Source of the DNA: a virus
IMG/VR virus record: IMGVR_UViG_3300042528_000130
Span: 1 to 56,256 of that record
Reading direction: 5' to 3' (one strand)
DNA: 56,256 nt
Shown piece after piece: positions 1 to 56,256 of this stretch. Under the pieces are notes generated by a model, which worked only from the letters and a program-made list of their open reading frames with translations, had not been told where the DNA came from and ran no database searches. The translations under genes were made by a program, and so were the position numbers. Within the stretch, counting starts at the first letter, position 1; every line of letters begins with the position of its first letter.

Positions 1-30
1 GCTTACCGACGGCCGAGCGTTCGTCTGCAT
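1..30 (-). CDS. possible start of a minus-strand gene, cut by the window edge
   Basis: An ATG at 30-28 is preceded on the minus strand by GGAG about seven bases upstream, and the frame stays open for ten codons to the edge (MQTNARPSVS). It follows the stop of the 75-residue gene by about 60 bases, in line with the tightly packed minus-strand run. Too little is visible to say what it encodes, and the start could be fortuitous. Confidence 0.3.
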   Translation of the reverse strand, partial: MQTNARPSVS

Positions 31-90
31 CGCGAGTCTCCGGAAAAGAAAAGAAGCAGCGGAGAACAAGCGGACACGGTCTTGTAGCAC

Positions 91-318
91 CTAAAGCGAA
101 GTATCCGTGTCCTTCACTACCGCTGCTGAGCCATGAGTGTACGGACAAGAGAACCCGTCGCAAGACTTTTCGGGGCGCATGTTTTCGATGATCGCGGCTG
201 CTTCGAGAAGGGCCTGTCGCTGCTCTTCCTGAAACTTGGCCGCGAGGTCGATCCGCCCCTGCAAGTCTGTGCCGATCGAGTACGTCGCGAGTTCGCGGAG
301 CTTCTCTGGGGTGATCAT
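91..318 (-). CDS. small hypothetical protein, 75 aa
   Basis: The start was chosen at the ATG that overlaps the stop of the SPFH gene (ATGA at 315-318). The protein begins MITPEKLRELATYSIGTDLQ and is rich in Glu, Gln and Arg over residues 5-45, probably helical. Two cysteines lie near the C terminus (SCDGFSCPYTHG), too few for a zinc ribbon alone. I do not recognise the family. Translational coupling to the lipoprotein gene suggests co-expression with it. Confidence 0.6.
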   Translation of the reverse strand: MITPEKLRELATYSIGTDLQGRIDLAAKFQEEQRQALLEAAAIIENMRPEKSCDGFSCPYTHGSAAVVKDTDTSL

Positions 319-1145
319 TTCTTCGCGTCTCCGAGCGACAGGAACGGAAGCGCCGAGCTGCCCGTGGCCTGCGGCAGCTTGCCGTCCCACCGTTCGAGCG
401 CCTTGTACTGGAGAAGCTCAGGACTCAGAGACTTCGTCAGCACGTCGTTCGCCTCGGCTTCTTTCTTGGCTGCGATGAGGCGAGCTTCTGACTCTCCTTC
501 GGCTTTCGCCTTCGCCTGCTCAGCCTCGGCCTCGATCTGACGGACTCGGTTTTCGGCTTCGAGAGCCCGCTGAGTCGCCGTGATGACTGCGTTGATCGAG
601 TTCTCGACCTGTGGATCTACGACGAGCTTGCCGACGATCGCGAGCGTATGGACGTTGATGCCGTACTCAGCAGATAGCTCTGCATTGAGAGCATCCTTGG
701 CCCTGTCCAGTAGACGCGACCGCTCCTGGCCGAAGATCGACGTCACGTCAAGAGACTCGCTCTGCCGGTTGATCTTGTCTCGAACCTGAGTGCGAAGAAA
801 CCCGTGCGAGATCGCGTCGGCGTCCTTTCTGAGCTTGTTGAACATCCTGGGGAGATACCCCTGGTCGAAGCTGTACTGAATTGCGACGTCGGCCTGAATC
901 GGCGCGCCGTTGCGGTCGTTGAACTGGATCGACTCTTCGCCAGTCCAGACGACGTTCTGCTCGTAGATGGGAAATTCGTAGATCACGGTCGTCCACGGGC
1001 TGTACCAGATTCGCCCAGGAGGCACGACGGCGTCGTCGATGCCCTTGTCCTGACCGTAGAGGTTCACCTTCACGCCGACATGCCCCGGCTCGACGTATCC
1101 GCAGCCAGCGAAGAGAAGCGAGAGAATAAGCAGTGCGCGTTTCAT
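315..1145 (-). CDS. SPFH/prohibitin-family (band 7) lipoprotein
   Basis: The protein is 276 aa. Its N terminus is a lipoprotein signal peptide with a good lipobox (LLFAGC, Cys at about residue 15), so it should be a lipid-anchored envelope protein. After that comes a PHB-type beta domain beginning VEPGHVGVKVNLYG (about 18-170), followed by a long Glu/Ala/Lys-rich coiled coil (about 190-245, with EAEAEQAKAKAEGESEARL) and a conserved tail (LLQYKALERWDGKLP). This is the usual SPFH layout, in which proteins form membrane-associated oligomers. Phage homologues exist but their role is not established; membrane remodelling, protection from host proteases or a link to lysis are inferences. The ATG overlaps the stop of the upstream two-helix membrane protein, which suggests a coupled membrane module. 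Confidence 0.88.
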   Translation of the reverse strand: MKRALLILSLLFAGCGYVEPGHVGVKVNLYGQDKGIDDAVVPPGRIWYSPWTTVIYEFPIYEQNVVWTGEESIQFNDRNGAPIQADVAIQYSFDQGYLPRMFNKLRKDADAISHGFLRTQVRDKINRQSESLDVTSIFGQERSRLLDRAKDALNAELSAEYGINVHTLAIVGKLVVDPQVENSINAVITATQRALEAENRVRQIEAEAEQAKAKAEGESEARLIAAKKEAEANDVLTKSLSPELLQYKALERWDGKLPQATGSSALPFLSLGDAKK

Positions 1146-1318
1146 AGATTCCGAAATGCTCCGCGGAGGATGAGTGCGTTCGAGAAAAGAAAAGTCACGG
1201 CGACCGAGAACGCCTTGAGAAGAGCCAGATCAGACCTCTCATTGAGCGCCGAGATCAGGACGCTCGCAAGCGTGCAGTTCAGGGCGATGAGTCCCGAGAC
1301 GACGATAAGCGTCTTCAC
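1142..1318 (-). CDS. small membrane protein with two predicted helices
   Basis: The protein is 58 aa. GTG was chosen as start because it overlaps the stop of the MazG-like gene (GTGA) and has a strong AAGGAGG five bases upstream. Two hydrophobic stretches (about residues 3-22 and 34-52) are joined by a charged turn (ALNERSDLAL). A size near 60 aa with two membrane helices would fit a holin or antiholin, and no other lysis gene is obvious, but nothing specific identifies it. It is translationally coupled to the SPFH lipoprotein gene. Confidence 0.6.
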   Translation of the reverse strand: MKTLIVVSGLIALNCTLASVLISALNERSDLALLKAFSVAVTFLFSNALILRGAFRNL

Positions 1319-1617
1319 GACTCCTCCTTCACAAACACGCCACTCGGCGAGAGATAGCCCTTCCTGTCTTTGATGACGTCGTACGCAGAGGCGAGGCACT
1401 GGTCGAGATTCAGGTCGTGCATCTCAGAGTAGATACACAGCGTGACAAGAACGTCACCGATGCCGTCGATGATTCCGGCTCGGTCGTGCTTGATCTCAGC
1501 GTCGGCGAGTTCGCCCAGCTCGCTCATCGTCTTCATGAGCTGCGCGTGCGTCGTGCTGTTGTCGAGGATCTTGCGGGCGTCTGCCCAGTTGAGAACTTGG
1601 TTGATCAAGTCTTGCAT
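1315..1617 (-). CDS. MazG-like nucleotide pyrophosphohydrolase
   Basis: The protein is 100 aa, the usual size for a single-domain MazG-like enzyme. The metal-binding pattern is visible as ExxE (ELGEL, about residues 33-37) followed by D-rich GIIDGIGDVLVTL (about 48-60), the typical alpha-helical MazG core. Such enzymes hydrolyse (d)NTPs to monophosphates. In phages they are thought to adjust nucleotide pools or damp host (p)ppGpp responses. The ATG at 1617 has AGGAG seven bases upstream. A dATP/dGTP diphosphohydrolase-like gene lies 4.5 kb away, so two nucleotide-pool enzymes share this cluster. Confidence 0.8.
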   Translation of the reverse strand: MQDLINQVLNWADARKILDNSTTHAQLMKTMSELGELADAEIKHDRAGIIDGIGDVLVTLCIYSEMHDLNLDQCLASAYDVIKDRKGYLSPSGVFVKEES

Positions 1618-1619
1618 GT

Positions 1620-2009
1620 CTAGTCTCCTGCTTCTGTTGCTGGCAATGGCATCGGCATCCAGTGCGTGGGCGACGGGCTCACGCTCCATCCGTATTTCTT
1701 TCCCCAGTACTGCGCCGCGCTGACGTCCTGGCCGCGGCAGACAAGAACGACGTCGTCGCTCTTGGGCTTCGACTTCGACGCGGCGATCCACTTCTGCTTC
1801 TGCGATGAGCTGCCGAACCCCAGGGACTCGGCGACTTCTTCGGCGTCGGCGTGTCCGTACATGGACATATCGAGCGTCACCGCCGTCGGCCCGCCGTAGC
1901 CGTCGTGCGTGACAGACAGGCCAGTCACGGTCACGGCGGACGTCTGGTCAAATCGCGAGAGGGCTTCGACGACCGACGAGAGGGCAGATCGAGATCCGAG
2001 AACAGTCAC
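1620..2009 (-). CDS. hypothetical protein, 129 aa
   Basis: The GTG start overlaps the upstream stop (GTGA at 2006-2009) and has GGAG seven bases before it. The N-terminal half is Ser/Val/Thr-rich with beta character (SAVTVTGLSVTHDGYGGPTA). The C-terminal half contains KSDDVVLVCRGQDVSAAQYW and a Trp-rich end. I do not recognise a family. It sits in a coupled chain of small accessory genes and ends two bases before the MazG-like gene. Confidence 0.6.
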   Translation of the reverse strand: MTVLGSRSALSSVVEALSRFDQTSAVTVTGLSVTHDGYGGPTAVTLDMSMYGHADAEEVAESLGFGSSSQKQKWIAASKSKPKSDDVVLVCRGQDVSAAQYWGKKYGWSVSPSPTHWMPMPLPATEAGD

Positions 2010-2338
2010 AGAATTTCTCCAGCCCTGACGGCATCGCAAACCCTGGCATGACCGGCGACAGCATCTGCATGAGACGTGTACCGTTCTTGGTACATGTCGG
2101 ACTCGCCGCCGAAGACCATCGTCTCCCAGAGGACATGCTCGCCGCGAAACGAGTGATCTATGCCGAGATAAACGGTCGAGACTTCGCAGTCGTCGAGGCT
2201 GTCTTTGCCGACGATGTATCCGACTGGAGTCCTGATCTCTTCATTGAGAGTCCCGAGCCACGCCGAGTATTCGAGCATGGAGTCGCACGGCACGGGCCGA
2301 TCGAAGTTCTCATCCAGCGTGTAGAAGCCGCAGTGCAT
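2006..2338 (-). CDS. conserved small phage protein of unknown function
   Basis: The protein is 110 aa. The motif pair STVYLGIDHSF (about residues 56-66) and WETMVFGGE (about 72-80), followed by ERYTSHADAVAGH, recurs in small accessory proteins of many tailed phages as I recall them; no function is assigned. ATG 2338 is preceded by AAGAGG at a normal distance. A GTG one codon upstream (2341) overlaps the previous stop and is an alternative start. Confidence 0.65.
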   Translation of the reverse strand: MHCGFYTLDENFDRPVPCDSMLEYSAWLGTLNEEIRTPVGYIVGKDSLDDCEVSTVYLGIDHSFRGEHVLWETMVFGGESDMYQERYTSHADAVAGHARVCDAVRAGEIL

Positions 2339-2808
2339 CACTGAACCTCTTTCATGAAGTCTCGAACGGCCGACATGAGCATCGCGTTGCTGCCGTTACT
2401 GCCGTCTCGCCAGAGTTTGCGGGCCGCGATCACAACACGGCGAGCCAGGACTTCTACCTTCTTCGTCGCGACAAGCTCGTCGCGGATCTGCCGTAGAAAA
2501 TCACTTGAGACCCCGACGCAGTCGCATCGTCCGCACGGATCGTTGTGGACGATCGCAGACTCCAGGCTCGCCATGAGCGAGGGCTGATCAGCATGTTTCG
2601 AGGCTGGGCCTCGCAGGGTCTCGATCAAGTCTGCCGCTTCGTTCGTGACTTGCGAGCAGACGGCACACGGAGTTGCGTTGCGGAGCTTGAAGACGATGTC
2701 GTCCTCGTCCGTTGGCTCTGGCTCCGGCCGAGATGGGATCGGCTTGAAGCCGAGCATCTCTTCGATCTGCTGGCGAGTCAGCGGCGGGATGTCGATTGAA
2801 GTCGGCAT
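2338..2808 (-). CDS. hypothetical protein, 156 aa
   Basis: The start ATG 2808 has CGGAG five bases upstream. The N terminus is proline- and acid-rich (RPEPEPTDEDDIVF). Two Cys pairs, CAVC (about residue 48) and CGRCDC (about 93), could bind a metal but do not form a standard ribbon. The C-terminal third is helical and basic. Its start lies inside the 3' end of the pilin-like gene (31-bp overlap). Family not recognised. Confidence 0.55.
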   Translation of the reverse strand: MPTSIDIPPLTRQQIEEMLGFKPIPSRPEPEPTDEDDIVFKLRNATPCAVCSQVTNEAADLIETLRGPASKHADQPSLMASLESAIVHNDPCGRCDCVGVSSDFLRQIRDELVATKKVEVLARRVVIAARKLWRDGSNGSNAMLMSAVRDFMKEVQ

Positions 2809-3236
2809 TGGCACTCCGGATGGTGAAGGATCGAGTACGAGCCTCGCGAGAGAAACGGAGAGGGCAGGATGAACTTGTGTCCGTCGTGCGTAACGGTCAT
2901 GAGATACGCAGACGTGTCGCCGGACTTTGTTGCGAATGCCACCGACGGCACGATGAGGCCAATCAGCACGAACAGGATCGCGATCACGACAAGAGCCTCG
3001 ATTACCGTGACGCCAGTGCGGGATTTGCTCTTCTTGCCAGCGGCAGACCACGCCGCCGCGCGGCACAGCCAGCGGCCGAACTTCTTGAGCGCGACAGCAG
3101 ACTCCTGGCCGTCGTAGATGTCGAGCCCAGCGTCGACGATCCGCTCGCCGGTTTCTTCGTCGAGATGACACTCGCCCCTGGCTGCGTATGACAGGGTCGA
3201 GTCGCGGAACCTTCGAGGCTTGGGAATGTCAGGCAT
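2778..3236 (-). CDS. membrane protein with an internal pilin-like N-methylation helix
   Basis: The protein is 152 aa. Residues 1-70 look cytoplasmic and basic. At about residues 73-96 comes GVTVIEALVVIAILFVLIGL, which fits the class III (prepilin peptidase) signal: Gly, a hydrophobic residue, Thr, two residues, Glu at +5, then a long hydrophobic helix. A short tail follows with SAYLMTVTHDGHKF and HHPECQC. In true pilins the basic leader before the Gly is usually 5-30 residues; here it is about 72. If cut, it would release a mini-pilin of about 80 aa; if not, it is a single-pass membrane protein. GAGG lies upstream of ATG 3236. The reading frame overlaps both neighbours slightly, as is normal in this operon. 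Confidence 0.6.
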   Translation of the reverse strand: MPDIPKPRRFRDSTLSYAARGECHLDEETGERIVDAGLDIYDGQESAVALKKFGRWLCRAAAWSAAGKKSKSRTGVTVIEALVVIAILFVLIGLIVPSVAFATKSGDTSAYLMTVTHDGHKFILPSPFLSRGSYSILHHPECQCRLQSTSRR

Positions 3237-3423
3237 CTCTCTTGACCTCCATGACGAAGAACGTGCCGTCGGCGTAGGCTGCGAGATCGCACTGCAAGTC
3301 GAGCATCTCGGGCCTCAGCTCGATCATCTCTTTCGCTCGCGACCGCTGCGTGATCGCGAACTGCTTGCAGTCCTCGAAGTAGGCATGCACGGTGCCGTAT
3401 GACTTCTCGATGATGAGCTTCAC
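3229..3423 (-). CDS. small hypothetical protein, 64 aa
   Basis: The GTG start overlaps the stop of the upstream membrane protein (GTGA at 3420-3423). The sequence begins MKLIIEKSYGTVHAYFEDCK and ends with a beta-like AAYADGTFFVMEVKRDA. It is compact and probably alpha/beta. Family not recognised. Coupling on both sides supports translation. Confidence 0.5.
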   Translation of the reverse strand: MKLIIEKSYGTVHAYFEDCKQFAITQRSRAKEMIELRPEMLDLQCDLAAYADGTFFVMEVKRDA

Positions 3424-3659
3424 TTCTTGACCCTCACGGAGATGTTCGTCTTTGCCCACACGGCAGAGACGATGTAGAGGCCGAGCAGAAGGCAGAGACC
3501 CTGGCGGTGCGTGATCTGAGGCAGGCCAAACACGTCCGGAACAGCCTGATTCCAGAGCCACATGAAGGCGTAGCTGCCAAGCGTGATCGTCGCGAATGAG
3601 ACGATCAGGAACGTGAGAGCCCATGCGATCGTGGCGCCGACCTGCGTTGGCGTGTCCAT
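3420..3659 (-). CDS. small membrane protein with two predicted helices
   Basis: The protein is 79 aa. The start ATG 3659 lies one base after the TAG of the DUF3310 gene (TAG-T-ATG), so translation is probably by re-initiation; an upstream in-frame start would overlap that gene. Two hydrophobic segments are visible (about residues 9-32, IAWALTFLIVSFATITLG, and 52-68, GLCLLLGLYIVSAVW), with a basic C terminus (VRVKK). A small two-helix protein could be a holin, but this is only a size-and-topology argument. Confidence 0.6.
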   Translation of the reverse strand: MDTPTQVGATIAWALTFLIVSFATITLGSYAFMWLWNQAVPDVFGLPQITHRQGLCLLLGLYIVSAVWAKTNISVRVKK

Positions 3660-3660
3660 A

Positions 3661-4020
3661 CTAATGCTTTGCTCCGTTGCGGCGGTCGATCTCTCGCTGG
3701 ACATACCAGAGAGCCTTCTTCAGGTCTTCGACGTCCTTACCCTTGTGGTCGCATCGCCACAGGTACTTGATCGCGTTGCCGATGTTAAACGGCATGTCCT
3801 CGACGACGTCGATGCACTCGATCCCCTTCGGATGCTCGTTGTAGTGCTTCGGGTGATTGACCGCTTCTGGCACGGCCTGGATTACCGGCGCGGTAGTGGA
3901 GGTGCGGTGCCACTCGTCTGAGGTCTTCGAGGCTGATGCCGACAAGGCGACCGCTTTCGCGACGGAATCCGACACCGGCTTTGCGGGCGGCGCGGGAGAT
4001 TGACGACGGAGAAGTGCCAT
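3661..4020 (-). CDS. DUF3310 family protein (SaV-like)
   Basis: Residues 55-115 carry the family pattern: VNHPKHYNEHPKGIECIDV, then NIGNAIKYLWRC, then KGKDVEDLKKALWYVQREI. The family is widespread in phages near nucleotide-metabolism genes; its function is not established. The first 55 residues are low-complexity Ser/Ala/Pro and coincide with a helix-turn-helix domain in another frame, so the true start may lie further in, or the domain may be joined to that frame (see the overlapping gene). Confidence 0.78.
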   Translation of the reverse strand: MALLRRQSPAPPAKPVSDSVAKAVALSASASKTSDEWHRTSTTAPVIQAVPEAVNHPKHYNEHPKGIECIDVVEDMPFNIGNAIKYLWRCDHKGKDVEDLKKALWYVQREIDRRNGAKH

Positions 4021-4069
4021 ACAGATCTGCTGCCTCGGCTGTCGTGAGAACTGTCTTGCTCATTTGCAA
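3785..4069 (-). CDS. helix-turn-helix protein overlapping the DUF3310 gene in another frame
   Basis: Residues 1-58 look like a genuine DNA-binding domain (TTAEAADLYGTSPSSISRAA, then a wing-like GRLVGISLEDLRRV). Beyond about residue 60 the frame runs through the sequence encoding the conserved DUF3310 motif in the other frame and becomes Arg-rich (HRRRRG), typical of an out-of-frame read. Either two genes overlap by about 236 bases, or the HTH domain is followed by a frameshift into DUF3310, giving an HTH-DUF3310 fusion. The N-terminal half is well supported, the C-terminal half is not. Confidence 0.45.
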   Translation of the reverse strand: MQMSKTVLTTAEAADLYGTSPSSISRAARKAGVGFRRESGRLVGISLEDLRRVAPHLHYRAGNPGRARSGQSPEALQRASEGDRVHRRRRGHAV

Positions 4070-4103
4070 CGCCGTGGCGATTGTACGGACACGCTGAATC
4101 TCG

Positions 4104-4544
4104 TCAACGCTTTTTTCGTGGACGACCAGACGGCTTCTTCTTCGGGCGACGAGACGCGCCGAACTGGCGAGGCTGGCCCTTCTTCGAGCCTCGCTGCTCC
4201 AGGGCCTCGCGGTAGTTCTGCTCAGCGCTGGCTCGCGAGACTGCCCAGGCCTTCGGGTTTAATCTGAACCCGTTGAGCCTGCCGTCTGTGAGCATCCTGA
4301 TGACCATGCCGTCTGTGACGCACGTGATGTCGCACGCCTCTGGCACCGAGATCCACTTCGCGACCTCCTTCTCCCACTGAGCCTGGGAGAACTTCTCGCC
4401 CGTCAGGCTCTCGCGGCAGACAAGGATGCCCTTATTCGACATCTTCGCCGCCACGAGCTTGCCGGTCGCGATCCGCTTGAGAATCCCCTCGGGCGTGATT
4501 CCGGCTATCTCCGCCGCCTCGTTCACCGATATCGGACGGTGCAT
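4104..4544 (-). CDS. excisionase/MerR-like DNA-binding protein
   Basis: The protein is 146 aa and begins with a helix-turn-helix (ISVNEAAEIAGITPEGILKR, residues 5-24) followed by a basic turn. A second weaker HTH-like unit (ISVPEACDITCVTDGMVIRM) follows at about residue 66, so the protein may hold two tandem DNA-binding units. The C terminus is strongly basic (RRPKKKPSGRPRKKR). An AGGAGG sits eight bases before ATG 4544. It is divergent from the integrase gene pair across a region with two inverted repeats, so it could be the regulator or excisionase acting there (inference). Confidence 0.65.
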   Translation of the reverse strand: MHRPISVNEAAEIAGITPEGILKRIATGKLVAAKMSNKGILVCRESLTGEKFSQAQWEKEVAKWISVPEACDITCVTDGMVIRMLTDGRLNGFRLNPKAWAVSRASAEQNYREALEQRGSKKGQPRQFGASRRPKKKPSGRPRKKR

Positions 4545-4591
4545 TTTCTGGCCCTCCTCTTTTGGGGTGTCCAGACAATAAGAGCAAGAAG

Positions 4592-4617
4592 AAGGGGCCG
4601 AATCAATTCGGCCCCTT
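4592..4617. promoter_or_regulatory. perfect inverted repeat in the divergent control region, operator candidate
   Basis: Two 12-base arms (AAGGGGCCGAAT and its complement) flank a CA centre. It lies between the HTH gene and the plus-strand genes, and its right end runs into the -35-like TTGACT. A second smaller inverted repeat (AATGGCG, GGGG, CGCCATT) follows at 4625-4642. There is no T-tract, so operator rather than terminator is the better reading. Confidence 0.5.
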
Positions 4618-4644
4618 GACTTCTAATGGCGGGGGCGCCATTCT
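4616..4644 (+). promoter_or_regulatory. sigma70-like promoter candidate for the plus-strand genes
   Basis: TTGACT at 4616-4621 is followed after 17 bases by CATTCT at 4639-4644. It lies 56 bases before the GTG of the 56-residue gene and overlaps both inverted repeats, as expected for a regulated promoter. The -10 match is only moderate. Confidence 0.35.
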
Positions 4645-4699
4645 ACCCGCAACGGAATTGGCCACGAATTCGTTTCGACCGAGAGAAAAGGAGTTCTCA

Positions 4700-4870
4700 G
4701 TGCAAACGGCATCTCTGGAAATCTCGACGGAGGATCAGCTCTACGTCTTGTCGGAAGCCCTGGACACTTTTCTTGAGTCTTGCGACCCAAGGCACTGGCG
4801 GGCTGTCGAAGCGGCGAAAGAACTGAACACCCAAGTGAACACGCTCAGAGAATCGTTGCGATCGAACTGA
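4700..4870 (+). CDS. small acidic hypothetical protein before the integrase, 56 aa
   Basis: The GTG at 4700 has a strong AAAAGGAG six bases upstream, so I prefer it to the longer frame from 4562, whose extra sequence is the palindromic control region. The protein (MQTASLEISTEDQLYVLSEA...) is acidic and probably a two-helix bundle (TEDQLYVLSEALDTFLESC; EAAKELNTQVNTLRESL). Family unknown. It is co-oriented with and 92 bases upstream of the integrase, suggesting a shared transcript. Confidence 0.6.
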   Translation: MQTASLEISTEDQLYVLSEALDTFLESCDPRHWRAVEAAKELNTQVNTLRESLRSN

Positions 4871-4962
4871 ATCGAGCCAGCACCGTTGGTCATTCATGCC
4901 CATGAGGGGTTTGATTACTCGGACGGAGCCGCATACTCCCCGTCACTACTAGGAGTTGCGCC

Positions 4963-5832
4963 ATGCTGGTCTCTGAGTTCTTTGAAAATTTCTATCGCCC
5001 GCTTCGGCTTCGAGGGCGAAGCATCCGGACGGTTCTTCTCTATCACAACACGATCAAGCAGTACGAGAAGTGGCTTGGCCGTCGCGCCGTGCTTGAAGAA
5101 GACTTGAACGACCTTCAAGTCTCCCGATACCTCGAACATCGGGCGTCGATCAGAAGCCCGCTCACGAGCGAGAAAGAGCGAACACAGCTCTGCGCTCTCT
5201 GGCGATGCGCGAGCGACCGCAGGCTTGTCGATCTTCGTCCGACCGTGCTGCCGACCGTTCGGGCTGCGAGAGTTCCGACATGCTGGACTGAAGAGCAGCT
5301 CCGGAGCCTCGTCACTGCGGCGAAGGCCGCGCCGGGGTATATCGGCGACGTTCCGGCAAGAATTTGGTGGCCCGCACTGATCCTGGCTCTTTTTCAGAGC
5401 GCTGAACGCATCGGCGCCATGCTCTCGGTGCGAAAAGAAGACTACGTGCGGCCTCGCATTCTCGTCTTGGCCGAATATCGAAAAGGCGGGCGATCCGACA
5501 AGCTGCACACGTTCACCGAGTCGACGTGCGAGCTTCTCGACGTCCTCAAGAAGTCCAACAACGGGCCTCGCCTGTTCGGCTGGCCGCAGGACTACGGATA
5601 CCTGTGGGCGAGATTCGGCAAGATTGTCGAGGCTGCTGGCCTCGAAGGCGGGCGGCGAAACAAGTTTCACAACCTAAGACGCTCGGCTGCGACTCACTAC
5701 AAGAAGCGAGGCGGAGATCCAACAGCGCTGCTTGATCACAGCTCGCCTCGCGTCACGAAGGCATATCTCGACCCCAGGATTTTGTACGACGGCCCAGCCG
5801 CGTGCGACGTCCTTCCGGATATCGCTAACTGA
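4963..5832 (+). CDS. int: tyrosine recombinase (phage integrase)
   Basis: The protein is 289 aa. An N-terminal SAM-like core-binding domain (about 1-90: SIRTVLLYHNTIKQYEKWLG) precedes the catalytic domain. The expected residues can be placed: Arg in QSAERIGAML (about 149), the HxxR box in FHNLRRSAATHY (about 239), the second His in LLDHSSPRVTKAYLDP (about 259), and the Tyr nucleophile in that same stretch (KAYLDP, about 267). It would integrate and, with an excisionase, excise the phage. ATG 4963 has AGGAG eight bases upstream. It ends 8 bp inside the convergent DUF4406 gene. It and the gene before it are the only clear plus-strand genes in the window. The 92-base gap upstream holds only the ribosome binding site; I saw no clear attP core. 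Confidence 0.92.
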   Translation: MLVSEFFENFYRPLRLRGRSIRTVLLYHNTIKQYEKWLGRRAVLEEDLNDLQVSRYLEHRASIRSPLTSEKERTQLCALWRCASDRRLVDLRPTVLPTVRAARVPTCWTEEQLRSLVTAAKAAPGYIGDVPARIWWPALILALFQSAERIGAMLSVRKEDYVRPRILVLAEYRKGGRSDKLHTFTESTCELLDVLKKSNNGPRLFGWPQDYGYLWARFGKIVEAAGLEGGRRNKFHNLRRSAATHYKKRGGDPTALLDHSSPRVTKAYLDPRILYDGPAACDVLPDIAN

Positions 5833-6157
5833 TCCACTCCGAGAGGTAGATCACGTCGAGGCCGAGATGCGTGGCAAGCTGCCACTCGATCCTGGCCCCG
5901 CCGGACTTCTCCCACCCCGGCAGCATCGCGATCGCGTCGGCATCGCACAGGGCCGACAAGTCGCGACGGAGGGCGTCTCGGAGAAACTCCTTCGAGACGC
6001 TCTCCGTCTTTGACGGATCGAAGCCGACGTCGCGGTCGAGCTGCGCCGGATTGATCACGTCGTGCCCGTGCTGCGTGAGCATCTCGGCCGCGGCGTCGAA
6101 CACAGGGAAGTTGAAGAGCGGCAGTCCTGTCATCGGGCCAGCGAGATAGGTCTTCAT
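5825..6157 (-). CDS. DUF4406 family protein
   Basis: The protein is 110 aa and starts MKTYLAGPMTGLPLFNFPVF, the hallmark of DUF4406, a Rossmann-like fold related to nucleoside 2-deoxyribosyltransferases. A later LCDADAIAMLPGWEKSGGA matches the family's second conserved segment. The function is not proved; a role in nucleotide or nucleoside metabolism is inferred from the fold. Its ATG overlaps the upstream stop (ATGA) and its end overlaps the convergent integrase by 8 bp. Confidence 0.85.
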   Translation of the reverse strand: MKTYLAGPMTGLPLFNFPVFDAAAEMLTQHGHDVINPAQLDRDVGFDPSKTESVSKEFLRDALRRDLSALCDADAIAMLPGWEKSGGARIEWQLATHLGLDVIYLSEWIS

Positions 6158-6768
6158 GCGTCGTTGTCCGCGATGGTGTAGTGCTTGGGATTCTTTCCGT
6201 CGTGAAGCTCCTTCAGTCGAGCCACGTGCGACGTCAGCTTCGCGATGAGTGCCGCATGCCCGCCCGCGACCTGACGGTCGTCGCGGAGCTTCCCGGCTGC
6301 GTCGCAGTCGACGAGGATCGCGAGGCACGCGAGAGCAGACGCGAGATGCGGAACGCCCTCTTCGTCGCACTCCGAGCCCTCGAACCATGCGGCAAGATGC
6401 CGTTGGCAGGCATCGACGTAGATCGACGCTCGAACGCCGACTTTTCGCCAGTTCGCCCGTCCGTACTTGAGGGCGCCGTTCAGGAGAGCGACCGAGCCCA
6501 TCGCGGTGGCCGTCGTCGGCCAGAGATGCAGCGGCAGCTTGGTCGAGCCGACCGTGTCCTTCGGGTTCTCATCGAAGACGCCAGCGAGCGGCTCGTCCAT
6601 TGGCAGAGACTTCTCGATCTCCTCCTGAATCTCGCGGTCTTCGTCCGTGTCGATTGCAGCCTCTCGGCTCCGGTTCCTGGCCTCGACGATCTGCCTGATG
6701 ATGTCGTTCGAGCCAGAGATGCTCGTGACGTGACCGCCTTCGACGGCCGTGATGGCTACTGCTGGCAT
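6154..6768 (-). CDS. dATP/dGTP diphosphohydrolase-like protein
   Basis: The protein is 204 aa. Residues about 65-180 hold the pattern of the family annotated as dATP/dGTP diphosphohydrolase N-terminal domain (DUF5664): TKLPLHLWP, then KYGRANWRKVGVRASIYVDA, RHLAAWFEG, then PHLASALACLAILVD, an all-alpha arrangement related to MazG/HD-like enzymes. It would remove purine dNTPs and could reshape the nucleotide pool. ATG 6768 has GGAG seven bases upstream. The N-terminal 60 residues are acidic and unmatched. With the MazG-like gene at 1.3 kb and DUF4406 next door it makes a nucleotide-pool group. Confidence 0.72.
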   Translation of the reverse strand: MPAVAITAVEGGHVTSISGSNDIIRQIVEARNRSREAAIDTDEDREIQEEIEKSLPMDEPLAGVFDENPKDTVGSTKLPLHLWPTTATAMGSVALLNGALKYGRANWRKVGVRASIYVDACQRHLAAWFEGSECDEEGVPHLASALACLAILVDCDAAGKLRDDRQVAGGHAALIAKLTSHVARLKELHDGKNPKHYTIADNDA

Positions 6769-6814
6769 GTCCTCGCTCCATGAGTGGCGTGTGGAGGTTG
6801 GATTATCCAGACTT

Positions 6815-7096
6815 TTATTCAGGAGGCAAGAGCCTGTAGCCGAGCGACCAAAGAATTTTGGCGAGGTCGTGCGCGGCCTGAGTGACGGCTTCCTCCGAGA
6901 TCGTCGGGCCGAGAGTGCAGTGCAGTCCCTCGTGAAGCTCGCACTCAAGTCTTGACCGAGACTTGAGGTCTTCGTGGATCAAGACTTTGCGGTTCGCGTA
7001 CTCCGTCCAGCCGTCTGCGTTGCCCTTGAGCTTCGAGTATCGCCAGAGCCACTTGGCCTGCTCGATGCCTACTCGGAAGTGGTGGTCGCTCGCCAT
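6815..7096 (-). CDS. small HExxH zincin-like phage protein
   Basis: The protein is 93 aa from ATG 7096. The sequence ...RLECELHEGLHCTLG (about residues 49-63) contains HEGLH, and downstream SEEAVTQAAHDLAKIL supplies a candidate third ligand Glu. The N terminus has VGIEQAKWLWRYSKLKG. Small proteins with this layout occur in many tailed phages, always without known substrate. It lacks a signal peptide. A compact metallopeptidase is the best guess; a structural zinc site is the alternative. Its start overlaps the upstream gene by 28 bp. The 46 bases downstream hold no gene. Confidence 0.6.
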   Translation of the reverse strand: MASDHHFRVGIEQAKWLWRYSKLKGNADGWTEYANRKVLIHEDLKSRSRLECELHEGLHCTLGPTISEEAVTQAAHDLAKILWSLGYRLLPPE

Positions 7097-7362
7097 CTTG
7101 TCGAAAGCTCCCTGAGTCGGCCAGATACAATCCGAAAAAGACGCTTTCTCGCAAACCGTCGGCGGGCAGAAGGGGACATCATCGCGTAGCCGCCGACGCC
7201 CATGATCATCCTGTTCTGCAAGGAGATGCCCCACGCGTTCGCGGCAGATCTCCTGCCGTCGCACCCGCAGTCTTGTCCTGCGATGTACGTGACTCGGCTT
7301 TTTGTGATCCCGATGGCAGACAGGAATTTTCCGATCAAGTCTCCGACCGCAACCAGCCTCAT
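7069..7362 (-). CDS. hypothetical protein next to the tail appendage genes, 97 aa
   Basis: The ATG at 7362 overlaps the stop of the giant appendage gene (ATGA). The sequence MRLVAVGDLIGKFLSAIGIT, then a Cys pair GQDCGCDGRR and AANAWG, resembles the short phage proteins that pair a GDxIxKxxxxxGIx start with a CxC-RR motif. The C-terminal half is very basic (ARRRFARKR). Function unknown. Its position at the end of the tail operon suggests a late role. Confidence 0.55.
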   Translation of the reverse strand: MRLVAVGDLIGKFLSAIGITKSRVTYIAGQDCGCDGRRSAANAWGISLQNRMIMGVGGYAMMSPSARRRFARKRLFRIVSGRLRELSTRWRATTTSE

Positions 7363-10300
7363 CACGTCACGTCCCTGATTAGGGATCCGTCGTCCACTGG
7401 CGGGAACCACTTAACGATGCTCGTCGACATCATTGGCGGCGTGCCTTCAAATGAATGAGAAGAAACAAGCGGCGCGGATGTGTGCTGCTTCTCCAGGCAG
7501 TCGGACAGCCTTGGCTGTGATGATGGCCCCGAGACTGGTCGCCACAGAACGGCATCGACGACGGATCCTTGGTCGAAGAATCGGTGAGCGTTCTCAGACC
7601 AGATGTTGTCGCCGAAGGTGTATTCGTATGCGATTCTCGGCGTCACCGTGCCGTCAAACGGCCTGCGAAACTTGAGTTCAACAAAATCAAGCGTCGGCTG
7701 CTGAGACTTGTCAATGCGAGGGTAGCTGTACGGGTAGCGGTTGCCCCCCAACTCAGCGTCATAAACGTAAATGTTGAGATGCCTCATGTCGCTAATGGAC
7801 AAAGACACCTCTTCAATGTAAGGCCGGGAGTCGACAATCGTCACGGACGGAGGCGACGTGTACCCCGACCCGCCGTTTGTGACCGTGTACGAGTGGGTGC
7901 TTTTGTCATACGTCGCTTCGGCCCCTGATCCTCCCCCTCCGGAGAACAAAACAAGCGGCTCGCCTGGGCCTTTCCATTCCGCGAATGTCGGCCCAGCGAC
8001 AGATGCGACAGCTCCACACGCGATCGTCGCACTGCCAGCGGCCGGAAGCGATCCTTGTTGAGATGAGTACGAGTACGCGTCTTGAATGGTGAACAGCGGC
8101 TCTCCGCTTTCGTACCGAGAAACATAGTTCAGTCCGCCAGCGAGAGATATGACAGGCGTATCTACGTCCAGAATCTTTTCGACAGATCGTACAATAGAAA
8201 CTCCTGTGCCTCTTTCGTTTTCGAGGAATATCTCCGGGGTTCCTGCCAGAAATAGCGGAACTGTCTCGCTTATTCCTGGCCACGTCATCGCAGACTTCGA
8301 CTGCTTCAGCGACCCTCGCCATACTTGCCTGTGTTGCTCAAGCGGAAGAGTGGGCAACGGCGTGTTTGCTACAAGCCCGAACAGATTGGCAGTCTGGGAT
8401 GCTACTGTCGAGAAGCTGGCTGATAGAAAGATGTCGTTTTTTGGCGTCGGCTTCTGTGATCCAGACCCTTTGCTGCCGATGTGGTCGACGCCAAGGCAGC
8501 ACTGAGACAGTGTCGTCGTTGCACGAACTCCGATTCCGTTCTCCATGACGACGATCGGCTTCTGGATGAAGTACGTCTCTGGGAGTTCGTCCGCCTGAGA
8601 TATTCCGCCTCCGAATGCCCGAAGCGTGATCGTGCCTTCTGAGCTGCCGTCGAACGCGTAGGCAAGCCTCTCGACGTCGTCTCCGTATCCAGACCCTGCG
8701 GACTTGATGTTGACGGAAGATATCTTTCCGAGTATTCGCGACTGAGCCAGGGCCTGCGTTCCGTCTTCTGCATTCGGCTGTGCGATCGAAACGATTGGAG
8801 GATACTGATAGCCGCTGCCCTGCTTCGTGACTTCAACGTACTGAACTGAGCCGTTGATATTGCACGACAAGGCCGCGCCGCTGCCGTCTGCCGAGACTTT
8901 CGCAGTTGCCGCCGCTCCGGTTCCTCCGCCCCCAGTAAACAAGACAACAGGCGCGACTTTATATCCTGAGCCGCGATCATGCAGTGTCACGCCGGACACG
9001 ACGGCAGAGATGTTCGCTGAGGCAGCGGCACCCTCGCCGTACGTGTCGTACTCGATGCTGACGTCTGGGCTGTGCGTGTATCCTGAGCCCTTGTTTGCGA
9101 CCGATATGCTCGCAACGGAACCATTGTTGAGCGATGCCGTAGCTGTTGCGCCTGAACCTCCGCCGCCGCTTATGACTACTCGCGGAGTCGCGGAGTAGAA
9201 GGCTCCTCGCGAAACGACGATGACCTCAGAGACTTCGCCGTTGCTAATCTTCGCCACCGCAGCCGCTTCTTCCGGCCAGCGGAAGGTTACGGTTGGCGCA
9301 GAGTTGTACCCGTGGCCAGGGTCGTCGACTGAGACGCTGGTGATTTTTCCTCCAGAGACAACCGCCGACAGCTTCGCCTGCCTTCCGACAGTCTTGTCGA
9401 AGCCTCCCTCGATTGCGACTGCCGGAGGGAATGCAGAAGAGTATCCGGCTCCTCCGTTCAGGATGCTCACGCCCTGAACGACGCCCGATATCCTGCACGA
9501 CGCAGAGGCGCCAGCTCCGCTTCCTCCTGCCAGCGTGACCGTCGGCGCGGAAGTGTACCCTGCCCCAGGGCTCGTGAGCGTGATCGCAGACACTGTTTCG
9601 CGAGACGTGACAGAGATAGTCGGTGTTTCCCAGTATCTTCCACCGACGGTCACCTCGGCAGATTCCACAGACAGCGAGACTGACGCGGATGCCTTGGCTG
9701 CTCCAGAAGAAAAGGCAACGGTTGGAGGCGACGAGTATCCGTGTCCGCCTTTTGTCAAGGCAACCGACTCAACTCCGGCATCGAGAATCGCGACCGCCGC
9801 GGCTGTGCCGTAAGAAAACGTCACGGACGGCTGAGACGTGTAGCCGCTGCCGTAGTTTGTGATCACGACTCCAGACACAGAGTGCGTGCCATTTCCAGTT
9901 GAGTCAGGAACCATCACCGCAACAGCCTTGCAGCCGCTGCCGCCCCCTCCGGAGACGACAACGTCTGGAGCTGCCAGATACCCGCTGCCCTGAGACGTGA
10001 CGAGGATATCCGAGACGACGCCCTTAATTGACGCGATTGCTTCCGCGCCGGAGCCGTCTCCGTAGAAAACGACAGACGGAGGCGTCGAGTACCCAGACCC
10101 TCCGTCCTCAAGCCTTACGGCGTCGACGTACCCCTTCAGGTTCGCCACTGCCTTCGCTGGCATGCCTGGGCGAGAAAATCTCAGAAGCGGCTGAGTTCTG
10201 TAGCCCTGTCCGGCAGAATCTACTGCTATTTGATGCACAGGCCCGCAGATGTGCGCGACCGCCTCTCCGCCTGAGCCGCCGTCTCCGTCTCTTGCTTCGA

Positions 10301-13300
10301 TCGTCACGTCCGGAGGCGACGTGTATCCGCTTCCTTTCTCGGCGACTCCAATCGCAATGAGCTTGCCGTCTATCGTCACTTCAATTTCGGCGACGCCAGC
10401 GACCTGTTCGATCTTGCACAATGGCGGCAGCGTGAGCGACTCGCCAGGAGCCGTCACGCTCAGCTCAATCTCGCTGTTGATTCTTGCGATAATTCCGTCA
10501 GTTACCCAAACAGAGCCGTCATCTTTCGCGGCAGACGTGGCGTATCTATCGACAGAAAGAGTGGGCTCGAAATCCCCGTCGCGAGTCGCTGCCACCGAAA
10601 TAAACCCATCCGTCTCTGCTCCTCCGGGCTGCGAGCCGTCTGGCGACAGAAGCCTGCGGAACTCTCCGGACTTCGTCACGCCGCCGAGCGGCGGATTTGC
10701 CGACGCCCATGTCTCCCCGGTTAGGCGGCATATTTTTTTCCACGCGCCGTGGCTCGATCTTCCGAGCGAGGGGGTGATTTCGACGACCTGAAACTCAGCG
10801 CCGGAGCCGGTGCCGCTCAGCACCGACAGAGACGGCACCGACAGAGACGCGACAAAAAAGAAAAACGGGAGCGCAACGATCCTGCCGTGCTTGTCTACGG
10901 CAAGGCCGGAAACATAAATCACTGTTGCTTGCTCTTCGCCAAGCGACCCAGACGTATACGTGGTTGTGTAGAACTTCTGGCCTCCTCCGCATGGAACGTC
11001 AGGGCCTTCATCAACAGTATACGTCGCGTCGTTGTTCACGACCGGGCGAGAGTAGCTGATCTCGATCCTGTCTGTCGAGAGATATCCGCTTCCAGAAGAC
11101 TTGAGAGATACCGCGTACTGCTTCAGTTGCTTGGCGTCGAGAACTTCTGTGAATTCCGCGGGGGCGCCGCCGGGGGACTGAAGCTCTAGGTCTCCGCCGA
11201 TAACATTTGTCTTGGTTGTCACCCTGGTCTGAAGAAGACGCGGCGAGGCATTAAATGGCCAAAAGCGGTCACTGCCTTCTCCGCTTGCATATTCAGAAAA
11301 GCCAGGAAGACCAAACGACCACAGCGTTCCGTCTTCGCAGAGAATCGCGTATGCGAGGCCGTCGCCTCGCGAGCCTCGCACGACGGCCCGAGCAGATCCA
11401 TCCGGCCCTTCGATGAGTGCCGTGATGTGAAATGGGTCGCTTCCGTCTAGCGAGTGGTATGACACGCTCGGCTCTGTCAGATATCCGATGTTTTGTGGCG
11501 TGTTCAGAACCGGCGAGACGTAGTACCTCGTGGTCGTCTGTTTTGGCTTCTCCGAAAACACTGCCGCGATATGCCTGCCTGTCTCTGGAGAGCCTAAACT
11601 AGCTCCTTCATACACCAGCCATTTGGGAAGTCTCGGTTCGCCAGACGTGAATCCGACCTCCGGCGGAGAGGCAATGATCTGCCTGCTCACCCCTCGGACG
11701 TCGCCAAGCCTGTCGTCTGGGGTCTGGTCGCAGTAGAAGACGGCGGAGCTGCCGACGCGGGTTGGCTCGGTCAGGATAGTTGAGCCGCCAGACTCAAGGC
11801 CGACGGCGCCCCACTGATACACATTGCCGTCTTTGATCGCGACAGTCTTTAAAAACGGCTCTCCAAAAAAACGCCGCCCGATCACTTCGACGCTCGTCCA
11901 GCCGACGTCATTGCCGACCCTGCGAGGCCGATCAATATCGCGATGCCATGCACCGCCACCTTCGTAGACAAGACTTCCTGGCCCGTAGTAAATCCTCGGG
12001 CGAGACGAGTAGCCATAGCCCGGAGACTTGACTTTGATCTCAGTGATATAAACGTAGCCGTCAATGTCTTCCAGGACAGCCTCAAGCTCGGCAGGGGTCG
12101 CCTTGACGCCGTCTTTGTCTGTGTCGGGAACTGCAAACGGCTTCCTGTGGATAGCCTTGCATTTTGGCCTGAAGTCGGACTTGAGCAGATCCTCGCTAGT
12201 TCCGTCCCATTTGACCGGGTAGCTCGGGTATGGATACTCGCTCGCGATAGACGTCTGAATGCTCTCTGTATACCAGTCCGCCGTGATGCTGCACTCGACC
12301 GGGGGGAGCGGCGGATGCGCGTTGTATTCTGCCTTCGATGTGTCAAGAGTTGCGAATCCGAGCGACGTCATCACGATGGCTTGCGTCGCGTCTCCGCGAA
12401 GCAGCGATATCTGCGGAAGCGACCCGATCGAGTACGCTTCGTGCGGAGTAGATGAGAGGCTCAGCTCGCCGATTTCCGTGCATCCGTCCGGAACGGGAAA
12501 CATAAAATATATCCACAGATCGTAAGTCCGGAGCTGAGACCCGTTCTGCTGCTCGCAAAGATTTCTTGGATGCGCAGCCAGATACCCAGAGAGCTTCGTG
12601 GCCTTGCTCTTCCTTCGGCGAGTGATCGTCTGCCGTGGCGGGAAAAGTATTCCTGATTTCTTTTCCTGGACACCGCTGAAGTGAACCGAACCATCTTCTC
12701 GCGTTTCTTGCGAGACGCTGCACGAAGTTCCCGCCACGTCGAGTTCGTACTCGTAGTGCGAATCTGCAAGATCTCCTGCCGTGACTGAGCCAAGCGCTAC
12801 CGTTCTCGGCACGGTTTCGCCAGTACAGTCCTGCATCCTCCACGCTGGCAGTCGTCCGCCGATGCGGCCGCCAACTTTGATCGGACTGCTGATGCGTATC
12901 GAGTGCAGCGACCCAACCCCAAGGACAGCATCTCCGACCGTTGCCTTCTGCGAAGCCGTTGGGTATCTGCTGGCCGAGATCGCCTTTGCTTCGCCGACAG
13001 CGCCTCCGCCGAGAGACGGAACAACAGGCGTGAACGCGAGGTCGAACTCTTGTGGGTAGCCAGTGCCTGGGTTGGTGACGCGAACGGCTGTGACCTGTCC
13101 GAGCGAGTCGACCTCGGCGGCAAACGCGGCGCCTGTCCCGCTGCTCGACGCCGCGGTCACGAATGGAGGAGTCGGCCCGAAGTATCCGCAGCCGCCGGAC
13201 GTGAGTTCAATCCGAGAGATGCCTCGATTGGCGTCGAGGACGGCGACGGCGGATGCCCCCTGTCCTCTGCCAGGAGAGACAGGCTCGAAAAAGACAGGAG

Positions 13301-14678
13301 GCGGGGCGAAGTATCCATCGCCTGGGCTCGTGACATTGATCGCAACAACCCTTCCGTCTTCGACCACGGCGTTGGCAGCAGCCCCTCCGCCGAGATATCC
13401 GGAGAATGACACGGAAGTTCCGGAGGCGCCGTAACCGCTTCCTGGGTTCACAACGCGAACCCCGACGACCATCCCGTTCGGATCGACGACGGCAACTGCC
13501 GCCGCGCCGGAGCCCGTTCCGGAGACCGAAACGCTCGCGTACGGCGATCCGTATCCGCTCCCTGCGGACGTGACTTCGACTGAGGTTACAGATCCACTGC
13601 TGTCAACGTACGCAACTGCCGATGCTCCGTCGCCAGACTGGTCGAACTTTACTGAAGGCGATGACGGAGCGAAGTAGCCCTTACCAGACAGGCTGACTTT
13701 TGTCTCGTAGACCTTCCCTATGCACGGCGGAGGGTCGCACCAAGCTCGCATAGAGTAAGTCGGCCTAAACGCAATTGGGAACAGCCTTGGACTGTATCCT
13801 CGGCCTGGATTTATGACGTCGACTCTCTCCAGGCTTGACTCGATGTGGGCTCTCGCCGTGCATCCGCTTCCTCCGCCTCCAGATATCGCGACCGAAGGCT
13901 CCGCTTCGTACGCCCCGCCAGACGTCACCCGAATGTGAGTAACAGACCCGCCGATGATGACGGCCTCTGCTGATGCGCCGGGCGGAGAAAACTCGACGAG
14001 CGGCGGCGAGGTGTACCCACTTCCGCCATTTATTACTTCAACGAAGTAGACATACTGCGGAAGAAGAACCGGATTAAACTCGGCATGTTCTCCGTCGTCG
14101 TTAATGAAAAACTGCGCAAGGTCGACGGACAGGCCTGATGAAGATAGCTTTACTGCCTTTGCTGCCTCAAGTTCACCTGCGCCGTAGTAATACACTGGAT
14201 AAAAAGGATCTATCGCATTGAGTGTCACTCGATCAATCGGGCAGTCGAGCCGAACGTCGCCTTCGGCGATGGCAAGCCATTCGGTCGTGCTGCCCCACGT
14301 GCCTCCCCAATCGTCAAGTTCGCCGTCGCCTCTTGTGCTTCCCCACGTCCACAGCGATCCGTCGGCCTTGATGCCAGCAGCGGCAGTGTCGTATTCGCCT
14401 GAAACCCAAATCCACGGGCCAGCATCGAAGAAGGTTATCTTCTCGTCAGGCCCCCATCTCCAGAGACTGCCGTCCTGGCGAATGCCGTAGCTGTCCTTGA
14501 GGAGAACCCAGCCGTCTGATTGCCGCTCGATCCAGGGCGGCGTGCCACTGAGCGGCGCGAACTGACGATGGCTGAACTTCTCTGTGACACCAGGGTGCTG
14601 CCTCGGAATCGAGGACGGCTCGCTGATGTAGGCCCGCGCGCCGCAGCACTTCTCTCCGCAGTAGTACCATAAGCTCAC
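7362..14678 (-). CDS. giant tail appendage protein with RCC1-like and GSGYxxPP repeats
   Basis: About 2438 aa. The start is taken at a GTG just after the upstream stop (TGAC-GTG); an ATG at 14705 is an alternative, while frames further upstream overlap the previous gene. The N terminus has RCC1-type units (DGSLWRWGP, ADGSLWTWGS), which usually form beta-propellers; more occur later (EDGTLWSFG, KDGNVYQWG). The rest is dominated by about 28 copies of a beta repeat of the form VTxxGSGYxSPPxVxxxGGGGSGAxAxA (see the repeat entry). No catalytic motif stands out. It follows a smaller structural gene downstream of the tape measure, so it is probably a side fibre, tip or decoration protein contacting the host. 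It is by far the longest frame here. Confidence 0.85.
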   Translation of the reverse strand: MSLWYYCGEKCCGARAYISEPSSIPRQHPGVTEKFSHRQFAPLSGTPPWIERQSDGWVLLKDSYGIRQDGSLWRWGPDEKITFFDAGPWIWVSGEYDTAAAGIKADGSLWTWGSTRGDGELDDWGGTWGSTTEWLAIAEGDVRLDCPIDRVTLNAIDPFYPVYYYGAGELEAAKAVKLSSSGLSVDLAQFFINDDGEHAEFNPVLLPQYVYFVEVINGGSGYTSPPLVEFSPPGASAEAVIIGGSVTHIRVTSGGAYEAEPSVAISGGGGSGCTARAHIESSLERVDVINPGRGYSPRLFPIAFRPTYSMRAWCDPPPCIGKVYETKVSLSGKGYFAPSSPSVKFDQSGDGASAVAYVDSSGSVTSVEVTSAGSGYGSPYASVSVSGTGSGAAAVAVVDPNGMVVGVRVVNPGSGYGASGTSVSFSGYLGGGAAANAVVEDGRVVAINVTSPGDGYFAPPPVFFEPVSPGRGQGASAVAVLDANRGISRIELTSGGCGYFGPTPPFVTAASSSGTGAAFAAEVDSLGQVTAVRVTNPGTGYPQEFDLAFTPVVPSLGGGAVGEAKAISASRYPTASQKATVGDAVLGVGSLHSIRISSPIKVGGRIGGRLPAWRMQDCTGETVPRTVALGSVTAGDLADSHYEYELDVAGTSCSVSQETREDGSVHFSGVQEKKSGILFPPRQTITRRRKSKATKLSGYLAAHPRNLCEQQNGSQLRTYDLWIYFMFPVPDGCTEIGELSLSSTPHEAYSIGSLPQISLLRGDATQAIVMTSLGFATLDTSKAEYNAHPPLPPVECSITADWYTESIQTSIASEYPYPSYPVKWDGTSEDLLKSDFRPKCKAIHRKPFAVPDTDKDGVKATPAELEAVLEDIDGYVYITEIKVKSPGYGYSSRPRIYYGPGSLVYEGGGAWHRDIDRPRRVGNDVGWTSVEVIGRRFFGEPFLKTVAIKDGNVYQWGAVGLESGGSTILTEPTRVGSSAVFYCDQTPDDRLGDVRGVSRQIIASPPEVGFTSGEPRLPKWLVYEGASLGSPETGRHIAAVFSEKPKQTTTRYYVSPVLNTPQNIGYLTEPSVSYHSLDGSDPFHITALIEGPDGSARAVVRGSRGDGLAYAILCEDGTLWSFGLPGFSEYASGEGSDRFWPFNASPRLLQTRVTTKTNVIGGDLELQSPGGAPAEFTEVLDAKQLKQYAVSLKSSGSGYLSTDRIEISYSRPVVNNDATYTVDEGPDVPCGGGQKFYTTTYTSGSLGEEQATVIYVSGLAVDKHGRIVALPFFFFVASLSVPSLSVLSGTGSGAEFQVVEITPSLGRSSHGAWKKICRLTGETWASANPPLGGVTKSGEFRRLLSPDGSQPGGAETDGFISVAATRDGDFEPTLSVDRYATSAAKDDGSVWVTDGIIARINSEIELSVTAPGESLTLPPLCKIEQVAGVAEIEVTIDGKLIAIGVAEKGSGYTSPPDVTIEARDGDGGSGGEAVAHICGPVHQIAVDSAGQGYRTQPLLRFSRPGMPAKAVANLKGYVDAVRLEDGGSGYSTPPSVVFYGDGSGAEAIASIKGVVSDILVTSQGSGYLAAPDVVVSGGGGSGCKAVAVMVPDSTGNGTHSVSGVVITNYGSGYTSQPSVTFSYGTAAAVAILDAGVESVALTKGGHGYSSPPTVAFSSGAAKASASVSLSVESAEVTVGGRYWETPTISVTSRETVSAITLTSPGAGYTSAPTVTLAGGSGAGASASCRISGVVQGVSILNGGAGYSSAFPPAVAIEGGFDKTVGRQAKLSAVVSGGKITSVSVDDPGHGYNSAPTVTFRWPEEAAAVAKISNGEVSEVIVVSRGAFYSATPRVVISGGGGSGATATASLNNGSVASISVANKGSGYTHSPDVSIEYDTYGEGAAASANISAVVSGVTLHDRGSGYKVAPVVLFTGGGGTGAAATAKVSADGSGAALSCNINGSVQYVEVTKQGSGYQYPPIVSIAQPNAEDGTQALAQSRILGKISSVNIKSAGSGYGDDVERLAYAFDGSSEGTITLRAFGGGISQADELPETYFIQKPIVVMENGIGVRATTTLSQCCLGVDHIGSKGSGSQKPTPKNDIFLSASFSTVASQTANLFGLVANTPLPTLPLEQHRQVWRGSLKQSKSAMTWPGISETVPLFLAGTPEIFLENERGTGVSIVRSVEKILDVDTPVISLAGGLNYVSRYESGEPLFTIQDAYSYSSQQGSLPAAGSATIACGAVASVAGPTFAEWKGPGEPLVLFSGGGGSGAEATYDKSTHSYTVTNGGSGYTSPPSVTIVDSRPYIEEVSLSISDMRHLNIYVYDAELGGNRYPYSYPRIDKSQQPTLDFVELKFRRPFDGTVTPRIAYEYTFGDNIWSENAHRFFDQGSVVDAVLWRPVSGPSSQPRLSDCLEKQHTSAPLVSSHSFEGTPPMMSTSIVKWFPPVDDGSLIRDVT
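7830..14045 (-). repeat. about 28 degenerate GSGY-type protein repeats
   Basis: Within the giant appendage gene, units of roughly 40-70 aa recur, each with a core such as NGGSGYTSPPSVTI, DGGSGYSTPPSVVFYGDG, SQGSGYLAAPDVVVSGGG or NKGSGYTHSPDVSIE, often followed by GSGAxAxAxV. Copies are diverged in DNA, so duplication is not recent. Similar Gly-Tyr-Pro repeats appear in large virion proteins of marine phages as I recall them. Dense in two blocks, about 7.8-10.4 kb and 13.0-14.0 kb, sparser between. Confidence 0.8.
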
Positions 14679-14679
14679 G

Positions 14680-15021
14680 TCAGCACCCCACGGAAATAAG
14701 CACATCTCCAGAGACCAGACAGACTCTGTGAGCAGAAGAGAACGCGATGTTCGGAAACAGAACATTCTGCACCTGAGCAGTGGCAGACGTGTTCTCTGCG
14801 TACGTGACTTGCTTCCACTGAAGAATAGTCCAGGCGCCGGTGAACAGGCACTTCTGAACTCCTCCTCCTCCTCCGCCAGCCGCTCTCGGCAGTGAGCTGG
14901 GGCTCCCCCCGCGCCGCGCTCTCTCGTAGCCCGACACAGCGGCATTGATCCGCTGCGCGTCTTGATGCGTGAACGAGACGAGCTGATTTCCCTTATTCGC
15001 CGGAATGTTCTTCCGCTTCAT
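14680..15021 (-). CDS. small tail-associated hypothetical protein, 113 aa
   Basis: Starts six bases after the stop of the upstream tail protein. Basic N terminus (MKRKNIPANKGNQLVSFTHQ), a Gly-rich hinge (AAGGGGGGVQ) at about residues 47-55, then a beta-like half (TILQWKQVTYAENTSATAQV, ending VCLVSGDVLISVGC). A short structural or adaptor protein is likely from position. No family recognised. Confidence 0.6.
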   Translation of the reverse strand: MKRKNIPANKGNQLVSFTHQDAQRINAAVSGYERARRGGSPSSLPRAAGGGGGGVQKCLFTGAWTILQWKQVTYAENTSATAQVQNVLFPNIAFSSAHRVCLVSGDVLISVGC

Positions 15022-15027
15022 CGCGAA

Positions 15028-16008
15028 TCACCATCCGAGATAGTTGTACGAACCGTACCCGCTGTACCCCGGCGGCGCGGCGTCTGGAATCGGCTCGAAC
15101 ACGCCGACGAACGGCAGCGTCTTGTAGATCCGAAACGTCAGCATGTCAGGCGGCTGGCCTGGAGTCTTCGCTCGGCCCTGACGAAGAGCAGCCGGTTCGC
15201 TGACGGGCTCACTTCCGGCGAGAATCTTCTTTCGCTGCCCGCCGACGATCTCGTTGAATCCGACGTCCCAAGTCTGCAAGTCCCAGCCAGTGTCTCGGTA
15301 CGCGAGAGTGACATTTGTCTCCCAGTAGTAGACCTTCCACGGCGGAACATCGGGCGTGTCGCCTGGTATGGACTCGAACTTTCTGTTCGCCGTGATCGAC
15401 TGGCACTTCCAAGTCTTGGGCTGACCGCCGCTCCAAGTGTCAGAGTTAATCGCCCCGACGTACTGCTGGGCTCGCTGGAAATTAAATGGCGGCGCCTGAT
15501 TGAACGAGATCGTGACCGTGAACTCAGCTTCGTCTCTGTCTAGCCCCGAGAGCGGGTCTCCAGCACTGTTGACGATGATCTCTTTCGTGCTGTTGTCGTT
15601 CGCGTTCTTGTAGTACCAGAAGCACGGAGCAGACGCGAGCGAGCCGGAGAACTGAAACTGCGCAGGCCTGAGCCACGGAATCTTGTCGTTCTCGTCGAGC
15701 CAGCGGTACGAGTACGTGACCTTGTAGTGAAACGGCGAGTCGCCGTCCTGCTGAGTGTTCGACTCAACGAGACGGGCGCTTGCGTCAGTCGGGTACGGGT
15801 CTCTCCATGCAATCCCAGGCGAAGCCGCTACGAAACTGAGGTTCGGCTTGACCGTATTCGTCCGCACCAGAAACACTCGCGTGTACTGCGGCGTGCCTTC
15901 GAGGTTCGCCGTGCGGGACTGTCCGCGATACAGTTCGCGGCAGTCGACGATTCCGGCAAGCGGAGGACTTGGCACCCACGGCGGGCCGAGCGAATTTGGT
16001 TCTGGCAT
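15028..16008 (-). CDS. tail structural protein downstream of the tape measure
   Basis: The protein is 326 aa and rich in aromatic residues, Pro and beta-prone segments (RVFLVRTNTVKPNLSFVAAS, YSYRWLDENDKIPWL, YYWETNVTLAYRDTGWDLQ), ending in PPGYSGYGSYNYLGW. Position immediately after the tape measure is where distal tail and hub proteins are found in siphoviruses, but no standard distal-tail motif is visible. ATG 16008 lies just downstream (minus strand) of a TAGTACGGACA box shared with other gene starts. Confidence 0.68.
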   Translation of the reverse strand: MPEPNSLGPPWVPSPPLAGIVDCRELYRGQSRTANLEGTPQYTRVFLVRTNTVKPNLSFVAASPGIAWRDPYPTDASARLVESNTQQDGDSPFHYKVTYSYRWLDENDKIPWLRPAQFQFSGSLASAPCFWYYKNANDNSTKEIIVNSAGDPLSGLDRDEAEFTVTISFNQAPPFNFQRAQQYVGAINSDTWSGGQPKTWKCQSITANRKFESIPGDTPDVPPWKVYYWETNVTLAYRDTGWDLQTWDVGFNEIVGGQRKKILAGSEPVSEPAALRQGRAKTPGQPPDMLTFRIYKTLPFVGVFEPIPDAAPPGYSGYGSYNYLGW

Positions 16009-16026
16009 GTGTGCGTGTCCGTACTA

Positions 16027-19000
16027 TTACTTGGCCGAGAGCTGAGCGATGACTGGAGCTGCGTCAGGCTCCTGCTGCGCCTCGGCAAGAAGCCGCGTGT
16101 TGCGAGCGATCTCAAGCTGAGCCTTCAGCGACGGGTTGTCGTTGCCGCGGAGAATCCTGAAGAACGTGTCGACGCCAGCCTTGCTGCGGGTGTCGGACGA
16201 GTCGATCTGGCGACGGTCTTGGGCGACGTTGTCGAGGGCGGGCTTCATGCCCTCCTGAAGGTCTGCCTGAAGGTTCATCTTCCGGCTGGCGAACTCCTTG
16301 TCGTCGATGACTCCTGACGTGCGAAGCTCTTCGAGCTGCTTCATCGAGTCCTTGAACTGCGAGAGCGGGTCTTCAGGATCAGCTCCAGGCATCGCCTTAT
16401 TCATCTCGTTCATGGCGAGCCGGTACTTCTCTGGGTCGGCCGAGCCGCCGACGCCGTACGCTTCCTCGATCTGCTTCTTGCGGTCTGCCATCTGCGACGC
16501 GAAGTTCTTGGCCTCGCCGCCAGCGCCGAGGGCCTCGTCTCGCTTCTTAAGTGCCGCCTGTTCGGCCTGCTTTCTCTGCTCGGCGCTGATCTTCTTGTTC
16601 GGGTCAGTTGAGTTTGCTGCCTCTTCGATCTTCGCCATCTGCTCTTCAAAGACTTGCTGCGGCGATTTCTCTATCCCAAGAGACTGGAGCAGCGAGTCGC
16701 GAGCTTCTTTTACGGCCCGATCGAAGAGTTCCAAGTCTTCCTTGTTGCCTTTGAGAGCGTCTCGCACCTCGTCGATCGACTTGCCAGACAGGCCAAACTT
16801 GTCTGCAATCGAGTCGATCTGGCCAGAGAACTGCTCAAACGGGGTCTTGGTGACGCCAATCGCAGACATGAACGAGTCTGCGATGGCGCGATTCGCCTGG
16901 GCAGCTTCTTCAGCCGAGAGATTCAGGCCCTGGAGCTTGCGAATCGACTCTTCACGGACTTGCATGGCCGACTTCTCGATGCCGACAGACTGCAAGACAG
17001 AGTCGCGGTTTTTCTTGAGGGCTTCTTGCAGCTCGGCGCCTTCCAGGCCAGACGCACGAATCTGGGCCTCGCCAGCCGCAAGCTGCTGTGCGGGAGTTGC
17101 GTCGAGGCCCGCGGCCTTTCTTCGGTCGATCGCCAGTGCGTTCTCTGCAATCGCCTTCTTGGCTGGGTCTGCGGCGAACGCTTCGTTGATCTGGGCCTGC
17201 CGTTGAGCGAACTGGCTTCGCATGTCTGCCGGAACGCCGAGAGACTCGTCTCGCTTCCTGAGCGCTGCATCGCGAGCCTGCGCGGCTTCTTGTGCTGTGA
17301 TCCGCTTTGCCGGATCCGTTGCGTTCGCAGCCTCGTCGATCTTCGCCATCTGCTCTTCAAAGACTTGCTGCGGACTCTTCTCGACGCCCAGAGACTGGAG
17401 CAGGGCGTCGCGGGCGTTCTTGACGGCACTCTCGAAGATCGCGAGCTGCTCAGCGTTCCCGGCGAGGTTCTTCCTGACCTCTTCGAGCGGCTGGCCTGTC
17501 ATGCCGAACTGCTTCGCAATGTCGGCCGAACGACTGGCGAACTCTTGGAACGGAGTCTTCGTTGCGCCGACAGACGACGCGAAGTCGTCCATTGCCTTGC
17601 TGAGTTCGTATGCTTCTGTCTCGGCAGAGATGAGGCCGGAGTTCCGGGCCTGCGAGAGGTTCTGAGTTCGCTCCGTGAGCTGCGCCTGCGCGGACTCGCC
17701 GATGAGCTGCTTTCTCGCGTCGTCTTTGATCTGAGTGCTGGCCTGCTCTTTTTGCAGCGGCGTCAGCTCCGAGTTAAGCGCGACCTTCGTGAGTTCCTTT
17801 TCCATCTTCTGGATCGGAGACAGGAACGCGTCTTCGAGCTTCCTGCGAATCTCATCTGCGAAGTCAAGGTCGACCTTCAGTCTGGCGTTCTTTCTGTCGA
17901 GGTCTCTCTGCACGTCCTCGACGGCAATGGATGCCTGCTCTTGCGCGGACGTGCTATCGAGTTCAGCGCGGATGCGGACGAACTCTTCGCGGCTAATCTT
18001 GCCGGTGTCGAAGTCCTGCTGATTTTGGTCTCTTCTGGCGTCAAGCTCTTGCTGGAATCCGCCAGACGCAAGCTTTTGCTTGATCTCATCAAGAGCCTGC
18101 GAATACTCGTCGGCGTACTGCTTGGCGCGTGCTTTAACTTCTTCCGAGCGAGGGAAGAACGAGTCTTCAATCTGCACTCCAGCAGACAGATCCCTGGCTG
18201 ACTTTGCCGCCTGCTTCACTGCACCGTCGAGTTCCTTGAAAACCTCTAGGTTTCGCTTCAGCGTCTCTTCTGGGCTTCCGCTCGCGATTGCGTCGAGGCT
18301 CTCGCTGAGAGAATCTGCCAGCTCTGCGGACTGAGCCTCGAACTCTTCGGCGGAAATCTTTCCATCAGCAAGACTTCTTTGAAGCTCGTTGAACTCCTCC
18401 GAAGACTTGGATGCAGCGTCTGCTCCGGCTTGGCCAAACTTGGCGGCGCGAATACTGAGATCGGCGAACTCTCCGCGAGCTTCTTCGATCGTGGCGACAA
18501 TCGCAGAAAAGCCGACAGGTTCTTCAATCTCGAAGCCCATGTCCGCCATCGCGGCCTGGGCCTCTGTCTTCATCTGCTCGATCTGCTGCTCAGTTGCGCC
18601 AGCAGCCCTTGCGACGGCCTCGATGTCTTTCAGGAATCCAGGCTCTCCTGTCGACTGGTTCGCAGCAGCAGCCTCTGCAAGCTGCTCCACGCTCGCTGTC
18701 GCGCCGTCGATCTTAGCTGTGCCTTCGCCCCATCCGCTGAAGAACTCGGCAACTCCTGAGCCGACGGCCCACAGGGCCGCGATCCCGACGGCGGCAAGCT
18801 CAACGGCGCCGATCAGCAGGCCGAGCGGGCCGAGCGCAAAAAGCCACGCGACGTGCATGGCGGCAGCGCTCGCAATTGTCGCCGCTGTTGCCGTTATGAG
18901 AGATGCGAGATAGACGCCGATTGCGGCAACCGCCACGCCGACCAGGGACGCAGCGATGGCGACTCCGGCCGCGACCCACGCGGCGGCAGTGCGAACCGCT

Positions 19001-21525
19001 GCAACGACCGACTGGACGCCAGCCACCGACATGACCGCCGTGTACACCTGAGTGGACGTCGTCAGGATCGCAAACGCGGCAGCAGCGCCGATCAGGGACG
19101 CCGACACTGGCCCGAAGACGTTTCCAAGTCCGGCGAATCTCGTTATCGCATTGAGAACCTCCGTGACGCTTTCCCCCAGCTCGACGAATCCCTCTACAGT
19201 CGGCCTGATGGACTCCTCGACTGCCGACGCAAACTCATCGAAGCGATCTACAAGCCCTTCGACGTAAGACCAAAGCTCCTCGAAGGCTTCGCCGAGTGTC
19301 TCGAAGATCGCTGCGATCGTCGCGAACGGCAGGAAGGAGGTCGCGAGCTTTGCGGCGGCGGCGGCAATTCTCGCGAGAGTTCCGACGACTCTGCCTGCGA
19401 CCTCGATGAGGACGGCGAACGGAGTCGAAATATCCGCAATGACCTCCGCGAACGCGCCGACGAGCGGCGCGAGGCCGCCGATGATTTCGGCCTTTGCGTT
19501 GTTGAATGCCTCCTGCATCCGCGTAAACGGAATCGCAAGGTCATCCGTCATAGCGCCGCTTGCGGTGCGAAGCCTGTCGAAAGACTGGTTGACGTCAGTG
19601 AATCTCTCGAAGTCAAGGTCGCTGATCGTGCCGCCAAGTCTTCCGATGTCTTCGTTGATCTGCTCAAGGCTCTTGAGCATCGGAAGCAATGCAGGCCCGG
19701 TTCTTCCGAACAAGTCCATTGCGACTTGCGTTCGCTTAGTCGCATCGGGGATTCGCGAGATCTCTCCGGCGACTTCGAGAAAGACCTGCTCTGGCCTGCT
19801 ATTGCGGAGCGTCTCTGCCGAGATCCCGAGCTGGTCGAATGCGGCTTTCGCCTCGCGAGCCTGGGCAGATCCGAGATTCCCGACTTTGACCTTCGATGCG
19901 TTCTGGCTGAACGTCTGCTGGGCGCGGACGACAGACTGAATAGCGACCCCAGAGCTTTGTGCTGCGATCTTGAGCTTCTCGATTTCCTGAACGGGTTGGC
20001 CAAATCGGTCGGCCAAATCGCCCATCTGCTGAGCGTTCTGGCCGACGTGAAGAAGCTCTTCGGCGAATCGGCCTGTAGCAACGGCAGCGGCAGTCGCCAA
20101 TGCCGCTGTGATCGGGAAAAGCGAAACAAGCCCGGATAGAGCGCCTGCTGCGCCTCCGACGGCGCCCGAGAGTACAGAGCATCCCTCAGACGCGGCGATA
20201 ACAGCGCCTGAGAATGCGCCGATTGCCGCCGTGGATGCGGCAGTGCTGGCGACGACAGACGTGAAGTCGAGCGCGGATGTGCTTTCCCTGCCAGCGGCGA
20301 ACAAAACCTGCAAGACAGTCGACGCCCTGGCAGCAAGTCCGACAAAAGGCACGAGAGACGCGGACGCTCTTGCTACCGATGCAGCGACGGCTGATGCGGC
20401 AGTGCCCATTCCGGCGAGAGACGGGATCGAGCTGACCGCAGCCTGCGAAACGAGCGACAGCCTCAGAAGAACTCCTGACATGCCGGTATCAAGCGATGAC
20501 GCCCGCGACAGAAGGCCAGACGCAGCGGAGGCGACTGCATCGAATGCTGTTCCAGTGGCGGCGGCAACTCTCCCGACGAGCTGAGTGCTTGTCAGGAATC
20601 TGCCGACCTGAGACACGGTCGCGTTGATGGCAGCATTGGCCTGCACTGCCGCCCTCGCAGAGACTTGCAGGCCAGTTGATAGTGCTGCTGACGCGGCCCT
20701 TCCTGCCGATGTGCCGGTCAAGAAGCGAGCAAGCGACTCAGTCGAAGAGTCGTACGCAGACCCAAGCAACTGAAGCGATCTCTGCACGAGCCTATGGCTC
20801 GCCGCGTGTGATATCTGCTCCGTAATTATCCCTGCGATTGCCTGCGTCGATCTGACGACTGCCTCGTCTGTTGCGCCGAACAGCCGCAGCACGCCGCCGA
20901 GAGAGCCTTGCAGTAGCCTGTTGACGTTTTCAGCAGACAGGATGCCGCTCACGAATCCTTCGATTCCTGCCCTCGTGGCACCAAAGATCACGCGAAGCGA
21001 GTCGACGTCTCCGCGAAGGCCCCTCATCGTGAGAACGAAAGCCTGCCCCGCGTTTCTTGCGCCGGTTGCTGACGTGATGAAGCCAAGAAAAGACGAGCGA
21101 AAGTCTGCATACGCGCTCACTGCCTGACGAACAGACGTAACGACAATTCCAGTCGAAACAACAAGAGATGCAAGCGAGCCTCTAGCGCGAACAGCAGCCT
21201 GCGAAGTCTCGCCGATCGAGTCTCCGAGAGACTCTACGGCAGTTCCGGCCGAGGCGAGTTGTGCCGTATCCGCCGCGACAGTGACCGTTGCGGACGCTCC
21301 CGCTGCCGTTTCTCGCAACGACTCAACCGACCGAGATGCCTGCTCAAGTCGCGAAGAATCTACCGAGATAGAGACAGACAGAGACGACAGCCCGCTGAGC
21401 TTCTGGGCCAGTGCGTCGACTTTCGACGACAGGCCAGACAGCGACGACACGACCGAATCGACGCCAGACTGAAACCCCGAAAGCTCAGAGGTAAAAGCGA
21501 CGTTGATGCTGCCAATCGTAGCCAT
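16027..21525 (-). CDS. tail tape measure protein
   Basis: The protein is 1832 aa, the longest coiled-coil product here, directly after the frameshifted chaperone pair as in most siphoviruses. Order: Ser/Ala-rich coiled N terminus (1-100); a region of hydrophobic Ala/Val/Gly helices (about 380-530 and 860-960: GVAIAASLVGVAVAAIGVYL) that would act in the membrane during DNA entry; a TMP core with MGDLADRFGQPVQEIEKLKI (about 500); then a Gln/Lys/Glu-rich coiled coil (about 1080-1780) with four related 85-90 aa units containing IEKSPQQVFEEQMAKI. If roughly 1.5 angstrom per residue holds, the tail would be near 250-270 nm. This is inference. Confidence 0.93.
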   Translation of the reverse strand: MATIGSINVAFTSELSGFQSGVDSVVSSLSGLSSKVDALAQKLSGLSSLSVSISVDSSRLEQASRSVESLRETAAGASATVTVAADTAQLASAGTAVESLGDSIGETSQAAVRARGSLASLVVSTGIVVTSVRQAVSAYADFRSSFLGFITSATGARNAGQAFVLTMRGLRGDVDSLRVIFGATRAGIEGFVSGILSAENVNRLLQGSLGGVLRLFGATDEAVVRSTQAIAGIITEQISHAASHRLVQRSLQLLGSAYDSSTESLARFLTGTSAGRAASAALSTGLQVSARAAVQANAAINATVSQVGRFLTSTQLVGRVAAATGTAFDAVASAASGLLSRASSLDTGMSGVLLRLSLVSQAAVSSIPSLAGMGTAASAVAASVARASASLVPFVGLAARASTVLQVLFAAGRESTSALDFTSVVASTAASTAAIGAFSGAVIAASEGCSVLSGAVGGAAGALSGLVSLFPITAALATAAAVATGRFAEELLHVGQNAQQMGDLADRFGQPVQEIEKLKIAAQSSGVAIQSVVRAQQTFSQNASKVKVGNLGSAQAREAKAAFDQLGISAETLRNSRPEQVFLEVAGEISRIPDATKRTQVAMDLFGRTGPALLPMLKSLEQINEDIGRLGGTISDLDFERFTDVNQSFDRLRTASGAMTDDLAIPFTRMQEAFNNAKAEIIGGLAPLVGAFAEVIADISTPFAVLIEVAGRVVGTLARIAAAAAKLATSFLPFATIAAIFETLGEAFEELWSYVEGLVDRFDEFASAVEESIRPTVEGFVELGESVTEVLNAITRFAGLGNVFGPVSASLIGAAAAFAILTTSTQVYTAVMSVAGVQSVVAAVRTAAAWVAAGVAIAASLVGVAVAAIGVYLASLITATAATIASAAAMHVAWLFALGPLGLLIGAVELAAVGIAALWAVGSGVAEFFSGWGEGTAKIDGATASVEQLAEAAAANQSTGEPGFLKDIEAVARAAGATEQQIEQMKTEAQAAMADMGFEIEEPVGFSAIVATIEEARGEFADLSIRAAKFGQAGADAASKSSEEFNELQRSLADGKISAEEFEAQSAELADSLSESLDAIASGSPEETLKRNLEVFKELDGAVKQAAKSARDLSAGVQIEDSFFPRSEEVKARAKQYADEYSQALDEIKQKLASGGFQQELDARRDQNQQDFDTGKISREEFVRIRAELDSTSAQEQASIAVEDVQRDLDRKNARLKVDLDFADEIRRKLEDAFLSPIQKMEKELTKVALNSELTPLQKEQASTQIKDDARKQLIGESAQAQLTERTQNLSQARNSGLISAETEAYELSKAMDDFASSVGATKTPFQEFASRSADIAKQFGMTGQPLEEVRKNLAGNAEQLAIFESAVKNARDALLQSLGVEKSPQQVFEEQMAKIDEAANATDPAKRITAQEAAQARDAALRKRDESLGVPADMRSQFAQRQAQINEAFAADPAKKAIAENALAIDRRKAAGLDATPAQQLAAGEAQIRASGLEGAELQEALKKNRDSVLQSVGIEKSAMQVREESIRKLQGLNLSAEEAAQANRAIADSFMSAIGVTKTPFEQFSGQIDSIADKFGLSGKSIDEVRDALKGNKEDLELFDRAVKEARDSLLQSLGIEKSPQQVFEEQMAKIEEAANSTDPNKKISAEQRKQAEQAALKKRDEALGAGGEAKNFASQMADRKKQIEEAYGVGGSADPEKYRLAMNEMNKAMPGADPEDPLSQFKDSMKQLEELRTSGVIDDKEFASRKMNLQADLQEGMKPALDNVAQDRRQIDSSDTRSKAGVDTFFRILRGNDNPSLKAQLEIARNTRLLAEAQQEPDAAPVIAQLSAK
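16625..16662. repeat. 38-bp exact direct repeat, copy 1 (tape measure)
   Basis: Identical to 17336-17373. It encodes QQVFEEQMAKIDE-type sequence within the C-terminal units of the tape measure. The exact match against otherwise diverged units suggests a recent duplication or gene conversion. Confidence 0.85.
17336..17373. repeat. 38-bp exact direct repeat, copy 2 (tape measure)
   Basis: Second copy of the 16625-16662 sequence, 711 bases away. This spacing is divisible by three, so recombination between copies would shorten the tape measure by 237 residues in frame. Confidence 0.85.
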
Positions 21526-21528
21526 GAA

Positions 21529-21837
21529 TTACCCCGCCCCCTTGGTGGCCGCGGCGAGCTTCATAAGCTCGGCAAGCATCTCGTCCTTGGTCTGCTGTCG
21601 CTTGCGATGGCTGGGCATGAGCATCTCTTCTTCCAGAGACTTACAGCCCCACGCAGTGCATAGAGCCGTGGCGAGACGAGCAGACTGACGCCACTCGTCT
21701 CCCCACGGTTCAATTGTCCAGAATGCCTCCCATTCTGCGAGTTCGGCAGCATCTACCGACGCGAGAAGTTCAGCATGAGACCGTCCGAGCGCAAGCGCGA
21801 GCCGGAACTCGAACAGCCTGCGGGGACGGTCTAGGAG
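21529..21837 (-). CDS. tail assembly chaperone, T-type extension reached by -1 frameshift
   Basis: This frame has no convincing start of its own. From the slippery site onward it reads KKLLDRPRRLFEFRLALALG, then SHAELLASVDAAELAEWEAF and IEPWGDEWR, typical of the T half of lambda G/GT-type chaperones, ending ATKGAG just before the tape measure start. About 102 residues are added to the first frame. The in-frame sequence upstream of the slip is Arg-rich and looks like shadow. Confidence 0.8.
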   Translation of the reverse strand, partial: LLDRPRRLFEFRLALALGRSHAELLASVDAAELAEWEAFWTIEPWGDEWRQSARLATALCTAWGCKSLEEEMLMPSHRKRQQTKDEMLAELMKLAAATKGAG

Positions 21838-22175
21838 TTTTTTGCCAGTTCGTCGACGTCTTCCTTCGAGAACCGATTCAGCTTCATGCACTCGCTGAAC
21901 AGGCGATCGAGGACTGCCGCCGACTTCTCGCCGAGTTGCGGGATCTCGGTCTCGGTAAAGAGACGCTCGCCCTTCTCGTCGCACAGGCACTTGGCGACAA
22001 GCTTCGCGCGAACCATGTCCACGCTCTTGTTGCCGTTCACAAACTCGGCCTCGAAGCGATCTCGCTCCGTGCCGGTCATCACCCGAAGCTTGACCGATCC
22101 GCCCCACTCGGGGACGTCGTGATCGACCATCTTCTTGTCGTCTGCCGCGATGATCGCAGCCTTTGAGAGAATCAT
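21831..22175 (-). CDS. tail assembly chaperone, G-type
   Basis: The protein is 114 aa, acidic and helical (PEWGGSVKLRVMTGTERDRF, RFSKEDVDELAKNS). It lies between the tail tube genes and the tape measure, as in siphoviruses using the G/GT scheme. It terminates eight bases after the slippery heptamer, so most ribosomes make this short form and a minority make the extended form. Confidence 0.82.
   Translation of the reverse strand: MILSKAAIIAADDKKMVDHDVPEWGGSVKLRVMTGTERDRFEAEFVNGNKSVDMVRAKLVAKCLCDEKGERLFTETEIPQLGEKSAAVLDRLFSECMKLNRFSKEDVDELAKNS
21837..21843 (-). promoter_or_regulatory. programmed -1 ribosomal frameshift site
   Basis: The minus strand reads A AAA AAC in the zero frame (GCA AAA AAC TCC TAG), the canonical X XXY YYZ heptamer. 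After slippage the next codon is CTC, opening the T frame. Placement and the shape of both frames match the conserved tail-chaperone frameshift. Confidence 0.85.
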
Positions 22176-22196
22176 AGAACTACCAGCCTTCTACCC

Positions 22197-22634
22197 CTAC
22201 CGATTGGACAACCGAAATGTTGCTGAACCGCGGATGAAGTCGCCAGTTGTTGCCGAGATCTGTGCTTGCGTCATCACCGCAGTCTTTACGATGCCGAGCA
22301 TGTTTGGGTCAGTCGAATTGAGAACGATCGTGCCCTTCTCGTCGATCGGGAACCTCAGCGTCATCGTCTTTCGCATTCCGACGCTGCTGAAGATCCAGTT
22401 TCCGGTGGGCGCGAAGAACTCTATCGAGACCTCACCGCCGTCTGTTGCAAAACACGAGTCGAAGTCCTGCTTGACAAGCTTTCTGTTCGTGTTTTCTGGG
22501 TCAGTGACGATCTCAGACGACATCGACGTAATGTCGATCTCGTTCCCCGCAGATGCAGAGACTGAAATGGAGGTGGCCAGAAATCTGGTCGTCCCCCACG
22601 TCAGAACGGTTCCCTGCGGAGATACGCGAGACAT
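22197..22634 (-). CDS. tail tube protein paralogue, 145 aa
   Basis: Begins MSRVSPQGTVLTWGTTRFLA, mid-region DGGEVSIEFFAPTGN, C terminus QISATTGDFIRGSATFRLSN. The last two blocks match the next gene (DGDELSIEFYG; GELIKGSATLRIS), so the two are paralogues of the tube-protein type. Having two tube-like genes in tandem suggests one major tube subunit and one specialised at an end or as a decorated variant; which is which cannot be told. Starts three bases after the upstream stop. Confidence 0.75.
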   Translation of the reverse strand: MSRVSPQGTVLTWGTTRFLATSISVSASAGNEIDITSMSSEIVTDPENTNRKLVKQDFDSCFATDGGEVSIEFFAPTGNWIFSSVGMRKTMTLRFPIDEKGTIVLNSTDPNMLGIVKTAVMTQAQISATTGDFIRGSATFRLSNR

Positions 22635-22637
22635 TCA

Positions 22638-23009
22638 CTACGACTGCGAAATCCGGAGCGTCGCCGAGCCCTTGATCAGCTCGCCAGCAGCGGCCTGGAT
22701 CTGAGACGACGTGCAGAGAGCAACAGTCGGGAGACCGGCGGTCAGGGCTTGGTTCGACCCGGATCCGTCGATAATCCACGTGATGTTCCCGGTCGCCGTC
22801 ATCTGCGGAAGCTCAAGCCCGTAGAACTCGATCGACAGCTCGTCGCCGTCGCGGAGCGGAGCGGGGCGATACGTGCGGTATTCGCCGTGCTTCGTCTGGA
22901 GCGTAGACACGTCTACTTCAGACACCTTCTTCGAGAACGAAATCGACGTGAGAGTGAACGGGTTCGTTCCGAACTTAAAAGACAGTCCCTGCGCTCCCTC
23001 GTATGCCAT
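22638..23009 (-). CDS. major tail tube protein
   Basis: The protein is 123 aa. MAYEGAQGLSFKFGTNPFTL, then SKKVSEVDVSTL, DGDELSIEFYG and a C terminus with AAGELIKGSATLRIS form the beta-sandwich pattern of phage tube proteins. It lies directly after the tail completion gene and before a paralogue. Called major because it is first and shortest, which is inference. Confidence 0.75.
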   Translation of the reverse strand: MAYEGAQGLSFKFGTNPFTLTSISFSKKVSEVDVSTLQTKHGEYRTYRPAPLRDGDELSIEFYGLELPQMTATGNITWIIDGSGSNQALTAGLPTVALCTSSQIQAAAGELIKGSATLRISQS

Positions 23010-23024
23010 GTCTTGCTTTCCTGT

Positions 23025-23420
23025 TTAGACGGATTCGTGATATCGAACTTCGTAAACCTGATCGACCCTGTACAGTGGCTTGGCCTGTCCCTCGTACGGA
23101 CGTTCCATGTTGTCCGATTCAGAAGCAAGCGCCGCACTTACAATTGTGATCCCCTGGTACTCGCCCGTAAAGTTGTCAACCGTCAGGCGAATCGCGTCCG
23201 CAATGTCCTTCGCCTGGGTGTACGTCTCACAGACAATCGAGACCGAAAACGTCGCGATAGGCCTGCCGACGTTGACGTTCATTGCCCTGTCGCGGCGGGT
23301 TCCGGTGCGTCTGTAGACAACGAGCGGAAGGGCGGCATTCTGCGGTGCCAGGACGGGGTAAATCCCGGCCGTCGTGGCAGAATCGAGACGGGCGCGGAGC
23401 CACTTCTCAGGAAATGCCAC
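23025..23420 (-). CDS. tail completion/terminator protein (DUF3168-like)
   Basis: The protein is 131 aa. The pattern LRARLDSATTAGIYPVLAPQ, LPLVVYRRTGTRRDR, then ATFSVSIVCETYTQAKDIAD and a final YRVDQVYEVRYHE fits the DUF3168 / lambda gpU-like group that caps the tail tube. It overlaps the upstream gene by 14 bp. Its place between the gp10-like and tube genes is the standard one. Confidence 0.82.
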   Translation of the reverse strand: MAFPEKWLRARLDSATTAGIYPVLAPQNAALPLVVYRRTGTRRDRAMNVNVGRPIATFSVSIVCETYTQAKDIADAIRLTVDNFTGEYQGITIVSAALASESDNMERPYEGQAKPLYRVDQVYEVRYHESV

Positions 23421-23805
23421 GGGCGAGGCCCTCCTCGATCAGAATCACGGCCTCGGACGCGTAGGCGTCGAACGTCTCCTCCAGAACAGACTCAAGCTCT
23501 TCTGGCTGTACCCACTTCCGGAGAACAGAACGGCCCTTTCGGCTTGGCCGGAGGACGCTGTTCAGCTCAGGATTTCCGGCTGTTTCGACGCCTTCTTCGT
23601 AGCCGACTTCCGCAGACTCGTCCGAGACTTGATAAATCACCGAGTCTTTGAGTTTCTGGCTATACCCGACCGGCGTCGCCGCCCTGAGTCTCGCGGCGAA
23701 CGTGGATGCTGCCTGCCCAAAAACGGGCTTCCGGTCGATCGACGTCGGTAGATTCCTGAGCTTCTCCGCGAGTTCCTCGACGCCTTCGAGTTCGATGCCA
23801 ATCAC
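23407..23805 (-). CDS. HK97 gp10-like neck/tail component
   Basis: The protein is 132 aa. MIGIELEGVEELAEKLRNLP is the typical start of HK97 gp10-like proteins, followed by AAATFAARLRAATPVGYS-like sequence (here AASTFAARLRAATPVGYSQK) and a Lys/Arg plus Glu-rich C terminus (VLIEEGLARG). It joins head completion to the tail. It overlaps the upstream adaptor by four bases. Confidence 0.85.
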   Translation of the reverse strand: MIGIELEGVEELAEKLRNLPTSIDRKPVFGQAASTFAARLRAATPVGYSQKLKDSVIYQVSDESAEVGYEEGVETAGNPELNSVLRPSRKGRSVLRKWVQPEELESVLEETFDAYASEAVILIEEGLARGIS

Positions 23806-24134
23806 GAGACTTGCTCCTTGCAGACGAGCTTGTGGTACTCGCGATTGTTCATCTCGGACACGGACAAAATGTCTAATGTCCTGGCCTGAGTGCGGCTATC
23901 CCAGACGAGCCGCATGCCTGAGTTCAGGCCAGAGACATAGCGAATCTCAACGTCGTGCGTGGCGACCGTATACGGCCCTTGAGCGCTCATAAGTTCGTCG
24001 ACTCGAAGGTTCCTGATCGCCGCGCGCCTCTTTGCGAACGGAGCCCACGTCATCGTCGACTCGCCGTACGCGTTCGTCTGCTCGGTCGCGACTTCGATCG
24101 TGACAGACTCTCGGAGGTCGCCAGCACGAATCAC
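23802..24134 (-). CDS. head-tail adaptor (head closure) protein
   Basis: The protein is 110 aa. The GTG at 24134 overlaps the connector stop (GTGA). IRAGDLRESVTIEVATEQTN, AYGESTMTW, then RVDELMSAQG and a C terminus with RTLDILSVSEMNNREYHKLV match the head-tail joining family (SPP1 gp16 / HK97 gp7-like), whose members typically read R-L-d-RItI...d.yG..w....WA....I. Binds between connector ring and tail. Confidence 0.85.
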   Translation of the reverse strand: MIRAGDLRESVTIEVATEQTNAYGESTMTWAPFAKRRAAIRNLRVDELMSAQGPYTVATHDVEIRYVSGLNSGMRLVWDSRTQARTLDILSVSEMNNREYHKLVCKEQVS

Positions 24135-24754
24135 CTGTACTGCCCCCAGTTGATGCTGCCGAGCAGAATCTCGACCGCCATCGGGACGGGATTCATGCCG
24201 CCCTGGATGACTGCCTCGCGAGTTCCGTACCAGTGAGCAACGAGCATGAGAATCGCGTGCCTCGCCGGGGCTGGCACAGACGTCGTGGAGTCGCCGTATC
24301 CGGCCCAGTACGTGACTGTGACGTCGTTCTCGGCGCCGCGGCACGTCGGCCATGTCCCGTTCCACTGCGGGCGGATCACTGCCGGAGTCGAGTCGCGGTC
24401 TTCTCGGAAGTTCGTGAACGCCACGGGAGCGGACGCGCCAGACGGCACGTACGTCACAGATATTTGGCCGGTCGCGATCGGCGGGCGCGGAAGCTCAAGA
24501 TCCCACGACGGAAAGTGGTCGAACTTGAGCTGCCACTGAGAGCGTACGAGAGTCCTGTCTGAGACAGTCTCTACGTGGTATCTCGCGGCAGAAATCAGCG
24601 ACTGAATATAGAGATCGTCGTCCGTGAAATCGGCATCGACTCGAAGATGAGCCTTGGCCTCTGCGATCGACACCGGCTCGATCGTCGGCTCCGTGATTCG
24701 CCGAATCGAGCGATACTTGAGATTCCCGCGGCGAATGACGTCGTAGTAGTTCAC
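24131..24754 (-). CDS. head-tail connector protein (gp6-like)
   Basis: The protein is 207 aa. IEPVSIAEAKAHLRVDADFT, then DDLYIQSLISAARYHVETVS, the gp6-like helical start, a mid beta region (PPIATGQISVTYV) and a helical end (PAPARHAILMLVAHWYGTRE). This protein forms the ring below the portal. Starts overlap the preceding small gene by four bases. Confidence 0.88.
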   Translation of the reverse strand: MNYYDVIRRGNLKYRSIRRITEPTIEPVSIAEAKAHLRVDADFTDDDLYIQSLISAARYHVETVSDRTLVRSQWQLKFDHFPSWDLELPRPPIATGQISVTYVPSGASAPVAFTNFREDRDSTPAVIRPQWNGTWPTCRGAENDVTVTYWAGYGDSTTSVPAPARHAILMLVAHWYGTREAVIQGGMNPVPMAVEILLGSINWGQYR

Positions 24755-24963
24755 GACGACTTCCTCGACGAGTGCTTGCGAACGGCCCGCTCGGCTGCTT
24801 CCTGCTGGCGAGAAACAGCCTGCTCGACAACGACGGCAGACCTCTGGTCGACTGGTTCCTCGGCGATGCCGCTCCGTATCCAGTCTTTCGCCGTCGGCTC
24901 GAACACGTCGACGACTTCTCCAGACTTGCGGTAGTTCCAGTCTTTCAAGAGCCGGACTTTCAT
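24751..24963 (-). CDS. small hypothetical protein, 70 aa
   Basis: ATG 24963 overlaps the stop of the glycosyltransferase-like gene (ATGA). MKVRLLKDWNYRKSGEVVDV followed by FEPTAKDWIRSGIAEE is a compact beta motif common to short phage head-region proteins (an SH3-like strand pattern), then an Ala/Glu/Arg-rich helical tail (QQEAAERAVRKHSSRK). Function unknown; possibly a head completion accessory. Confidence 0.6.
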   Translation of the reverse strand: MKVRLLKDWNYRKSGEVVDVFEPTAKDWIRSGIAEEPVDQRSAVVVEQAVSRQQEAAERAVRKHSSRKSS

Positions 24964-25745
24964 GCCTCGGCCCTCGCTGCTGAACTCTCCGCGTGCTCTG
25001 GCGACCCCCACGCCTCCGGTGGTCTCCGTCCGCCAGTGTTCCAGAAATGGCTCGGGTACTGGTGAATGCCGTTCAGTCGCTGGTCAGGCCACGTAATCAC
25101 AAGCTCGGCGTGGCCGATCGCGACTTGCGGGCAGACCGCGAGAGTGTTGCCGCACTTTTTCCACTGGCGCCAGAAGTAGATATCTGGATCTGTTCTCGGA
25201 GTCTTGTCGTCTGGCAAGTCTTCCCAGCCACCAAGTTCGTTTGGAACGCCAAGGAACCACGGCTTCGGCATTCTCTTGATTGCCGAGACTCGCAGCAGCG
25301 TCAGTCCAAAGTGAGCCGTGTCGACGGGCTGCGCTGGCTTCTCCCACCACTCCGCCTTCAGGGTGACCTTGCCGCCAGTTGCCGGAAAGCCCTCCGGCGT
25401 GAACATCAGATTCTTCTCGTCTCGCTTCGTCTGAAGAGGCGCGATAGCGTCGTATCCAGACATTAGCATCGCAGAGACAAGGCGGGCGACGCAGTCTGGC
25501 TCGAAGACTGAGTCGTAGTCCATCGTGAGGATCAGGTCGTTGCCGTGCTCCTCTTTGCACTGCTCTGCGATCAGGCGATACATCGTCTGATCCCAGAACG
25601 CTCCCGTGCCTTTGACGATTGGAATCTGATACGTGCTGAAGGCATTCACGGAGCAATAAAAATTGTCCATGAAACCCAATCGCGGGGCCGAGAGGACTCC
25701 CGCGATTTTTACATCATGCTCAACGTTGCCAACAACAAGACGCAT
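24960..25745 (-). CDS. GT-A glycosyltransferase-like protein in the head operon
   Basis: The protein is 261 aa. ATG 25745 has GAGAGG seven bases upstream. NDLILTMDYDSVFEPDCVAR (about 70-89) gives the DxD-like motif of GT-A enzymes (DYDS), followed by LVSAMLMSGYDAIAPLQTKR; later WEDLPDDKTPRTDPDIYFWR and a His in AIGHAELVITWPD may complete the site. N terminus (VGNVEHDVKIAGVLSAP) resembles the donor-binding strand region. It would transfer a sugar, perhaps to capsid protein or another virion part; substrate unknown. Its location between the capsid and connector genes, rather than with DNA-modification genes, favours virion decoration (inference). Confidence 0.65.
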   Translation of the reverse strand: MRLVVGNVEHDVKIAGVLSAPRLGFMDNFYCSVNAFSTYQIPIVKGTGAFWDQTMYRLIAEQCKEEHGNDLILTMDYDSVFEPDCVARLVSAMLMSGYDAIAPLQTKRDEKNLMFTPEGFPATGGKVTLKAEWWEKPAQPVDTAHFGLTLLRVSAIKRMPKPWFLGVPNELGGWEDLPDDKTPRTDPDIYFWRQWKKCGNTLAVCPQVAIGHAELVITWPDQRLNGIHQYPSHFWNTGGRRPPEAWGSPEHAESSAARAEA

Positions 25746-25844
25746 GCCCAAGCCTCTCTGGTGAGATGAACGGCCTGGGCATCCGTGCCCGACCGAGACC
25801 CTCCGTGGTCGAAAGCCGTCCTTGGCCCCCGCCTACGTTTTGTC

Positions 25845-26270
25845 TCAGCCGCTGACGTAGTTGCTGACGCCAGCCGTGTCGGCGTTGTACGGCTCGTCTT
25901 CGAGCTTCGACAGGCGAGCGACCGACGCCACCGTCGCGGGCTTGCCGGGGTTGCCGACAACCGTCAGGTAACGCTTCTTGCCCCGCATGTCGACGTTGAA
26001 GCGGGCGACGTGATTGCCGGTCGTCCGGCCAGCGGTCGCAGTGACCGTGAAGCCAGGAACGTCCGTCTGGCCACTGCCAGCCACGTCGCTCTGCTGCACC
26101 TTGAGAACCGTGGCGTAAGCCGCGGCGCTCGCGGTGAACGTCGAGTACACCACGTCCACCGACACGTAGTCGGCACCGTAGGTGTCGATCTCGTGCGAGA
26201 ACGCGCCGCCGTCAGTCGCAACAGCCGCAACCTTCGCAACCGTCTTCGTGCCTTCGAGATGATTGGCCAT
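25845..26270 (-). CDS. putative capsid-associated/decoration protein, 141 aa
   Basis: Begins MANHLEGTKTVAKVAAVATD, mid-region YVSVDVVYSTFTASAAAYAT, then FTVTATAGRTTGNHVARFNV, C terminus VASVARLSKLEDEPYNADTA. Beta-rich and immediately after the major capsid gene, where decoration or head-fibre proteins are common. No family motif. A TAAGTACGGACA box lies between the capsid stop and this start. The 99 bases downstream hold a small GGGCA-TCCG-TGCCC hairpin but no gene. Confidence 0.6.
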   Translation of the reverse strand: MANHLEGTKTVAKVAAVATDGGAFSHEIDTYGADYVSVDVVYSTFTASAAAYATVLKVQQSDVAGSGQTDVPGFTVTATAGRTTGNHVARFNVDMRGKKRYLTVVGNPGKPATVASVARLSKLEDEPYNADTAGVSNYVSG

Positions 26271-26312
26271 GTCTAAACTCTTACTCCAAAAGGGTTGGGG
26301 TGTCCGTACTTA

Positions 26313-27797
26313 TCAGGCAGCAGCAGTCTGGAGAGCCACGATCGGGCCAGCCTTCGTGTTGTCGCCCAGATCGTGGGTGACAGCATCCCAGCGGGTCGTC
26401 GCGACCATCAGCGTTGCGTCCTGCTCGATCAGGCGATCCTCGCTCGTCTTGATCGTCAGGCCGCGACGAGTCGCGTAGATCGAGCTGAGCGAGAGGTCAC
26501 CGTAGAGCAGCTTGACCACGCCGGGGTCGGTGCCGATCACGTTCGACATCGTGTGGACGAAAACCACCGGACTGCCGAGCAGGCGAAGCTCAGCAGGAGC
26601 CGCGAGGTTCGCTGCGGTGTTGCCGCCAGCGAGGCCCACGTTGTTCACAAGGCCCAGCCGCTGCACGCTCGCAGCGAAGACCTGGGGATTCACGAACCAC
26701 TTGGCCTGAGCCCTCGCGTAGAGCGGGAGCCGACCCGCACAGGCGATCAGGTCGTCGATATCGAGGGTCAGGGCCGACGTGTTGCCCGCAGCAGCGGTCA
26801 CGAGACTGCCGTTGTGGGTGCCGTCCTTGATCTTCGTGCAGATGCCGATCATGCCGCCGTGATCAGAGACGCCGGTGCCTTGGAAGGCAACAGTGTCTAC
26901 GAGTTCCGCGATGGAGCGGCCCACTTCGCCGACCAAATAATCGGCCAAGTTAATTACGCTGTCTTCGAGCAGCTCCGAAGAGATGCGGTTTGCCACCGCG
27001 GTCTTCTTGCAGACAAGCTGCACGCGATCCCAGGCTGCGTCAGCCTCGGTCACATTCGTGTTTTCTCCCACGAAATATGCCTTGAGACCGCCCACTCGGC
27101 GCGGGATGATGAGCGTGTCGCTCTTCATCTGGATGTTCCGAGCGTTCGCGGGGAACGCCCCGAATTCCTCGACCAACACCAAGATCTCGTTGAGAACCTC
27201 ATCCTGCGCGAAAATTCCGCCCTGCGAATTGACGCCCTCGATCTGAGCCCGCGACTCGACGCCGTGATCGGCACACCACCGAGCGGCGTTCTTGTCGCCG
27301 AACAGCGAGGCCCGGAAGGCCATGCCAGCACGGTACGCACGCTCTTCAGCGTTCGCACCCTTGATGTTCTTCAGGCGACCAGCGCCGGGGAGATTGTGAT
27401 AGATCGACACCGAACGACCCTCCTTGGTGGATGCGGGACGGGCGACCGCCGATTCCTTGGCGGGCGTTGACTTGTCGAGGACGGCCCGGAGTTCAAGCTC
27501 CTTGGCGGCGACGCCCTCATAGAACGTGATCTTCTCGCGGAGCTTCTCAGCCCGCTCGCAGAGGCAGCGGAGCTTCTTCTCCTTCTCCTCGTCCTCGGGG
27601 ACGGCGCCTTCGGCGTCCTCAACCTCGGCGGGCTTGTAGCCCTTCTCCTCGACGTCGTCCTCGTCCTCGTCGCCTTCCGCCATCGCTTCGCCCATGCCGC
27701 GAGCAGCAGGAGCCTCCTCGTCCTGAAGGGCGCCCATCTCCGCCAGAACGGCGGCGAGTTCGTCGAGGAGAGACTTGATCTTGGCGGAGGCTTCCAT
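26313..27797 (-). CDS. HK97-fold major capsid protein with N-terminal scaffold domain
   Basis: The protein is 494 aa. Residues 1-130 are a highly charged coiled coil (EDEDDVEEKGYKPAEVEDAE; KKLRCLCERAEKLREKITFY), the delta/scaffold domain normally removed by the prohead protease. The shell domain begins about residue 175: VNSQGGIFAQDEVLNEILVL, then LIIPRRVGGLKAYFVGENTN, AWDRVQLVCKKTAVANRISS, and the C-terminal DRLIEQDATLMVATTRWDA. This matches the phage major capsid family in length and order. Upstream are the protease and the small zinc ribbon gene; a leader with a hairpin (27830-27849) precedes the ATG. Confidence 0.95.
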   Translation of the reverse strand: MEASAKIKSLLDELAAVLAEMGALQDEEAPAARGMGEAMAEGDEDEDDVEEKGYKPAEVEDAEGAVPEDEEKEKKLRCLCERAEKLREKITFYEGVAAKELELRAVLDKSTPAKESAVARPASTKEGRSVSIYHNLPGAGRLKNIKGANAEERAYRAGMAFRASLFGDKNAARWCADHGVESRAQIEGVNSQGGIFAQDEVLNEILVLVEEFGAFPANARNIQMKSDTLIIPRRVGGLKAYFVGENTNVTEADAAWDRVQLVCKKTAVANRISSELLEDSVINLADYLVGEVGRSIAELVDTVAFQGTGVSDHGGMIGICTKIKDGTHNGSLVTAAAGNTSALTLDIDDLIACAGRLPLYARAQAKWFVNPQVFAASVQRLGLVNNVGLAGGNTAANLAAPAELRLLGSPVVFVHTMSNVIGTDPGVVKLLYGDLSLSSIYATRRGLTIKTSEDRLIEQDATLMVATTRWDAVTHDLGDNTKAGPIVALQTAAA

Positions 27798-27829
27798 GTC
27801 GTTCGCTTCCCTGCGTTGGTGAGTTGATA

Positions 27830-27849
27830 ACTGTCGTTGTGGCGACAGT
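27830..27849. promoter_or_regulatory. hairpin in the capsid gene leader
   Basis: Seven-base arms ACTGTCG and CGACAGT around TTGTGG, about 33 bases before the capsid ATG. It could stabilise or regulate the abundant capsid mRNA, for example as a processing site. There is no T-tract on either strand, which argues against a terminator. Confidence 0.35.
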
Positions 27850-27890
27850 GTTCAACTTACGAACACAGAGGCGACGACCCGAAGAGACTC

Positions 27891-27909
27891 AAGTTGTGTC
27901 ACACAACTT
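27891..27909. repeat. 19-bp palindrome at the end of the zinc ribbon gene
   Basis: Arms AAGTTGTG and CACAACTT around three bases, overlapping the TGA of the small zinc ribbon gene. On the plus strand it continues into TTTTT. On the minus strand, the coding direction, no T-run follows, so it is not an obvious terminator for this operon; it may be an operator or a 3' processing hairpin. Confidence 0.55.
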
Positions 27910-28072
27910 TTTCACGACGCCACGAACGCTCAGCAGTCACGATAGAGCGAGCCTGAGCGCCGCAGGAGTTGCACTTCAGGTAGCGAACCTGATGCTCGCC
28001 GCAGTTCTTGGACGTGCGAGTCGTGAGCCGTCCACGCCCGCAATGGCGACAGCGATCACCGCTAACAGTCAT
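27899..28072 (-). CDS. small zinc ribbon protein, 57 aa
   Basis: ATG 28072 overlaps the upstream stop (ATGA). The protein carries CRHCGRGRL at residues 8-16 and LKCNSCGAQARSIV at 32-45, two CxxC knuckles 24 residues apart, a classic zinc ribbon, with a basic C terminus (WRREKVV). It resembles short Ogr-like or transcription-associated zinc ribbons in form only. It lies immediately before the capsid gene and ends in a palindrome, so a role in late-gene control is conceivable. Confidence 0.65.
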   Translation of the reverse strand: MTVSGDRCRHCGRGRLTTRTSKNCGEHQVRYLKCNSCGAQARSIVTAERSWRREKVV

Positions 28073-29877
28073 TTACGCTTCTTTGCAATAGCCTCGACCG
28101 TAGACCCGATCACATGTCCCGCGAGGCCCGGAACAAATGGCGCGACAGTAGAAGCGACCAACACCCCTGCGTTATTGGCTGCGACTTTGAACCCCTTCTT
28201 GGTGAGCTGGTAGATGTAAGACGGCGACTGAGACTTCACGACGACGCTGACCTCTCGCGGTGCGTTCTCTTTTGCGATTGACTTCACGGCATCCATCTCT
28301 GACTGAGTCAGCTTTCCTGACTCGCGGGCTGGCGTGATGACAAGAGACTTGCCTGTTAGCTCGGCGTCGAAGATCTTCTTGCCGTCCTTGTCCTTGATCT
28401 TCAGAGTCAGAGACTTGCCCTTGATGTCTGCCGACGACTTCGGCGATCCGCCCAGGCTCTTCACGAGCGAAGCGACTTGCTTCTCGCTCGAACCGGCCTT
28501 TTGGATCGCCTTCATGACGCGAGTCGGCCGCATCTGGTTGTCGTAGAGCCCTTTCACGGCTCCGGCGACGGCTCCGGCGGCTGCGGCTTTCGGAACGAGC
28601 GGAGGAAACCACGTCGCGCCGAGCGTGGCGACTGCCGCGCCAGCCGCCCCTTTCGCGGCGCCGACTGCGACGTCGGCTGCGATCCCGCCAGCGCATGTGT
28701 TGCCCTTCTGGAATCCGCCGGAGCCGGTGCCGCAGTTTCGAGCTTCGGCAAACTCGGCGAGAGTCGGAATGCCGCTTCGCCGAGAGACCCACTCCCAAAA
28801 CTCGTTCGCGGAGCGGCCTTGGCGGGCGAGTCGCTTGGCAGCTTTCTTTCCGACTGCGACAGTCTCTTTGTATCGCTTGTAGCCTGGGCTGTTCTTGTCG
28901 GTGAAGTCGATCTCCATGTCCATCTGGTGGCCGTTCTTGTTCCACCACTCTTCGCCATCTGGCGTAGCGACGATGTCTTGGACTCGAACGCGCCCAGTGT
29001 TCAGCCACCTCTGGTACGCGCCGTCGGACAGGAGGCTGGAGCCTGTCTTTCGCATTGCCTCGTCGCTGAAGGAGGCAAATCTTTGCGAAGCAGAAACATC
29101 GACCTCTCCGTCAAACCCGAACTTCGGCCACAGCCGGTAGCCTTTAAAGCTTCCGTCTGGGCCTCCAGTGCTTCCGTGTCCGTATCCAGCAGCAAGAGTC
29201 GTGGCGTTTCGCATGCCGTTTCTCTCGGCAGCTTCTAGAGACTCAGCCATGAGCGCCAGGATCGAAGCAGAGACGGTTGCGACAGACACTCTCCCGTCTG
29301 CCATTGCCTGAAATGCCTTGTTCGTCGGAGAAAAGTAGTCGTAGTGAACCTCGCGATTTTTTCCGATCGTGACGGCCACTCTCGCGTCTCCGAGACTCGC
29401 GTCGCTGGGGTCTATTGGAGATCGTGTCTTGACTTCTATTTTCTGGCCGAGACTTGTGCGATCAATTGTGACTTCAGAACCTTTCGATGTGGCGGCGCCA
29501 ATCACGAGAATGTCAGACGGATCTTTGACTCCAGCCTTCTTGGCGATCTCCATCACCGCAGGAGGGTCGAGAATTTCCAGCGACTTCGCCTTCTTCGCCG
29601 AGTCAAACGGCGAACCGTGCTTGAGTTGCTTCTCGTCGTACTTCGCCGAGCTACCGTTTGGCGTGAGCCGAATCGAGTCCGGCAGTCTCGCGTATGGCCC
29701 GCGCCCACCTGAGCCACCACCAGCGCAGTTGTTGCCCTGGCCGAATCTTCCGCCTCCCTGCCGTCCGCAGCCGTCGTCTTGCGAAGGACGGTCGTCGAAC
29801 GAGAGACGCGTCTGCGAGTCTCGCGACTCCAGAAACGCGAGCAGGCTGGCGTATCGGCAATCCAGGGAGAGGCTCAT
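28069..29877 (-). CDS. multidomain head-operon protein with a Cys motif, WP-GFD module and Gly-rich membrane segment
   Basis: The protein is 602 aa. Order: short N terminus; Cys motif (GCGRQGGGRFGQGNNCAGG, about 36-54); a module about 65-375 containing GYRLWPKFGFDGEV, TPDGEEWWNKNG and SPGYKRYKETV, homologous to the modules repeated in the 2118-residue protein; a second Cys motif (CGTGSGGFQKGNTCAGG, about 382); a Gly/Ala-rich hydrophobic stretch (about 396-440: GAAKGAAGAAVATLGATWFP); a small alpha/beta domain ending LTKKGFKVAANN; a final hydrophobic helix (about 570-595) and KKRK. The layout suits a virion protein that meets a membrane. Function unknown. ATG overlaps the protease stop. Confidence 0.8.
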   Translation of the reverse strand: MSLSLDCRYASLLAFLESRDSQTRLSFDDRPSQDDGCGRQGGGRFGQGNNCAGGGSGGRGPYARLPDSIRLTPNGSSAKYDEKQLKHGSPFDSAKKAKSLEILDPPAVMEIAKKAGVKDPSDILVIGAATSKGSEVTIDRTSLGQKIEVKTRSPIDPSDASLGDARVAVTIGKNREVHYDYFSPTNKAFQAMADGRVSVATVSASILALMAESLEAAERNGMRNATTLAAGYGHGSTGGPDGSFKGYRLWPKFGFDGEVDVSASQRFASFSDEAMRKTGSSLLSDGAYQRWLNTGRVRVQDIVATPDGEEWWNKNGHQMDMEIDFTDKNSPGYKRYKETVAVGKKAAKRLARQGRSANEFWEWVSRRSGIPTLAEFAEARNCGTGSGGFQKGNTCAGGIAADVAVGAAKGAAGAAVATLGATWFPPLVPKAAAAGAVAGAVKGLYDNQMRPTRVMKAIQKAGSSEKQVASLVKSLGGSPKSSADIKGKSLTLKIKDKDGKKIFDAELTGKSLVITPARESGKLTQSEMDAVKSIAKENAPREVSVVVKSQSPSYIYQLTKKGFKVAANNAGVLVASTVAPFVPGLAGHVIGSTVEAIAKKRK

Positions 29878-32105
29878 CCGCGACGGGCCTTGAGGAATGC
29901 GACCGTCTCGCGAGCAACGCTGGCTGATCTGCGAGATGTCTTCGGCCGAGAGATCTTTTTCTCGAACACTCCCTTGCTCGACGAGTAGCCCCCAGGAGAT
30001 TTCGCGACAAGCTTGTACCCCTTCGAGGACAGAGTCTTGACGTCTTCATCTCTCCACGCCTCGACGGCGACGTGCTTTGCGTTCAGTGCTTTTGCAGACT
30101 TCTCGACAGTATCGAGGTTTGTGCCGCCGTCCTGAAAAGAAAAGAAAACGGAAGCGCCTTTCGGCTTGTCTCCGAAGATGCTGCTTGCCGTGATGAACGC
30201 ATGCCCGCCATTATGCGTCTCGATCATCAGCGTCTTTCCGTCTGCCGCGAATGACGAATACTTCACCTCTCCATTTGTCATAATGTCGGCGACCTTCTTT
30301 ATCTGTTCATCCGACACGCCTGCGCTCTCTTTAATAGCCTGATATCGCTTTCCCTTCGGGCCGTTCACGTTGCCGAAAAACTCAGCTACGGACACTGCGG
30401 CGTCGATTAGCGACCCAAACACTTTCCCGCCAATCCAACCTCCCGCTGCTCCGCCTACGACTCCAGCAACTCCACCGGCAAGTCCGCCTGCGGCCCCCAT
30501 GACTGCACCAATGCGGCTTGCCTTTGAAGAAAAGCTTTCCTTCTCAGCCTCCGGCGACGGCTCCTTCTTTGCGCTGCCTTTTCCGCCTCCAGCGCCGCAC
30601 GAATTATCCAGCCCGCCGCCTTCCCCCGTCGGGCAAAACGCCCGCCGTTCTGTAAGAAACTCTGCCATTTCTTTCTTAACGATTGCGGCCCGCTCTTTGA
30701 TCTCAGAGCGAGACTCGACCTTCTTCACGCCTTCGGCGACGAAGTGCTGGTAGCTCCGCTTCGCCACTGCGACAGTCGAGTCGCCGTAGGCTGGGTACGT
30801 GACGGGGCCGCAATCGAGGAGAGACTTGATCTTCGTCACAGTCCGAATCGAGCGGCCGTTCTCGGTCGTCCACTTTTCCCCGCCGTCTGCCACGACGAAG
30901 CTGAAGCTTGATCCACGCAAGTCGCCTCTTTCGATTAGCTCGGCCAAATCTTGGCGAGACTCCGGAAGCAGGCACTCGTACTTGAGCCCCTTCGTGTCGA
31001 CGATGAGCCGCATCGTCGTCGGGAAACGTCCGAGCAGATGATCGGGCGAGTGATTGAACAGGCAGCGAGTCTGAAGAGGCTGGCCTTCGCTGTCTTCTCG
31101 CTTCTCGACGATGTCGAACGCTTCCGGCGCAATCCGCTCGACAAAATCCCCCAGCAGCAACGAGTCCTTGTGGAAGCGGGCCGCATACCCGACAACGTAC
31201 GTGCGAGGCTTGCCAGTCGAAGGATCGGCGCGGCGCTCGACCCGCAGAAGCTCCGGGTCTGCCTTCTCGACGTGGCTGAAGTTGCCGAGAAATCGTCGCT
31301 CGACTCCAGGCGGCTCGGTCGCGCGACGTTCTTCCGCGAAGTATTCTTCGATCACTTTTCGCAACTCCTCTGCGTCTGGTTCGCCCTCGATCCGTCGAAG
31401 GCACTCGTCTTTCGTGGACTCGACGTGTACGTACTTGGTCGGAATGTCCGACAACTGCCTCTTCATCTCGTCGCTGACGTTCGTGGTGATGATCCACGTC
31501 TTGCAGTCGTTCGAGCCTGAAAGAGCCTTCTTCAGAATAAGATTTCTGATATCCAGACAATAAGAGACGAGCTTCTCGTTCCTGCCGCCTCCCGACAGGG
31601 CGGACATGACCTTGTAGAAGTCGAAGACGACGTCGTTCTCGCCCTTGTGCTTGGCAACATAGTCCTGCTTGCCGCTACCTGGGGCGCCATGCACGACGTA
31701 GACGTTTGGTTTCATGCCGTGCGACGAGCCGTACGGACGAAGATCGCGGCCCTCTTTCTCGTCGGCGGCGTTCATCTGCTCGACGACTTTCCGAGCCCAA
31801 GCGTAGCCATTCGGGCCACCCCAGAGCTTGTTGGCGATTAGCCCGTTGCTGGGCCATCCCTTGTCTCCCTTGAAGAATCCTTCGGCCTTCTCGTCTGACT
31901 GGTGCCGGTCGAAGAACGCTTTCATCCGTCGCAGCGTCGACGGCGATAGCTTCACCCCGTTCGCCAAGTCTCTCGCGCGAGCAATGCCGACGGCTGTGCC
32001 GCCGCGGCCGTATTCGCGGCGGAGCTTCAGGCCGTACTCGGCTTCCTTCTTGACGCCCTGCGGCGGCGTGAAGTCGATGTGGGAGTATTTTTCAGGAGTT
32101 GCCAT
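29874..32105 (-). CDS. prohead protease fused to a P-loop domain and a Gly-zipper tail
   Basis: The protein is 743 aa; typical S78 prohead proteases are 180-250 aa. Order: residues 10-130, a conserved phage domain (ARARDLANGVKLSPSTLRRM; WPSNGLIANKLWGGPNGYAW); about 131-265, a P-loop NTPase/kinase-like domain with Walker A-like GAPGSGKQ; about 270-460, the protease, with His in CLFNHSPDHLLGR and Ser in LRGSSFSFVV; a divergent Cys motif (CPTGEGGGLDNSC, about 491); a Gly-zipper membrane segment (about 520-565, AAGGLAGGVAGVVGGAAGGW); and an alpha/beta C-terminal domain (SSKGYKLVAKS) resembling that of the 602-residue protein. The protease should mature the capsid protein; the other parts may ride in the prohead. 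Walker A has Gln where Ser/Thr is usual. Confidence 0.85.
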   Translation of the reverse strand: MATPEKYSHIDFTPPQGVKKEAEYGLKLRREYGRGGTAVGIARARDLANGVKLSPSTLRRMKAFFDRHQSDEKAEGFFKGDKGWPSNGLIANKLWGGPNGYAWARKVVEQMNAADEKEGRDLRPYGSSHGMKPNVYVVHGAPGSGKQDYVAKHKGENDVVFDFYKVMSALSGGGRNEKLVSYCLDIRNLILKKALSGSNDCKTWIITTNVSDEMKRQLSDIPTKYVHVESTKDECLRRIEGEPDAEELRKVIEEYFAEERRATEPPGVERRFLGNFSHVEKADPELLRVERRADPSTGKPRTYVVGYAARFHKDSLLLGDFVERIAPEAFDIVEKREDSEGQPLQTRCLFNHSPDHLLGRFPTTMRLIVDTKGLKYECLLPESRQDLAELIERGDLRGSSFSFVVADGGEKWTTENGRSIRTVTKIKSLLDCGPVTYPAYGDSTVAVAKRSYQHFVAEGVKKVESRSEIKERAAIVKKEMAEFLTERRAFCPTGEGGGLDNSCGAGGGKGSAKKEPSPEAEKESFSSKASRIGAVMGAAGGLAGGVAGVVGGAAGGWIGGKVFGSLIDAAVSVAEFFGNVNGPKGKRYQAIKESAGVSDEQIKKVADIMTNGEVKYSSFAADGKTLMIETHNGGHAFITASSIFGDKPKGASVFFSFQDGGTNLDTVEKSAKALNAKHVAVEAWRDEDVKTLSSKGYKLVAKSPGGYSSSKGVFEKKISRPKTSRRSASVARETVAFLKARRG

Positions 32106-35100
32106 CGTCGCTCCATTCGTAATCGTCCAGATCCCCCTCGTCCCAAATCTCCTGCCACATTTCGTCGAGCCGCACGAGATCTGCTGGCGAGAGCCACTCG
32201 TCGCCGGAGCCGAGCGGCATGTCTCGTCTCTGTGCGCCGGAGCCGAACTTCCGGATAAACCTGTCCATGATCTTGGACTGCGGGCTCGACCTGTCCTTCA
32301 GGTTGAAGTAGACGTCCAAGTCTTCGCCGTTCTCGGCCCACCAGCGAGTTCCCTCGGGGGTGGCGTGCAGATCGAGCAGAGACTTGGCGTGAGACAAGTC
32401 TGGCGGGAGCTTGCTGACGAGGTGCTGCGGAAGTCGTGCGTCGAAACCCATGCGGGGCCAGATCGTGAAACCTCGCCAGGGATTGCTCGCCTTGCCTTTC
32501 CCAGAGTCGGCAGCGGCGCTTCCGGCGGCGTTGAGCGTGATCTGTGACGCACCGGCCTTGCGTGCTGACTCGACGCTCGACACCATCGTCCGGTAGAACG
32601 CTGCGGCGGCTGCGTGTCGCTTGGCTGGATCTCTGGCGATCTCGTCGGTGACGGTCGCTGTGTTCTGGAAAATGAGTACAGAGCCGTCTTCTCCCTTGCC
32701 GATCGCGGCTGAGTGATTCATCGCACCTTCGATGCCCGCGATGTCCGACTCGAAGTCGATGAAGACCGGAGTCTCTGAGAAGCCGAACCCGGAGCCGAAC
32801 TCAGTTCCAGGCCGCATGTAGACGTCAGAGTCCGGCGTTCCGCCTGCGGCTGCGACGGCAGTCGCGGCGTCGATGCCAGCCGATTCGAGGCTCGACTGCA
32901 CTCTCTGCGGAGCCTTGACGCTCACCGTGCCGTACTTGTCGGCGCCGTCGAACGGCGGCGGAGCGGTCTCGCGAGACGATGCTGGCCAGAGGATTTCGCT
33001 GTTCGACGACCAGCGGTCGTCTGATCCGGAGGCTGTGGCCGTGGCTGTGCCGTCTTCCTGGCACTTGTTGCCAGAGCCGAACTTGCCGTCCTCGTCACGG
33101 CCGCAGTCGGCAGACCTCTGCTCATCGTCCAGCGAATACTCGATCGTCTCTTCGTCGTAGTCGCGGCTCGTAATCTTTCTTGCGACGCGGCCTTGTGCCG
33201 TGATGACGACCGGCTTGACCTTCTTGACCTCGGAGATTGGGTATCCGTACTTTCCGTCAGGGCCGATGTAGTGCGGAGAGTCTTTTCCGACTCGATGCTG
33301 CTCGAAGTCGGCATCGAACTCTTCTTGAGTCTTGTAGAACTTCGGCTCGCCGATCTTCATGGTTCCGACGAGCGTCGCCTTGCCCTTTCCTGTGCGGACG
33401 ATTCCGACAGTCTTGCCGACGTACGGGCGAAGCGAGTTGGAGGGGCGAGTCTCTAAAGTCTTCTCTCCGGACAGAATCTGGCCCGTGAAGTCCTGATGCT
33501 TGTCGTTGATGTTGATGCCCATCTGGCACTTGTTGCCAGACCCGAACTTTCCGTCTTGGTCACGACCGCAGTCGGCGGAGCGAGACTCGACCAAATCCAG
33601 CGGCAGGAAGTTGCGTCGCTCTTCGACGTCGTCTTCGAGCGACTGAATCAAGGCCAGCACGTCGATGTCGAGGTCGGCGAAGTCCGCGTTCCACACCGAC
33701 TGTTCGACGTCGAGCGGATTGACGTCGAACTCCTCGTCTCGATCGTCGATCTCGCCCTGCTGCGCGTCTCGCCGAGAGGCGGGCGTAAACGGCTTGGCGC
33801 TCGGTTGATCTTTGCTTCTCGCGAGCCGTCCGCTGAGAACTCCATCGGCCGCGGCCGAGAAGAGCGAGTTGTCGGTGATGTTCGTCTGCGCGCCGAGGTG
33901 CTTCCAGAGCCGCTTCTCGTACTGCCAGAGCGCCGCCTGGATCTCGTCGATGTCGGCCTTGCGGCCGGTTCTGGCCTCGATCTCCGACTGCACGCGACGG
34001 AAGACTTCGCGAATGTTCTTTCTCGCCGTGCCGGTCTTCGGGTCTTGCTGCTCGTGAATCAGAGACTTGAACAGAGAGTTGCCAGCCTGATGCAGGGCAT
34101 GAATCTCTGGGTCTTCGTGCTTTCCGTATCCGCCGCCAGTGGGTCGGCGAGTCTTGCCGTGAGACCGCTCGGCGGCTGTCGCCCAGAGGAAAGCCGCGCC
34201 GTTCTCCTCGATCACGCCGGTCTTGGCCTGAATCTTCAGCGAGCGGACAAGCTGCTCTTTCGTAATGCCGTGAGTCTTGTCGACGCCGAACAGCTTCGCG
34301 CGGTTCCACTTTCCGGACTCGATCGCCTTGAGGATCGCCTCGGCCCGCTCCTTGGCCTGCTTCGGAGTCGATCGCGTTATGAGTTCTCCGGAGACCCGCC
34401 CGACAGACCTCATGAGCCAGCGATCCATCGTCAGGAAGTCGTGCTTCCCAGACAGGTTCGCAAAGAACGAGCCGATCTTCGGGCCGAAGATCGCCGCGAC
34501 CGGAACGACCTCATCGCGAAGCTCGCCTGACACCATCTGCTTTTGGTCGCCGCCTCGGTCGACAGGCAAAGACCACGCCGAAGCTCCGGTTCGCTGCTGC
34601 CACTCTTCTGCCTGCGACTTCCCGGCGAGCTTGGCGAGAGTCTTCTCGACGTTCCCAGCGGTAGTGTATCCGGACAAAAGCCGCCGAGTTCGCTCTTTGC
34701 CGAACGAGTCGAGCAGTCCCTGGAGTACTTTCAGCGACGCCGTGACGTCTCTTGCGCCGCCGCCGTAGTTCGACGGAACGACCGTACCGTGTTCGCGATA
34801 CATGCGATACAGGTCGTCGGCATCGCGGAGGTTCGCGTCTGGGCCTTGGCCCGTGCTAGTGATCGCGAGCAGCATCGTGAAGACGAACTTCGCGTCGTCG
34901 TCCGTCTCGAATTCCGGATACCTCGACGTCATCTTCTTCATCGTGTCGTCGAGGTCGGTGCTGTAGAACCCAGGGTCTACGCCAAGCACGTCATAGGCAT
35001 GCAGCGCGTCGTCTGTGAGGGACTCGGCGAGATAGTCCAGTTGGGCTTCGGGCAAGTCTGGCGACGCCGTGTCGATGATCGCGCCTGGGCCTGTCGCTCC

Positions 35101-38100
35101 AGTCTTCTGACGCTCTTCTTCGTGGCGATTCGCCAGGAACTGCCCGACTGCCTCGTGAGCAACGAACTGGCCGTTCTGCCGGTGAGTCTCAGGCGGAAAG
35201 ACAGGATCGCTCTCGGTGATCTTGTTCGTCGACTTGCCGCCGCGAGACACGAACGTGCGATCCCACAGGTCTGTCGTCGAGCCCGGAGTAGAGCCTTCCG
35301 GCTTGTTCGCCTTGAAGTCCGCGATCGCCCTGTCGCGAGCTTCTTTGTCGATGACCGCCACGGTCTTCTGACCGCCGATCATGACGTCGACGTTTCGCTG
35401 CTTGCCAGCTTTGGCCTCAGCCTGAACGCTCCCGGCCACGCCGCCTTCGCCGCCGCAGTCATTGCCCTGGCCGAACTGCCCGCCGTCCTGTCGATCTGCG
35501 TCGGTGCAGTCCCCGCGGAACTCAACGTCGTAGTCGTACCAGTTCCGGTTCTTGTTCCGCTCTTTCAGGCGAGTGAGAAGAGTCTTCATCTTCTTGTACC
35601 GCTTGTAGCCGAGACTCTTCTTGTCTTTGAATTTCAGCATCAGCGGGATGTTCTTACCGTTCTCGTCCCACCACTTCTTCCCCTCGGCAGACGAGATCAG
35701 CTCTTGAATCATCAGCGGCTCGCCTGAGTCGAGCTTGTCAACGATATCGAGAGCCCACTTCGGCGGATTGTCGTAGTTGTCCTCGCCTCGATTCGCGATC
35801 GCCTCCTCGGCAAACTCACGCAGCCCGTACGTATGAATCTTCCCCAGCTCGCCATCGAAGCCGAACTGTGGCCAGAGCCGGTAGCCCTTGAGCGGAGAGT
35901 GTGCGTCGCCAGCAGCCATCGTCTCGGCGTACTGAGCGCCGATGGACTCAGCCCTCGCAAGCGAGTCGGTCATCTTTTCGAGCAGCACGCTCGACACTCG
36001 TTTCACTGACTCTTCAGTGATCTCGCCGTCTTCCGGCCGGTCGACGTACATCTCGTCGTACGAGATCGCGAGCCCCTCTCCGTTGTCGAACATCGCGACG
36101 TTCACCTCGACGGCGCCGTCCTTGTTCGTGCCGTCGGGGGAGATCGGCATCGTGGAGTTCACGCGGATAACGTCTCCGTCGCCTTCGACGATGACTTTTC
36201 CGCCTTTGCGAACTCCGCCGCCGATCGCGACGACGTCGTCGAAAGACTTGAACGAGCCGATGTCGGTCATCGCGCTCGCCAGCTCGCCGACGTCCCTCAC
36301 AATGAAAGACTTGAGAACTTCGCCGCCGGTCACTGGCGGAGAGTCCTTGAGCTTGGCTCGGCCCCATTGGGCTTCGCCTTCGGACTCCCACCACGAATCG
36401 TCTGGCTTCGTTGCTGTCGCGGCGCCGCCATCTTCGGATGCGCAGTCGTTGCCTCGCCCGAACCGTCCGCCTTCTTGGCGACCGCAGTCGTCGCGGAATT
36501 CGACCTCGTCTTCGAGCCAGTCGATGATGCTCCGGTTCTTGTTTCGCTCCTTCAGGCGAGCGATGCGGGCCTTCATCTCCTCGTACCGCTTGTAGCCCAG
36601 GCTCGACTTGTCTCGGAAGTCGAACGTCAGGTCTGTGCCGCGGCCGTTGTCGTCCCACCACTTCTCGCCTTCGCGAGTCGCGATAAGCTGCTGGACTGTC
36701 AGCTCTTCCTTATCGAGCTGAGACTTCTGCGAGTCGTTGAGAGTGAGCTTCCCGTCGGCGATAGACTTCCGCAGCGCTTCGAGTCTGAATGATCGAAGCT
36801 TGGCGTCGAAGCCGAACTGCGGCCAGAGCCGGTAGCCCTTCGTGTTCGATTCTTTATTTCCAGCAGCGTACGTCGTCGCCCTGACGATCCCGCTCTTCTC
36901 GGCCAGACTCATCGACTCGGACATTCTCTGCATCAGCAGGCTGGCGATCTGAGACTGCTGGGCCTGCGACAGCTCAACCTCTCCTCCGCCGCTGTCCTGC
37001 GGGAACATCTCGCCGTAGTAGATCGTGCGCCCGCCGTTGTAGCCGCCGTCGTCCCACAGGAGGTCGATGTGCGTCATGACTTGCAGAGATTCGGGGTCGC
37101 TAGGTTCGAGGGGCAAGAACGAGTACGAAGACAGAGTCTCCCTGTTGCTGCTTGCCTTGAACTCCATCGAGCCGCCCTCTCTCGCGCCGCCTGAGAGCGT
37201 CGCAAGATCGTCGAGGGTGATCTGAAATGCCTTGAGCGCAGCGGCTGTGTTCTTTGGGGATTTGATCGTGACACTCTTGAGTCCGTCAGCCCCTGGAATG
37301 GCCAGCGGGGGCGACTCTTTAAGCTCTCTGCCGCTCATGGAGAGAGAGTCGTCTCCTGCGTTCTGCATCCAGCTATCATCGCGATCGCGAGCCTGGGGCT
37401 CGCTCGATCCGCCGCCGCCGCCAGCACAGTCGTTGTCTGCCGCGAACTGCCCGCCCTCAGTCCGGCCGCAGTCGAGGCCAGCCCGATACTCGACGTCATC
37501 GAGCCAATCGAAGTAGCTCCGCCTCTTGTTTCGCTCCTTGAGTCGCGGGAGCTTCGCCTTCATTTCCTCGAACCGCTTGAGGCCGAGCGAATCGCCGGAG
37601 AACTCGATTTTCATGTCGAGCGAGTCGCCGTTCTCGTCCCACCAGCGTTCGCCTTCGCGAGTCGAGATCAGCTCTTGAATGGTGAGGCTCTTGCGACTGA
37701 GCTTGCTGCTCTTCGCAACTCGCGGCGTCTTGTCGAGAATCTCTTTCGGAATCTTGGCGAACAGTTCCTGCGGGAGCTTCGCGTCGAAGCCGAACTGCGG
37801 CCACAGCCTGTAGCCCTTGTCCTTGCTGTCGGCAGAGCCAATGGCGAGCATCTGTGCGTGGCTGAAGCCTGCGTCGCTGGCCATGCTCATGGACTCCAGC
37901 ATGCGTTCCATCATCACGCTGGCGATGCGGTTCTGCGATGCTGCATCGAGATCGAGGCCGTCGTCTGGGAACATCGTGCCGTACTCGATGTACGACGAGC
38001 CGTTCTCCTTGCTGATCTCGATGCTCGACTCGACGCTGCCCTTGTCGGGATCGTCTGGGTCGATCGGGATCTGCGACGAGACAGAGATGTCGTTGTGCGA

Positions 38101-38448
38101 ATACGACGCCAGCCACATTTCTGCGCCGCGGATCGCGCCTCCTCCAAGCGTGACGATCTCGTCGATGTTCAGGCCGTGTTCAGACTGGGCGGTGCGGAAC
38201 TTCTTGACGTCTCGAATCGTGAGGGCTTCGAGCTTCTCGCCGCCCTTGACCGGGCTCGACTTCTTCAGGTCAGACGACGTCCACTCTTTCGTTCCGGACT
38301 CCTGCTTCCATGAGTCGTCCTTCGGGCGAGCAGCCACGGCTGTTCCGCCGCTGCCGGACGCGCAGTCATTTCTCGGCGCAAACTGCCCCCCGTCAGTCCG
38401 GCCGCAGTTGATGTCGGACGCCCTGAACTCTCGCTCGCGGAGAATCAC
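32092..38448 (-). CDS. 2118-residue multidomain (polyvalent-type) head-operon protein
   Basis: GTG 38448 overlaps the portal stop. Six Cys motifs divide it. Three homologous modules of about 300 aa come first, each with an N-terminal part (KSVTIKSPKN-like), GYRLWPQFGFDAKL, TREGEKWWDDNG and a basic SLGYKRYEEMKARIARLKER. Next, about 980-1600, a helical region with FLTMDRWLMRSVGRVSGE and NGAAFLWATAAERSHGKTRR, not recognised. Then about 1645-1760, an ASCH-like domain (FTGQILSGEKTLETRPSNSL, ISEVKKVKP). Last, a fourth module (FTIWPRMGFDARL, TPEGTRWWAENG). The modules have the look of a GNAT-type acyltransferase C terminus, but that is only resemblance. The architecture recalls polyvalent proteins, which are packed with DNA and delivered to the host. 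The frame is open throughout with uniform style. Confidence 0.82.
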   Translation of the reverse strand: MILREREFRASDINCGRTDGGQFAPRNDCASGSGGTAVAARPKDDSWKQESGTKEWTSSDLKKSSPVKGGEKLEALTIRDVKKFRTAQSEHGLNIDEIVTLGGGAIRGAEMWLASYSHNDISVSSQIPIDPDDPDKGSVESSIEISKENGSSYIEYGTMFPDDGLDLDAASQNRIASVMMERMLESMSMASDAGFSHAQMLAIGSADSKDKGYRLWPQFGFDAKLPQELFAKIPKEILDKTPRVAKSSKLSRKSLTIQELISTREGERWWDENGDSLDMKIEFSGDSLGLKRFEEMKAKLPRLKERNKRRSYFDWLDDVEYRAGLDCGRTEGGQFAADNDCAGGGGGSSEPQARDRDDSWMQNAGDDSLSMSGRELKESPPLAIPGADGLKSVTIKSPKNTAAALKAFQITLDDLATLSGGAREGGSMEFKASSNRETLSSYSFLPLEPSDPESLQVMTHIDLLWDDGGYNGGRTIYYGEMFPQDSGGGEVELSQAQQSQIASLLMQRMSESMSLAEKSGIVRATTYAAGNKESNTKGYRLWPQFGFDAKLRSFRLEALRKSIADGKLTLNDSQKSQLDKEELTVQQLIATREGEKWWDDNGRGTDLTFDFRDKSSLGYKRYEEMKARIARLKERNKNRSIIDWLEDEVEFRDDCGRQEGGRFGRGNDCASEDGGAATATKPDDSWWESEGEAQWGRAKLKDSPPVTGGEVLKSFIVRDVGELASAMTDIGSFKSFDDVVAIGGGVRKGGKVIVEGDGDVIRVNSTMPISPDGTNKDGAVEVNVAMFDNGEGLAISYDEMYVDRPEDGEITEESVKRVSSVLLEKMTDSLARAESIGAQYAETMAAGDAHSPLKGYRLWPQFGFDGELGKIHTYGLREFAEEAIANRGEDNYDNPPKWALDIVDKLDSGEPLMIQELISSAEGKKWWDENGKNIPLMLKFKDKKSLGYKRYKKMKTLLTRLKERNKNRNWYDYDVEFRGDCTDADRQDGGQFGQGNDCGGEGGVAGSVQAEAKAGKQRNVDVMIGGQKTVAVIDKEARDRAIADFKANKPEGSTPGSTTDLWDRTFVSRGGKSTNKITESDPVFPPETHRQNGQFVAHEAVGQFLANRHEEERQKTGATGPGAIIDTASPDLPEAQLDYLAESLTDDALHAYDVLGVDPGFYSTDLDDTMKKMTSRYPEFETDDDAKFVFTMLLAITSTGQGPDANLRDADDLYRMYREHGTVVPSNYGGGARDVTASLKVLQGLLDSFGKERTRRLLSGYTTAGNVEKTLAKLAGKSQAEEWQQRTGASAWSLPVDRGGDQKQMVSGELRDEVVPVAAIFGPKIGSFFANLSGKHDFLTMDRWLMRSVGRVSGELITRSTPKQAKERAEAILKAIESGKWNRAKLFGVDKTHGITKEQLVRSLKIQAKTGVIEENGAAFLWATAAERSHGKTRRPTGGGYGKHEDPEIHALHQAGNSLFKSLIHEQQDPKTGTARKNIREVFRRVQSEIEARTGRKADIDEIQAALWQYEKRLWKHLGAQTNITDNSLFSAAADGVLSGRLARSKDQPSAKPFTPASRRDAQQGEIDDRDEEFDVNPLDVEQSVWNADFADLDIDVLALIQSLEDDVEERRNFLPLDLVESRSADCGRDQDGKFGSGNKCQMGININDKHQDFTGQILSGEKTLETRPSNSLRPYVGKTVGIVRTGKGKATLVGTMKIGEPKFYKTQEEFDADFEQHRVGKDSPHYIGPDGKYGYPISEVKKVKPVVITAQGRVARKITSRDYDEETIEYSLDDEQRSADCGRDEDGKFGSGNKCQEDGTATATASGSDDRWSSNSEILWPASSRETAPPPFDGADKYGTVSVKAPQRVQSSLESAGIDAATAVAAAGGTPDSDVYMRPGTEFGSGFGFSETPVFIDFESDIAGIEGAMNHSAAIGKGEDGSVLIFQNTATVTDEIARDPAKRHAAAAAFYRTMVSSVESARKAGASQITLNAAGSAAADSGKGKASNPWRGFTIWPRMGFDARLPQHLVSKLPPDLSHAKSLLDLHATPEGTRWWAENGEDLDVYFNLKDRSSPQSKIMDRFIRKFGSGAQRRDMPLGSGDEWLSPADLVRLDEMWQEIWDEGDLDDYEWSDDGNS

Positions 38449-41400
38449 AGAGTCACCTTGTCGTCGGTGATCTCGTAGAACATCTGCATGACCTCGCCAG
38501 AGTAGTCGTGTCCAGACAATACGCCCGCGATAACCTCAGCTACGAACTCTCGTCCGTTCACGGCGGCGTACCGCGAGACTTCAGCCTCGATCATCGACCG
38601 CTGCTCGGCCGTGAACTCATGCGACAGAGACGTCGCGTATGAAGCTGGGTCGCTCTTCGCGTGTGTGCGATGGGCCAGTTCGTGGAGAACCGGATTCGGC
38701 TGCGATGTCCAGCCGTCACGCTCAAGCATCGAGGCGTCGGGCGAGACGTAGACCGCGTCTTCTTCTGACGAGTACGACGCCAGAAGCTGCCCGATCGAGC
38801 GGACTTCGATCTTAGGCAGAGAAGAGAAGTGGTTCGACGCAGCCGAGATCAAGCCTTGGGCTGCGCTTTCTCCGCCATAATCCGCTTCGCTGCATCTCGC
38901 AGTGCTTCTGCGATGTCCTTCGCCGCCATCCCCGGAGGGAAGTCGAAGCGAACGAGGTTCTTTTTTGGCTCTTGTTCGTCGGCCATCGTACTCTTCCTTT
39001 CGGATTTCCTTCTTCTCGTTGAGATCCCAGATCGCGAGCTGGCTCGTGCTTTCTGCGGAGTCGATCGCGTCGTCGATGCTGTCGAACTTCTCTGAGAGAT
39101 CGAGGTACACCTTGCCGGTGGCCTGATCGACCCAGCCCCCTAAGTGTAGCGTCGGACGCTCGCCGAAGTGGGATTTATTCTCTTCAAAAAATTTCGTGAT
39201 GGCTTCTTCCGTCACGTCGTCGGCCGAGTTCAAGATTGTCTCCGACTCTGGAACGACGCTGACCATGTAGCCAGACGTCGGACTGTTGGCGGCGACTGGA
39301 TGAACCGAGAAGCCGCCCGAGTCTCGGATGCTCTTGAGGGCCGCTTCCGTGACTTGGCCAGACTTGATTCCGCTGGAGCCAGATCCGTCTCCGCTGGCGC
39401 ACGTGTTCCCGCGGCCGAACCGGCCGCCATCAGCCCGACCGCAGTCGTCGCTGCGAGACTCTGGATTCGTAGTCTTAGTCTTGGAAAGCCAGGGCCTAGT
39501 CTTGAGGTGCTGGTAGCCCAGCGGCTCGTCTGAGTCTCGCCCGTTATCTTCAGCACGAGACTGCTTCTTCCGCTTGGCCAGCTCGCTGCGAATAACGTCG
39601 GCGCCGACCTTCGAGGCGTACGCGTTCTGCGGCGCGAAGTCGCCCGTAAGCTCGTAGACCGCGTTCTGGCCGAACGTCTCGGCGAACAGGGCTGGCCACG
39701 CCTCTTCGGGGAGAGTCGAGGCGTGCGTGAGCATGCCGTTGTACTCGCCGTTCGTCGAGAACGAGTAGCCGCCGCGGACGTGGGCCACGAGATCATGAAC
39801 GACCCGGAACAGGTCGTTCGCAATCATGGGCTCGCCATCGGAAGTCTTGAACTTCGTCTCGCGGAGCATCGGGTGGTTTTCGGTCGCGGAGCCAGTCCCG
39901 AATCCTCGTTCTGTCATGAAGAACTTAAACTCACCAGACTTGGCGACTTCTTCCCGCATCTTGTCCGAGTTGGGCTTCGTGCTTCCTGGCGGATCTCCGT
40001 AGGGCTCGCCTTCGCCTCGCCACGCACTGACTCGCAGGCCAGACTGCGTCAGGGCCTCGTACTGGCGACCGATCTCGTCGACGAGCGACGAGTACGCAGC
40101 TTCTGCCTCTGGCGAGAGCGGCTTTCCGCTCTGGGCATTCTGCTCCTGGGCGAACGTCTCGATCTGCTGCCGCGGCGGTGTCTCAGCTTTGCCCTTCGAG
40201 CGATCCCAGACTGAGGCTGGGTCTTTGCCGATCGAGGCCACGACGCTATCGACGGCGTCGCGATACGGCTTCGTGCCGGACGGAAAGGTGCGGTCGCTGG
40301 CCTCGGACTTCGGTGCCTTCGGAGACGACTCCTGCTCGCCCGGGCCTGCGCCGTCTTTCTTCGCGCAGTCGTTGCCCTGCCCGAAACGCCCGCCGTCTTG
40401 GCGACCGCAGTCGTTCGACCGCTTCTCTTCGACAGCTTCGACTTCCTGAAGATCAGGCTTCTTCTCGCTGGCTTGGCCCTGCTCGGCAGGATTCGGAGAC
40501 TTGCCAGTCTTGACCTCTGGAAGACTCGGCACGCCACCGGCAGCTTCCGGCGGGGCTCCGGCTCCAGCTCCAGCTCCACCCATCATCGCAGCCATCGGAT
40601 CTGGCTTCGGCTTAACAGCATCTTCGAGCGTCTGCATGTTCATGCCGACGAAGTGCTTGTCGCCGTTCTCGACCGGAGCGAGCCCCTCGGCGCGGCGGCA
40701 GTCGTTGATCGAGTAGATGCCGAGATTCGTCATCGTCGAGTAGAACGACGCGCGGCTGTTCGAGTTGCCTCGCATCAGCCCCTTCGTGTCGAACTCGGCG
40801 AAGAACACGTCGTCGTTGTAGATCAGCGACCGCGAGATAGCCGACTCGATTCGACGGAGCCACGGCAGCAGCGTGTAGGTGACGAACTCTTGGCCCTGAG
40901 TCTCCAAGTCTCCGCCGCTCTGGCCCTGCACGAGCGCGAGTGGCAACCTGTAGATTCGCGCGATTTCTTCGCTCTGAAATCTCCGGCTATCTATGAACTG
41001 ACTCTGCTCTTGCGAGAACCCGATGGGCTCGGCTTTCAGGCCGTTTGTGAGGACTGCCGTCCGGAAAGCTCGGTCAACGCCCCTATGAAGTCTCTCCCAA
41101 TTGTCGCGGAGTCGCTCGGCCGCTTCGGGCGAGAGCGATCCGTCCGTCTGAAGCACGACGCCAGGGCGAGCCGAGTTCGCCCAGTACTTCGACGCGTGAA
41201 TCTCACACGCTCTCGCCAGGGCGATCGCCTCGCGGCCGACTTCGACCGGCACCATGCCCTTGATGCCGTCAGGCTCGGGAGTCCAGCGGACGTGCATGAC
41301 CTGATCTTGCGTGTACCGCTCCAGTCTTCCGGTCTCCGGATTCGTGTAGCTGTACCGGAGTCGGCCGTTTTCGAGACGCTCGACCTCCATCCGGCTCGGA

Positions 41401-41843
41401 TGAAGATTGTCGAGGGCGCTCACGGCTCCGTACTTGCCAGACCGAATCAGGCTGTACGAGTTCCCCCACAGAGTCAGGAACATGACGATCTGCTCGAAGA
41501 ACTCGAACTTCGTCTGCCACTCGTTGGGCGCGAACGACAAGACTTTGTAGAGCGGCAAGTCTGTGGCTGGCTCTTTGCCGCCGTCCTTCGTCCGACGCAT
41601 GACGTGCAGAGGCAGGCCCGAGATCGTCTCGGCGAGAATCCGGCAGCAGGCCAGCACGACAGTGGACTGGAGGGCGCTGTCTGGCGTGATCCGGACTTCC
41701 GCGGCTGTGCGCGAGCGTCCGAGATACGGCTCGTCGCTCGTGAGAAAGTTATTCCAGAGAATGCTCCGGAACTCAGGCTCTGGAGTGGTCAGGCCGCGTT
41801 CGGGTGTCCAGACAATGTCGGACAGGGCTCGCTCTTCGCTCAC
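38445..41843 (-). CDS. portal protein fused to polyvalent-type domains and a metallopeptidase
   Basis: The protein is 1132 aa; HK97-type portals are about 400. Residues 1-400 are the portal (AAEVRITPDSALQSTVVLAC, GNSYSLIRSGKYG, VMHVRWTPEPDGIKG, then IARIYRLPLALVQGQSG). A Pro/Ala linker and Cys motif follow (about 495). Residues 510-780 contain FRVVHDLVAHVRGGYSF and ALFAETFGQNAV, a motif set I recall from large phage polyvalent proteins. After a second Cys motif (about 817) comes HLGGWVDQATGKVYLDLSEK with QLAIWDL. The end, about 990-1132, is a zincin: VLHELAHRTH and EFVAEVIAG. Around residues 952-998 the frame is Arg-rich and another frame reads better (see 38849-38986), so this may really be several genes. 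GTG 41843 overlaps the terL stop. Confidence 0.85.
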   Translation of the reverse strand: MSEERALSDIVWTPERGLTTPEPEFRSILWNNFLTSDEPYLGRSRTAAEVRITPDSALQSTVVLACCRILAETISGLPLHVMRRTKDGGKEPATDLPLYKVLSFAPNEWQTKFEFFEQIVMFLTLWGNSYSLIRSGKYGAVSALDNLHPSRMEVERLENGRLRYSYTNPETGRLERYTQDQVMHVRWTPEPDGIKGMVPVEVGREAIALARACEIHASKYWANSARPGVVLQTDGSLSPEAAERLRDNWERLHRGVDRAFRTAVLTNGLKAEPIGFSQEQSQFIDSRRFQSEEIARIYRLPLALVQGQSGGDLETQGQEFVTYTLLPWLRRIESAISRSLIYNDDVFFAEFDTKGLMRGNSNSRASFYSTMTNLGIYSINDCRRAEGLAPVENGDKHFVGMNMQTLEDAVKPKPDPMAAMMGGAGAGAGAPPEAAGGVPSLPEVKTGKSPNPAEQGQASEKKPDLQEVEAVEEKRSNDCGRQDGGRFGQGNDCAKKDGAGPGEQESSPKAPKSEASDRTFPSGTKPYRDAVDSVVASIGKDPASVWDRSKGKAETPPRQQIETFAQEQNAQSGKPLSPEAEAAYSSLVDEIGRQYEALTQSGLRVSAWRGEGEPYGDPPGSTKPNSDKMREEVAKSGEFKFFMTERGFGTGSATENHPMLRETKFKTSDGEPMIANDLFRVVHDLVAHVRGGYSFSTNGEYNGMLTHASTLPEEAWPALFAETFGQNAVYELTGDFAPQNAYASKVGADVIRSELAKRKKQSRAEDNGRDSDEPLGYQHLKTRPWLSKTKTTNPESRSDDCGRADGGRFGRGNTCASGDGSGSSGIKSGQVTEAALKSIRDSGGFSVHPVAANSPTSGYMVSVVPESETILNSADDVTEEAITKFFEENKSHFGERPTLHLGGWVDQATGKVYLDLSEKFDSIDDAIDSAESTSQLAIWDLNEKKEIRKEEYDGRRTRAKKEPRSLRLPSGDGGEGHRRSTARCSEADYGGESAAQGLISAASNHFSSLPKIEVRSIGQLLASYSSEEDAVYVSPDASMLERDGWTSQPNPVLHELAHRTHAKSDPASYATSLSHEFTAEQRSMIEAEVSRYAAVNGREFVAEVIAGVLSGHDYSGEVMQMFYEITDDKVTL
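38849..38986 (-). CDS. nested 45-aa gene candidate inside the portal fusion
   Basis: ATG 38986 with GGAAG upstream opens a frame (MADEQEPKKNLVRFDFPPGM, then AAKDIAEALRDAAKRIMAEK) that looks like a normal helical protein, while the portal frame over the same bases is Arg/Gly/Ser-rich and improbable. It ends TTGA, where a TTG could start the metallopeptidase. So the 1132-residue frame may hide portal-plus-domains, this gene, and a separate zincin, in three coupled cistrons, or a pair of frameshifts joining them. Confidence 0.5.
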   Translation of the reverse strand: MADEQEPKKNLVRFDFPPGMAAKDIAEALRDAAKRIMAEKAQPKA

Positions 41844-43525
41844 AGTACGATGATCTCCGGATCTGGCTGTCGCATGCCTGCTTCGGCGTCACTTGCGAGT
41901 GCGAGCGCCATGACGAGAGCGACCATGCCGTCCACTCGCTGAGGGCTCATCGCACTCGGTTTCACGATCTTGATGTACCCGTCAGAGTTAGTCTTGGTCA
42001 CGCAGTTCGATGCCATCCAGTTCAGGATGGGATTGTCAGCAGTTCGCAGCCGCCCCTGCGCTATGAGAGTTTCAAGAGCGCGGGTCGGTGAATTCATCTG
42101 CGAGAAATGCTGCGAAAAGCCTATCACGTCAAGTCCCTCAGTCTGAAGTTGTTGCTGAAGGTGGTGGGCGTTGTGCGGGTCGGCCGCGATCTTTCTGACC
42201 TGATGGTCTTTCGCGAACTGAAGAATGTCGCGACGAATGAACTCGTAGTCGCACGTGTCGCCTGGAGTCAGGAGCAGGCCGGTCTTCTTGCTGTCTCTCG
42301 CCCAGAGCGTGTACGGAACTTCTTCGCGACGCTGCGTCGCGTTGTCTTCTGGGATCCAGAACTTGCAGATCACGTCGAAGACGTCTTCGCCTGTCTCTTC
42401 GTCGGCGATCTTCGAGACAGCGACGAACGCGTTCACGTCCCAGGTCTGGGCTAAGTCGAGCCCGCAGTACCAGACGCGAGACTTGTCCGGAGGCGGGAAG
42501 TCTCGCTTGCAGCGTTCCCAGCGGGTCAAGTCCACGAACTTGTTCGATCCCTGTATCCAGACATTGAGCCTGTATCTGAGGAAGTCAGCGAGCTTCGAGT
42601 TGTTCCCCTCGGCCTCTCGGACGTCGGCCTTGAAGCTCTCCTCGTCCATCGTGACGCCGAACGAGGGATTCGCGGCTCGCCAGACTTCCGGGTCTCGGTA
42701 GTCGTCCTCGGCGGTCGCTCCGGCCACGAACCCGAAGAACTGCGGATCGTGGTGCGGGTCTTGCATGCACTTGAGGGCATGCTCGTGCAGCTCGTAGCAG
42801 ATCGACGTCCGGTCAGTCCCGGCTGTGGTGATCGCGAGAATTAAGCTCTGTGATCTGGAAATTCCACCGTAACGAACCGCTGCCCATAGCTTCCTGTCCT
42901 TGGCGGAATGGATCTCGTCATAGCACAGCGAGTGGATATTCAGGCCCTCCTGGCGACCGGAGTCGCTGGAGATGACCTTCCAGAACGAGTGCGTCGGAAC
43001 GCACGTGATCGTCTTCCGAGAGTCGACGATCTCCAGCATCTCGGACAGGTGCGGGCTCGCCTCGACAAGCTCCTTCATCTGCTTGTAGACGATCGAGGCC
43101 TGCTCGCGGCTCGTGGCACAGCCGAAGCACTCGGCTGACGCTTCGCCGTCAGCGACGGTCATGTACAGGCCGATGCCGGAGAGAAGGGTAGACTTGCACA
43201 GAGAGCGTCTTGGCCCCCGCGGCTACCATGCCGCGGGGGCCAAGACGCCATTTTTTTTCGGCACCTCTATGAAGCCAATCCTGAACTTCCGAGCCCCGTT
43301 GTCGACCCGGAGCCAGCCGAAGAGTTCCTCGATGATGTCGTGCTTCTGCCAGGGGAGAAGCTCGAACGGCTTGCCAGCGAACTGGCCCTTCGAGTGGACG
43401 AGGAAGTTCTCGAAGAACCCGACGGCGTGGTCGGCCCGCTCTTGGTCGAAGTAGAAGTCGAGCCCCTGCTCAACTGCTTCGCTTCGCGATATACGCGGCA
43501 AGAGGATTTTCTTTGGCAGCGGCAC
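41840..43525 (-). CDS. terL: terminase large subunit, interrupted at Walker A by a hairpin insert with an in-frame TAG
   Basis: The packaging ATPase/nuclease. The N-terminal piece (GTG 43525) has LLPWQKHDIIEELFGWL and IEVPKKNG; the downstream piece resumes with KSTLLSGIGLYMTVADG, so the Walker A motif of this family (PxKNGKST) is split exactly between Gly and Lys. Between them lie 51 bases (43196-43246), a multiple of three, that would encode VLAPAAW-stop-PRGPRRSLC and form a perfect hairpin. Downstream features are intact: Walker B NIHSLCYDEIHSA, the nuclease DxxxxxD-type GLDLAQTWDV, DPHNAHHLQQ, and VDGMVALVMALAL. Without the insert the protein would be about 545 aa, normal for the family. 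As written it is disrupted unless the insert is bypassed. Overlaps terS by 56 bp and the portal by four. Confidence 0.85.
43205..43248. other. perfect 19-bp hairpin inside terL
   Basis: Arms at 43205-43223 and 43230-43248 are exact complements (GCGTCTTGGCCCCCGCGGC and its complement) with a six-base loop, TACCAT on the plus strand. The in-frame TAG of terL falls at the loop and stem edge (43223-43225). On the plus strand the stem is followed after two bases by eight T, so in that direction it has the exact form of an intrinsic terminator; those T are the AAA AAA AAT codons of terL. Confidence 0.9.
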
Positions 43526-43934
43526 TGTTCACCTTGAGTGTGCTTCGAGCCGCCGGGGTCATGCCGAACTGCTGCTCGATCCGCAGCAAGTCTCCGGGCA
43601 GGCTCTTGAACAACGTCCCCTCCGCTGTGATCTGTGAGTAGCCGGTCGACGTGAGCTGGGTCATGCCATGCTCGCGGACGTGCTTCGAGACGACGACCCA
43701 CTGCTCGTGCAGGACGCAGTACCGGGTCAGGAGAGACCGATCGGCCTGAGAGAGAACGCCCATCTTCGCCAGGAGCGGCGCGATCTCGTTCCACTTCTCC
43801 AGGGCCACGCCATCGAGGCACGGCGGCGGGCTCAGGTCGGCATCGGGCGGCGCCGGTTCGTCGCCGTTGAGAGGCCGGTTGCCGGGATTGCCCCTGAGAA
43901 TCTTGATGGAGGTCGGCGTCGGCGGGCGTCCCAT
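43470..43934 (-). CDS. terS: terminase small subunit (P27 family)
   Basis: The protein is 154 aa. MGRPPTPTSIKILRGNPGNR is the typical P27-type start, then PPCLDGVALEKWNEIAPLLA, QADRSLLTRYCVLHEQWV, and a C-terminal GDLLRIEQQFGMTPAARSTL. It recognises phage DNA for packaging and recruits TerL. It follows a 524-base region without a gene that probably includes the packaging site. No strong ribosome binding site is visible before ATG 43934. Confidence 0.92.
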   Translation of the reverse strand: MGRPPTPTSIKILRGNPGNRPLNGDEPAPPDADLSPPPCLDGVALEKWNEIAPLLAKMGVLSQADRSLLTRYCVLHEQWVVVSKHVREHGMTQLTSTGYSQITAEGTLFKSLPGDLLRIEQQFGMTPAARSTLKVNSAAAKENPLAAYIAKRSS

Positions 43935-44458
43935 GCGTCTCGGCTTCGCGAAACCCGAAAAAGCGAGTTTTTCGGCCTAAAAGCCCCCCCTGAAAATTTC
44001 GCGGGCGCTCACGGAAGGCCGCAGCTCGGGTCTTCCGTTGATTTTCAAATTCAGGAGAGACACTGCCCCGGAGTGGGGCTGCTCTTTAGTCTGGCAGATC
44101 AAGGCTCGCCAGTAAAGTTTCGCACTCGCGAGAAAGCTCGCCTCTTCTCGCGAGGCCACTTCGCTCTCTCAGGTCTTCCTATCTTCGCTAATCTTCCATC
44201 CCCTGTTCTTCATAGATCGCTTTGAGGTCAGAAAAGAGAATCCAGAAGCCCAGAGTATATAGGACTTTAAAAAAAAGCATTTTCTTTCTTGACTTCGCGA
44301 CTTACTTTTTTCATTTCTTCATTCTTCATTCTCTCTTCGCGTATACGTACGCATACAAAAGAGGAAATGAAGCAAGCCTCTCAGCGTCAATTTGAGGCCA
44401 GAATCAAAAAGGGGGTCTGGAGATACCAAGAAGCCCTGCGCGGGCTTCCTGCGCAAAG
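43935..44458. other. long non-coding region before terS, packaging-site and promoter candidate
   Basis: No convincing gene. It is much more AT-rich than its surroundings, especially 44220-44345, with TATATA at 44256-44261 and a T/A run after it. Hairpins: 43955-43975 (CCGAAAAA, GCGAG, TTTTTCGG), 44009-44036 (ACGGAAG ... CTTCCGT), and 44430-44448 (GAAGCCC ... GGGCTTC), the last just after the HNH gene and possibly its terminator. Position beside terS suggests cos or pac; AT-rich islands with hairpins fit either this or a late promoter. Confidence 0.5.
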
Positions 44459-44758
44459 CTAGGGGCCTCTGCGTTCATTATATGTCTTCACCGCATGGCA
44501 CTTCTGGCACAGCGTCTGAAGCCCAGCCTCATCATCGCTCTGAGTCAGCTTTCGAGGAATGATGTGGTCGACATGTGCCTCCTGTGGCGAGCCACACACG
44601 CGACCACAGGAGCGACACTGATAGGCGTCGCGAATCAGAACTCGCTCTCGAATCGCCTGCCAGTTCTTGCCCCCATAGCCTCGCCTGTAGGCATTGGGGC
44701 GACCTTCTCGCATCCGGAGTTTCTTGGCGGGCCTGAAGAAGCTCATCCGGCGAGGCAT
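44459..44758 (-). CDS. HNH endonuclease
   Basis: The protein is 99 aa from ATG 44758, four bases after the upstream stop. Zinc knuckle CRSCG (about 52), then EAHVDHIIPRKLTQSDDEAG and TLCQKCHAVKT, the full HNH core with both CxxC pairs. HNH proteins beside terminase genes of many HK97-type phages are needed for packaging-site cleavage, so a packaging role is more likely than a homing one; here it lies upstream of terS across the non-coding region. Confidence 0.88.
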   Translation of the reverse strand: MPRRMSFFRPAKKLRMREGRPNAYRRGYGGKNWQAIRERVLIRDAYQCRSCGRVCGSPQEAHVDHIIPRKLTQSDDEAGLQTLCQKCHAVKTYNERRGP

Positions 44759-44762
44759 GAGA

Positions 44763-45563
44763 TCACGAGACCACGAGGAGGGCAGAGTTGCTGTAGAAAG
44801 TCTGCGAGTCAAACGTCAGAGAGAGCCGGTAGAGGCTGTTATTGTCGCCGGATGCGACAATAAACGACTGCGTGCTATTGGCAGTTCCGCCAAAGCTGTC
44901 CCACGTTGACCCGCCATCTGTTGATCGCTGCCACTGCTTGCTGGGGAAGCTGTATGTGCCACCATAAGTGTTGCCCACGATGGAGGCGGCAGCGTAGAAG
45001 CTGACAGACTGCCCAACAGACTTCACCTGTCCGACTGGCTGATACGACCACACCGCGCTGACAGTGTCATATCGCAGAGTTCCGGGAGAGCTGCGAACTG
45101 ACTTGAGGCCGTTCGTCACGACGAGCCGGTAGAGGTCTCCATCGTTCGAGGCTGTCTGGCTCGTGACTTCGAGGCCAACGGTTCGCTGCGAATAGTAATA
45201 CCCAGCCGTGCTGTCATCGCCAGAAGACCCTGGCACTGTCGCCCACGTCGCCCCATCGTCGTCGCTCTTTTCCCACACGTATGTGAATGGCAGGCTCTCG
45301 GGCGAAGGTGTGATCACCGCGCTGAATGTTCCAGTTCCGCTGCCGGTCGCGTCGACGTAGTCCATCAGGTTGTACGGCCAATAGCCTGTCGAAGGCCAGC
45401 CGATCTCGATCGAGTTGCGAGGCCAGCCGGTCATTCCGTACAAGTCATATCCGTACAGCCCGCGAATGGCCGCATACACGTCGCCAAGCCGCCACAGGCC
45501 ATTCGCCTCATAGCCGTCGGGCCGCATCGACGCCCCGATTCGCCCGCCGATTCTGCCATTCAT
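44763..45563 (-). CDS. tail appendage protein with Ig-like domains
   Basis: The protein is 266 aa. N terminus MNGRIGGRIGASMRPDGYEA, then a Trp/Tyr/Gly-rich linker (GLWRLGDVYAAIRGLYGYDL). From about residue 80 there are two beta-sandwich units with patterns YVWEKSDDDGATWATVPGSS and KQWQRSTDGGSTWDSFGGTA, each with a D-G-G/A-T-W turn and a later LYRLVVTNG / LYRLSLTFD strand, typical of Ig-like domains on phage surface proteins, which bind carbohydrate weakly. ATG overlaps the previous stop (TGATG). Confidence 0.72.
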   Translation of the reverse strand: MNGRIGGRIGASMRPDGYEANGLWRLGDVYAAIRGLYGYDLYGMTGWPRNSIEIGWPSTGYWPYNLMDYVDATGSGTGTFSAVITPSPESLPFTYVWEKSDDDGATWATVPGSSGDDSTAGYYYSQRTVGLEVTSQTASNDGDLYRLVVTNGLKSVRSSPGTLRYDTVSAVWSYQPVGQVKSVGQSVSFYAAASIVGNTYGGTYSFPSKQWQRSTDGGSTWDSFGGTANSTQSFIVASGDNNSLYRLSLTFDSQTFYSNSALLVVS

Positions 45564-45922
45564 CAGCCGATCTCCTCGTACGAGCAGACAGCCTCGGCGT
45601 TTCCGGAACTTCCAGCCGTGAGTCTCAGCGAATCGCCTTCCATGAGATACATGGGGTTCTCTTTGCCAATCACGACGAGCGACGAGTCTGCCGGAACTGA
45701 CACAGTCTTGGCGATGTGATACGCAGTCGAGCCTCGATAGAGATCGACGTTCACGTCGACATTTGAGGTTCCGTTCACGTTCGCGACGGACAGCATGTTG
45801 ATCTTCAAGACTTTCCCAGACGAGCCTGGATTCGACGTGATCGCCGTCGCGGCTGTCCCGACAGCAAGAACGTCAGTCTTGCCGTAAATCATGGACGTGG
45901 CGACGATGTTCGGATTGGCCAT
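45563..45922 (-). CDS. virion structural protein, 119 aa
   Basis: MANPNIVATSMIYGKTDVLA, then SGKVLKINMLSVANVNGTSN, VDVNVDLYRGSTAYHIAKTV and a C terminus MEGDSLRLTAGSSGNAEAVC. All-beta jelly-roll pattern shared with short structural proteins of cyanophages and related phages that sit with fibre genes. Role likely as a fibre-associated head or tail decoration. Tightly packed with its neighbours. Confidence 0.65.
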   Translation of the reverse strand: MANPNIVATSMIYGKTDVLAVGTAATAITSNPGSSGKVLKINMLSVANVNGTSNVDVNVDLYRGSTAYHIAKTVSVPADSSLVVIGKENPMYLMEGDSLRLTAGSSGNAEAVCSYEEIG

Positions 45923-45928
45923 GTTTTC

Positions 45929-46825
45929 TCAACCTCCAAGAATAAACGCGGGCCAGAGAGAAGCGGCGACTGCGTTTGTATTTCCTGCCGCCGAGATCGT
46001 CACGGCAGTGCCGTTCGATGACACGCTGACGTTCAGGCCTGGAACGATGCTGACCGAGCCCGTCGCGCCATTCAGGCTCGTCACGTAGTCGTGCGTATGC
46101 GAAGTCGCGGCGTAGTCGTGCGTATGCGAAGTCGCGGCGTAGCTATGTGTGTGCGACGCCGCAGCGGCAGTCACGTCAGCGAGAGTGAGAACGACAGCTC
46201 CAGTTCTTCCGGCCACGCTGACGACAGGCGACGCCGCAGCAAGAGCAGCCGTGAACCCGGAGACGTCAGTCGTCGAGATCGTGACAGCACCAGTCCTGCC
46301 AGCCACGCTCTGGACTGGAATTGCGGCAGTAAAGCCAGAGATGTCCGCAACGCTGAGCGTGACGGTGCCAGTTCGGCCAGCGACGCTTGCGACTCGGCCA
46401 ATGTCTTGAATGCCAGAGATGTCAGTCGTCGAGAGCGTAACAGCACCAGTTCGTCCGGCCACGCTCACAACGGGAGACGCAGCGGCGAGAGCCGTCGTGA
46501 ACCCCGAGATATCAGTCGTCGAGTGCGTATGCACGGCAGGGGCCGCAGTCAGCTCAATGAGCGACAACGTCACGGCACCAGTCCTGCCCTGCACAGACAA
46601 GACTGGCGGATCTCGGCCAATCACGGTGATTCCGCCGCCCGTGGTCGTGATCGTGATATTCGGGCCAGCCACGAACGGATTTACGCCAGCAGTGCCGACT
46701 ATCGAAGTGGCCGTGCCATTCACGATGATGCTGGGGCCAATTCCGCCAGACACTGACACGCCAGGGTTTGCGCCGCCAGACACGGACACGCTGATCGGGC
46801 CGAGCCCATTGACTGTCACTGCCAT
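45929..46825 (-). CDS. tail fibre with SVAGRTGAVTLS repeats and HTH metal-binding motifs
   Basis: The protein is 298 aa. Start MAVTVNGLGPISVSVSGG matches the gene at 51249. Residues about 80-220 contain five units of VxSVAGRTGAVTLSxxDISG, a triple-stranded beta-type fibre repeat. Near the C terminus come SHTHSYAATSHTHDYAATS and one more HTHD (plus an earlier VHTHS), the HxH pattern that in T4 gp37 and similar needles binds iron along the fibre axis. The last 60 residues (NGATGSVSIVPGLNVSVSSN) form the tip. Likely trimeric host-range fibre. Confidence 0.75.
   Translation of the reverse strand: MAVTVNGLGPISVSVSGGANPGVSVSGGIGPSIIVNGTATSIVGTAGVNPFVAGPNITITTTGGGITVIGRDPPVLSVQGRTGAVTLSLIELTAAPAVHTHSTTDISGFTTALAAASPVVSVAGRTGAVTLSTTDISGIQDIGRVASVAGRTGTVTLSVADISGFTAAIPVQSVAGRTGAVTISTTDVSGFTAALAAASPVVSVAGRTGAVVLTLADVTAAAASHTHSYAATSHTHDYAATSHTHDYVTSLNGATGSVSIVPGLNVSVSSNGTAVTISAAGNTNAVAASLWPAFILGG
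46084..46137. repeat. 27-bp exact tandem repeat, two copies
   Basis: Two identical 27-base units (46084-46110, 46111-46137) and a third diverged copy starting 46138. They encode the HTHDYAATS units of the fibre needle, so copy number sets the number of metal-binding layers. Confidence 0.9.
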
Positions 46826-46829
46826 GCGA

Positions 46830-47180
46830 TCACGGACTCCTGACTGAGATCGTGCCGGAAAGAACAGTGCGAGTCACGATTCCAGGCGAGACCCATCTCA
46901 TGAGCCAGCGATAGTTCCCGCCCAGAGCGAGAGCCCCGGTCTGCGTCTCGTTCAGAGACAGGTTGAGCTGTCCGAGACTTAGGTCTACGGGCGTCTGCGT
47001 GAACTCGACGACGTTCGCAAACGACGTCACGTTCCCGCCAGAGACTTCCAAGACTTGGATGATCCGAGTCTCGAAAATGTATCCAGTCAGGTTCTGGTCG
47101 AAATCGAGCAGGATATTCAGCTCGTCGCCCTGAACGAACTCGATGTCGAGCGTATCTGGCAGTACTGAGTATGAAGCCAT
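46830..47180 (-). CDS. fibre adaptor/baseplate-like protein, copy 2
   Basis: The protein is 116 aa. SVLPDTLDIEFVQGDELNIL, then FDQNLTGYIFETRIIQVLEV, LSLGQLNLSLNETQTGAL and YRWLMRWVSPGIVTRTVLSG. It is a paralogue of the gene at 51500 (DFDVSLSGHAVSSHIYSLV; YGWSMQWIAPGDAKRTVLTG) and, like it, directly precedes a fibre gene starting ISVSVSGG. The form matches N-terminal adaptor domains (BppU-like) that attach fibres to the tail tip. Confidence 0.7.
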   Translation of the reverse strand: MASYSVLPDTLDIEFVQGDELNILLDFDQNLTGYIFETRIIQVLEVSGGNVTSFANVVEFTQTPVDLSLGQLNLSLNETQTGALALGGNYRWLMRWVSPGIVTRTVLSGTISVRSP

Positions 47181-47218
47181 GCTCCCGAAACTAGCACGTC
47201 TTCAAGTCTTACCCGAAG

Positions 47219-47524
47219 TTATCTCCTGACTTCAGCCCCTCGAATCAAGTCTGCGACTTTCTTCACGTCCGGACGCCATGCTTTCCAGTCGTAGGCATGC
47301 CCGACTGAGTGGTGGCAGTCGCGGCACAGGGTCACGAGGTTCTCCGGGTCAAGCTCAGGGCCTCCGGCATGAACTGGCGTGACGTGATGGGCTTCGAGGT
47401 CTTTGGCTCGCCCGCAGGCACGGCACGACGGCTCACGGCGAATATGCTCGTCTCGAACACGTCGCCACTGGCCAGATCGAGGGGCTCCGAAGACGTTTTC
47501 GCTGAACCAGCGAGAGAAGATCAT
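47219..47524 (-). CDS. HNH endonuclease, second
   Basis: The protein is 101 aa. Zinc knuckle CRACG (about 35), core DLEAHHVTPVHAGGPELDPE (43-62) and LVTLCRDCHHSVGHAYDWKA. It differs from the HNH at 44.5 kb and lies within the fibre cassette, between the large fibre gene and the adaptor. A mobile or homing role, which could explain the duplication of the cassette, is plausible but unproved. Its ATG overlaps the stop of the 24-aa frame. Confidence 0.85.
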   Translation of the reverse strand: MIFSRWFSENVFGAPRSGQWRRVRDEHIRREPSCRACGRAKDLEAHHVTPVHAGGPELDPENLVTLCRDCHHSVGHAYDWKAWRPDVKKVADLIRGAEVRR

Positions 47525-47595
47525 GCTTGCCGACCCAGAGCCGCCTGGAACGCCTGCATCGCGTTGTAATAGTCCAGCGAAGGCAGAACTCTCAC
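47521..47595 (-). CDS. 24-aa coupled mini-gene
   Basis: GTG 47595 overlaps the stop of the 829-residue fibre (GTGA) and the TGA at 47521 overlaps the ATG of the HNH gene (ATGA), so it fills the gap exactly. The product is MRVLPSLDYYNAMQAFQAAL plus four residues, probably a single amphipathic helix. The double overlap is the main support. Confidence 0.5.
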   Translation of the reverse strand: MRVLPSLDYYNAMQAFQAALGRQA

Positions 47596-50081
47596 AACGC
47601 CGCAGGAATCAAGCTTGTGTTTTGCCGGATTGCGGTGATCGCGTCCTGCGTATAGCCCTGCGATGTCATGCCCTGCTGCACCGCCGCCGGAACTTGGCTG
47701 ATGTCTCCAGTGATGACCGGCGATGCTGTGCTGACGATGGATGTGTAGACCTTGCCTGCAAACAGCGTGATCGAACCGCCGCCCGTCGTGCTGGACACAA
47801 GCGGCGTGGCGCCGTCATCGCGATAGAGCCGATGCCCGCCAGTGAACTCCACGCCCGTTGCCGATACGTTGTCGAGCTTGAGGTTGACCACTGATGTAAC
47901 GACGCGGAAGTTGGCCGCGTCTTCCGCGACGACGCCGCCGACCCAGTTGCGGATGCCGCTCTCCGTTGTGGTCGTGTGGACGAACCAGGAATAGAGCCGA
48001 TCCACGCTGGTCTGGCCGTTGGGGTCAGAGATGTCCACCTGGACGTTTGGGTAGTCCGCGGAAAACTCGGTGACCGCCGAGCCATCCACGCCGATGCCGT
48101 CGTACACAGCGTCGGCCTGCTGCGAGACCAGCGCCGACCAGCCAGTAGAGCCAACGACTACCTGCGTCACGAACGGCAGCTTGGCGGTCGCGCCGCTCTG
48201 CCATGTGGCGGTGATCGCCAGCGTATCGCCCGTCGTGTAGCCAGTACCTTCGTCGTAGGTGGCGCTGTAGCTGGTGCCCGCGACGATCTGGTTGACGACT
48301 TCAGAAGCCGTGGTGTTGTTGTAAATCCGCAAGCGCGAGCCAGCCGTAATGCCGGTGATGCTGACGGTCTTGGGCGGTGCCACCGTTCCGTTCGCGTCGG
48401 TGCGCGTGCCGATAAATGTCGCGCCGTTGGCGAGCGTGATGACGCCCGTGGTCGTCATGTCCCCGGTGTAGGTCGATGCCTTGATCGTGATCGTGGAGCC
48501 TGACAGCGCGAAAGCCTGCGCCGCCGTGGCGTCGATGGTGACGTTGTAGCTGCCCGCGTCGATCAGGGTGCCGGAGCGGGTGATCGGCAAGTTGACCCCG
48601 ATGTTGGCATCGAGGCTCTCGAAATAGCGGCAGCGGTCGTAGAACTTCGCGGTGTTTTCCAGCGTCGTATAAGCAGCGACGGTCGCGCCGTCGGTTTGGG
48701 TGATAGATGCGTCCACAGATAAGAACTTCGTCAGAACCGTTCGCTCGGTGAAGTCGGCGGCTTCGGACAGGTAGACATACCCGTATTTCCGCACCTTCAG
48801 CGTGAACGGGTAGTAGTTGATCGCCTGACTGACAAACTCACTCTGCCGCGACCACCGCGACCGCGTGACGAAGGCATTCTCGCCCGAGCCAATGGCGCTA
48901 TTCGTGACCGTGCCGCTGGCGTTGGTCTTGAGGATGGTCTGCTTGACCGGATTGAACGATGCGTCTTTCGAGACTGTCCAGCCCGCGTTCCCGTCTTTGT
49001 CGATCAGCGCAAGCGTGACATCGGAAATGGGGTCGCCCTCAAGGTCAAGGATGTCTGGGGCGACGGAATAGCCTTCGTAGAACAGCCCGGTGCCCGCAGT
49101 GAACCACCGAACCGAGTTTGCAAGCCCTGCCGGAAATGTGGTGTTCCAATAGTAATGGACGCCATCTGGCAGGTTGTAGTTGAAGCAGAAGATCGGCGCG
49201 GTAAACAATCCGGTAGACGGATTAGGCATGAAGTATTGAAGGTCGAACGTGTCTGAACCGTTGGGGTTGCCAAGGTCAGACCGTATCGACAGCGCGGCGG
49301 AAAACGCTTCTGTGCCAGCGCTTCTAGCCGGGTTGTCTGAGGTGAACAGGCCCGCGAAACTGCCGACAAAGCGGTTGTTGGCCAGTGTCCGATTGGTGCC
49401 TTCTTGCAGCACGAAATTCTCGAACGAGCAGTCGATGAACTCTGCCGACTGCGGGCCACCAGTATAAAACAGCCAATGCAGTGCCGATCCGGTTGCACTT
49501 TCCGGCGTGACAGAAAACCGCGTTTGATAAAAGCGCCCGACGCCAGACATGGCGTAGAACGTATAGGTGGCGGCTAATTGGTTGTAGAAAATCCCGCCGC
49601 CGCTCACGCCGCGTTCAGCCGAAACCCTACGCCCGAATTGGATGAACCCACCCACCGCGCTGTGCAAATAGGTGTTGTTGCCGGTGAAGATGATGAAGTT
49701 GTCCAGCCCGCCGAGCAAGCCGCCATTGACCACCTGAATGAATGCGGCTGTCTGGATGATCTTCTGTCGCGCAAGGCCGATATGCGAAGCCGACGCGGGC
49801 AGCGCGGTCACAATGTCGCGCACGTCATAGCTGATCTTGAACGTGGTCGTGGCGTCGGGGGTAACGTCCCACGCATCGGTCACAGTGATGACGGTCGCAG
49901 TGGCCGACCTGATCGGGCGCGACTGCCCAGCCCCGGTGCCGCCCGTCAGGTAGATGATGCGGTCGGCCCATGCCGTGCTGAATCCCGTGCCTGTGAGCGT
50001 TGTCGAAGTACCGCCCGTAGCCGTGCCAGCAGCCACGCCGCTGTCTATGGTGATGGTTGAGCCTACGAGCGTGATGGCCAT
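47592..50081 (-). CDS. large tail fibre/spike protein
   Basis: The protein is 829 aa. Starts MAITLVGSTITIDSGVAAGT, then TGTGFSTAWADRIIYLTGGT; from about 110 a series of short beta-strands (IIFTGNNTYLHSAVGGFIQF, GVSGGGIFYNQLAATYTFYA) with the spacing of a right-handed beta-helix, then Ala/Gly/Thr-rich strands to about 660 and an alpha-beta C-terminal tail (SQVPAAVQQGMTSQGYTQDA). It lies in the appendage cassette and is likely the main receptor-binding spike. I could not identify a catalytic centre. Confidence 0.8.
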   Translation of the reverse strand: MAITLVGSTITIDSGVAAGTATGGTSTTLTGTGFSTAWADRIIYLTGGTGAGQSRPIRSATATVITVTDAWDVTPDATTTFKISYDVRDIVTALPASASHIGLARQKIIQTAAFIQVVNGGLLGGLDNFIIFTGNNTYLHSAVGGFIQFGRRVSAERGVSGGGIFYNQLAATYTFYAMSGVGRFYQTRFSVTPESATGSALHWLFYTGGPQSAEFIDCSFENFVLQEGTNRTLANNRFVGSFAGLFTSDNPARSAGTEAFSAALSIRSDLGNPNGSDTFDLQYFMPNPSTGLFTAPIFCFNYNLPDGVHYYWNTTFPAGLANSVRWFTAGTGLFYEGYSVAPDILDLEGDPISDVTLALIDKDGNAGWTVSKDASFNPVKQTILKTNASGTVTNSAIGSGENAFVTRSRWSRQSEFVSQAINYYPFTLKVRKYGYVYLSEAADFTERTVLTKFLSVDASITQTDGATVAAYTTLENTAKFYDRCRYFESLDANIGVNLPITRSGTLIDAGSYNVTIDATAAQAFALSGSTITIKASTYTGDMTTTGVITLANGATFIGTRTDANGTVAPPKTVSITGITAGSRLRIYNNTTASEVVNQIVAGTSYSATYDEGTGYTTGDTLAITATWQSGATAKLPFVTQVVVGSTGWSALVSQQADAVYDGIGVDGSAVTEFSADYPNVQVDISDPNGQTSVDRLYSWFVHTTTTESGIRNWVGGVVAEDAANFRVVTSVVNLKLDNVSATGVEFTGGHRLYRDDGATPLVSSTTGGGSITLFAGKVYTSIVSTASPVITGDISQVPAAVQQGMTSQGYTQDAITAIRQNTSLIPAAL

Positions 50082-50082
50082 G

Positions 50083-50472
50083 TTAGCTGTACGACACGCC
50101 CGTTAGCGCGTCGCCCGTATAGTTGAGGGTCTTCGTGAGTGAAACTCCCGACGGCGTGCCGCCCGATAGCGTGATCGACGTGAGTTTGCCGTCCGTGTAG
50201 CTGAGCGTTTTCGTGATGCTGCCGCCTGGGGCTGCGTAGGTAACCGCCGTGAGTGTCCCCGACGAGTAGGTGTACGTCGCGGGATAGCTCCGCAGGTTTT
50301 TCGAGACGGACTCGAACGTCTCTGCCGTGACCGACAACGGCACGACAACCCCGACGGCGTTCTTATAGAACAGTTTTCCGTCTGCGTAATTTAGCGCCAG
50401 CTCGCCAAGGCTCAGGGTCGCTGGCACGGCGCCAGGAGTCGCGCTGCGCTTGTGTTGAATCGTGTTGGGCAT
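50083..50472 (-). CDS. fibre-type short protein, 129 aa
   Basis: Start MPNTIQHKRSATPGAVPATL followed by SLGELALNYADGKLFYKNAV is the common N-terminal attachment motif of phage fibres (NxxxxKRxxxPxxxPxxLxxGELAxNxxDGKLFYK). It then has three repeats such as ITKTLSYTDGKLTSITLSGG and LTKTLNYTGDALTGVSYS, a stand-alone beta strand pattern. It shares its start with the next gene (MANTVRIKRRASGGGVGAPA; LQNAELAFNEQTNILYYG). Confidence 0.72.
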   Translation of the reverse strand: MPNTIQHKRSATPGAVPATLSLGELALNYADGKLFYKNAVGVVVPLSVTAETFESVSKNLRSYPATYTYSSGTLTAVTYAAPGGSITKTLSYTDGKLTSITLSGGTPSGVSLTKTLNYTGDALTGVSYS

Positions 50473-50474
50473 GA

Positions 50475-51245
50475 CTAGAACGTCCCGCCGTCAATCGTCG
50501 ACGACGGGCTGAGGTAATCAGTTCCGGCAACAGCGGCCGAGTACGCAGAGCCATTGCCCTTCAGGAGTCCGCTCACGGCACTCGTCAGGCCCGTCCCGCC
50601 ATATCCCACCGCGACAGCAGTTCCCTGCCACGTTCCGGAAGAGATCGTCCCGACGCTCGTTAGCGACGAGCCAGTCACGCCTGAGCCAAGAGCAGTCGCC
50701 GAAAGCACAGCCGTGCCGTTGATCTCGTAAGACTTGCCCGAGACTAGATTGAAGTCTTCGCTCGAAGTCCAGGCAGAGGCAGAGCTAATCCACGACAGAG
50801 TCTTGTCGGTGTCACCCTTGAGCGTGATCCCGCCGCCATCAGCGGTGGCATTACTCGGCGTGGCTGTGTCGCCGAGGACGATGTTCTTGTCCTCGATGAC
50901 GAGGTTCGTCGAATTCAGGTTCGTCGTCGTGCCGTTGACAGTGAGATTCCCGCTCACGACGAGATTCGACGAGATCGTGCCGCCAGTCAGGGGCAGATAG
51001 TTCGCGAGCTGGCCAGACACGTCGACAGACGCCACAGCAGTGTCGACATACGTCTTCGTGGCGAACGCCCCGTCTCCGCCGATGGCGATGACGCTCGTGG
51101 CACTGCCGCCAGCGCCGCCCGTGCCTGTGCCGTAGTAGAGGATGTTCGTCTGTTCGTTGAACGCGAGTTCGGCGTTCTGGAGCGAAGCCGGGGCTCCGAC
51201 TCCGCCGCCACTGGCTCGACGCTTAATCCTGACTGTATTCGCCAT
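50475..51245 (-). CDS. tail fibre protein, 256 aa
   Basis: N-terminal attachment motif MANTVRIKRRASGGGVGAPA with AELAFNEQTNILYYG, then DGAFATKTYVDTAVASVD, a helical segment found before fibre shafts, then LPLTGGTISSNLVVSGNLTV NGT-type shaft repeats and IVLGDTATPSNATADGGGIT. C terminus GYGGTGLTSAVSGLLKGNGS. It is a likely long tail fibre element, related in its start to the gene at 50083. Confidence 0.8.
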   Translation of the reverse strand: MANTVRIKRRASGGGVGAPASLQNAELAFNEQTNILYYGTGTGGAGGSATSVIAIGGDGAFATKTYVDTAVASVDVSGQLANYLPLTGGTISSNLVVSGNLTVNGTTTNLNSTNLVIEDKNIVLGDTATPSNATADGGGITLKGDTDKTLSWISSASAWTSSEDFNLVSGKSYEINGTAVLSATALGSGVTGSSLTSVGTISSGTWQGTAVAVGYGGTGLTSAVSGLLKGNGSAYSAAVAGTDYLSPSSTIDGGTF

Positions 51246-51248
51246 GAC

Positions 51249-51503
51249 TTAAAAATTCCCCCCGTCAACGAGACTTTCTTCTGGATGATTCCGCCACTTG
51301 CCGTTCGAGTACCGAAGCACGTTCCCGTCCGACACGGACTGAATCTCCACGTCAGACGCAGCAGAGAGCTGCGTGAGCCCCTGTGGCCCGATGCCGCCAG
51401 AGACCGTGGCTGACACGCCGCTGCCGCCCGAGACCCCGACTGATACAGAGCCAGACGACACCGACACTGAAATTGGCGAGCTGGACACAGATGCGGCGAT
51501 CAT
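51249..51503 (-). CDS. short fibre start protein, 84 aa
   Basis: The ATG at 51503 overlaps the adaptor stop (ATGA). SSPISVSVSSGSVSVGVSGG, then SGVSATVSGGIGPQGLTQLS, then a segment SDGNVLRYSNGKWRNHPEES. The Gly/Ser/Val repeat matches the start of the 298-residue fibre (ISVSVSGGANPGVSVSGG). It may be a shortened copy of that fibre or a coupling piece. Confidence 0.65.
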   Translation of the reverse strand: MIAASVSSSPISVSVSSGSVSVGVSGGSGVSATVSGGIGPQGLTQLSAASDVEIQSVSDGNVLRYSNGKWRNHPEESLVDGGNF

Positions 51504-51808
51504 TTCACGACCTCGCAGATGCCAGTCAGGACAGTCCGTTTCGCGTCGCCTGGAGCGATCCACTGCATCGACCAGCCGTACGAACCCACTGGCGGCGTCT
51601 GCTCTGAAAACGAGAGATTCACCCGTCCGGCCGAGGCGTCGATCACGCTCGTCGCGATGTCTGAGACTTTCTCGTACGTCACGAGCGAGTAGATGTGCGA
51701 CGAGACGGCGTGTCCAGACAAAGAGACGTCGAAGTCGACGACGGTTCCGGCCTCGTCGCCCGACTTCAAGACTAGATTCAGCGTGCCTGGGATCTGGCTG
51801 TACGACAT
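51500..51808 (-). CDS. fibre adaptor/baseplate-like protein, copy 1
   Basis: The protein is 102 aa. IPGTLNLVLKSGDEAGTVVD, FDVSLSGHAVSSHIYSLVTY, VNLSFSEQTPPVGSYGWSMQ and WIAPGDAKRTVLTGICEVVK. It is homologous, at about the same positions, to the adaptor at 46830. The gene after it begins with the same Gly/Ser/Val repeat as the gene after that copy, so the pair was duplicated. Confidence 0.7.
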   Translation of the reverse strand: MSYSQIPGTLNLVLKSGDEAGTVVDFDVSLSGHAVSSHIYSLVTYEKVSDIATSVIDASAGRVNLSFSEQTPPVGSYGWSMQWIAPGDAKRTVLTGICEVVK

Positions 51809-51818
51809 GCCAGATATT

Positions 51819-52019
51819 TTATCTCAGCGAGTCTTCGTCCCGAAAGCAGACTTGGGCGTCGAAGACATCAGGACAGGCTTTCCCTGCGGCGTACAGGTCG
51901 AACGGCTTCGGGTAGTGCCGAAGAATCTCTCTCGCCTCTTTGTCGCCGATGCTGGCGAGCTTGATCAGATACTCGGCCGCTCGAATCGTGGCCCGAGTTC
52001 GCTCATTCGGCATGGTCAT
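51819..52019 (-). CDS. small hypothetical protein, 66 aa
   Basis: ATG 52019 with AGGAG five bases upstream. MTMPNERTRATIRAAEYLIK then SIGDKEAREILRHYPKPFDL: a helical, charged protein resembling the BPSL0761-like small phage/prophage family (RTR-A--RA--FL--L), whose function is not known. The alternative ATG 52013 has poorer spacing. Confidence 0.6.
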   Translation of the reverse strand: MTMPNERTRATIRAAEYLIKLASIGDKEAREILRHYPKPFDLYAAGKACPDVFDAQVCFRDEDSLR

Positions 52020-52203
52020 CTTCACTCCTCGCCTTCGCCGAGATGAACCGCACGTACTTGTTTTCTTTGGCCATCTCTTCCGGATAGCCATTCTCGACGA
52101 GCCAGACTTTCAGGGGTGTCTTGCCATCCCAGAGCTTCGGGAATCCGTACATCCAGCCTGACGGCGGGTCGACGTAGATCGGCCTCGAAATTCGTCTGTT
52201 CAT
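52003..52203 (-). CDS. conserved small phage protein (YVDPPSGWxYGFP), 66 aa
   Basis: RPIYVDPPSGWMYGFPKLWD followed by TPLKVWLVENGYPEEM is a motif I recall in short proteins of several phages; function unknown. Its start lies within the frame of the 71-residue gene; no separate ribosome binding site is visible, so translation may be coupled or the two reading frames joined. Confidence 0.55.
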   Translation of the reverse strand: MNRRISRPIYVDPPSGWMYGFPKLWDGKTPLKVWLVENGYPEEMAKENKYVRFISAKARSEDDHAE

Positions 52204-52237
52204 CAGGAAGCGAGAACGTGAGGGTGGCGGTTGGCAT
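52022..52237 (-). CDS. truncated paralogue or leader, MPTATLTFSLPDEQ start
   Basis: The first 18 residues (MPTATLTFSLPDEQTNFE) match the start of the gene at 52835-53047 (MPIATLRFRLPEEQAEFD), but after that the frame is Arg-rich and overlaps the YVDPPSG gene, which is better in the other frame. Probably a decayed 5' copy or a short leader controlling the downstream gene. It is preceded by an ATAGTACGGACAT box. Confidence 0.4.
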   Translation of the reverse strand: MPTATLTFSLPDEQTNFEADLRRPAVRLDVRIPEALGWQDTPESLARREWLSGRDGQRKQVRAVHLGEGEE

Positions 52238-52271
52238 GTCCGTACTATAGCAGCCGCTCGCGTTGAGAATT

Positions 52272-52514
52272 TTAGATGTAGTATTCGGCGGCGTGCCGCA
52301 GCGTATTCGCAATCCCTTTAAGCTGCTCCCGAAGACTTTCCCACGCCTCGCATGACGCGTCGTCGCTGTCGTCATGCGTTTCAAAGTCAGCATCGCTGTC
52401 TTCGAGAGACTTGCTCAGAGCATCCAGTAAATTTGCAATCGCTTGCGGATCGCCTCGCAAGTCGCCTCCAAGTGCCTGAATGTGAGCGACAATTTCCTGT
52501 TCTGCGAGACTCAT
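52272..52514 (-). CDS. small acidic hypothetical protein, 80 aa
   Basis: ATG 52514 with GGGAG five bases upstream. MSLAEQEIVAHIQALGGDLR, then a run of Asp/Glu (SLEDSDADFETHDDSDDASC) and a helical end (WESLREQLKGIANTLRHAAE). Strongly acidic with two helices. DNA-mimic proteins have this composition, but there is no family match. Confidence 0.55.
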   Translation of the reverse strand: MSLAEQEIVAHIQALGGDLRGDPQAIANLLDALSKSLEDSDADFETHDDSDDASCEAWESLREQLKGIANTLRHAAEYYI

Positions 52515-52572
52515 CTGGACTCCCTGCCTCAACTCTCAATGTGTAGTGCCGCGCGGGCGGCAGTTCATTCGC

Positions 52573-52731
52573 TCAGTAGCGCACTTTGATCTTCTTTGGG
52601 CATTCGCGGTATCCGCAGACTGAGCATTTCCCCCACTGGCCGACGCGGTTCCTGTCGCAACAGCTACACCAAAATTTCCCTTTGCTGGCGATCTGGCTTT
52701 TCTGACGGTTGGTGAGAATGCGGTCGCCCAT
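52573..52731 (-). CDS. small zinc ribbon protein, 52 aa
   Basis: ATG 52731 with AAGG upstream. FWCSCCDRNRVGQWGKCSVC then GYRECPKKIKVRY: CxxC at about 29-32 and CxxC at 42-45, a standard ribbon. The WGKCSVCG piece is common in short phage zinc proteins. Preceded by a TTGACGCTACA box and the repeat region at 52754. Confidence 0.62.
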   Translation of the reverse strand: MGDRILTNRQKSQIASKGKFWCSCCDRNRVGQWGKCSVCGYRECPKKIKVRY

Positions 52732-52753
52732 GTCCCTACCTTTTCGCTGTAGC

Positions 52754-52796
52754 GTCAACCAACAGTCAACCAACGGTCAAGCGACCCTTGACCGTT
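52754..52796. promoter_or_regulatory. direct repeats and inverted repeat, operator-like region
   Basis: GTCAACCAAC at 52754 and 52765, and GTCAAG at 52776, are spaced 11 bases apart, about one helical turn. The last overlaps a 10-bp inverted repeat, AACGGTCAAG (52772-52781) and CTTGACCGTT (52787-52796). Such a cluster before a gene start looks like a repressor or iteron array. Confidence 0.5.
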
Positions 52797-52814
52797 CCTG
52801 CATTTCTGCGACCA

Positions 52815-52833
52815 CCTGTCAGAAAATGACAGG
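52815..52833. terminator. hairpin after the 53047 gene, weak terminator candidate
   Basis: CCTGTCA, GAAAA, TGACAGG immediately downstream, on the minus strand, of the gene ending at 52835. A 7-bp stem without a T-tract, so an attenuator or weak terminator at most. Confidence 0.35.
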
Positions 52834-52834
52834 A

Positions 52835-53047
52835 TCAGTCAGTTAGTGTGTAGTGCGAGTCCCGCATCATCTCTCTGATCTGCTCGGCCAGTTCCGCCTG
52901 TTCCTTGGTCGGCTCTCCGTGCTTGAGCAGCGAGCGGCAGTGCTGGTCGATCTCCCAGATCACTCGCTTGGCCTCTCGCCCCTGGAGGGCGTCATCAAAC
53001 TCGGCCTGCTCCTCAGGCAGGCGGAATCGCAGCGTGGCTATGGGCAT
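52835..53047 (-). CDS. conserved small phage protein (MPIATLRFRLPEEQ), 70 aa
   Basis: MPIATLRFRLPEEQAEFDDA, then KRVIWEIDQHCRSLLKHGEP and AELAEQIREMMRDS. A beta strand followed by helices; homologous short proteins occur in many tailed phages with start LPEEQxEFxxAxxGxxxxxxxWEID; function unknown. GAGGT precedes ATG 53047. It has a truncated relative at 52022. Confidence 0.65.
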   Translation of the reverse strand: MPIATLRFRLPEEQAEFDDALQGREAKRVIWEIDQHCRSLLKHGEPTKEQAELAEQIREMMRDSHYTLTD

Positions 53048-53085
53048 GGCTACCTCAGGTTGCGACTGGTAGATCAGTCGCTACA

Positions 53086-53373
53086 TCACTCCTGCACGCT
53101 ACCCTCGTCCGGTATAGCGTGCGTCGGCGGTGCAAGGTCGAACGCCAATTCCTCCACGCCGTCCACATCGACAAACAGCCGCCCGCCGCTCACGGACAGC
53201 GTCCCGTCCTGGGTAGCGACGGCGACCAGGGCGGCTCGCGTGCGCTCCAGTTCGCGGGCGAGGCGGACGATCATGCAGACCGGATGCCACATGTGGCAGC
53301 GGCCCGAGTGCGTCCCGATACGCTCCTCGCGTGAGTCTCGCCACTCTCGGTAGTCGGCCAGTAGGTCGCTCAT
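53086..53373 (-). CDS. hypothetical protein, 95 aa
   Basis: MSDLLADYREWRDSREERIG, then CHMWHPVCMIVRLARELERT, RAALVAVATQDGTLSVSGGR and LFVDVDGVEELAFDL. Cys and His residues in CHMWHPVC could bind metal. No family recognised with confidence. It is the first gene after a gap of 406 bases. Confidence 0.55.
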   Translation of the reverse strand: MSDLLADYREWRDSREERIGTHSGRCHMWHPVCMIVRLARELERTRAALVAVATQDGTLSVSGGRLFVDVDGVEELAFDLAPPTHAIPDEGSVQE

Positions 53374-53779
53374 TCCATTTCCCAGAACTTGATAGGCCAG
53401 TGTCTATCAGAAATGTGACTGATTATTGAGTTTTATCCTGTGCGTCGGCAGCTATTCCGGCCGATCCGCCAGTTCATCGGTCGATATGCCACTGCCCCGT
53501 CCCATCGTCGCCAAGCCGTTGTCGGGCTGCGTTACGCCTGGGGCTGCCTCGCCTGCCCCGTTGCGGCACCGTAGGGCGCGGTGCCAGGGCGGGCGAGGTT
53601 GTGATCGGTAAGCAAAAGATGCCATCTTTTATAACTGATTGTATTGTGATTCGTTCGTTTTTCGTCGCTTTTGACCTACGTTTCGGGAACGTGTCGCCGT
53701 GCGTTACTGATGGCCCCAGCCGCGTGCCATCCTGTAGGAAAAATGGACGATATTTCCTACAGCCATGTCTTTAGCCAAT
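53374..53779. other. 406-bp region without a convincing gene
   Basis: Contains two inverted repeats: 53614-53630 (AAAAGATG, C, CATCTTTT) and 53732-53762 (CTGTAGGAAA and its complement around 11 bases). The first has T-runs on both strands and could act as a bidirectional terminator; the second is a longer-loop hairpin, ten paired bases, next to the end of the 53780 gene. A plus-strand frame at 53426-53611 lacks coding character. AT-rich around 53630-53690. Confidence 0.5.
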
Positions 53780-54073
53780 CTATGTAGCGTCACTGAGGTT
53801 GCCATACTCGTCTACCGGCAGCGTCGGGTCTGGTCGGTGCAGGTGCGGGAACACCCACTCTCCGCACCGCTTGCAATCCTCCCCAGACGGCGATGCGTGA
53901 TCCCGGCTGGCAGACTCCCACTGCTCCCCGCACTCGTCGCACATGAATGATCGCCAGCCCTGCATATCAGTCATCGCCCTACATGCGGCGTGTGCCGCCT
54001 CCTCATTATTTTGATTCTGGTGATTGTCTGGAGCCAGAAAACAGGGCCGAGCGAGACAATGCGATAACGGCAT
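53780..54073 (-). CDS. zinc-binding small phage protein
   Basis: FMCDECGEQWESASRDHASP followed by SGEDCKRCGEWVFPHLHRPD gives two CxxC pairs, a zinc ribbon with long loop; similar small proteins with FMCDxCGxxW and SPSGExCxxC are common in phages, function unknown. The segment before it (EEAAHAACRAMTDMQGWRS) also looks conserved, so the longer frame from 54073 is kept, although no good ribosome binding site is visible; ATG 53974 is an alternative. Confidence 0.55.
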   Translation of the reverse strand: MPLSHCLARPCFLAPDNHQNQNNEEAAHAACRAMTDMQGWRSFMCDECGEQWESASRDHASPSGEDCKRCGEWVFPHLHRPDPTLPVDEYGNLSDAT

Positions 54074-54106
54074 TATCAGTCAGGGTAATGGAATAATTAG
54101 ATTGTT

Positions 54107-54490
54107 CTATTGCCTTGCAATCCATTCTCCGGCGACGTGCAATCTCCGACACGCCACCAACATATCCGTCTCGCATCGCTCGGCGTCCTGCCGCGTAGCA
54201 ACCCGCGAACTCCTGACGACCCGCCATTCCGCAACCGGGAACGAGTCTCGCAACTGCTTCAGTCTCCTGCCCGTATCGTGCGCGACGCCGATCTTCCAAA
54301 AGCCCGTGTCTCCGACAACTGCCTCCAACCAGTAAACGTCGCATCCGTATCGCGGATTGGTTGAGGTCGCGCGTGGTTCGACGTACTGCTTCCAGCAATC
54401 CTCAACCGACCCGAGCCACGTCGCCAGGTTTTCCTCAACGCGGATTCCGGCGTCCATCGCGGCATAGGCGAACTGCTGGCGGTGACTCAT
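54107..54490 (-). CDS. T5orf172 / GIY-YIG-like protein
   Basis: The protein is 127 aa. VYWLEAVVGDTGFWKIGVAH, then DTGRRLKQLRDSFPVAEWRV, and ETDMLVACRRLHVAGEWIAR match the T5orf172/Mug113 branch of the GIY-YIG nuclease superfamily (xWKIGxxxxxxxRLxxL and Exxx-H--GEW). Small phage versions are not characterised; DNA-acting nuclease or homing relation is possible. No strong ribosome binding site before ATG 54490. Confidence 0.68.
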   Translation of the reverse strand: MSHRQQFAYAAMDAGIRVEENLATWLGSVEDCWKQYVEPRATSTNPRYGCDVYWLEAVVGDTGFWKIGVAHDTGRRLKQLRDSFPVAEWRVVRSSRVATRQDAERCETDMLVACRRLHVAGEWIARQ

Positions 54491-54584
54491 GGCAATAGAA
54501 CCAGCGGATGCAGCGGACTCGCGATGCCGTCTGCTTGTGTAGTTTCGTCAGCGGTCGCGAGCCGCTGATCCTGCGTGTTCTGCG

Positions 54585-54785
54585 TCACTCGGCAACAGTC
54601 CATCTGACACCGGCCTTATCCAGTGCCGCCTTTGCTTGAGCCGAGTGGAAAAACCAACCGGATGCAAAATCAGGCCGCAGCATCGCCGGGTTCGCTGGTG
54701 GCTTCGGAAGCACCACAACTGGTGATGCAGAACCAGCCGATGCAGGAGACGGCTCGGCACCGCCCTGCTTGTTGTCAGTGTCCAT
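54585..54785 (-). CDS. small hypothetical protein, 66 aa
   Basis: MDTDNKQGGAEPSPASAGSA, then PVVVLPKPPANPAMLRPDFA and a C-terminal helix (AKAALDKAGVRWTVAE). Disordered Pro/Ala/Ser start resembling SPASTGSVEPV in the next gene, so the two may have a common origin. AGGAG precedes ATG 54785. Function unknown. Confidence 0.45.
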   Translation of the reverse strand: MDTDNKQGGAEPSPASAGSASPVVVLPKPPANPAMLRPDFASGWFFHSAQAKAALDKAGVRWTVAE

Positions 54786-54819
54786 GTCTCGCCGCTCCTG
54801 ATCTCGCGCGTTCTGTGGA

Positions 54820-55158
54820 CTACTTCGTTCGCTCCAGCAGCCCCCGCAGCGTGGCGACCACGCCCGCGCTCGCTGGCTCGCCGTCGCCCTCGTAGTCCTC
54901 TATGAGTCGCTGGATCGCAGTCCGCTCCGCGTCGGTGAGGGTTGGCTGAGGCTGGAGGTACAGTGCAACTCGCTCCGACTTAGGCCACTTCCCGAATGGC
55001 AAAATAATCTGCGCATAACCAAATGGCCGCCCGTACTCATCGACGGCCTGATAAGCCACCGGCTCCACAGAACCAGTCGATGCAGGAGACATCGCCACGC
55101 CGTCCTGCGAGTCGATGTCGCGGGCCAGGAGCCGCAGGGGGGTTGTCAGCGTGTCCAT
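54820..55158 (-). CDS. hypothetical protein, 112 aa
   Basis: MSPASTGSVEPVAYQAVDEY, then GYAQIILPFGKWPKSERVAL, and LTDAERTAIQRLIEDYEGDG. The last segment (LTDxERxAIxxLI) is common in short phage proteins of unknown function. GGGG before ATG 55158 is a poor ribosome binding site. A pair of CTACA boxes lies in the 96 bases upstream. Confidence 0.5.
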   Translation of the reverse strand: MDTLTTPLRLLARDIDSQDGVAMSPASTGSVEPVAYQAVDEYGRPFGYAQIILPFGKWPKSERVALYLQPQPTLTDAERTAIQRLIEDYEGDGEPASAGVVATLRGLLERTK

Positions 55159-55254
55159 GACCCCAGCCTACCGAGTGGTGCAATCCTGTCCACGCTCGCC
55201 GTTCGCGAATTGCGAAAGCCTTACCTAGTCGATGTAGCGCGATTGTGTGTAGCG

Positions 55255-55476
55255 TCAATCGTAGTGGCTGGACTTCGCACACCGCTTGCAGCAGATCGGG
55301 TGCATGGTGGCAACGTCGGTCGCCGCAGGGTAGACGATTGGCGAAGCCTTGGTGTTCAGCAACGTGCGGGTCTTGCTGCCGCAGTAGCTGATGCCGCCAA
55401 GAACAGCGGTGTGGTACTTGCCGCGACCATCAGCAGGCGGGAAGAAACTCAGGGGCTTTGCTGTGATGTGTGCCAT
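55255..55476 (-). CDS. Cys-rich small protein, 73 aa
   Basis: ATG 55476 with GGAGGA upstream. MAHITAKPLSFFPPADGRGK, ISYCGSKTRTLLNTKASPIV, then MHPICCKRCAKSSHYD. CxxxxC-like and CCKRC near the end could form a zinc knuckle (Cys about 33, 62-63, 66). Family not identified. Ends at a TTGACGCTACA box. Confidence 0.55.
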   Translation of the reverse strand: MAHITAKPLSFFPPADGRGKYHTAVLGGISYCGSKTRTLLNTKASPIVYPAATDVATMHPICCKRCAKSSHYD

Positions 55477-55532
55477 GTCGTCCTCCGTTGCTAGATTATA
55501 TGTCCGGTATCGGCCATAATGCAAGAGGGGCT

Positions 55533-55739
55533 TTAGACAGGCTTTTTTGGGCTTCTTTCCCGCTCCCACGCGGCTGCGGCCTCACGGTCTACGAGGTAGT
55601 TCCGGCCAGCCTTGGCCCCTCGCACCTTGCCAGAGGCGACTAGCCGCCGCATGTGCCGCTCGTCCACACCAGCGAGGAGTGCCGCCTCTGGGACGGAGAT
55701 CAGATTGCCAAGGTCTAGCGGTTTCGATTTCTTTGCCAT
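55533..55739 (-). CDS. helix-turn-helix (excisionase-type) protein, 68 aa
   Basis: LISVPEAALLAGVDERHMRR, LVASGKVRGAKAGRNYLVDR, EAAAAWERERSP. This is the winged-helix excisionase/MerR-type DNA-binding domain, with the KVRGAKAGRNYLV wing. It may control genes near it or direct recombination; it is 50 kb from the integrase, so an excisionase role is uncertain. Confidence 0.72.
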   Translation of the reverse strand: MAKKSKPLDLGNLISVPEAALLAGVDERHMRRLVASGKVRGAKAGRNYLVDREAAAAWERERSPKKPV

Positions 55740-55801
55740 GCCCGCATTGTAGCCGGTAGCGGACGTGCCGCGTCTCTACACTGTGGGTGTAGTGCCGTCA
55801 C

Positions 55802-56110
55802 TCACGCGGGCCGCACCGGCGGCACAAACAGCCGCTCCAGTCCTGCCTTCAGATCGCTACCCAGAACCTCAAGAACGCGGGCCTCAACCTGCGCCTGCGT
55901 GTAGTCGCCCGCCGCGTCGTATGCGGCCCTCTCCCACAAGACGAGCGGGAACGGGCAGGGGAGAATCCTTGCCACGCAGGACTTCCGCTTGGCGTTGTCG
56001 ATGATCGTCACATCAAGTTCAGTGAGCGTGATCGGCTTCTGGGGTCGCACTTCGCCGGTGCTGCGAGTAATGGCTGGGGGCTGGATGGTGATCGGGGATT
56101 GCAGATTCAT
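55802..56110 (-). CDS. hypothetical protein next to a tail fragment, 102 aa
   Basis: MNLQSPITIQPPAITRSTGE, then PQKPITLTELDVTIIDNAKR, CVARILPCPFPLVLWERAAY and a helical end (EARVLEVLGSDLKAGLERLF). Central beta strands; similar small proteins follow tail or fibre genes of marine phages as I recall them. The neighbour at the window edge is structural. Confidence 0.5.
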   Translation of the reverse strand: MNLQSPITIQPPAITRSTGEVRPQKPITLTELDVTIIDNAKRKSCVARILPCPFPLVLWERAAYDAAGDYTQAQVEARVLEVLGSDLKAGLERLFVPPVRPA

Positions 56111-56111
56111 G

Positions 56112-56255
56112 CTAGATGACTCCCAAGATTGAAGAACCGTTGATGCCTTTTTCGTAGGCGAAAGAGATGCTTCCGTAAGTACCGTAGAATCCGCCTGATA
56201 TCTGTGCGGCCGCAGAGGAAAGCGAGAACGTCGCGTTGCCGGTGACGGTGGTTCG
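56112..56255 (-). CDS. partial virion structural protein, C terminus only
   Basis: Cut by the window edge. The 47 visible residues (TTVTGNATFSLSSAAAQISG, then GFYGTYGSISFAYEKGINGS) are Gly/Ser/Thr-rich beta strands typical of tail or appendage proteins, ending in LGVI. Orientation matches the rest, so it is the next gene upstream in the same operon. Confidence 0.55.
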   Translation of the reverse strand, partial: RTTVTGNATFSLSSAAAQISGGFYGTYGSISFAYEKGINGSSILGVI

Positions 56256-56256
56256 A

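Follow-up and report, generated by a model that had tools for sequence, protein, structure and literature searches.

Four giant proteins encoded between TerL/portal and the major capsid protein (MCP) gene of IMG/VR virus record IMGVR_UViG_3300042528_000130 are, we consider it likely from their sequences, effector polyproteins of the phage head, which the prohead protease would cut just before a recurring cysteine motif and which would then be packaged and delivered. The motif, itself constant, probably acts once the cut has been made, as a tag or a small loop. The analysis covers positions 1 to 56,256 of the record (56,256 nucleotides, the window), in which the four proteins are encoded as follows:

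38445..41843, minus strand: portal fusion, 1132 aa, with the PF04860 portal at residues 62-387
32092..38448, minus strand: 2118-aa polyprotein, with a 14-residue leader and six motifs
29874..32105, minus strand: S78 prohead protease fusion, 743 aa, with a gp21-like protease domain at about residues 268-437
28069..29877, minus strand: 602-aa protein, with a helical leader, motif, GNAT-like module and motif

A six-frame scan of the whole window recovers 11 copies of the motif, two in the portal fusion, six in the 2118-aa protein, two in the 602-aa protein and one in the protease fusion, and none outside these four capsid-operon proteins, confirming the initial annotation, which had counted about eleven copies in four giant head-operon proteins. 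The spelling given there (CGRxxGGxFGxGNxCA) describes most copies, and three deviate: the copy at 28693 has the shorter CGTGSGGFQKGNTC form, that at 35455 has three extra residues (CTDADRQDGG...), and the protease-fusion copy, CPTGEGGGLDNSC, is divergent and lacks both CGR and the Phe. When the four proteins are shuffled, the pattern is matched 0.0005 times per shuffle, and the motif contributes 22 of their 34 Cys residues. The Gly/Ser linker said to follow the motif is real. The copies are listed here with the predicted cut upstream of each (arrow):

40365..40409, minus strand: motif CGRQDGGRFGQGNDC, portal fusion; predicted cut EEKR↓SNDC, R475 codon 40419-40421
39399..39443, minus strand: motif CGRADGGRFGRGNTC, portal fusion; predicted cut PESR↓SDDC, R797 codon 39453-39455
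38362..38406, minus strand: motif CGRTDGGQFAPRNDC after the N-terminal leader, 2118-aa protein; predicted cut REFR↓ASDINC, R9 codon 38422-38424
37426..37470, minus strand: motif CGRTEGGQFAADNDC, 2118-aa protein; predicted cut VEYR↓AGLDC, R322 codon 37483-37485
36442..36486, minus strand: motif CGRQEGGRFGRGNDC, 2118-aa protein; predicted cut VEFR↓DDC, R652 codon 36493-36495
35455..35508, minus strand: motif variant CTDADRQDGGQFGQGNDC, 2118-aa protein; predicted cut VEFR↓GDC, R978 codon 35515-35517
33526..33570, minus strand: motif CGRDQDGKFGSGNKC, 2118-aa protein; predicted cut VESR↓SADC, R1623 codon 33580-33582
33061..33105, minus strand: motif CGRDEDGKFGSGNKC, 2118-aa protein; predicted cut DEQR↓SADC, R1778 codon 33115-33117
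30597..30635, minus strand: divergent motif CPTGEGGGLDNSC after the protease domain; predicted cut TERR↓AFC, R488 codon 30642-30644
29725..29769, minus strand: motif CGRQGGGRFGQGNNC after the helical leader, 602-aa protein; nearest E-x-R is LESR↓DS, about 17 residues upstream (R19 codon 29821-29823)
28693..28734, minus strand: motif CGTGSGGFQKGNTC, 602-aa protein; predicted cut AEAR↓NC, R380 codon 28738-28740

The motif separates a variety of modules. The portal fusion runs from the PF04860 portal through a motif, an HDLVAH module and a second motif to a HELAH zincin-like module, and the 2118-aa protein has four GNAT-like modules, one of 628 aa and one ASCH-like. The protease fusion is ordered as a P-loop kinase-like N-terminal part, the protease domain, the motif and a C-terminal module with a Gly-rich helix; its S78 protease matches PF04586 (E 2.9e-30) and the structure model matches T4 gp21 (E 1.3e-4). 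The second motif of the 602-aa protein is followed by an Ala/Gly-rich helix and a small alpha-beta domain. Several distinct effector-type domains are thus present in one polypeptide, as is characteristic of polyvalent proteins. The modules for which boundaries were drawn are:

37471-38361, minus strand: GNAT-like module, 2118-aa protein
36487-37425, minus strand: sister GNAT-like module, 2118-aa protein
35509-36441, minus strand: sister GNAT-like module, 2118-aa protein
33571..35454, minus strand: 628-aa module, 2118-aa protein
33106..33525, minus strand: ASCH-like module, below the Pfam cut-off
32095-33060, minus strand: sister GNAT-like module, 2118-aa protein
28735..29724, minus strand: GNAT-like module, 602-aa protein

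The five WPxFGFD/WW modules described in the initial annotation are real, and the four in the 2118-aa protein share 21-29% identity with that of the 602-aa protein. The VIA-align matches listed for this module are acetyltransferase-type folds, but with Z <= 7.0; Foldseek values are E 0.01 or worse, and Pfam gives no match. The ASCH-like label reflects a similarity that is seen but scores below the Pfam cut-off (17.5 vs 21.2 bits), and the HELAH zincin label a weak MPTase-PolyVal match (E 0.036), also below the cut-off (14.6 vs 27.5 bits); the HExxH and a downstream Glu are invariant in nine relatives of the HELAH module. The HDLVAH module matches PHROG 3170, a family without assigned function, and PDB-sequence profile searches with the GNAT-like, zincin-like and HDLVAH modules returned nothing useful. 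The 628-aa module is shared with giant podophage virion proteins: it has 27-28% identity to parts of such proteins from Limnohabitans phage DC33 and from two Manatee Spring phages. The 2118-aa protein has three isolate relatives, through one module only, and the 602-aa protein has none at E 1e-5.

An E-x-R lies no more than 10 residues upstream of the motif in ten of the 11 copies, with only 35 such tripeptides in the 4595 residues of the four proteins. Related sites are present in the capsid protein and around the protease domain:

26313..27797, minus strand: HK97-type major capsid protein (PF05065)
27249..27251, minus strand: MCP R183, predicted P1, GVESR↓AQ at the conserved scaffold-domain boundary
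30708..30710, minus strand: protease R466, VESR↓SEIK, just after the catalytic domain and without a motif; possible autoprocessing site
31230..31328, minus strand: E-x-R cluster R260, R271 and R292, before the protease catalytic domain; possible autoprocessing sites

The VESR↓A of the MCP aligns with K103↓S104, the scaffold-domain cleavage in HK97 gp4/gp5 (PMC10275583), and its P4-P1 residues, VESR, are the same as at motif-upstream sites in the window proteins. The four proteins thus carry what is expected of prohead-protease substrates, sites resembling the one at which the phage's own capsid protein would mature, and an S78 protease is encoded in the same operon. Of the roles suggested for the motif, that of a joint for the prohead protease to cut is now supported, with the predicted cut moved a few residues upstream to the E-x-R (or K) and not inside the motif. 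The MCP is without the motif, which is not needed for capsid-protein cutting.

We propose that effector modules arranged in series would end up in the prohead through what precedes them, which is the portal, the prohead protease or a short N-terminal leader. There the S78 protease would remove the capsid scaffold domain at VESR↓A, and it would also cut a few residues ahead of each Cys motif, at E-x-R↓ or, in related phages, at x-x-K↓. The modules so freed would each begin with a short stretch followed by (D/N)-C-G-[R/T]...G-G-x-F...G-N-x-C and then a flexible Gly/Ser linker, and would stay in the head with the DNA and be delivered to the host. Placement of the modules inside the prohead, an alternative role offered earlier for the motif, is more easily explained by the portal or protease fusion or by the short N-terminal leaders. 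From predicted starts, many ORFs with an early motif have a short leader followed by site and motif, and a short N-terminal leader ending in a protease site is typical of T4-type capsid targeting sequences.

Some 290 IMG/VR contigs of uncultured phages carry the motif, with about 600 copies in all, in three spellings (CGRxxGGxFGxGNxC, CGTGxGGFxxGNxC and CPTGEGGGxDNSC) and with the Cys, Gly, Phe and Asn nearly invariant. Through it, portals or prohead proteases are linked to modules that have been shuffled. The number of ORFs matching portal and protease models alike may contain cross-hits and was set aside. The motif-bounded modules were clustered with a mutual coverage rule, and those behind the motif include ADP-ribosyltransferases, zeta-like kinases, and GNAT-like, zincin-like and PARP-type domains in many orders. 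A short-peptide tblastn with the motif gave no match in isolates and plasmids, the query probably being too short to inform, and a strict-motif prophage scan of genomes gave two matches, neither in a long open frame and so attributed to chance.

The residue upstream of the motif differs among these phages. R or K is at -2 in 47 of 56 cases with PF04860 portals and in 3 of 17 with lambda-type portals, where the motif core is kept and the upstream residue differs; a Pfam search beside the lambda-type portals found no prohead protease, and a neighbouring gene appears protease-like by eye. In some members of the CPTGEGGG group, R/K gives way to N, Y, F or H, as expected if other proteases were to act on these sequences. 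The P3 Glu is found in only about half of the motif copies, and a clade with an R-type capsid (L036, L046, L057 and L067) has no E-x-R before the N-terminal motif. Because the motif is kept where the cut-site residue, and apparently the protease, differ, it would act after the cut. Tentatively, the Cys loop could be a general N-terminal tag and delivery signal, common to phages whose proteases and portals are unrelated, exposed by prohead proteolysis and acting on the released effector, for example by holding it on DNA or the head lining, by threading it through portal and tail or by activating it in the host. It is rather unlikely that the motif is instead a docking element for the prohead protease on non-capsid substrates, with no role after the cut; its position just C-terminal of the predicted cut and its absence from a capsid protein that is at high local concentration would suit docking, but the core also accompanies lambda-type portals, other upstream residues and apparently other protease types, and some E-x-R sites around the protease are without it.

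Covariation between the motif-upstream residue and the capsid P1 is consistent with cutting ahead of the motif by the prohead protease. Contig-level pairs of these two residues are RR 54, KK 11, RK 8 and KR 1, the sole KR contig showing only a capsid paralogue, and in a strict test at -2 they are RR 58, KK 11, RK 2 and KR 0. Observed concordance is 66 of 74, as opposed to 38.9 of 74 from composition, with a maximum of 57 in 200,000 simulations. The capsid tree requires three changes to explain K at P1, one of them in an excluded paralogue, so only about two independent K switches support the covariation. The K-type contigs are essentially one clade plus one further lineage, which favors the reading, to our minds improbable, that the R/K agreement reflects composition and shared ancestry and not protease specificity; the excess over composition argues against this, as do the diverse upstream peptides of the K clade (VQTK, MEQK, TELK, ARAK, SITK and others), with K at -2 in all but one (-4).

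The motif had been proposed as a boundary element, and this holds when it is tested as an integral part of one known fold: it lies in disordered linkers in both structure models, which rules out its being part of a fold. In both models the E-x-R sites, too, map to disordered linkers or their edges, and motifs and E-x-R sites lie on either side of the protease domain. Each copy has just two Cys, and none of the three spellings has a conserved His, so the motif falls short of the three or four ligands needed for a zinc knuckle or zinc ribbon, although a metal may be shared between two copies and the metal or disulfide knuckle suggested in the initial annotation may form; the 11-16 residues between the two Cys are too few for an intein or splicing domain. 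We regard as quite improbable a structural connector, a disulfide or metal loop spacing the domains of an intact head protein and unlinked to cutting. Such a connector would account for conservation of the Cys, Gly, Phe and Asn beyond the needs of a cut site or spacer, but not for the disorder at the motif in both models, the upstream residue tracking the capsid maturation site, or the leader, site and motif at the N-terminus of free-standing modules. The shuffling of modules between motifs in many orders could suggest a recombination joint with no protein role, but this is very improbable, as protein conservation is very strong and synonymous codons vary freely among the copies of the window genome, so that DNA identity is lost, a DNA recombination site is ruled out, and selection is on the protein.

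We know of no effector fusions of this kind in HK97. The prohead protease, the MCP scaffold domain and a basic P1 at the homologous position (K103↓S104) are shared with that phage (PMC10275583). Polyvalent proteins are likewise large and multi-domain, with ART, kinase, GNAT and metallopeptidase domains, and are encoded among virion genes; the 2017 survey expects them to be packaged and injected, likens them to viral polyproteins and ascribes domain release to embedded metallopeptidase domains, and we found no linker, cysteine or glycine-rich joints in it (PMC5512222). Here, unlike in that survey, a defined motif forms the joint, behind a prohead-protease-like site. In T4, a short N-terminal propeptide, itself removed by the prohead protease, brings the internal proteins and Alt into the prohead; Alt is an ADP-ribosyltransferase that is injected into the host (PMC9026906). 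Free-standing modules here keep a leader, cut site and motif, like the T4 capsid targeting sequences, but T4 has one effector per gene, whereas here modules are in series or behind the portal or protease, with a Cys loop after the site. In phage P1, one prohead protease, Pro, cuts both the MCP scaffold domain and the packaged anti-restriction protein DarA, for which the relevant parts of that paper describe a single N-terminal cut and report no repeated motif (PMC12810830). A further study describes ART, Nudix and 2H domains fused to a portal, MuF or capsid-processing peptidase, the same kinds of structural protein as here; its parts dealing with these fusions report neither cut site nor joint motif (PMC9503650). 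Effector fusions to portals and proteases are therefore known already; the cut-site-linked Cys-motif joint did not turn up in the literature searched.

Although such fusions have been catalogued, how chained or portal-tied enzymes are freed in the virion has been left unexplained beyond embedded metallopeptidases, and a prohead-protease site with a constant tag would provide a checkable rule, in which the cut-site residue to be expected is read from each phage's own capsid protein. The motif can also serve as a search key, each module behind it being a candidate head-packaged effector, and reaches folds in uncultured phages that family libraries do not recognise. In loci at least 8 kb long, a head gene is no more than 8 kb away for 191 of 207 motif ORFs.

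The minus strand of the window (an entire IMG/VR record of 56,256 bases) encodes TerL, a portal fusion, a 2118-aa protein, an S78 prohead protease fusion, a 602-aa protein and an HK97-type capsid protein, with the tail genes coming after the capsid gene. Positions 26000–50000 have no megablast-level DNA match among isolate phages. The initial annotation placed about eleven copies of a short Cys-bounded motif in four of these proteins (portal fusion, 2118-aa, protease fusion and 602-aa); 11 were found, every one inside those four, where 0.0005 per set are expected by chance from shuffled versions. Motif cysteines make up 22 of the 34 in the four proteins, and the codons differ synonymously from copy to copy. 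There are three spellings–CGRxxGGxFGxGNxC, CGTGxGGFxxGNxC and CPTGEGGGxDNSC–that share Cys at both ends, Gly-rich composition and a conserved Asn, and the Gly/Ser linker described earlier is seen as a Gly/Ser-rich stretch after all three.

The proposal that the motif is a boundary element and part of no fold is borne out by two AlphaFold models (602-aa protein, 20 sequences; protease fusion, 17 sequences), in both of which all copies lie in stretches of pLDDT<50 separating folded modules. A resemblance to acetyltransferases is seen in the folded core of the 602-aa protein, whose listed VIA-align matches are of that type, though with Z no higher than 7.0. In the protease fusion, the protease domain gives a match to T4 gp21 (E 1.3e-4), and a separate part has P-loop kinases, polynucleotide kinase among them, as matches (E about 1e-3); module names are based on profile or fold matches, several of them under cut-off. 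This P-loop kinase-like domain, with a polynucleotide/adenylate kinase-like fold, lies ahead of the catalytic domain at residues about 130–260 of the fusion (29874–32105), which also match PHROG 4581, annotated as terminase small subunit. The final modules of the 602-aa (28072–28692) and protease (29877–30596) proteins both begin with Ala/Gly-rich stretches and have a similar helix/strand order; they may be related to each other as a membrane-active pair.

Upstream of the motif, the typical order is E-x-R, 0–4 residues ending in D or N, and the first Cys; E-x-R is within 10 residues in 10 of the 11 window copies and about 17 upstream in the other. In the capsid protein alignment, VE(S/A/T)R followed by A occurs at the scaffold boundary, which we take to be homologous to K103–S104 of HK97. 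The HK97 cut between these residues is established by experiment (PMC10275583). In several contigs (L061, L075, L083, L093, L099, L139, L149 and L173) two capsid-like genes lie side by side, and each has a boundary site of its own.

Some contigs have K at the capsid site and likewise at the motif site. Contig-level counts are RR 54, KK 11, RK 8 and KR 1 (Fisher 1.9e-7), with 66 of 74 concordant against 38.9 predicted from composition (maximum 57 in 200,000 simulations); P values for this agreement are too strong, since the origins of K on the capsid tree are a clade of nine members, contig L163 and one paralogue, which was set aside. K and R contigs were chosen partly by the motif side, altering the K-type share of the sample; the capsid side is independent. 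CGTG copies with a basic residue precisely at position -2 from the motif give RR 58, KK 11, RK 2 and KR 0. Within the K clade the peptides upstream of the motif are diverse and K is kept in all. Position, homology and covariation support the suggested cutting by the prohead protease, with the predicted cut upstream of the motif.

The chief exception to this rule is a clade (L036, L046, L057, L067, L103 and L120) with VESR-type capsid sites in which a Lys-rich protein has a single motif close to its N-terminus, without E-x-R ahead. The -2 residue is basic in 47 of 56 for PF04860 portals and in 3 of 17 for lambda-type portals, where L, F, E or A predominates at this position and the motif core is the same. 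In some of the CPTGEGGG copies, A-F-C is preceded by N, Y, F or H; L271, L272, L282 and L311 have Y/F/H-A-F before this motif and a portal seemingly of another type. The upstream residue thus varies with head type, unlike the core, which argues that the core does more than serve protease recognition; we prefer a Cys loop that would act after the predicted cut.

In many motif ORFs a short leader comes first, then the site, then the motif (start codons predicted), for example:

Contig L163, predicted start: MPHWVDRFVLASLK, predicted cut, NCGTG
Window, minus strand, predicted start: MILREREFR, predicted cut, ASDINCGR

T4 capsid targeting sequences have the same leader-site layout (PMC9026906), and P1 Pro is described as cleaving the capsid protein and DarA (PMC12810830). 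The four proteins have the architecture and gene context of polyvalent proteins, which have been likened to polyproteins with embedded metallopeptidases as cutters (PMC5512222), whereas here the predicted cutter is the prohead protease. We infer packaging, and the four appear to work like a packaged polyprotein with predicted prohead protease cuts.

Pattern scans of IMG/VR found at least about 600 motif copies in at least about 290 contigs, which are fragments; among loci at least 8 kb long, a recognised head gene is within 8 kb of 191 of 207 motif ORFs. The six motif strings were not found in a text search of an open-access library of papers. When motif ORFs were split at motifs and the pieces clustered, the same modules recurred in differing order, with many neighbour pairs for the GNAT-like module and many different kinds behind PF04860 portals; Pfam-named modules include ADPrib_exo_Tox, ART-PolyVal, PARP and Zeta_toxin. 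One compared genome, Limnohabitans phage DC33 (L257, PQ492659.1; 39 kb), has a gene for a virion-type protein about 3100 aa long, given which its filing under Inoviridae looks wrong.

Follow-up and report, generated by a model that had tools for sequence, protein, structure and literature searches.

A mobile hairpin in the Walker A motif of phage terminase genes, probably made harmless by translational bypassing

How can a phage make its large terminase subunit, TerL, when a hairpin interrupts the gene inside the Walker A motif? The question is raised by a viral sequence of 56,256 nucleotides (IMG/VR record IMGVR_UViG_3300042528_000130), referred to here in its whole length as the window. On the minus strand, terL reads ...EVPKKNG, runs through 51 nt (43246 down to 43196) and resumes with KSTLLSG, the phase unchanged, so that the motif is split exactly between its Gly and Lys codons. 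An earlier note, made from the letters of the sequence, had described a 51-nt in-frame hairpin insert at this place and an in-frame TAG within it; both are confirmed, the insert by frame reading, by profile columns and by an insert-free relative, L003. The note had also proposed that TerL homologs be used to define the exact boundaries, and these are sharp: the two halves of the protein meet at neighboring profile columns (235 and 236 of phrog_9, 117 and 118 of phrog_4914), and the PKKNGKST of L003 aligns with the RKNGKT of a solved terminase (6z6d). The features of the locus are collected in the table, where the terms take-off and landing anticipate the reading preferred below.

The perfect stem of 19 bp that had been reported, closed by a 6-nt loop at 43205-43248, does pair over its whole length, but the stem proper to the insert is 17 bp, the outermost two pairs borrowing the GC of the upstream GGC codon. 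No longer perfect hairpin occurs in the 56-kb window, and Markov resamples of the window gave stems of 8-12 bp. Folded as RNA, the hairpin has an energy of -49.7 kcal/mol (z = -7.4), and none of 200 shuffles folded as low.

Table. Features of the interrupted terL locus (positions are those of the window)
Feature	Position	Strand	Basis or remark
Inserted element, 51 nt: hairpin, linker and putative landing triplet	43196..43246	-	Without counterpart in insert-free relatives, e.g. L003; same site in 46 other contigs
5' arm of conserved 17-bp stem, GTCTTGGCCCCCGCGGC	43230..43246	-	Begins immediately 3' of the putative take-off codon; covariation, alignment A1
Hairpin loop, ATGGTA	43224..43229	-	RNA fold, alignment
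3' arm of conserved 17-bp stem	43207..43223	-	Covariation, alignment A1
In-frame TAG in insert	43223..43225	-	ORF reading
Variable linker from hairpin to landing triplet; 8 nt in window, 5-8 nt in family	43199..43206	-	
Putative landing triplet; TGC in window, GGN in 28 of 30 distinct elements, AAC in L253	43196..43198	-	
Putative take-off codon GGC, the Walker A Gly	43247..43249	-	
AAAAAAAAT tract at the end of Lys-Lys-Asn; retained by nearly all carriers despite codon usage	43250..43258	-	T8 on plus strand
TerL, upstream part, 93 residues, GTG to PKKNG	43247..43525	-	PHROG terminase large subunit matches
TerL, downstream part, KSTLL to stop, remaining ATPase and nuclease	41840..43195	-	Pfam PF03354, PF20441; PDB 6z6d
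TerS, small terminase subunit	43470..43934	-	Pfam Terminase_4, phrog_83

The earlier note had suggested looking for the same insert in related phages, and it was found at the same site in 46 further IMG/VR contigs from 43 metagenomes. Searching IMG/VR with TerL returned 53 relatives, and DNA-pattern and further TerL scans raised the number of carriers to 47 contigs including the window; these carriers are all metagenomic and mutually related, and their counts are not independent trials. Among the TerL relatives readable across the site, many have a hairpin insert at the identical codon boundary, and others are insert-free or contain an intein. With the window's own copy, the family comprises 30 distinct insert sequences, 46-51 nt long and covering all three length phases. 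A context-only pattern, which required Gly-Lys-Ser-Thr after a gap and no hairpin, returned about 20 chance matches lacking a strong hairpin together with three true carriers (L267, L275 and L276), which indicates that the association of hairpin and site is specific. The window's exact 19-nt arm matched no other contig in a scan of IMG/VR, because the window variant is private. Beyond IMG/VR, the exact hairpin had no match in GTDB genomes, where a relaxed pattern gave three matches, all by chance, and no host or prophage; a tRNA search for the host was empty, a search for a close TerL in 589 genomes of two phyla yielded nothing informative, and the cultured phages and plasmids searched contained no copy.

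The hairpin itself is conserved as a structure. In an alignment of the 30 distinct elements, pairing of the 17-bp stem is intact in 98.6% of cells and drops to 41-51% when the arms are slid against each other. Six pairs changed on both sides, and none of 500 shuffles did as well on any of five measures. In the window and 10 other carrier records (16-97 kb), a covariance model found a single locus each, always terL. Loop and linker vary among elements, and the 5' boundary is the hairpin base in every element, including L253, which is displaced by a codon (see below). The codon directly 3' of the boundary is GTC, GCC, CGC or TCC and never a stop; where stops occur, in some of the elements, they lie in the loop region. 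No consensus structure was found in the 75 nt on either side of the insert in carriers, and hence no conserved flanking stem-loops like those of T4 gene 60. At the gathering score no Rfam family was matched, the hits being sub-threshold generic hairpins.

Ordinary decoding is defeated in every member of the family. Of the distinct inserts, 21 of 30 are out of frame, and the nine that are in frame all contain a stop in the upstream frame, compared with 26% of shuffled in-frame inserts. Since every insert either shifts the frame or holds a stop, plain read-through cannot yield TerL, and something must skip or remove the insert. The terL of carriers is nevertheless under purifying selection on both sides of it: with synonymous distances among carriers saturated, dN/dS has a median of 0.26 in the upstream part and 0.19 in the downstream part, with single pairs as low as 0.011 (L017-L049, downstream part). 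Between the window and the insert-free sister L003, the values are 0.07 and 0.10 for the upstream and downstream parts. Both TerL frames are open in carriers, and a single terL is present in each of the seven carrier records tested, the window among them.

We conclude from the comparison of sequences that the terL hairpin is a mobile element that has been gained or lost at least 10 times. Near-identical phages exist without it, and L063 and L078 carry inserts with 98% DNA identity in TerLs that share 45% of their residues. On a TerL tree with 29 rows for carriers, 42 for insert-free phages and 3 for intein-bearing ones, the carrier state requires 14 changes, and strongly supported branches force at least 10 of these; it is this combination that indicates mobility. 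Three minimal pairs (L088/L123, L065/L093 and L078/L174) differ by the insert and by clustered changes in a few flanking codons. In one TerL subfamily (L093-L171), insert-free members have Ala before the Walker A Lys (PKKNAKST), encoded by GCN at the Gly position, whereas carriers have GGC there, as expected if short flanks move with the element or if take-off requires GGN. No gene belonging to the element itself was found. An HNH endonuclease gene near terS (44459-44812 in the window) is common in relatives whether or not they have the insert; considered as a partner of the element, it was present in 38 of the 41 carriers compared and in 59 of the 67 loci lacking the insert, and with such similar frequencies it is not linked to the insert.

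Among the 30 distinct elements, the triplet before the gap is GGC in 26, GGT in 2, GGG in 1 and AAT in 1, and the gap itself ends with GGC in 21, GGA in 5, GGT in 2, AAC in 1 and TGC in 1, the window. GGN thus faces GGN in 28 of the 30; positions 1 and 2 of the two triplets agree in 29 and the full triplet in 20, and eight further distinct elements have third-position differences, some outside normal wobble (GGC to GGA). The hairpin is joined to the landing triplet by 21 different linkers of 5-8 nt, so that the GG is held while its neighbors vary. In L253, where the element lies one codon further up, AAT stands before the gap and AAC at its end, two codons that share one tRNA-Asn, and GGG (Gly) is then decoded; its insert-free relative L280 (98% protein identity) has AAG AAC GGC at the corresponding place. 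A viral scan for more AAT/AAC cases returned this single contig. Constraint on the protein can explain Gly at one edge but not at both. Re-pairing of one peptidyl-tRNA would account for both edges, including the freer third position. The matched triplets could have originated as a target duplication at insertion, but duplication alone would not have preserved the match while the linkers changed.

Upstream of the gap, the A tract is also kept: in the 29 distinct elements at the main site, AAA stands at the first Lys in 29, at the second Lys in 28 and AAT follows in 28. In the rest of these genes, by comparison, AAA makes up 21% of Lys codons and AAT 24% of Asn codons. One possible role of the tract is to slow the ribosome or loosen its hold; another is as a piece of the insertion target. 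The imperfect match seen earlier in the window, where the landing TGC agrees with the take-off GGC at positions 2 and 3 only, is real and is the sole first-position mismatch among the 30 elements. The element of the window may be bypassed with lower efficiency, may have been damaged recently or may hold a sequencing error.

Together, these observations suggest that the element is a mobile hairpin that is probably rendered harmless by programmed translational bypassing. This possibility, already raised in the earlier note, is the best supported of the readings, given the same site and hairpin, the three length phases, the matched edge codons and a terL selected to remain intact. The ribosome would pass the A-rich Lys-Lys-Asn codons and decode GGC, where it would encounter a very stable hairpin starting at the next codon. 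Peptidyl-tRNA-Gly would then release GGC, the ribosome would slide over the gap without decoding, and the tRNA would re-pair with the matching triplet just before the Lys codon, giving ordinary TerL. That skipping takes place on the ribosome rather than by removal in RNA, that the A tract and the hairpin each have a role in it, and that the window copy still functions with its UGC landing triplet are parts of this model that we infer from sequence. A gap of 46-51 nt lies inside the 56-nt limit for processive sliding in T4. Counting against bypass are the lack of a stop just after take-off, the lack of conserved flanking stem-loops, the TGC of the window, the third-position differences in eight other elements, the possible origin of the matched triplets by duplication and the single contig behind AAT/AAC. 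Any nascent-peptide signal would lie among residues upstream of the gap that TerL function constrains as well.

The main rival to bypass is removal of the insert from the RNA. The element would then behave as a very short intron: one cut would fall at the hairpin base, another several nucleotides past the 3' arm, and host or phage enzymes would ligate the ends, a reading that we consider unlikely. Such removal would be consistent with a 5' boundary at the hairpin base in all elements, L253 among them, and with mobility and an intron-like choice of site in a motif that inteins also occupy; an intact TerL is needed under either reading, and DNA alone cannot separate splicing from bypass. On the other hand, the element matches no Rfam family, and a bulge-helix-bulge motif (3-nt bulges around a 4-bp helix) is not formed by the junctions, the 5' junction lying within a continuous helix or at its base and the 3' junction being unpaired. 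RtcB and the Pfam RNA_ligase families are absent from nine carrier records, although a host could supply the ligase, and a splice site would not be expected to have GG at each edge and a free third base. Slightly less probable again is a new kind of mobile element, a bare, gene-less hairpin of about 50 nt whose homing site would be a single codon position of terL and whose removal from the mRNA would rely on undescribed splicing; if this were true, it would rank among the shortest known intron-like mobile elements. Splicing at the protein level does not fit inserts of 46-51 nt with a stop or a frame change, in which no continuous open frame with intein splicing motifs was found.

That the insert inactivated terL in the window phage, with packaging lost or supplied by a helper, might be suggested by the in-frame TAG, the broken P-loop and the private TGC landing triplet. 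Recent inactivation, one of the alternatives in the earlier note, is excluded for the family by dN/dS, which stays at about 0.01-0.26 in both parts of TerL at saturated synonymous distances, and the same element persists across many divergent TerL lineages; recent decay may be conceivable for the window copy, and overall we regard inactivation as improbable. TerL might instead be made as two polypeptides that assemble, the N-terminal stretch of about 94-120 residues and the C-terminal one of about 445 both being open. This is very improbable, however, as it would divide the Walker A motif between chains; the first ATG of the window's downstream part comes after KSTLLSGIGLY, at a position that is not kept (L267, for example, has none there), and relatives with an empty site encode a single chain. 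Library preparation can create perfect fold-back palindromes, and the window's exact arm is unique in IMG/VR, but an artefact of assembly, as had been considered, or of amplification is excluded for the family by same-site copies with compensatory stem changes in the 46 other contigs, which come from 43 metagenomes, and we give it practically no weight. On the plus strand, the GC-rich hairpin (43205-43248) followed by T8 (43251-43258), the complement of the AAA AAA AA in the Lys-Lys-Asn codons, has the look of a textbook intrinsic terminator, antisense to terL, as had been noted; a terminator would leave unexplained why an out-of-frame insert is tolerated in an essential gene.

Bypassing as the preferred reading invites comparison with T4 gene 60, whose gap, read from AF158101 (2803-2852), is 50 nt between GGA and GGA. 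The two systems share a Gly take-off codon, a gap of about 50 nt with an adjoining stem-loop, a matched landing triplet and an essential phage gene, encoding a topoisomerase in T4 and a terminase here. In T4, an A-site stem-loop forms beside the take-off codon and sliding is processive up to 56 nt (PMC11194080). T4 gene 60 differs in having a stop directly 3' of take-off, 5' and 3' stem-loops without a conserved counterpart flanking the terL inserts, and bypass that uses a nascent-peptide signal, whereas the stem of the terL element is far longer. A MobA relic lies near the T4 gap, in contrast to the unlinked HNH gene here, and no sequence relationship between the two was found. The terL element would thus work like T4 gene 60, a likeness of mechanism that need not imply common ancestry.

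The byp elements of Magnusiomyces capitatus mitochondria are likewise short blocks skipped in translation. Mitochondrial byps tolerate imperfect codon matches at two of three positions (PMC5009743), and the title of Nosek et al. 2015, one of the references of that paper, calls them mobile. Mobility is thus common to byp elements and the terL element, with its at least 10 forced state changes; the 81 byp copies occupy 12 of 15 genes of one mitochondrial genome, compared with one copy per phage genome in one gene here. A short bypass proposed in Streptomyces phages and cited in PMC5009743 also concerns phage genes, with a much shorter gap. Efficient programmed bypassing is well documented only in T4 gene 60 and some yeast mitochondria (PMC5009743). 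No paper reporting bypassing in a terminase gene came up among those searched. To our knowledge, comparative evidence on bypassing in phages has so far been lacking.

The terL family offers 30 natural variants in an essential gene, with insert-free sisters, an AAT/AAC shift, third-position mismatches and variable linkers, and this set makes testable the need for a codon match, the role of the hairpin and the spread of gaps. Seemingly broken terL genes in metagenomes may, by the same token, be intact. The terL P-loop is also the target of two unrelated kinds of removable insert, inteins and the hairpin element. Inteins in L037 (before 984), L048 (before 5001) and L094 (before 1921) end in the same Walker A motif, ..PTHN being followed by STLL. 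Both kinds are removable and mobile, but the inteins are removed at the protein level, are hundreds of residues long and lie after the Lys codon, one residue further down than the hairpin element, which lies before it.

Other features of the window were observed in passing. Next to terL, the portal protein (38445-41843, 1132 residues) has a portal-family match only over its first ~510 residues, the remainder being extra. Beside the portal gene, the region 28000-41000 contains repeated cassettes of about 1 kb (families D1, D5, D6 and D9) within ORFs of 600-2100 residues. At 315-1145, this phage contig encodes a protein with an SPFH/Band_7 domain.
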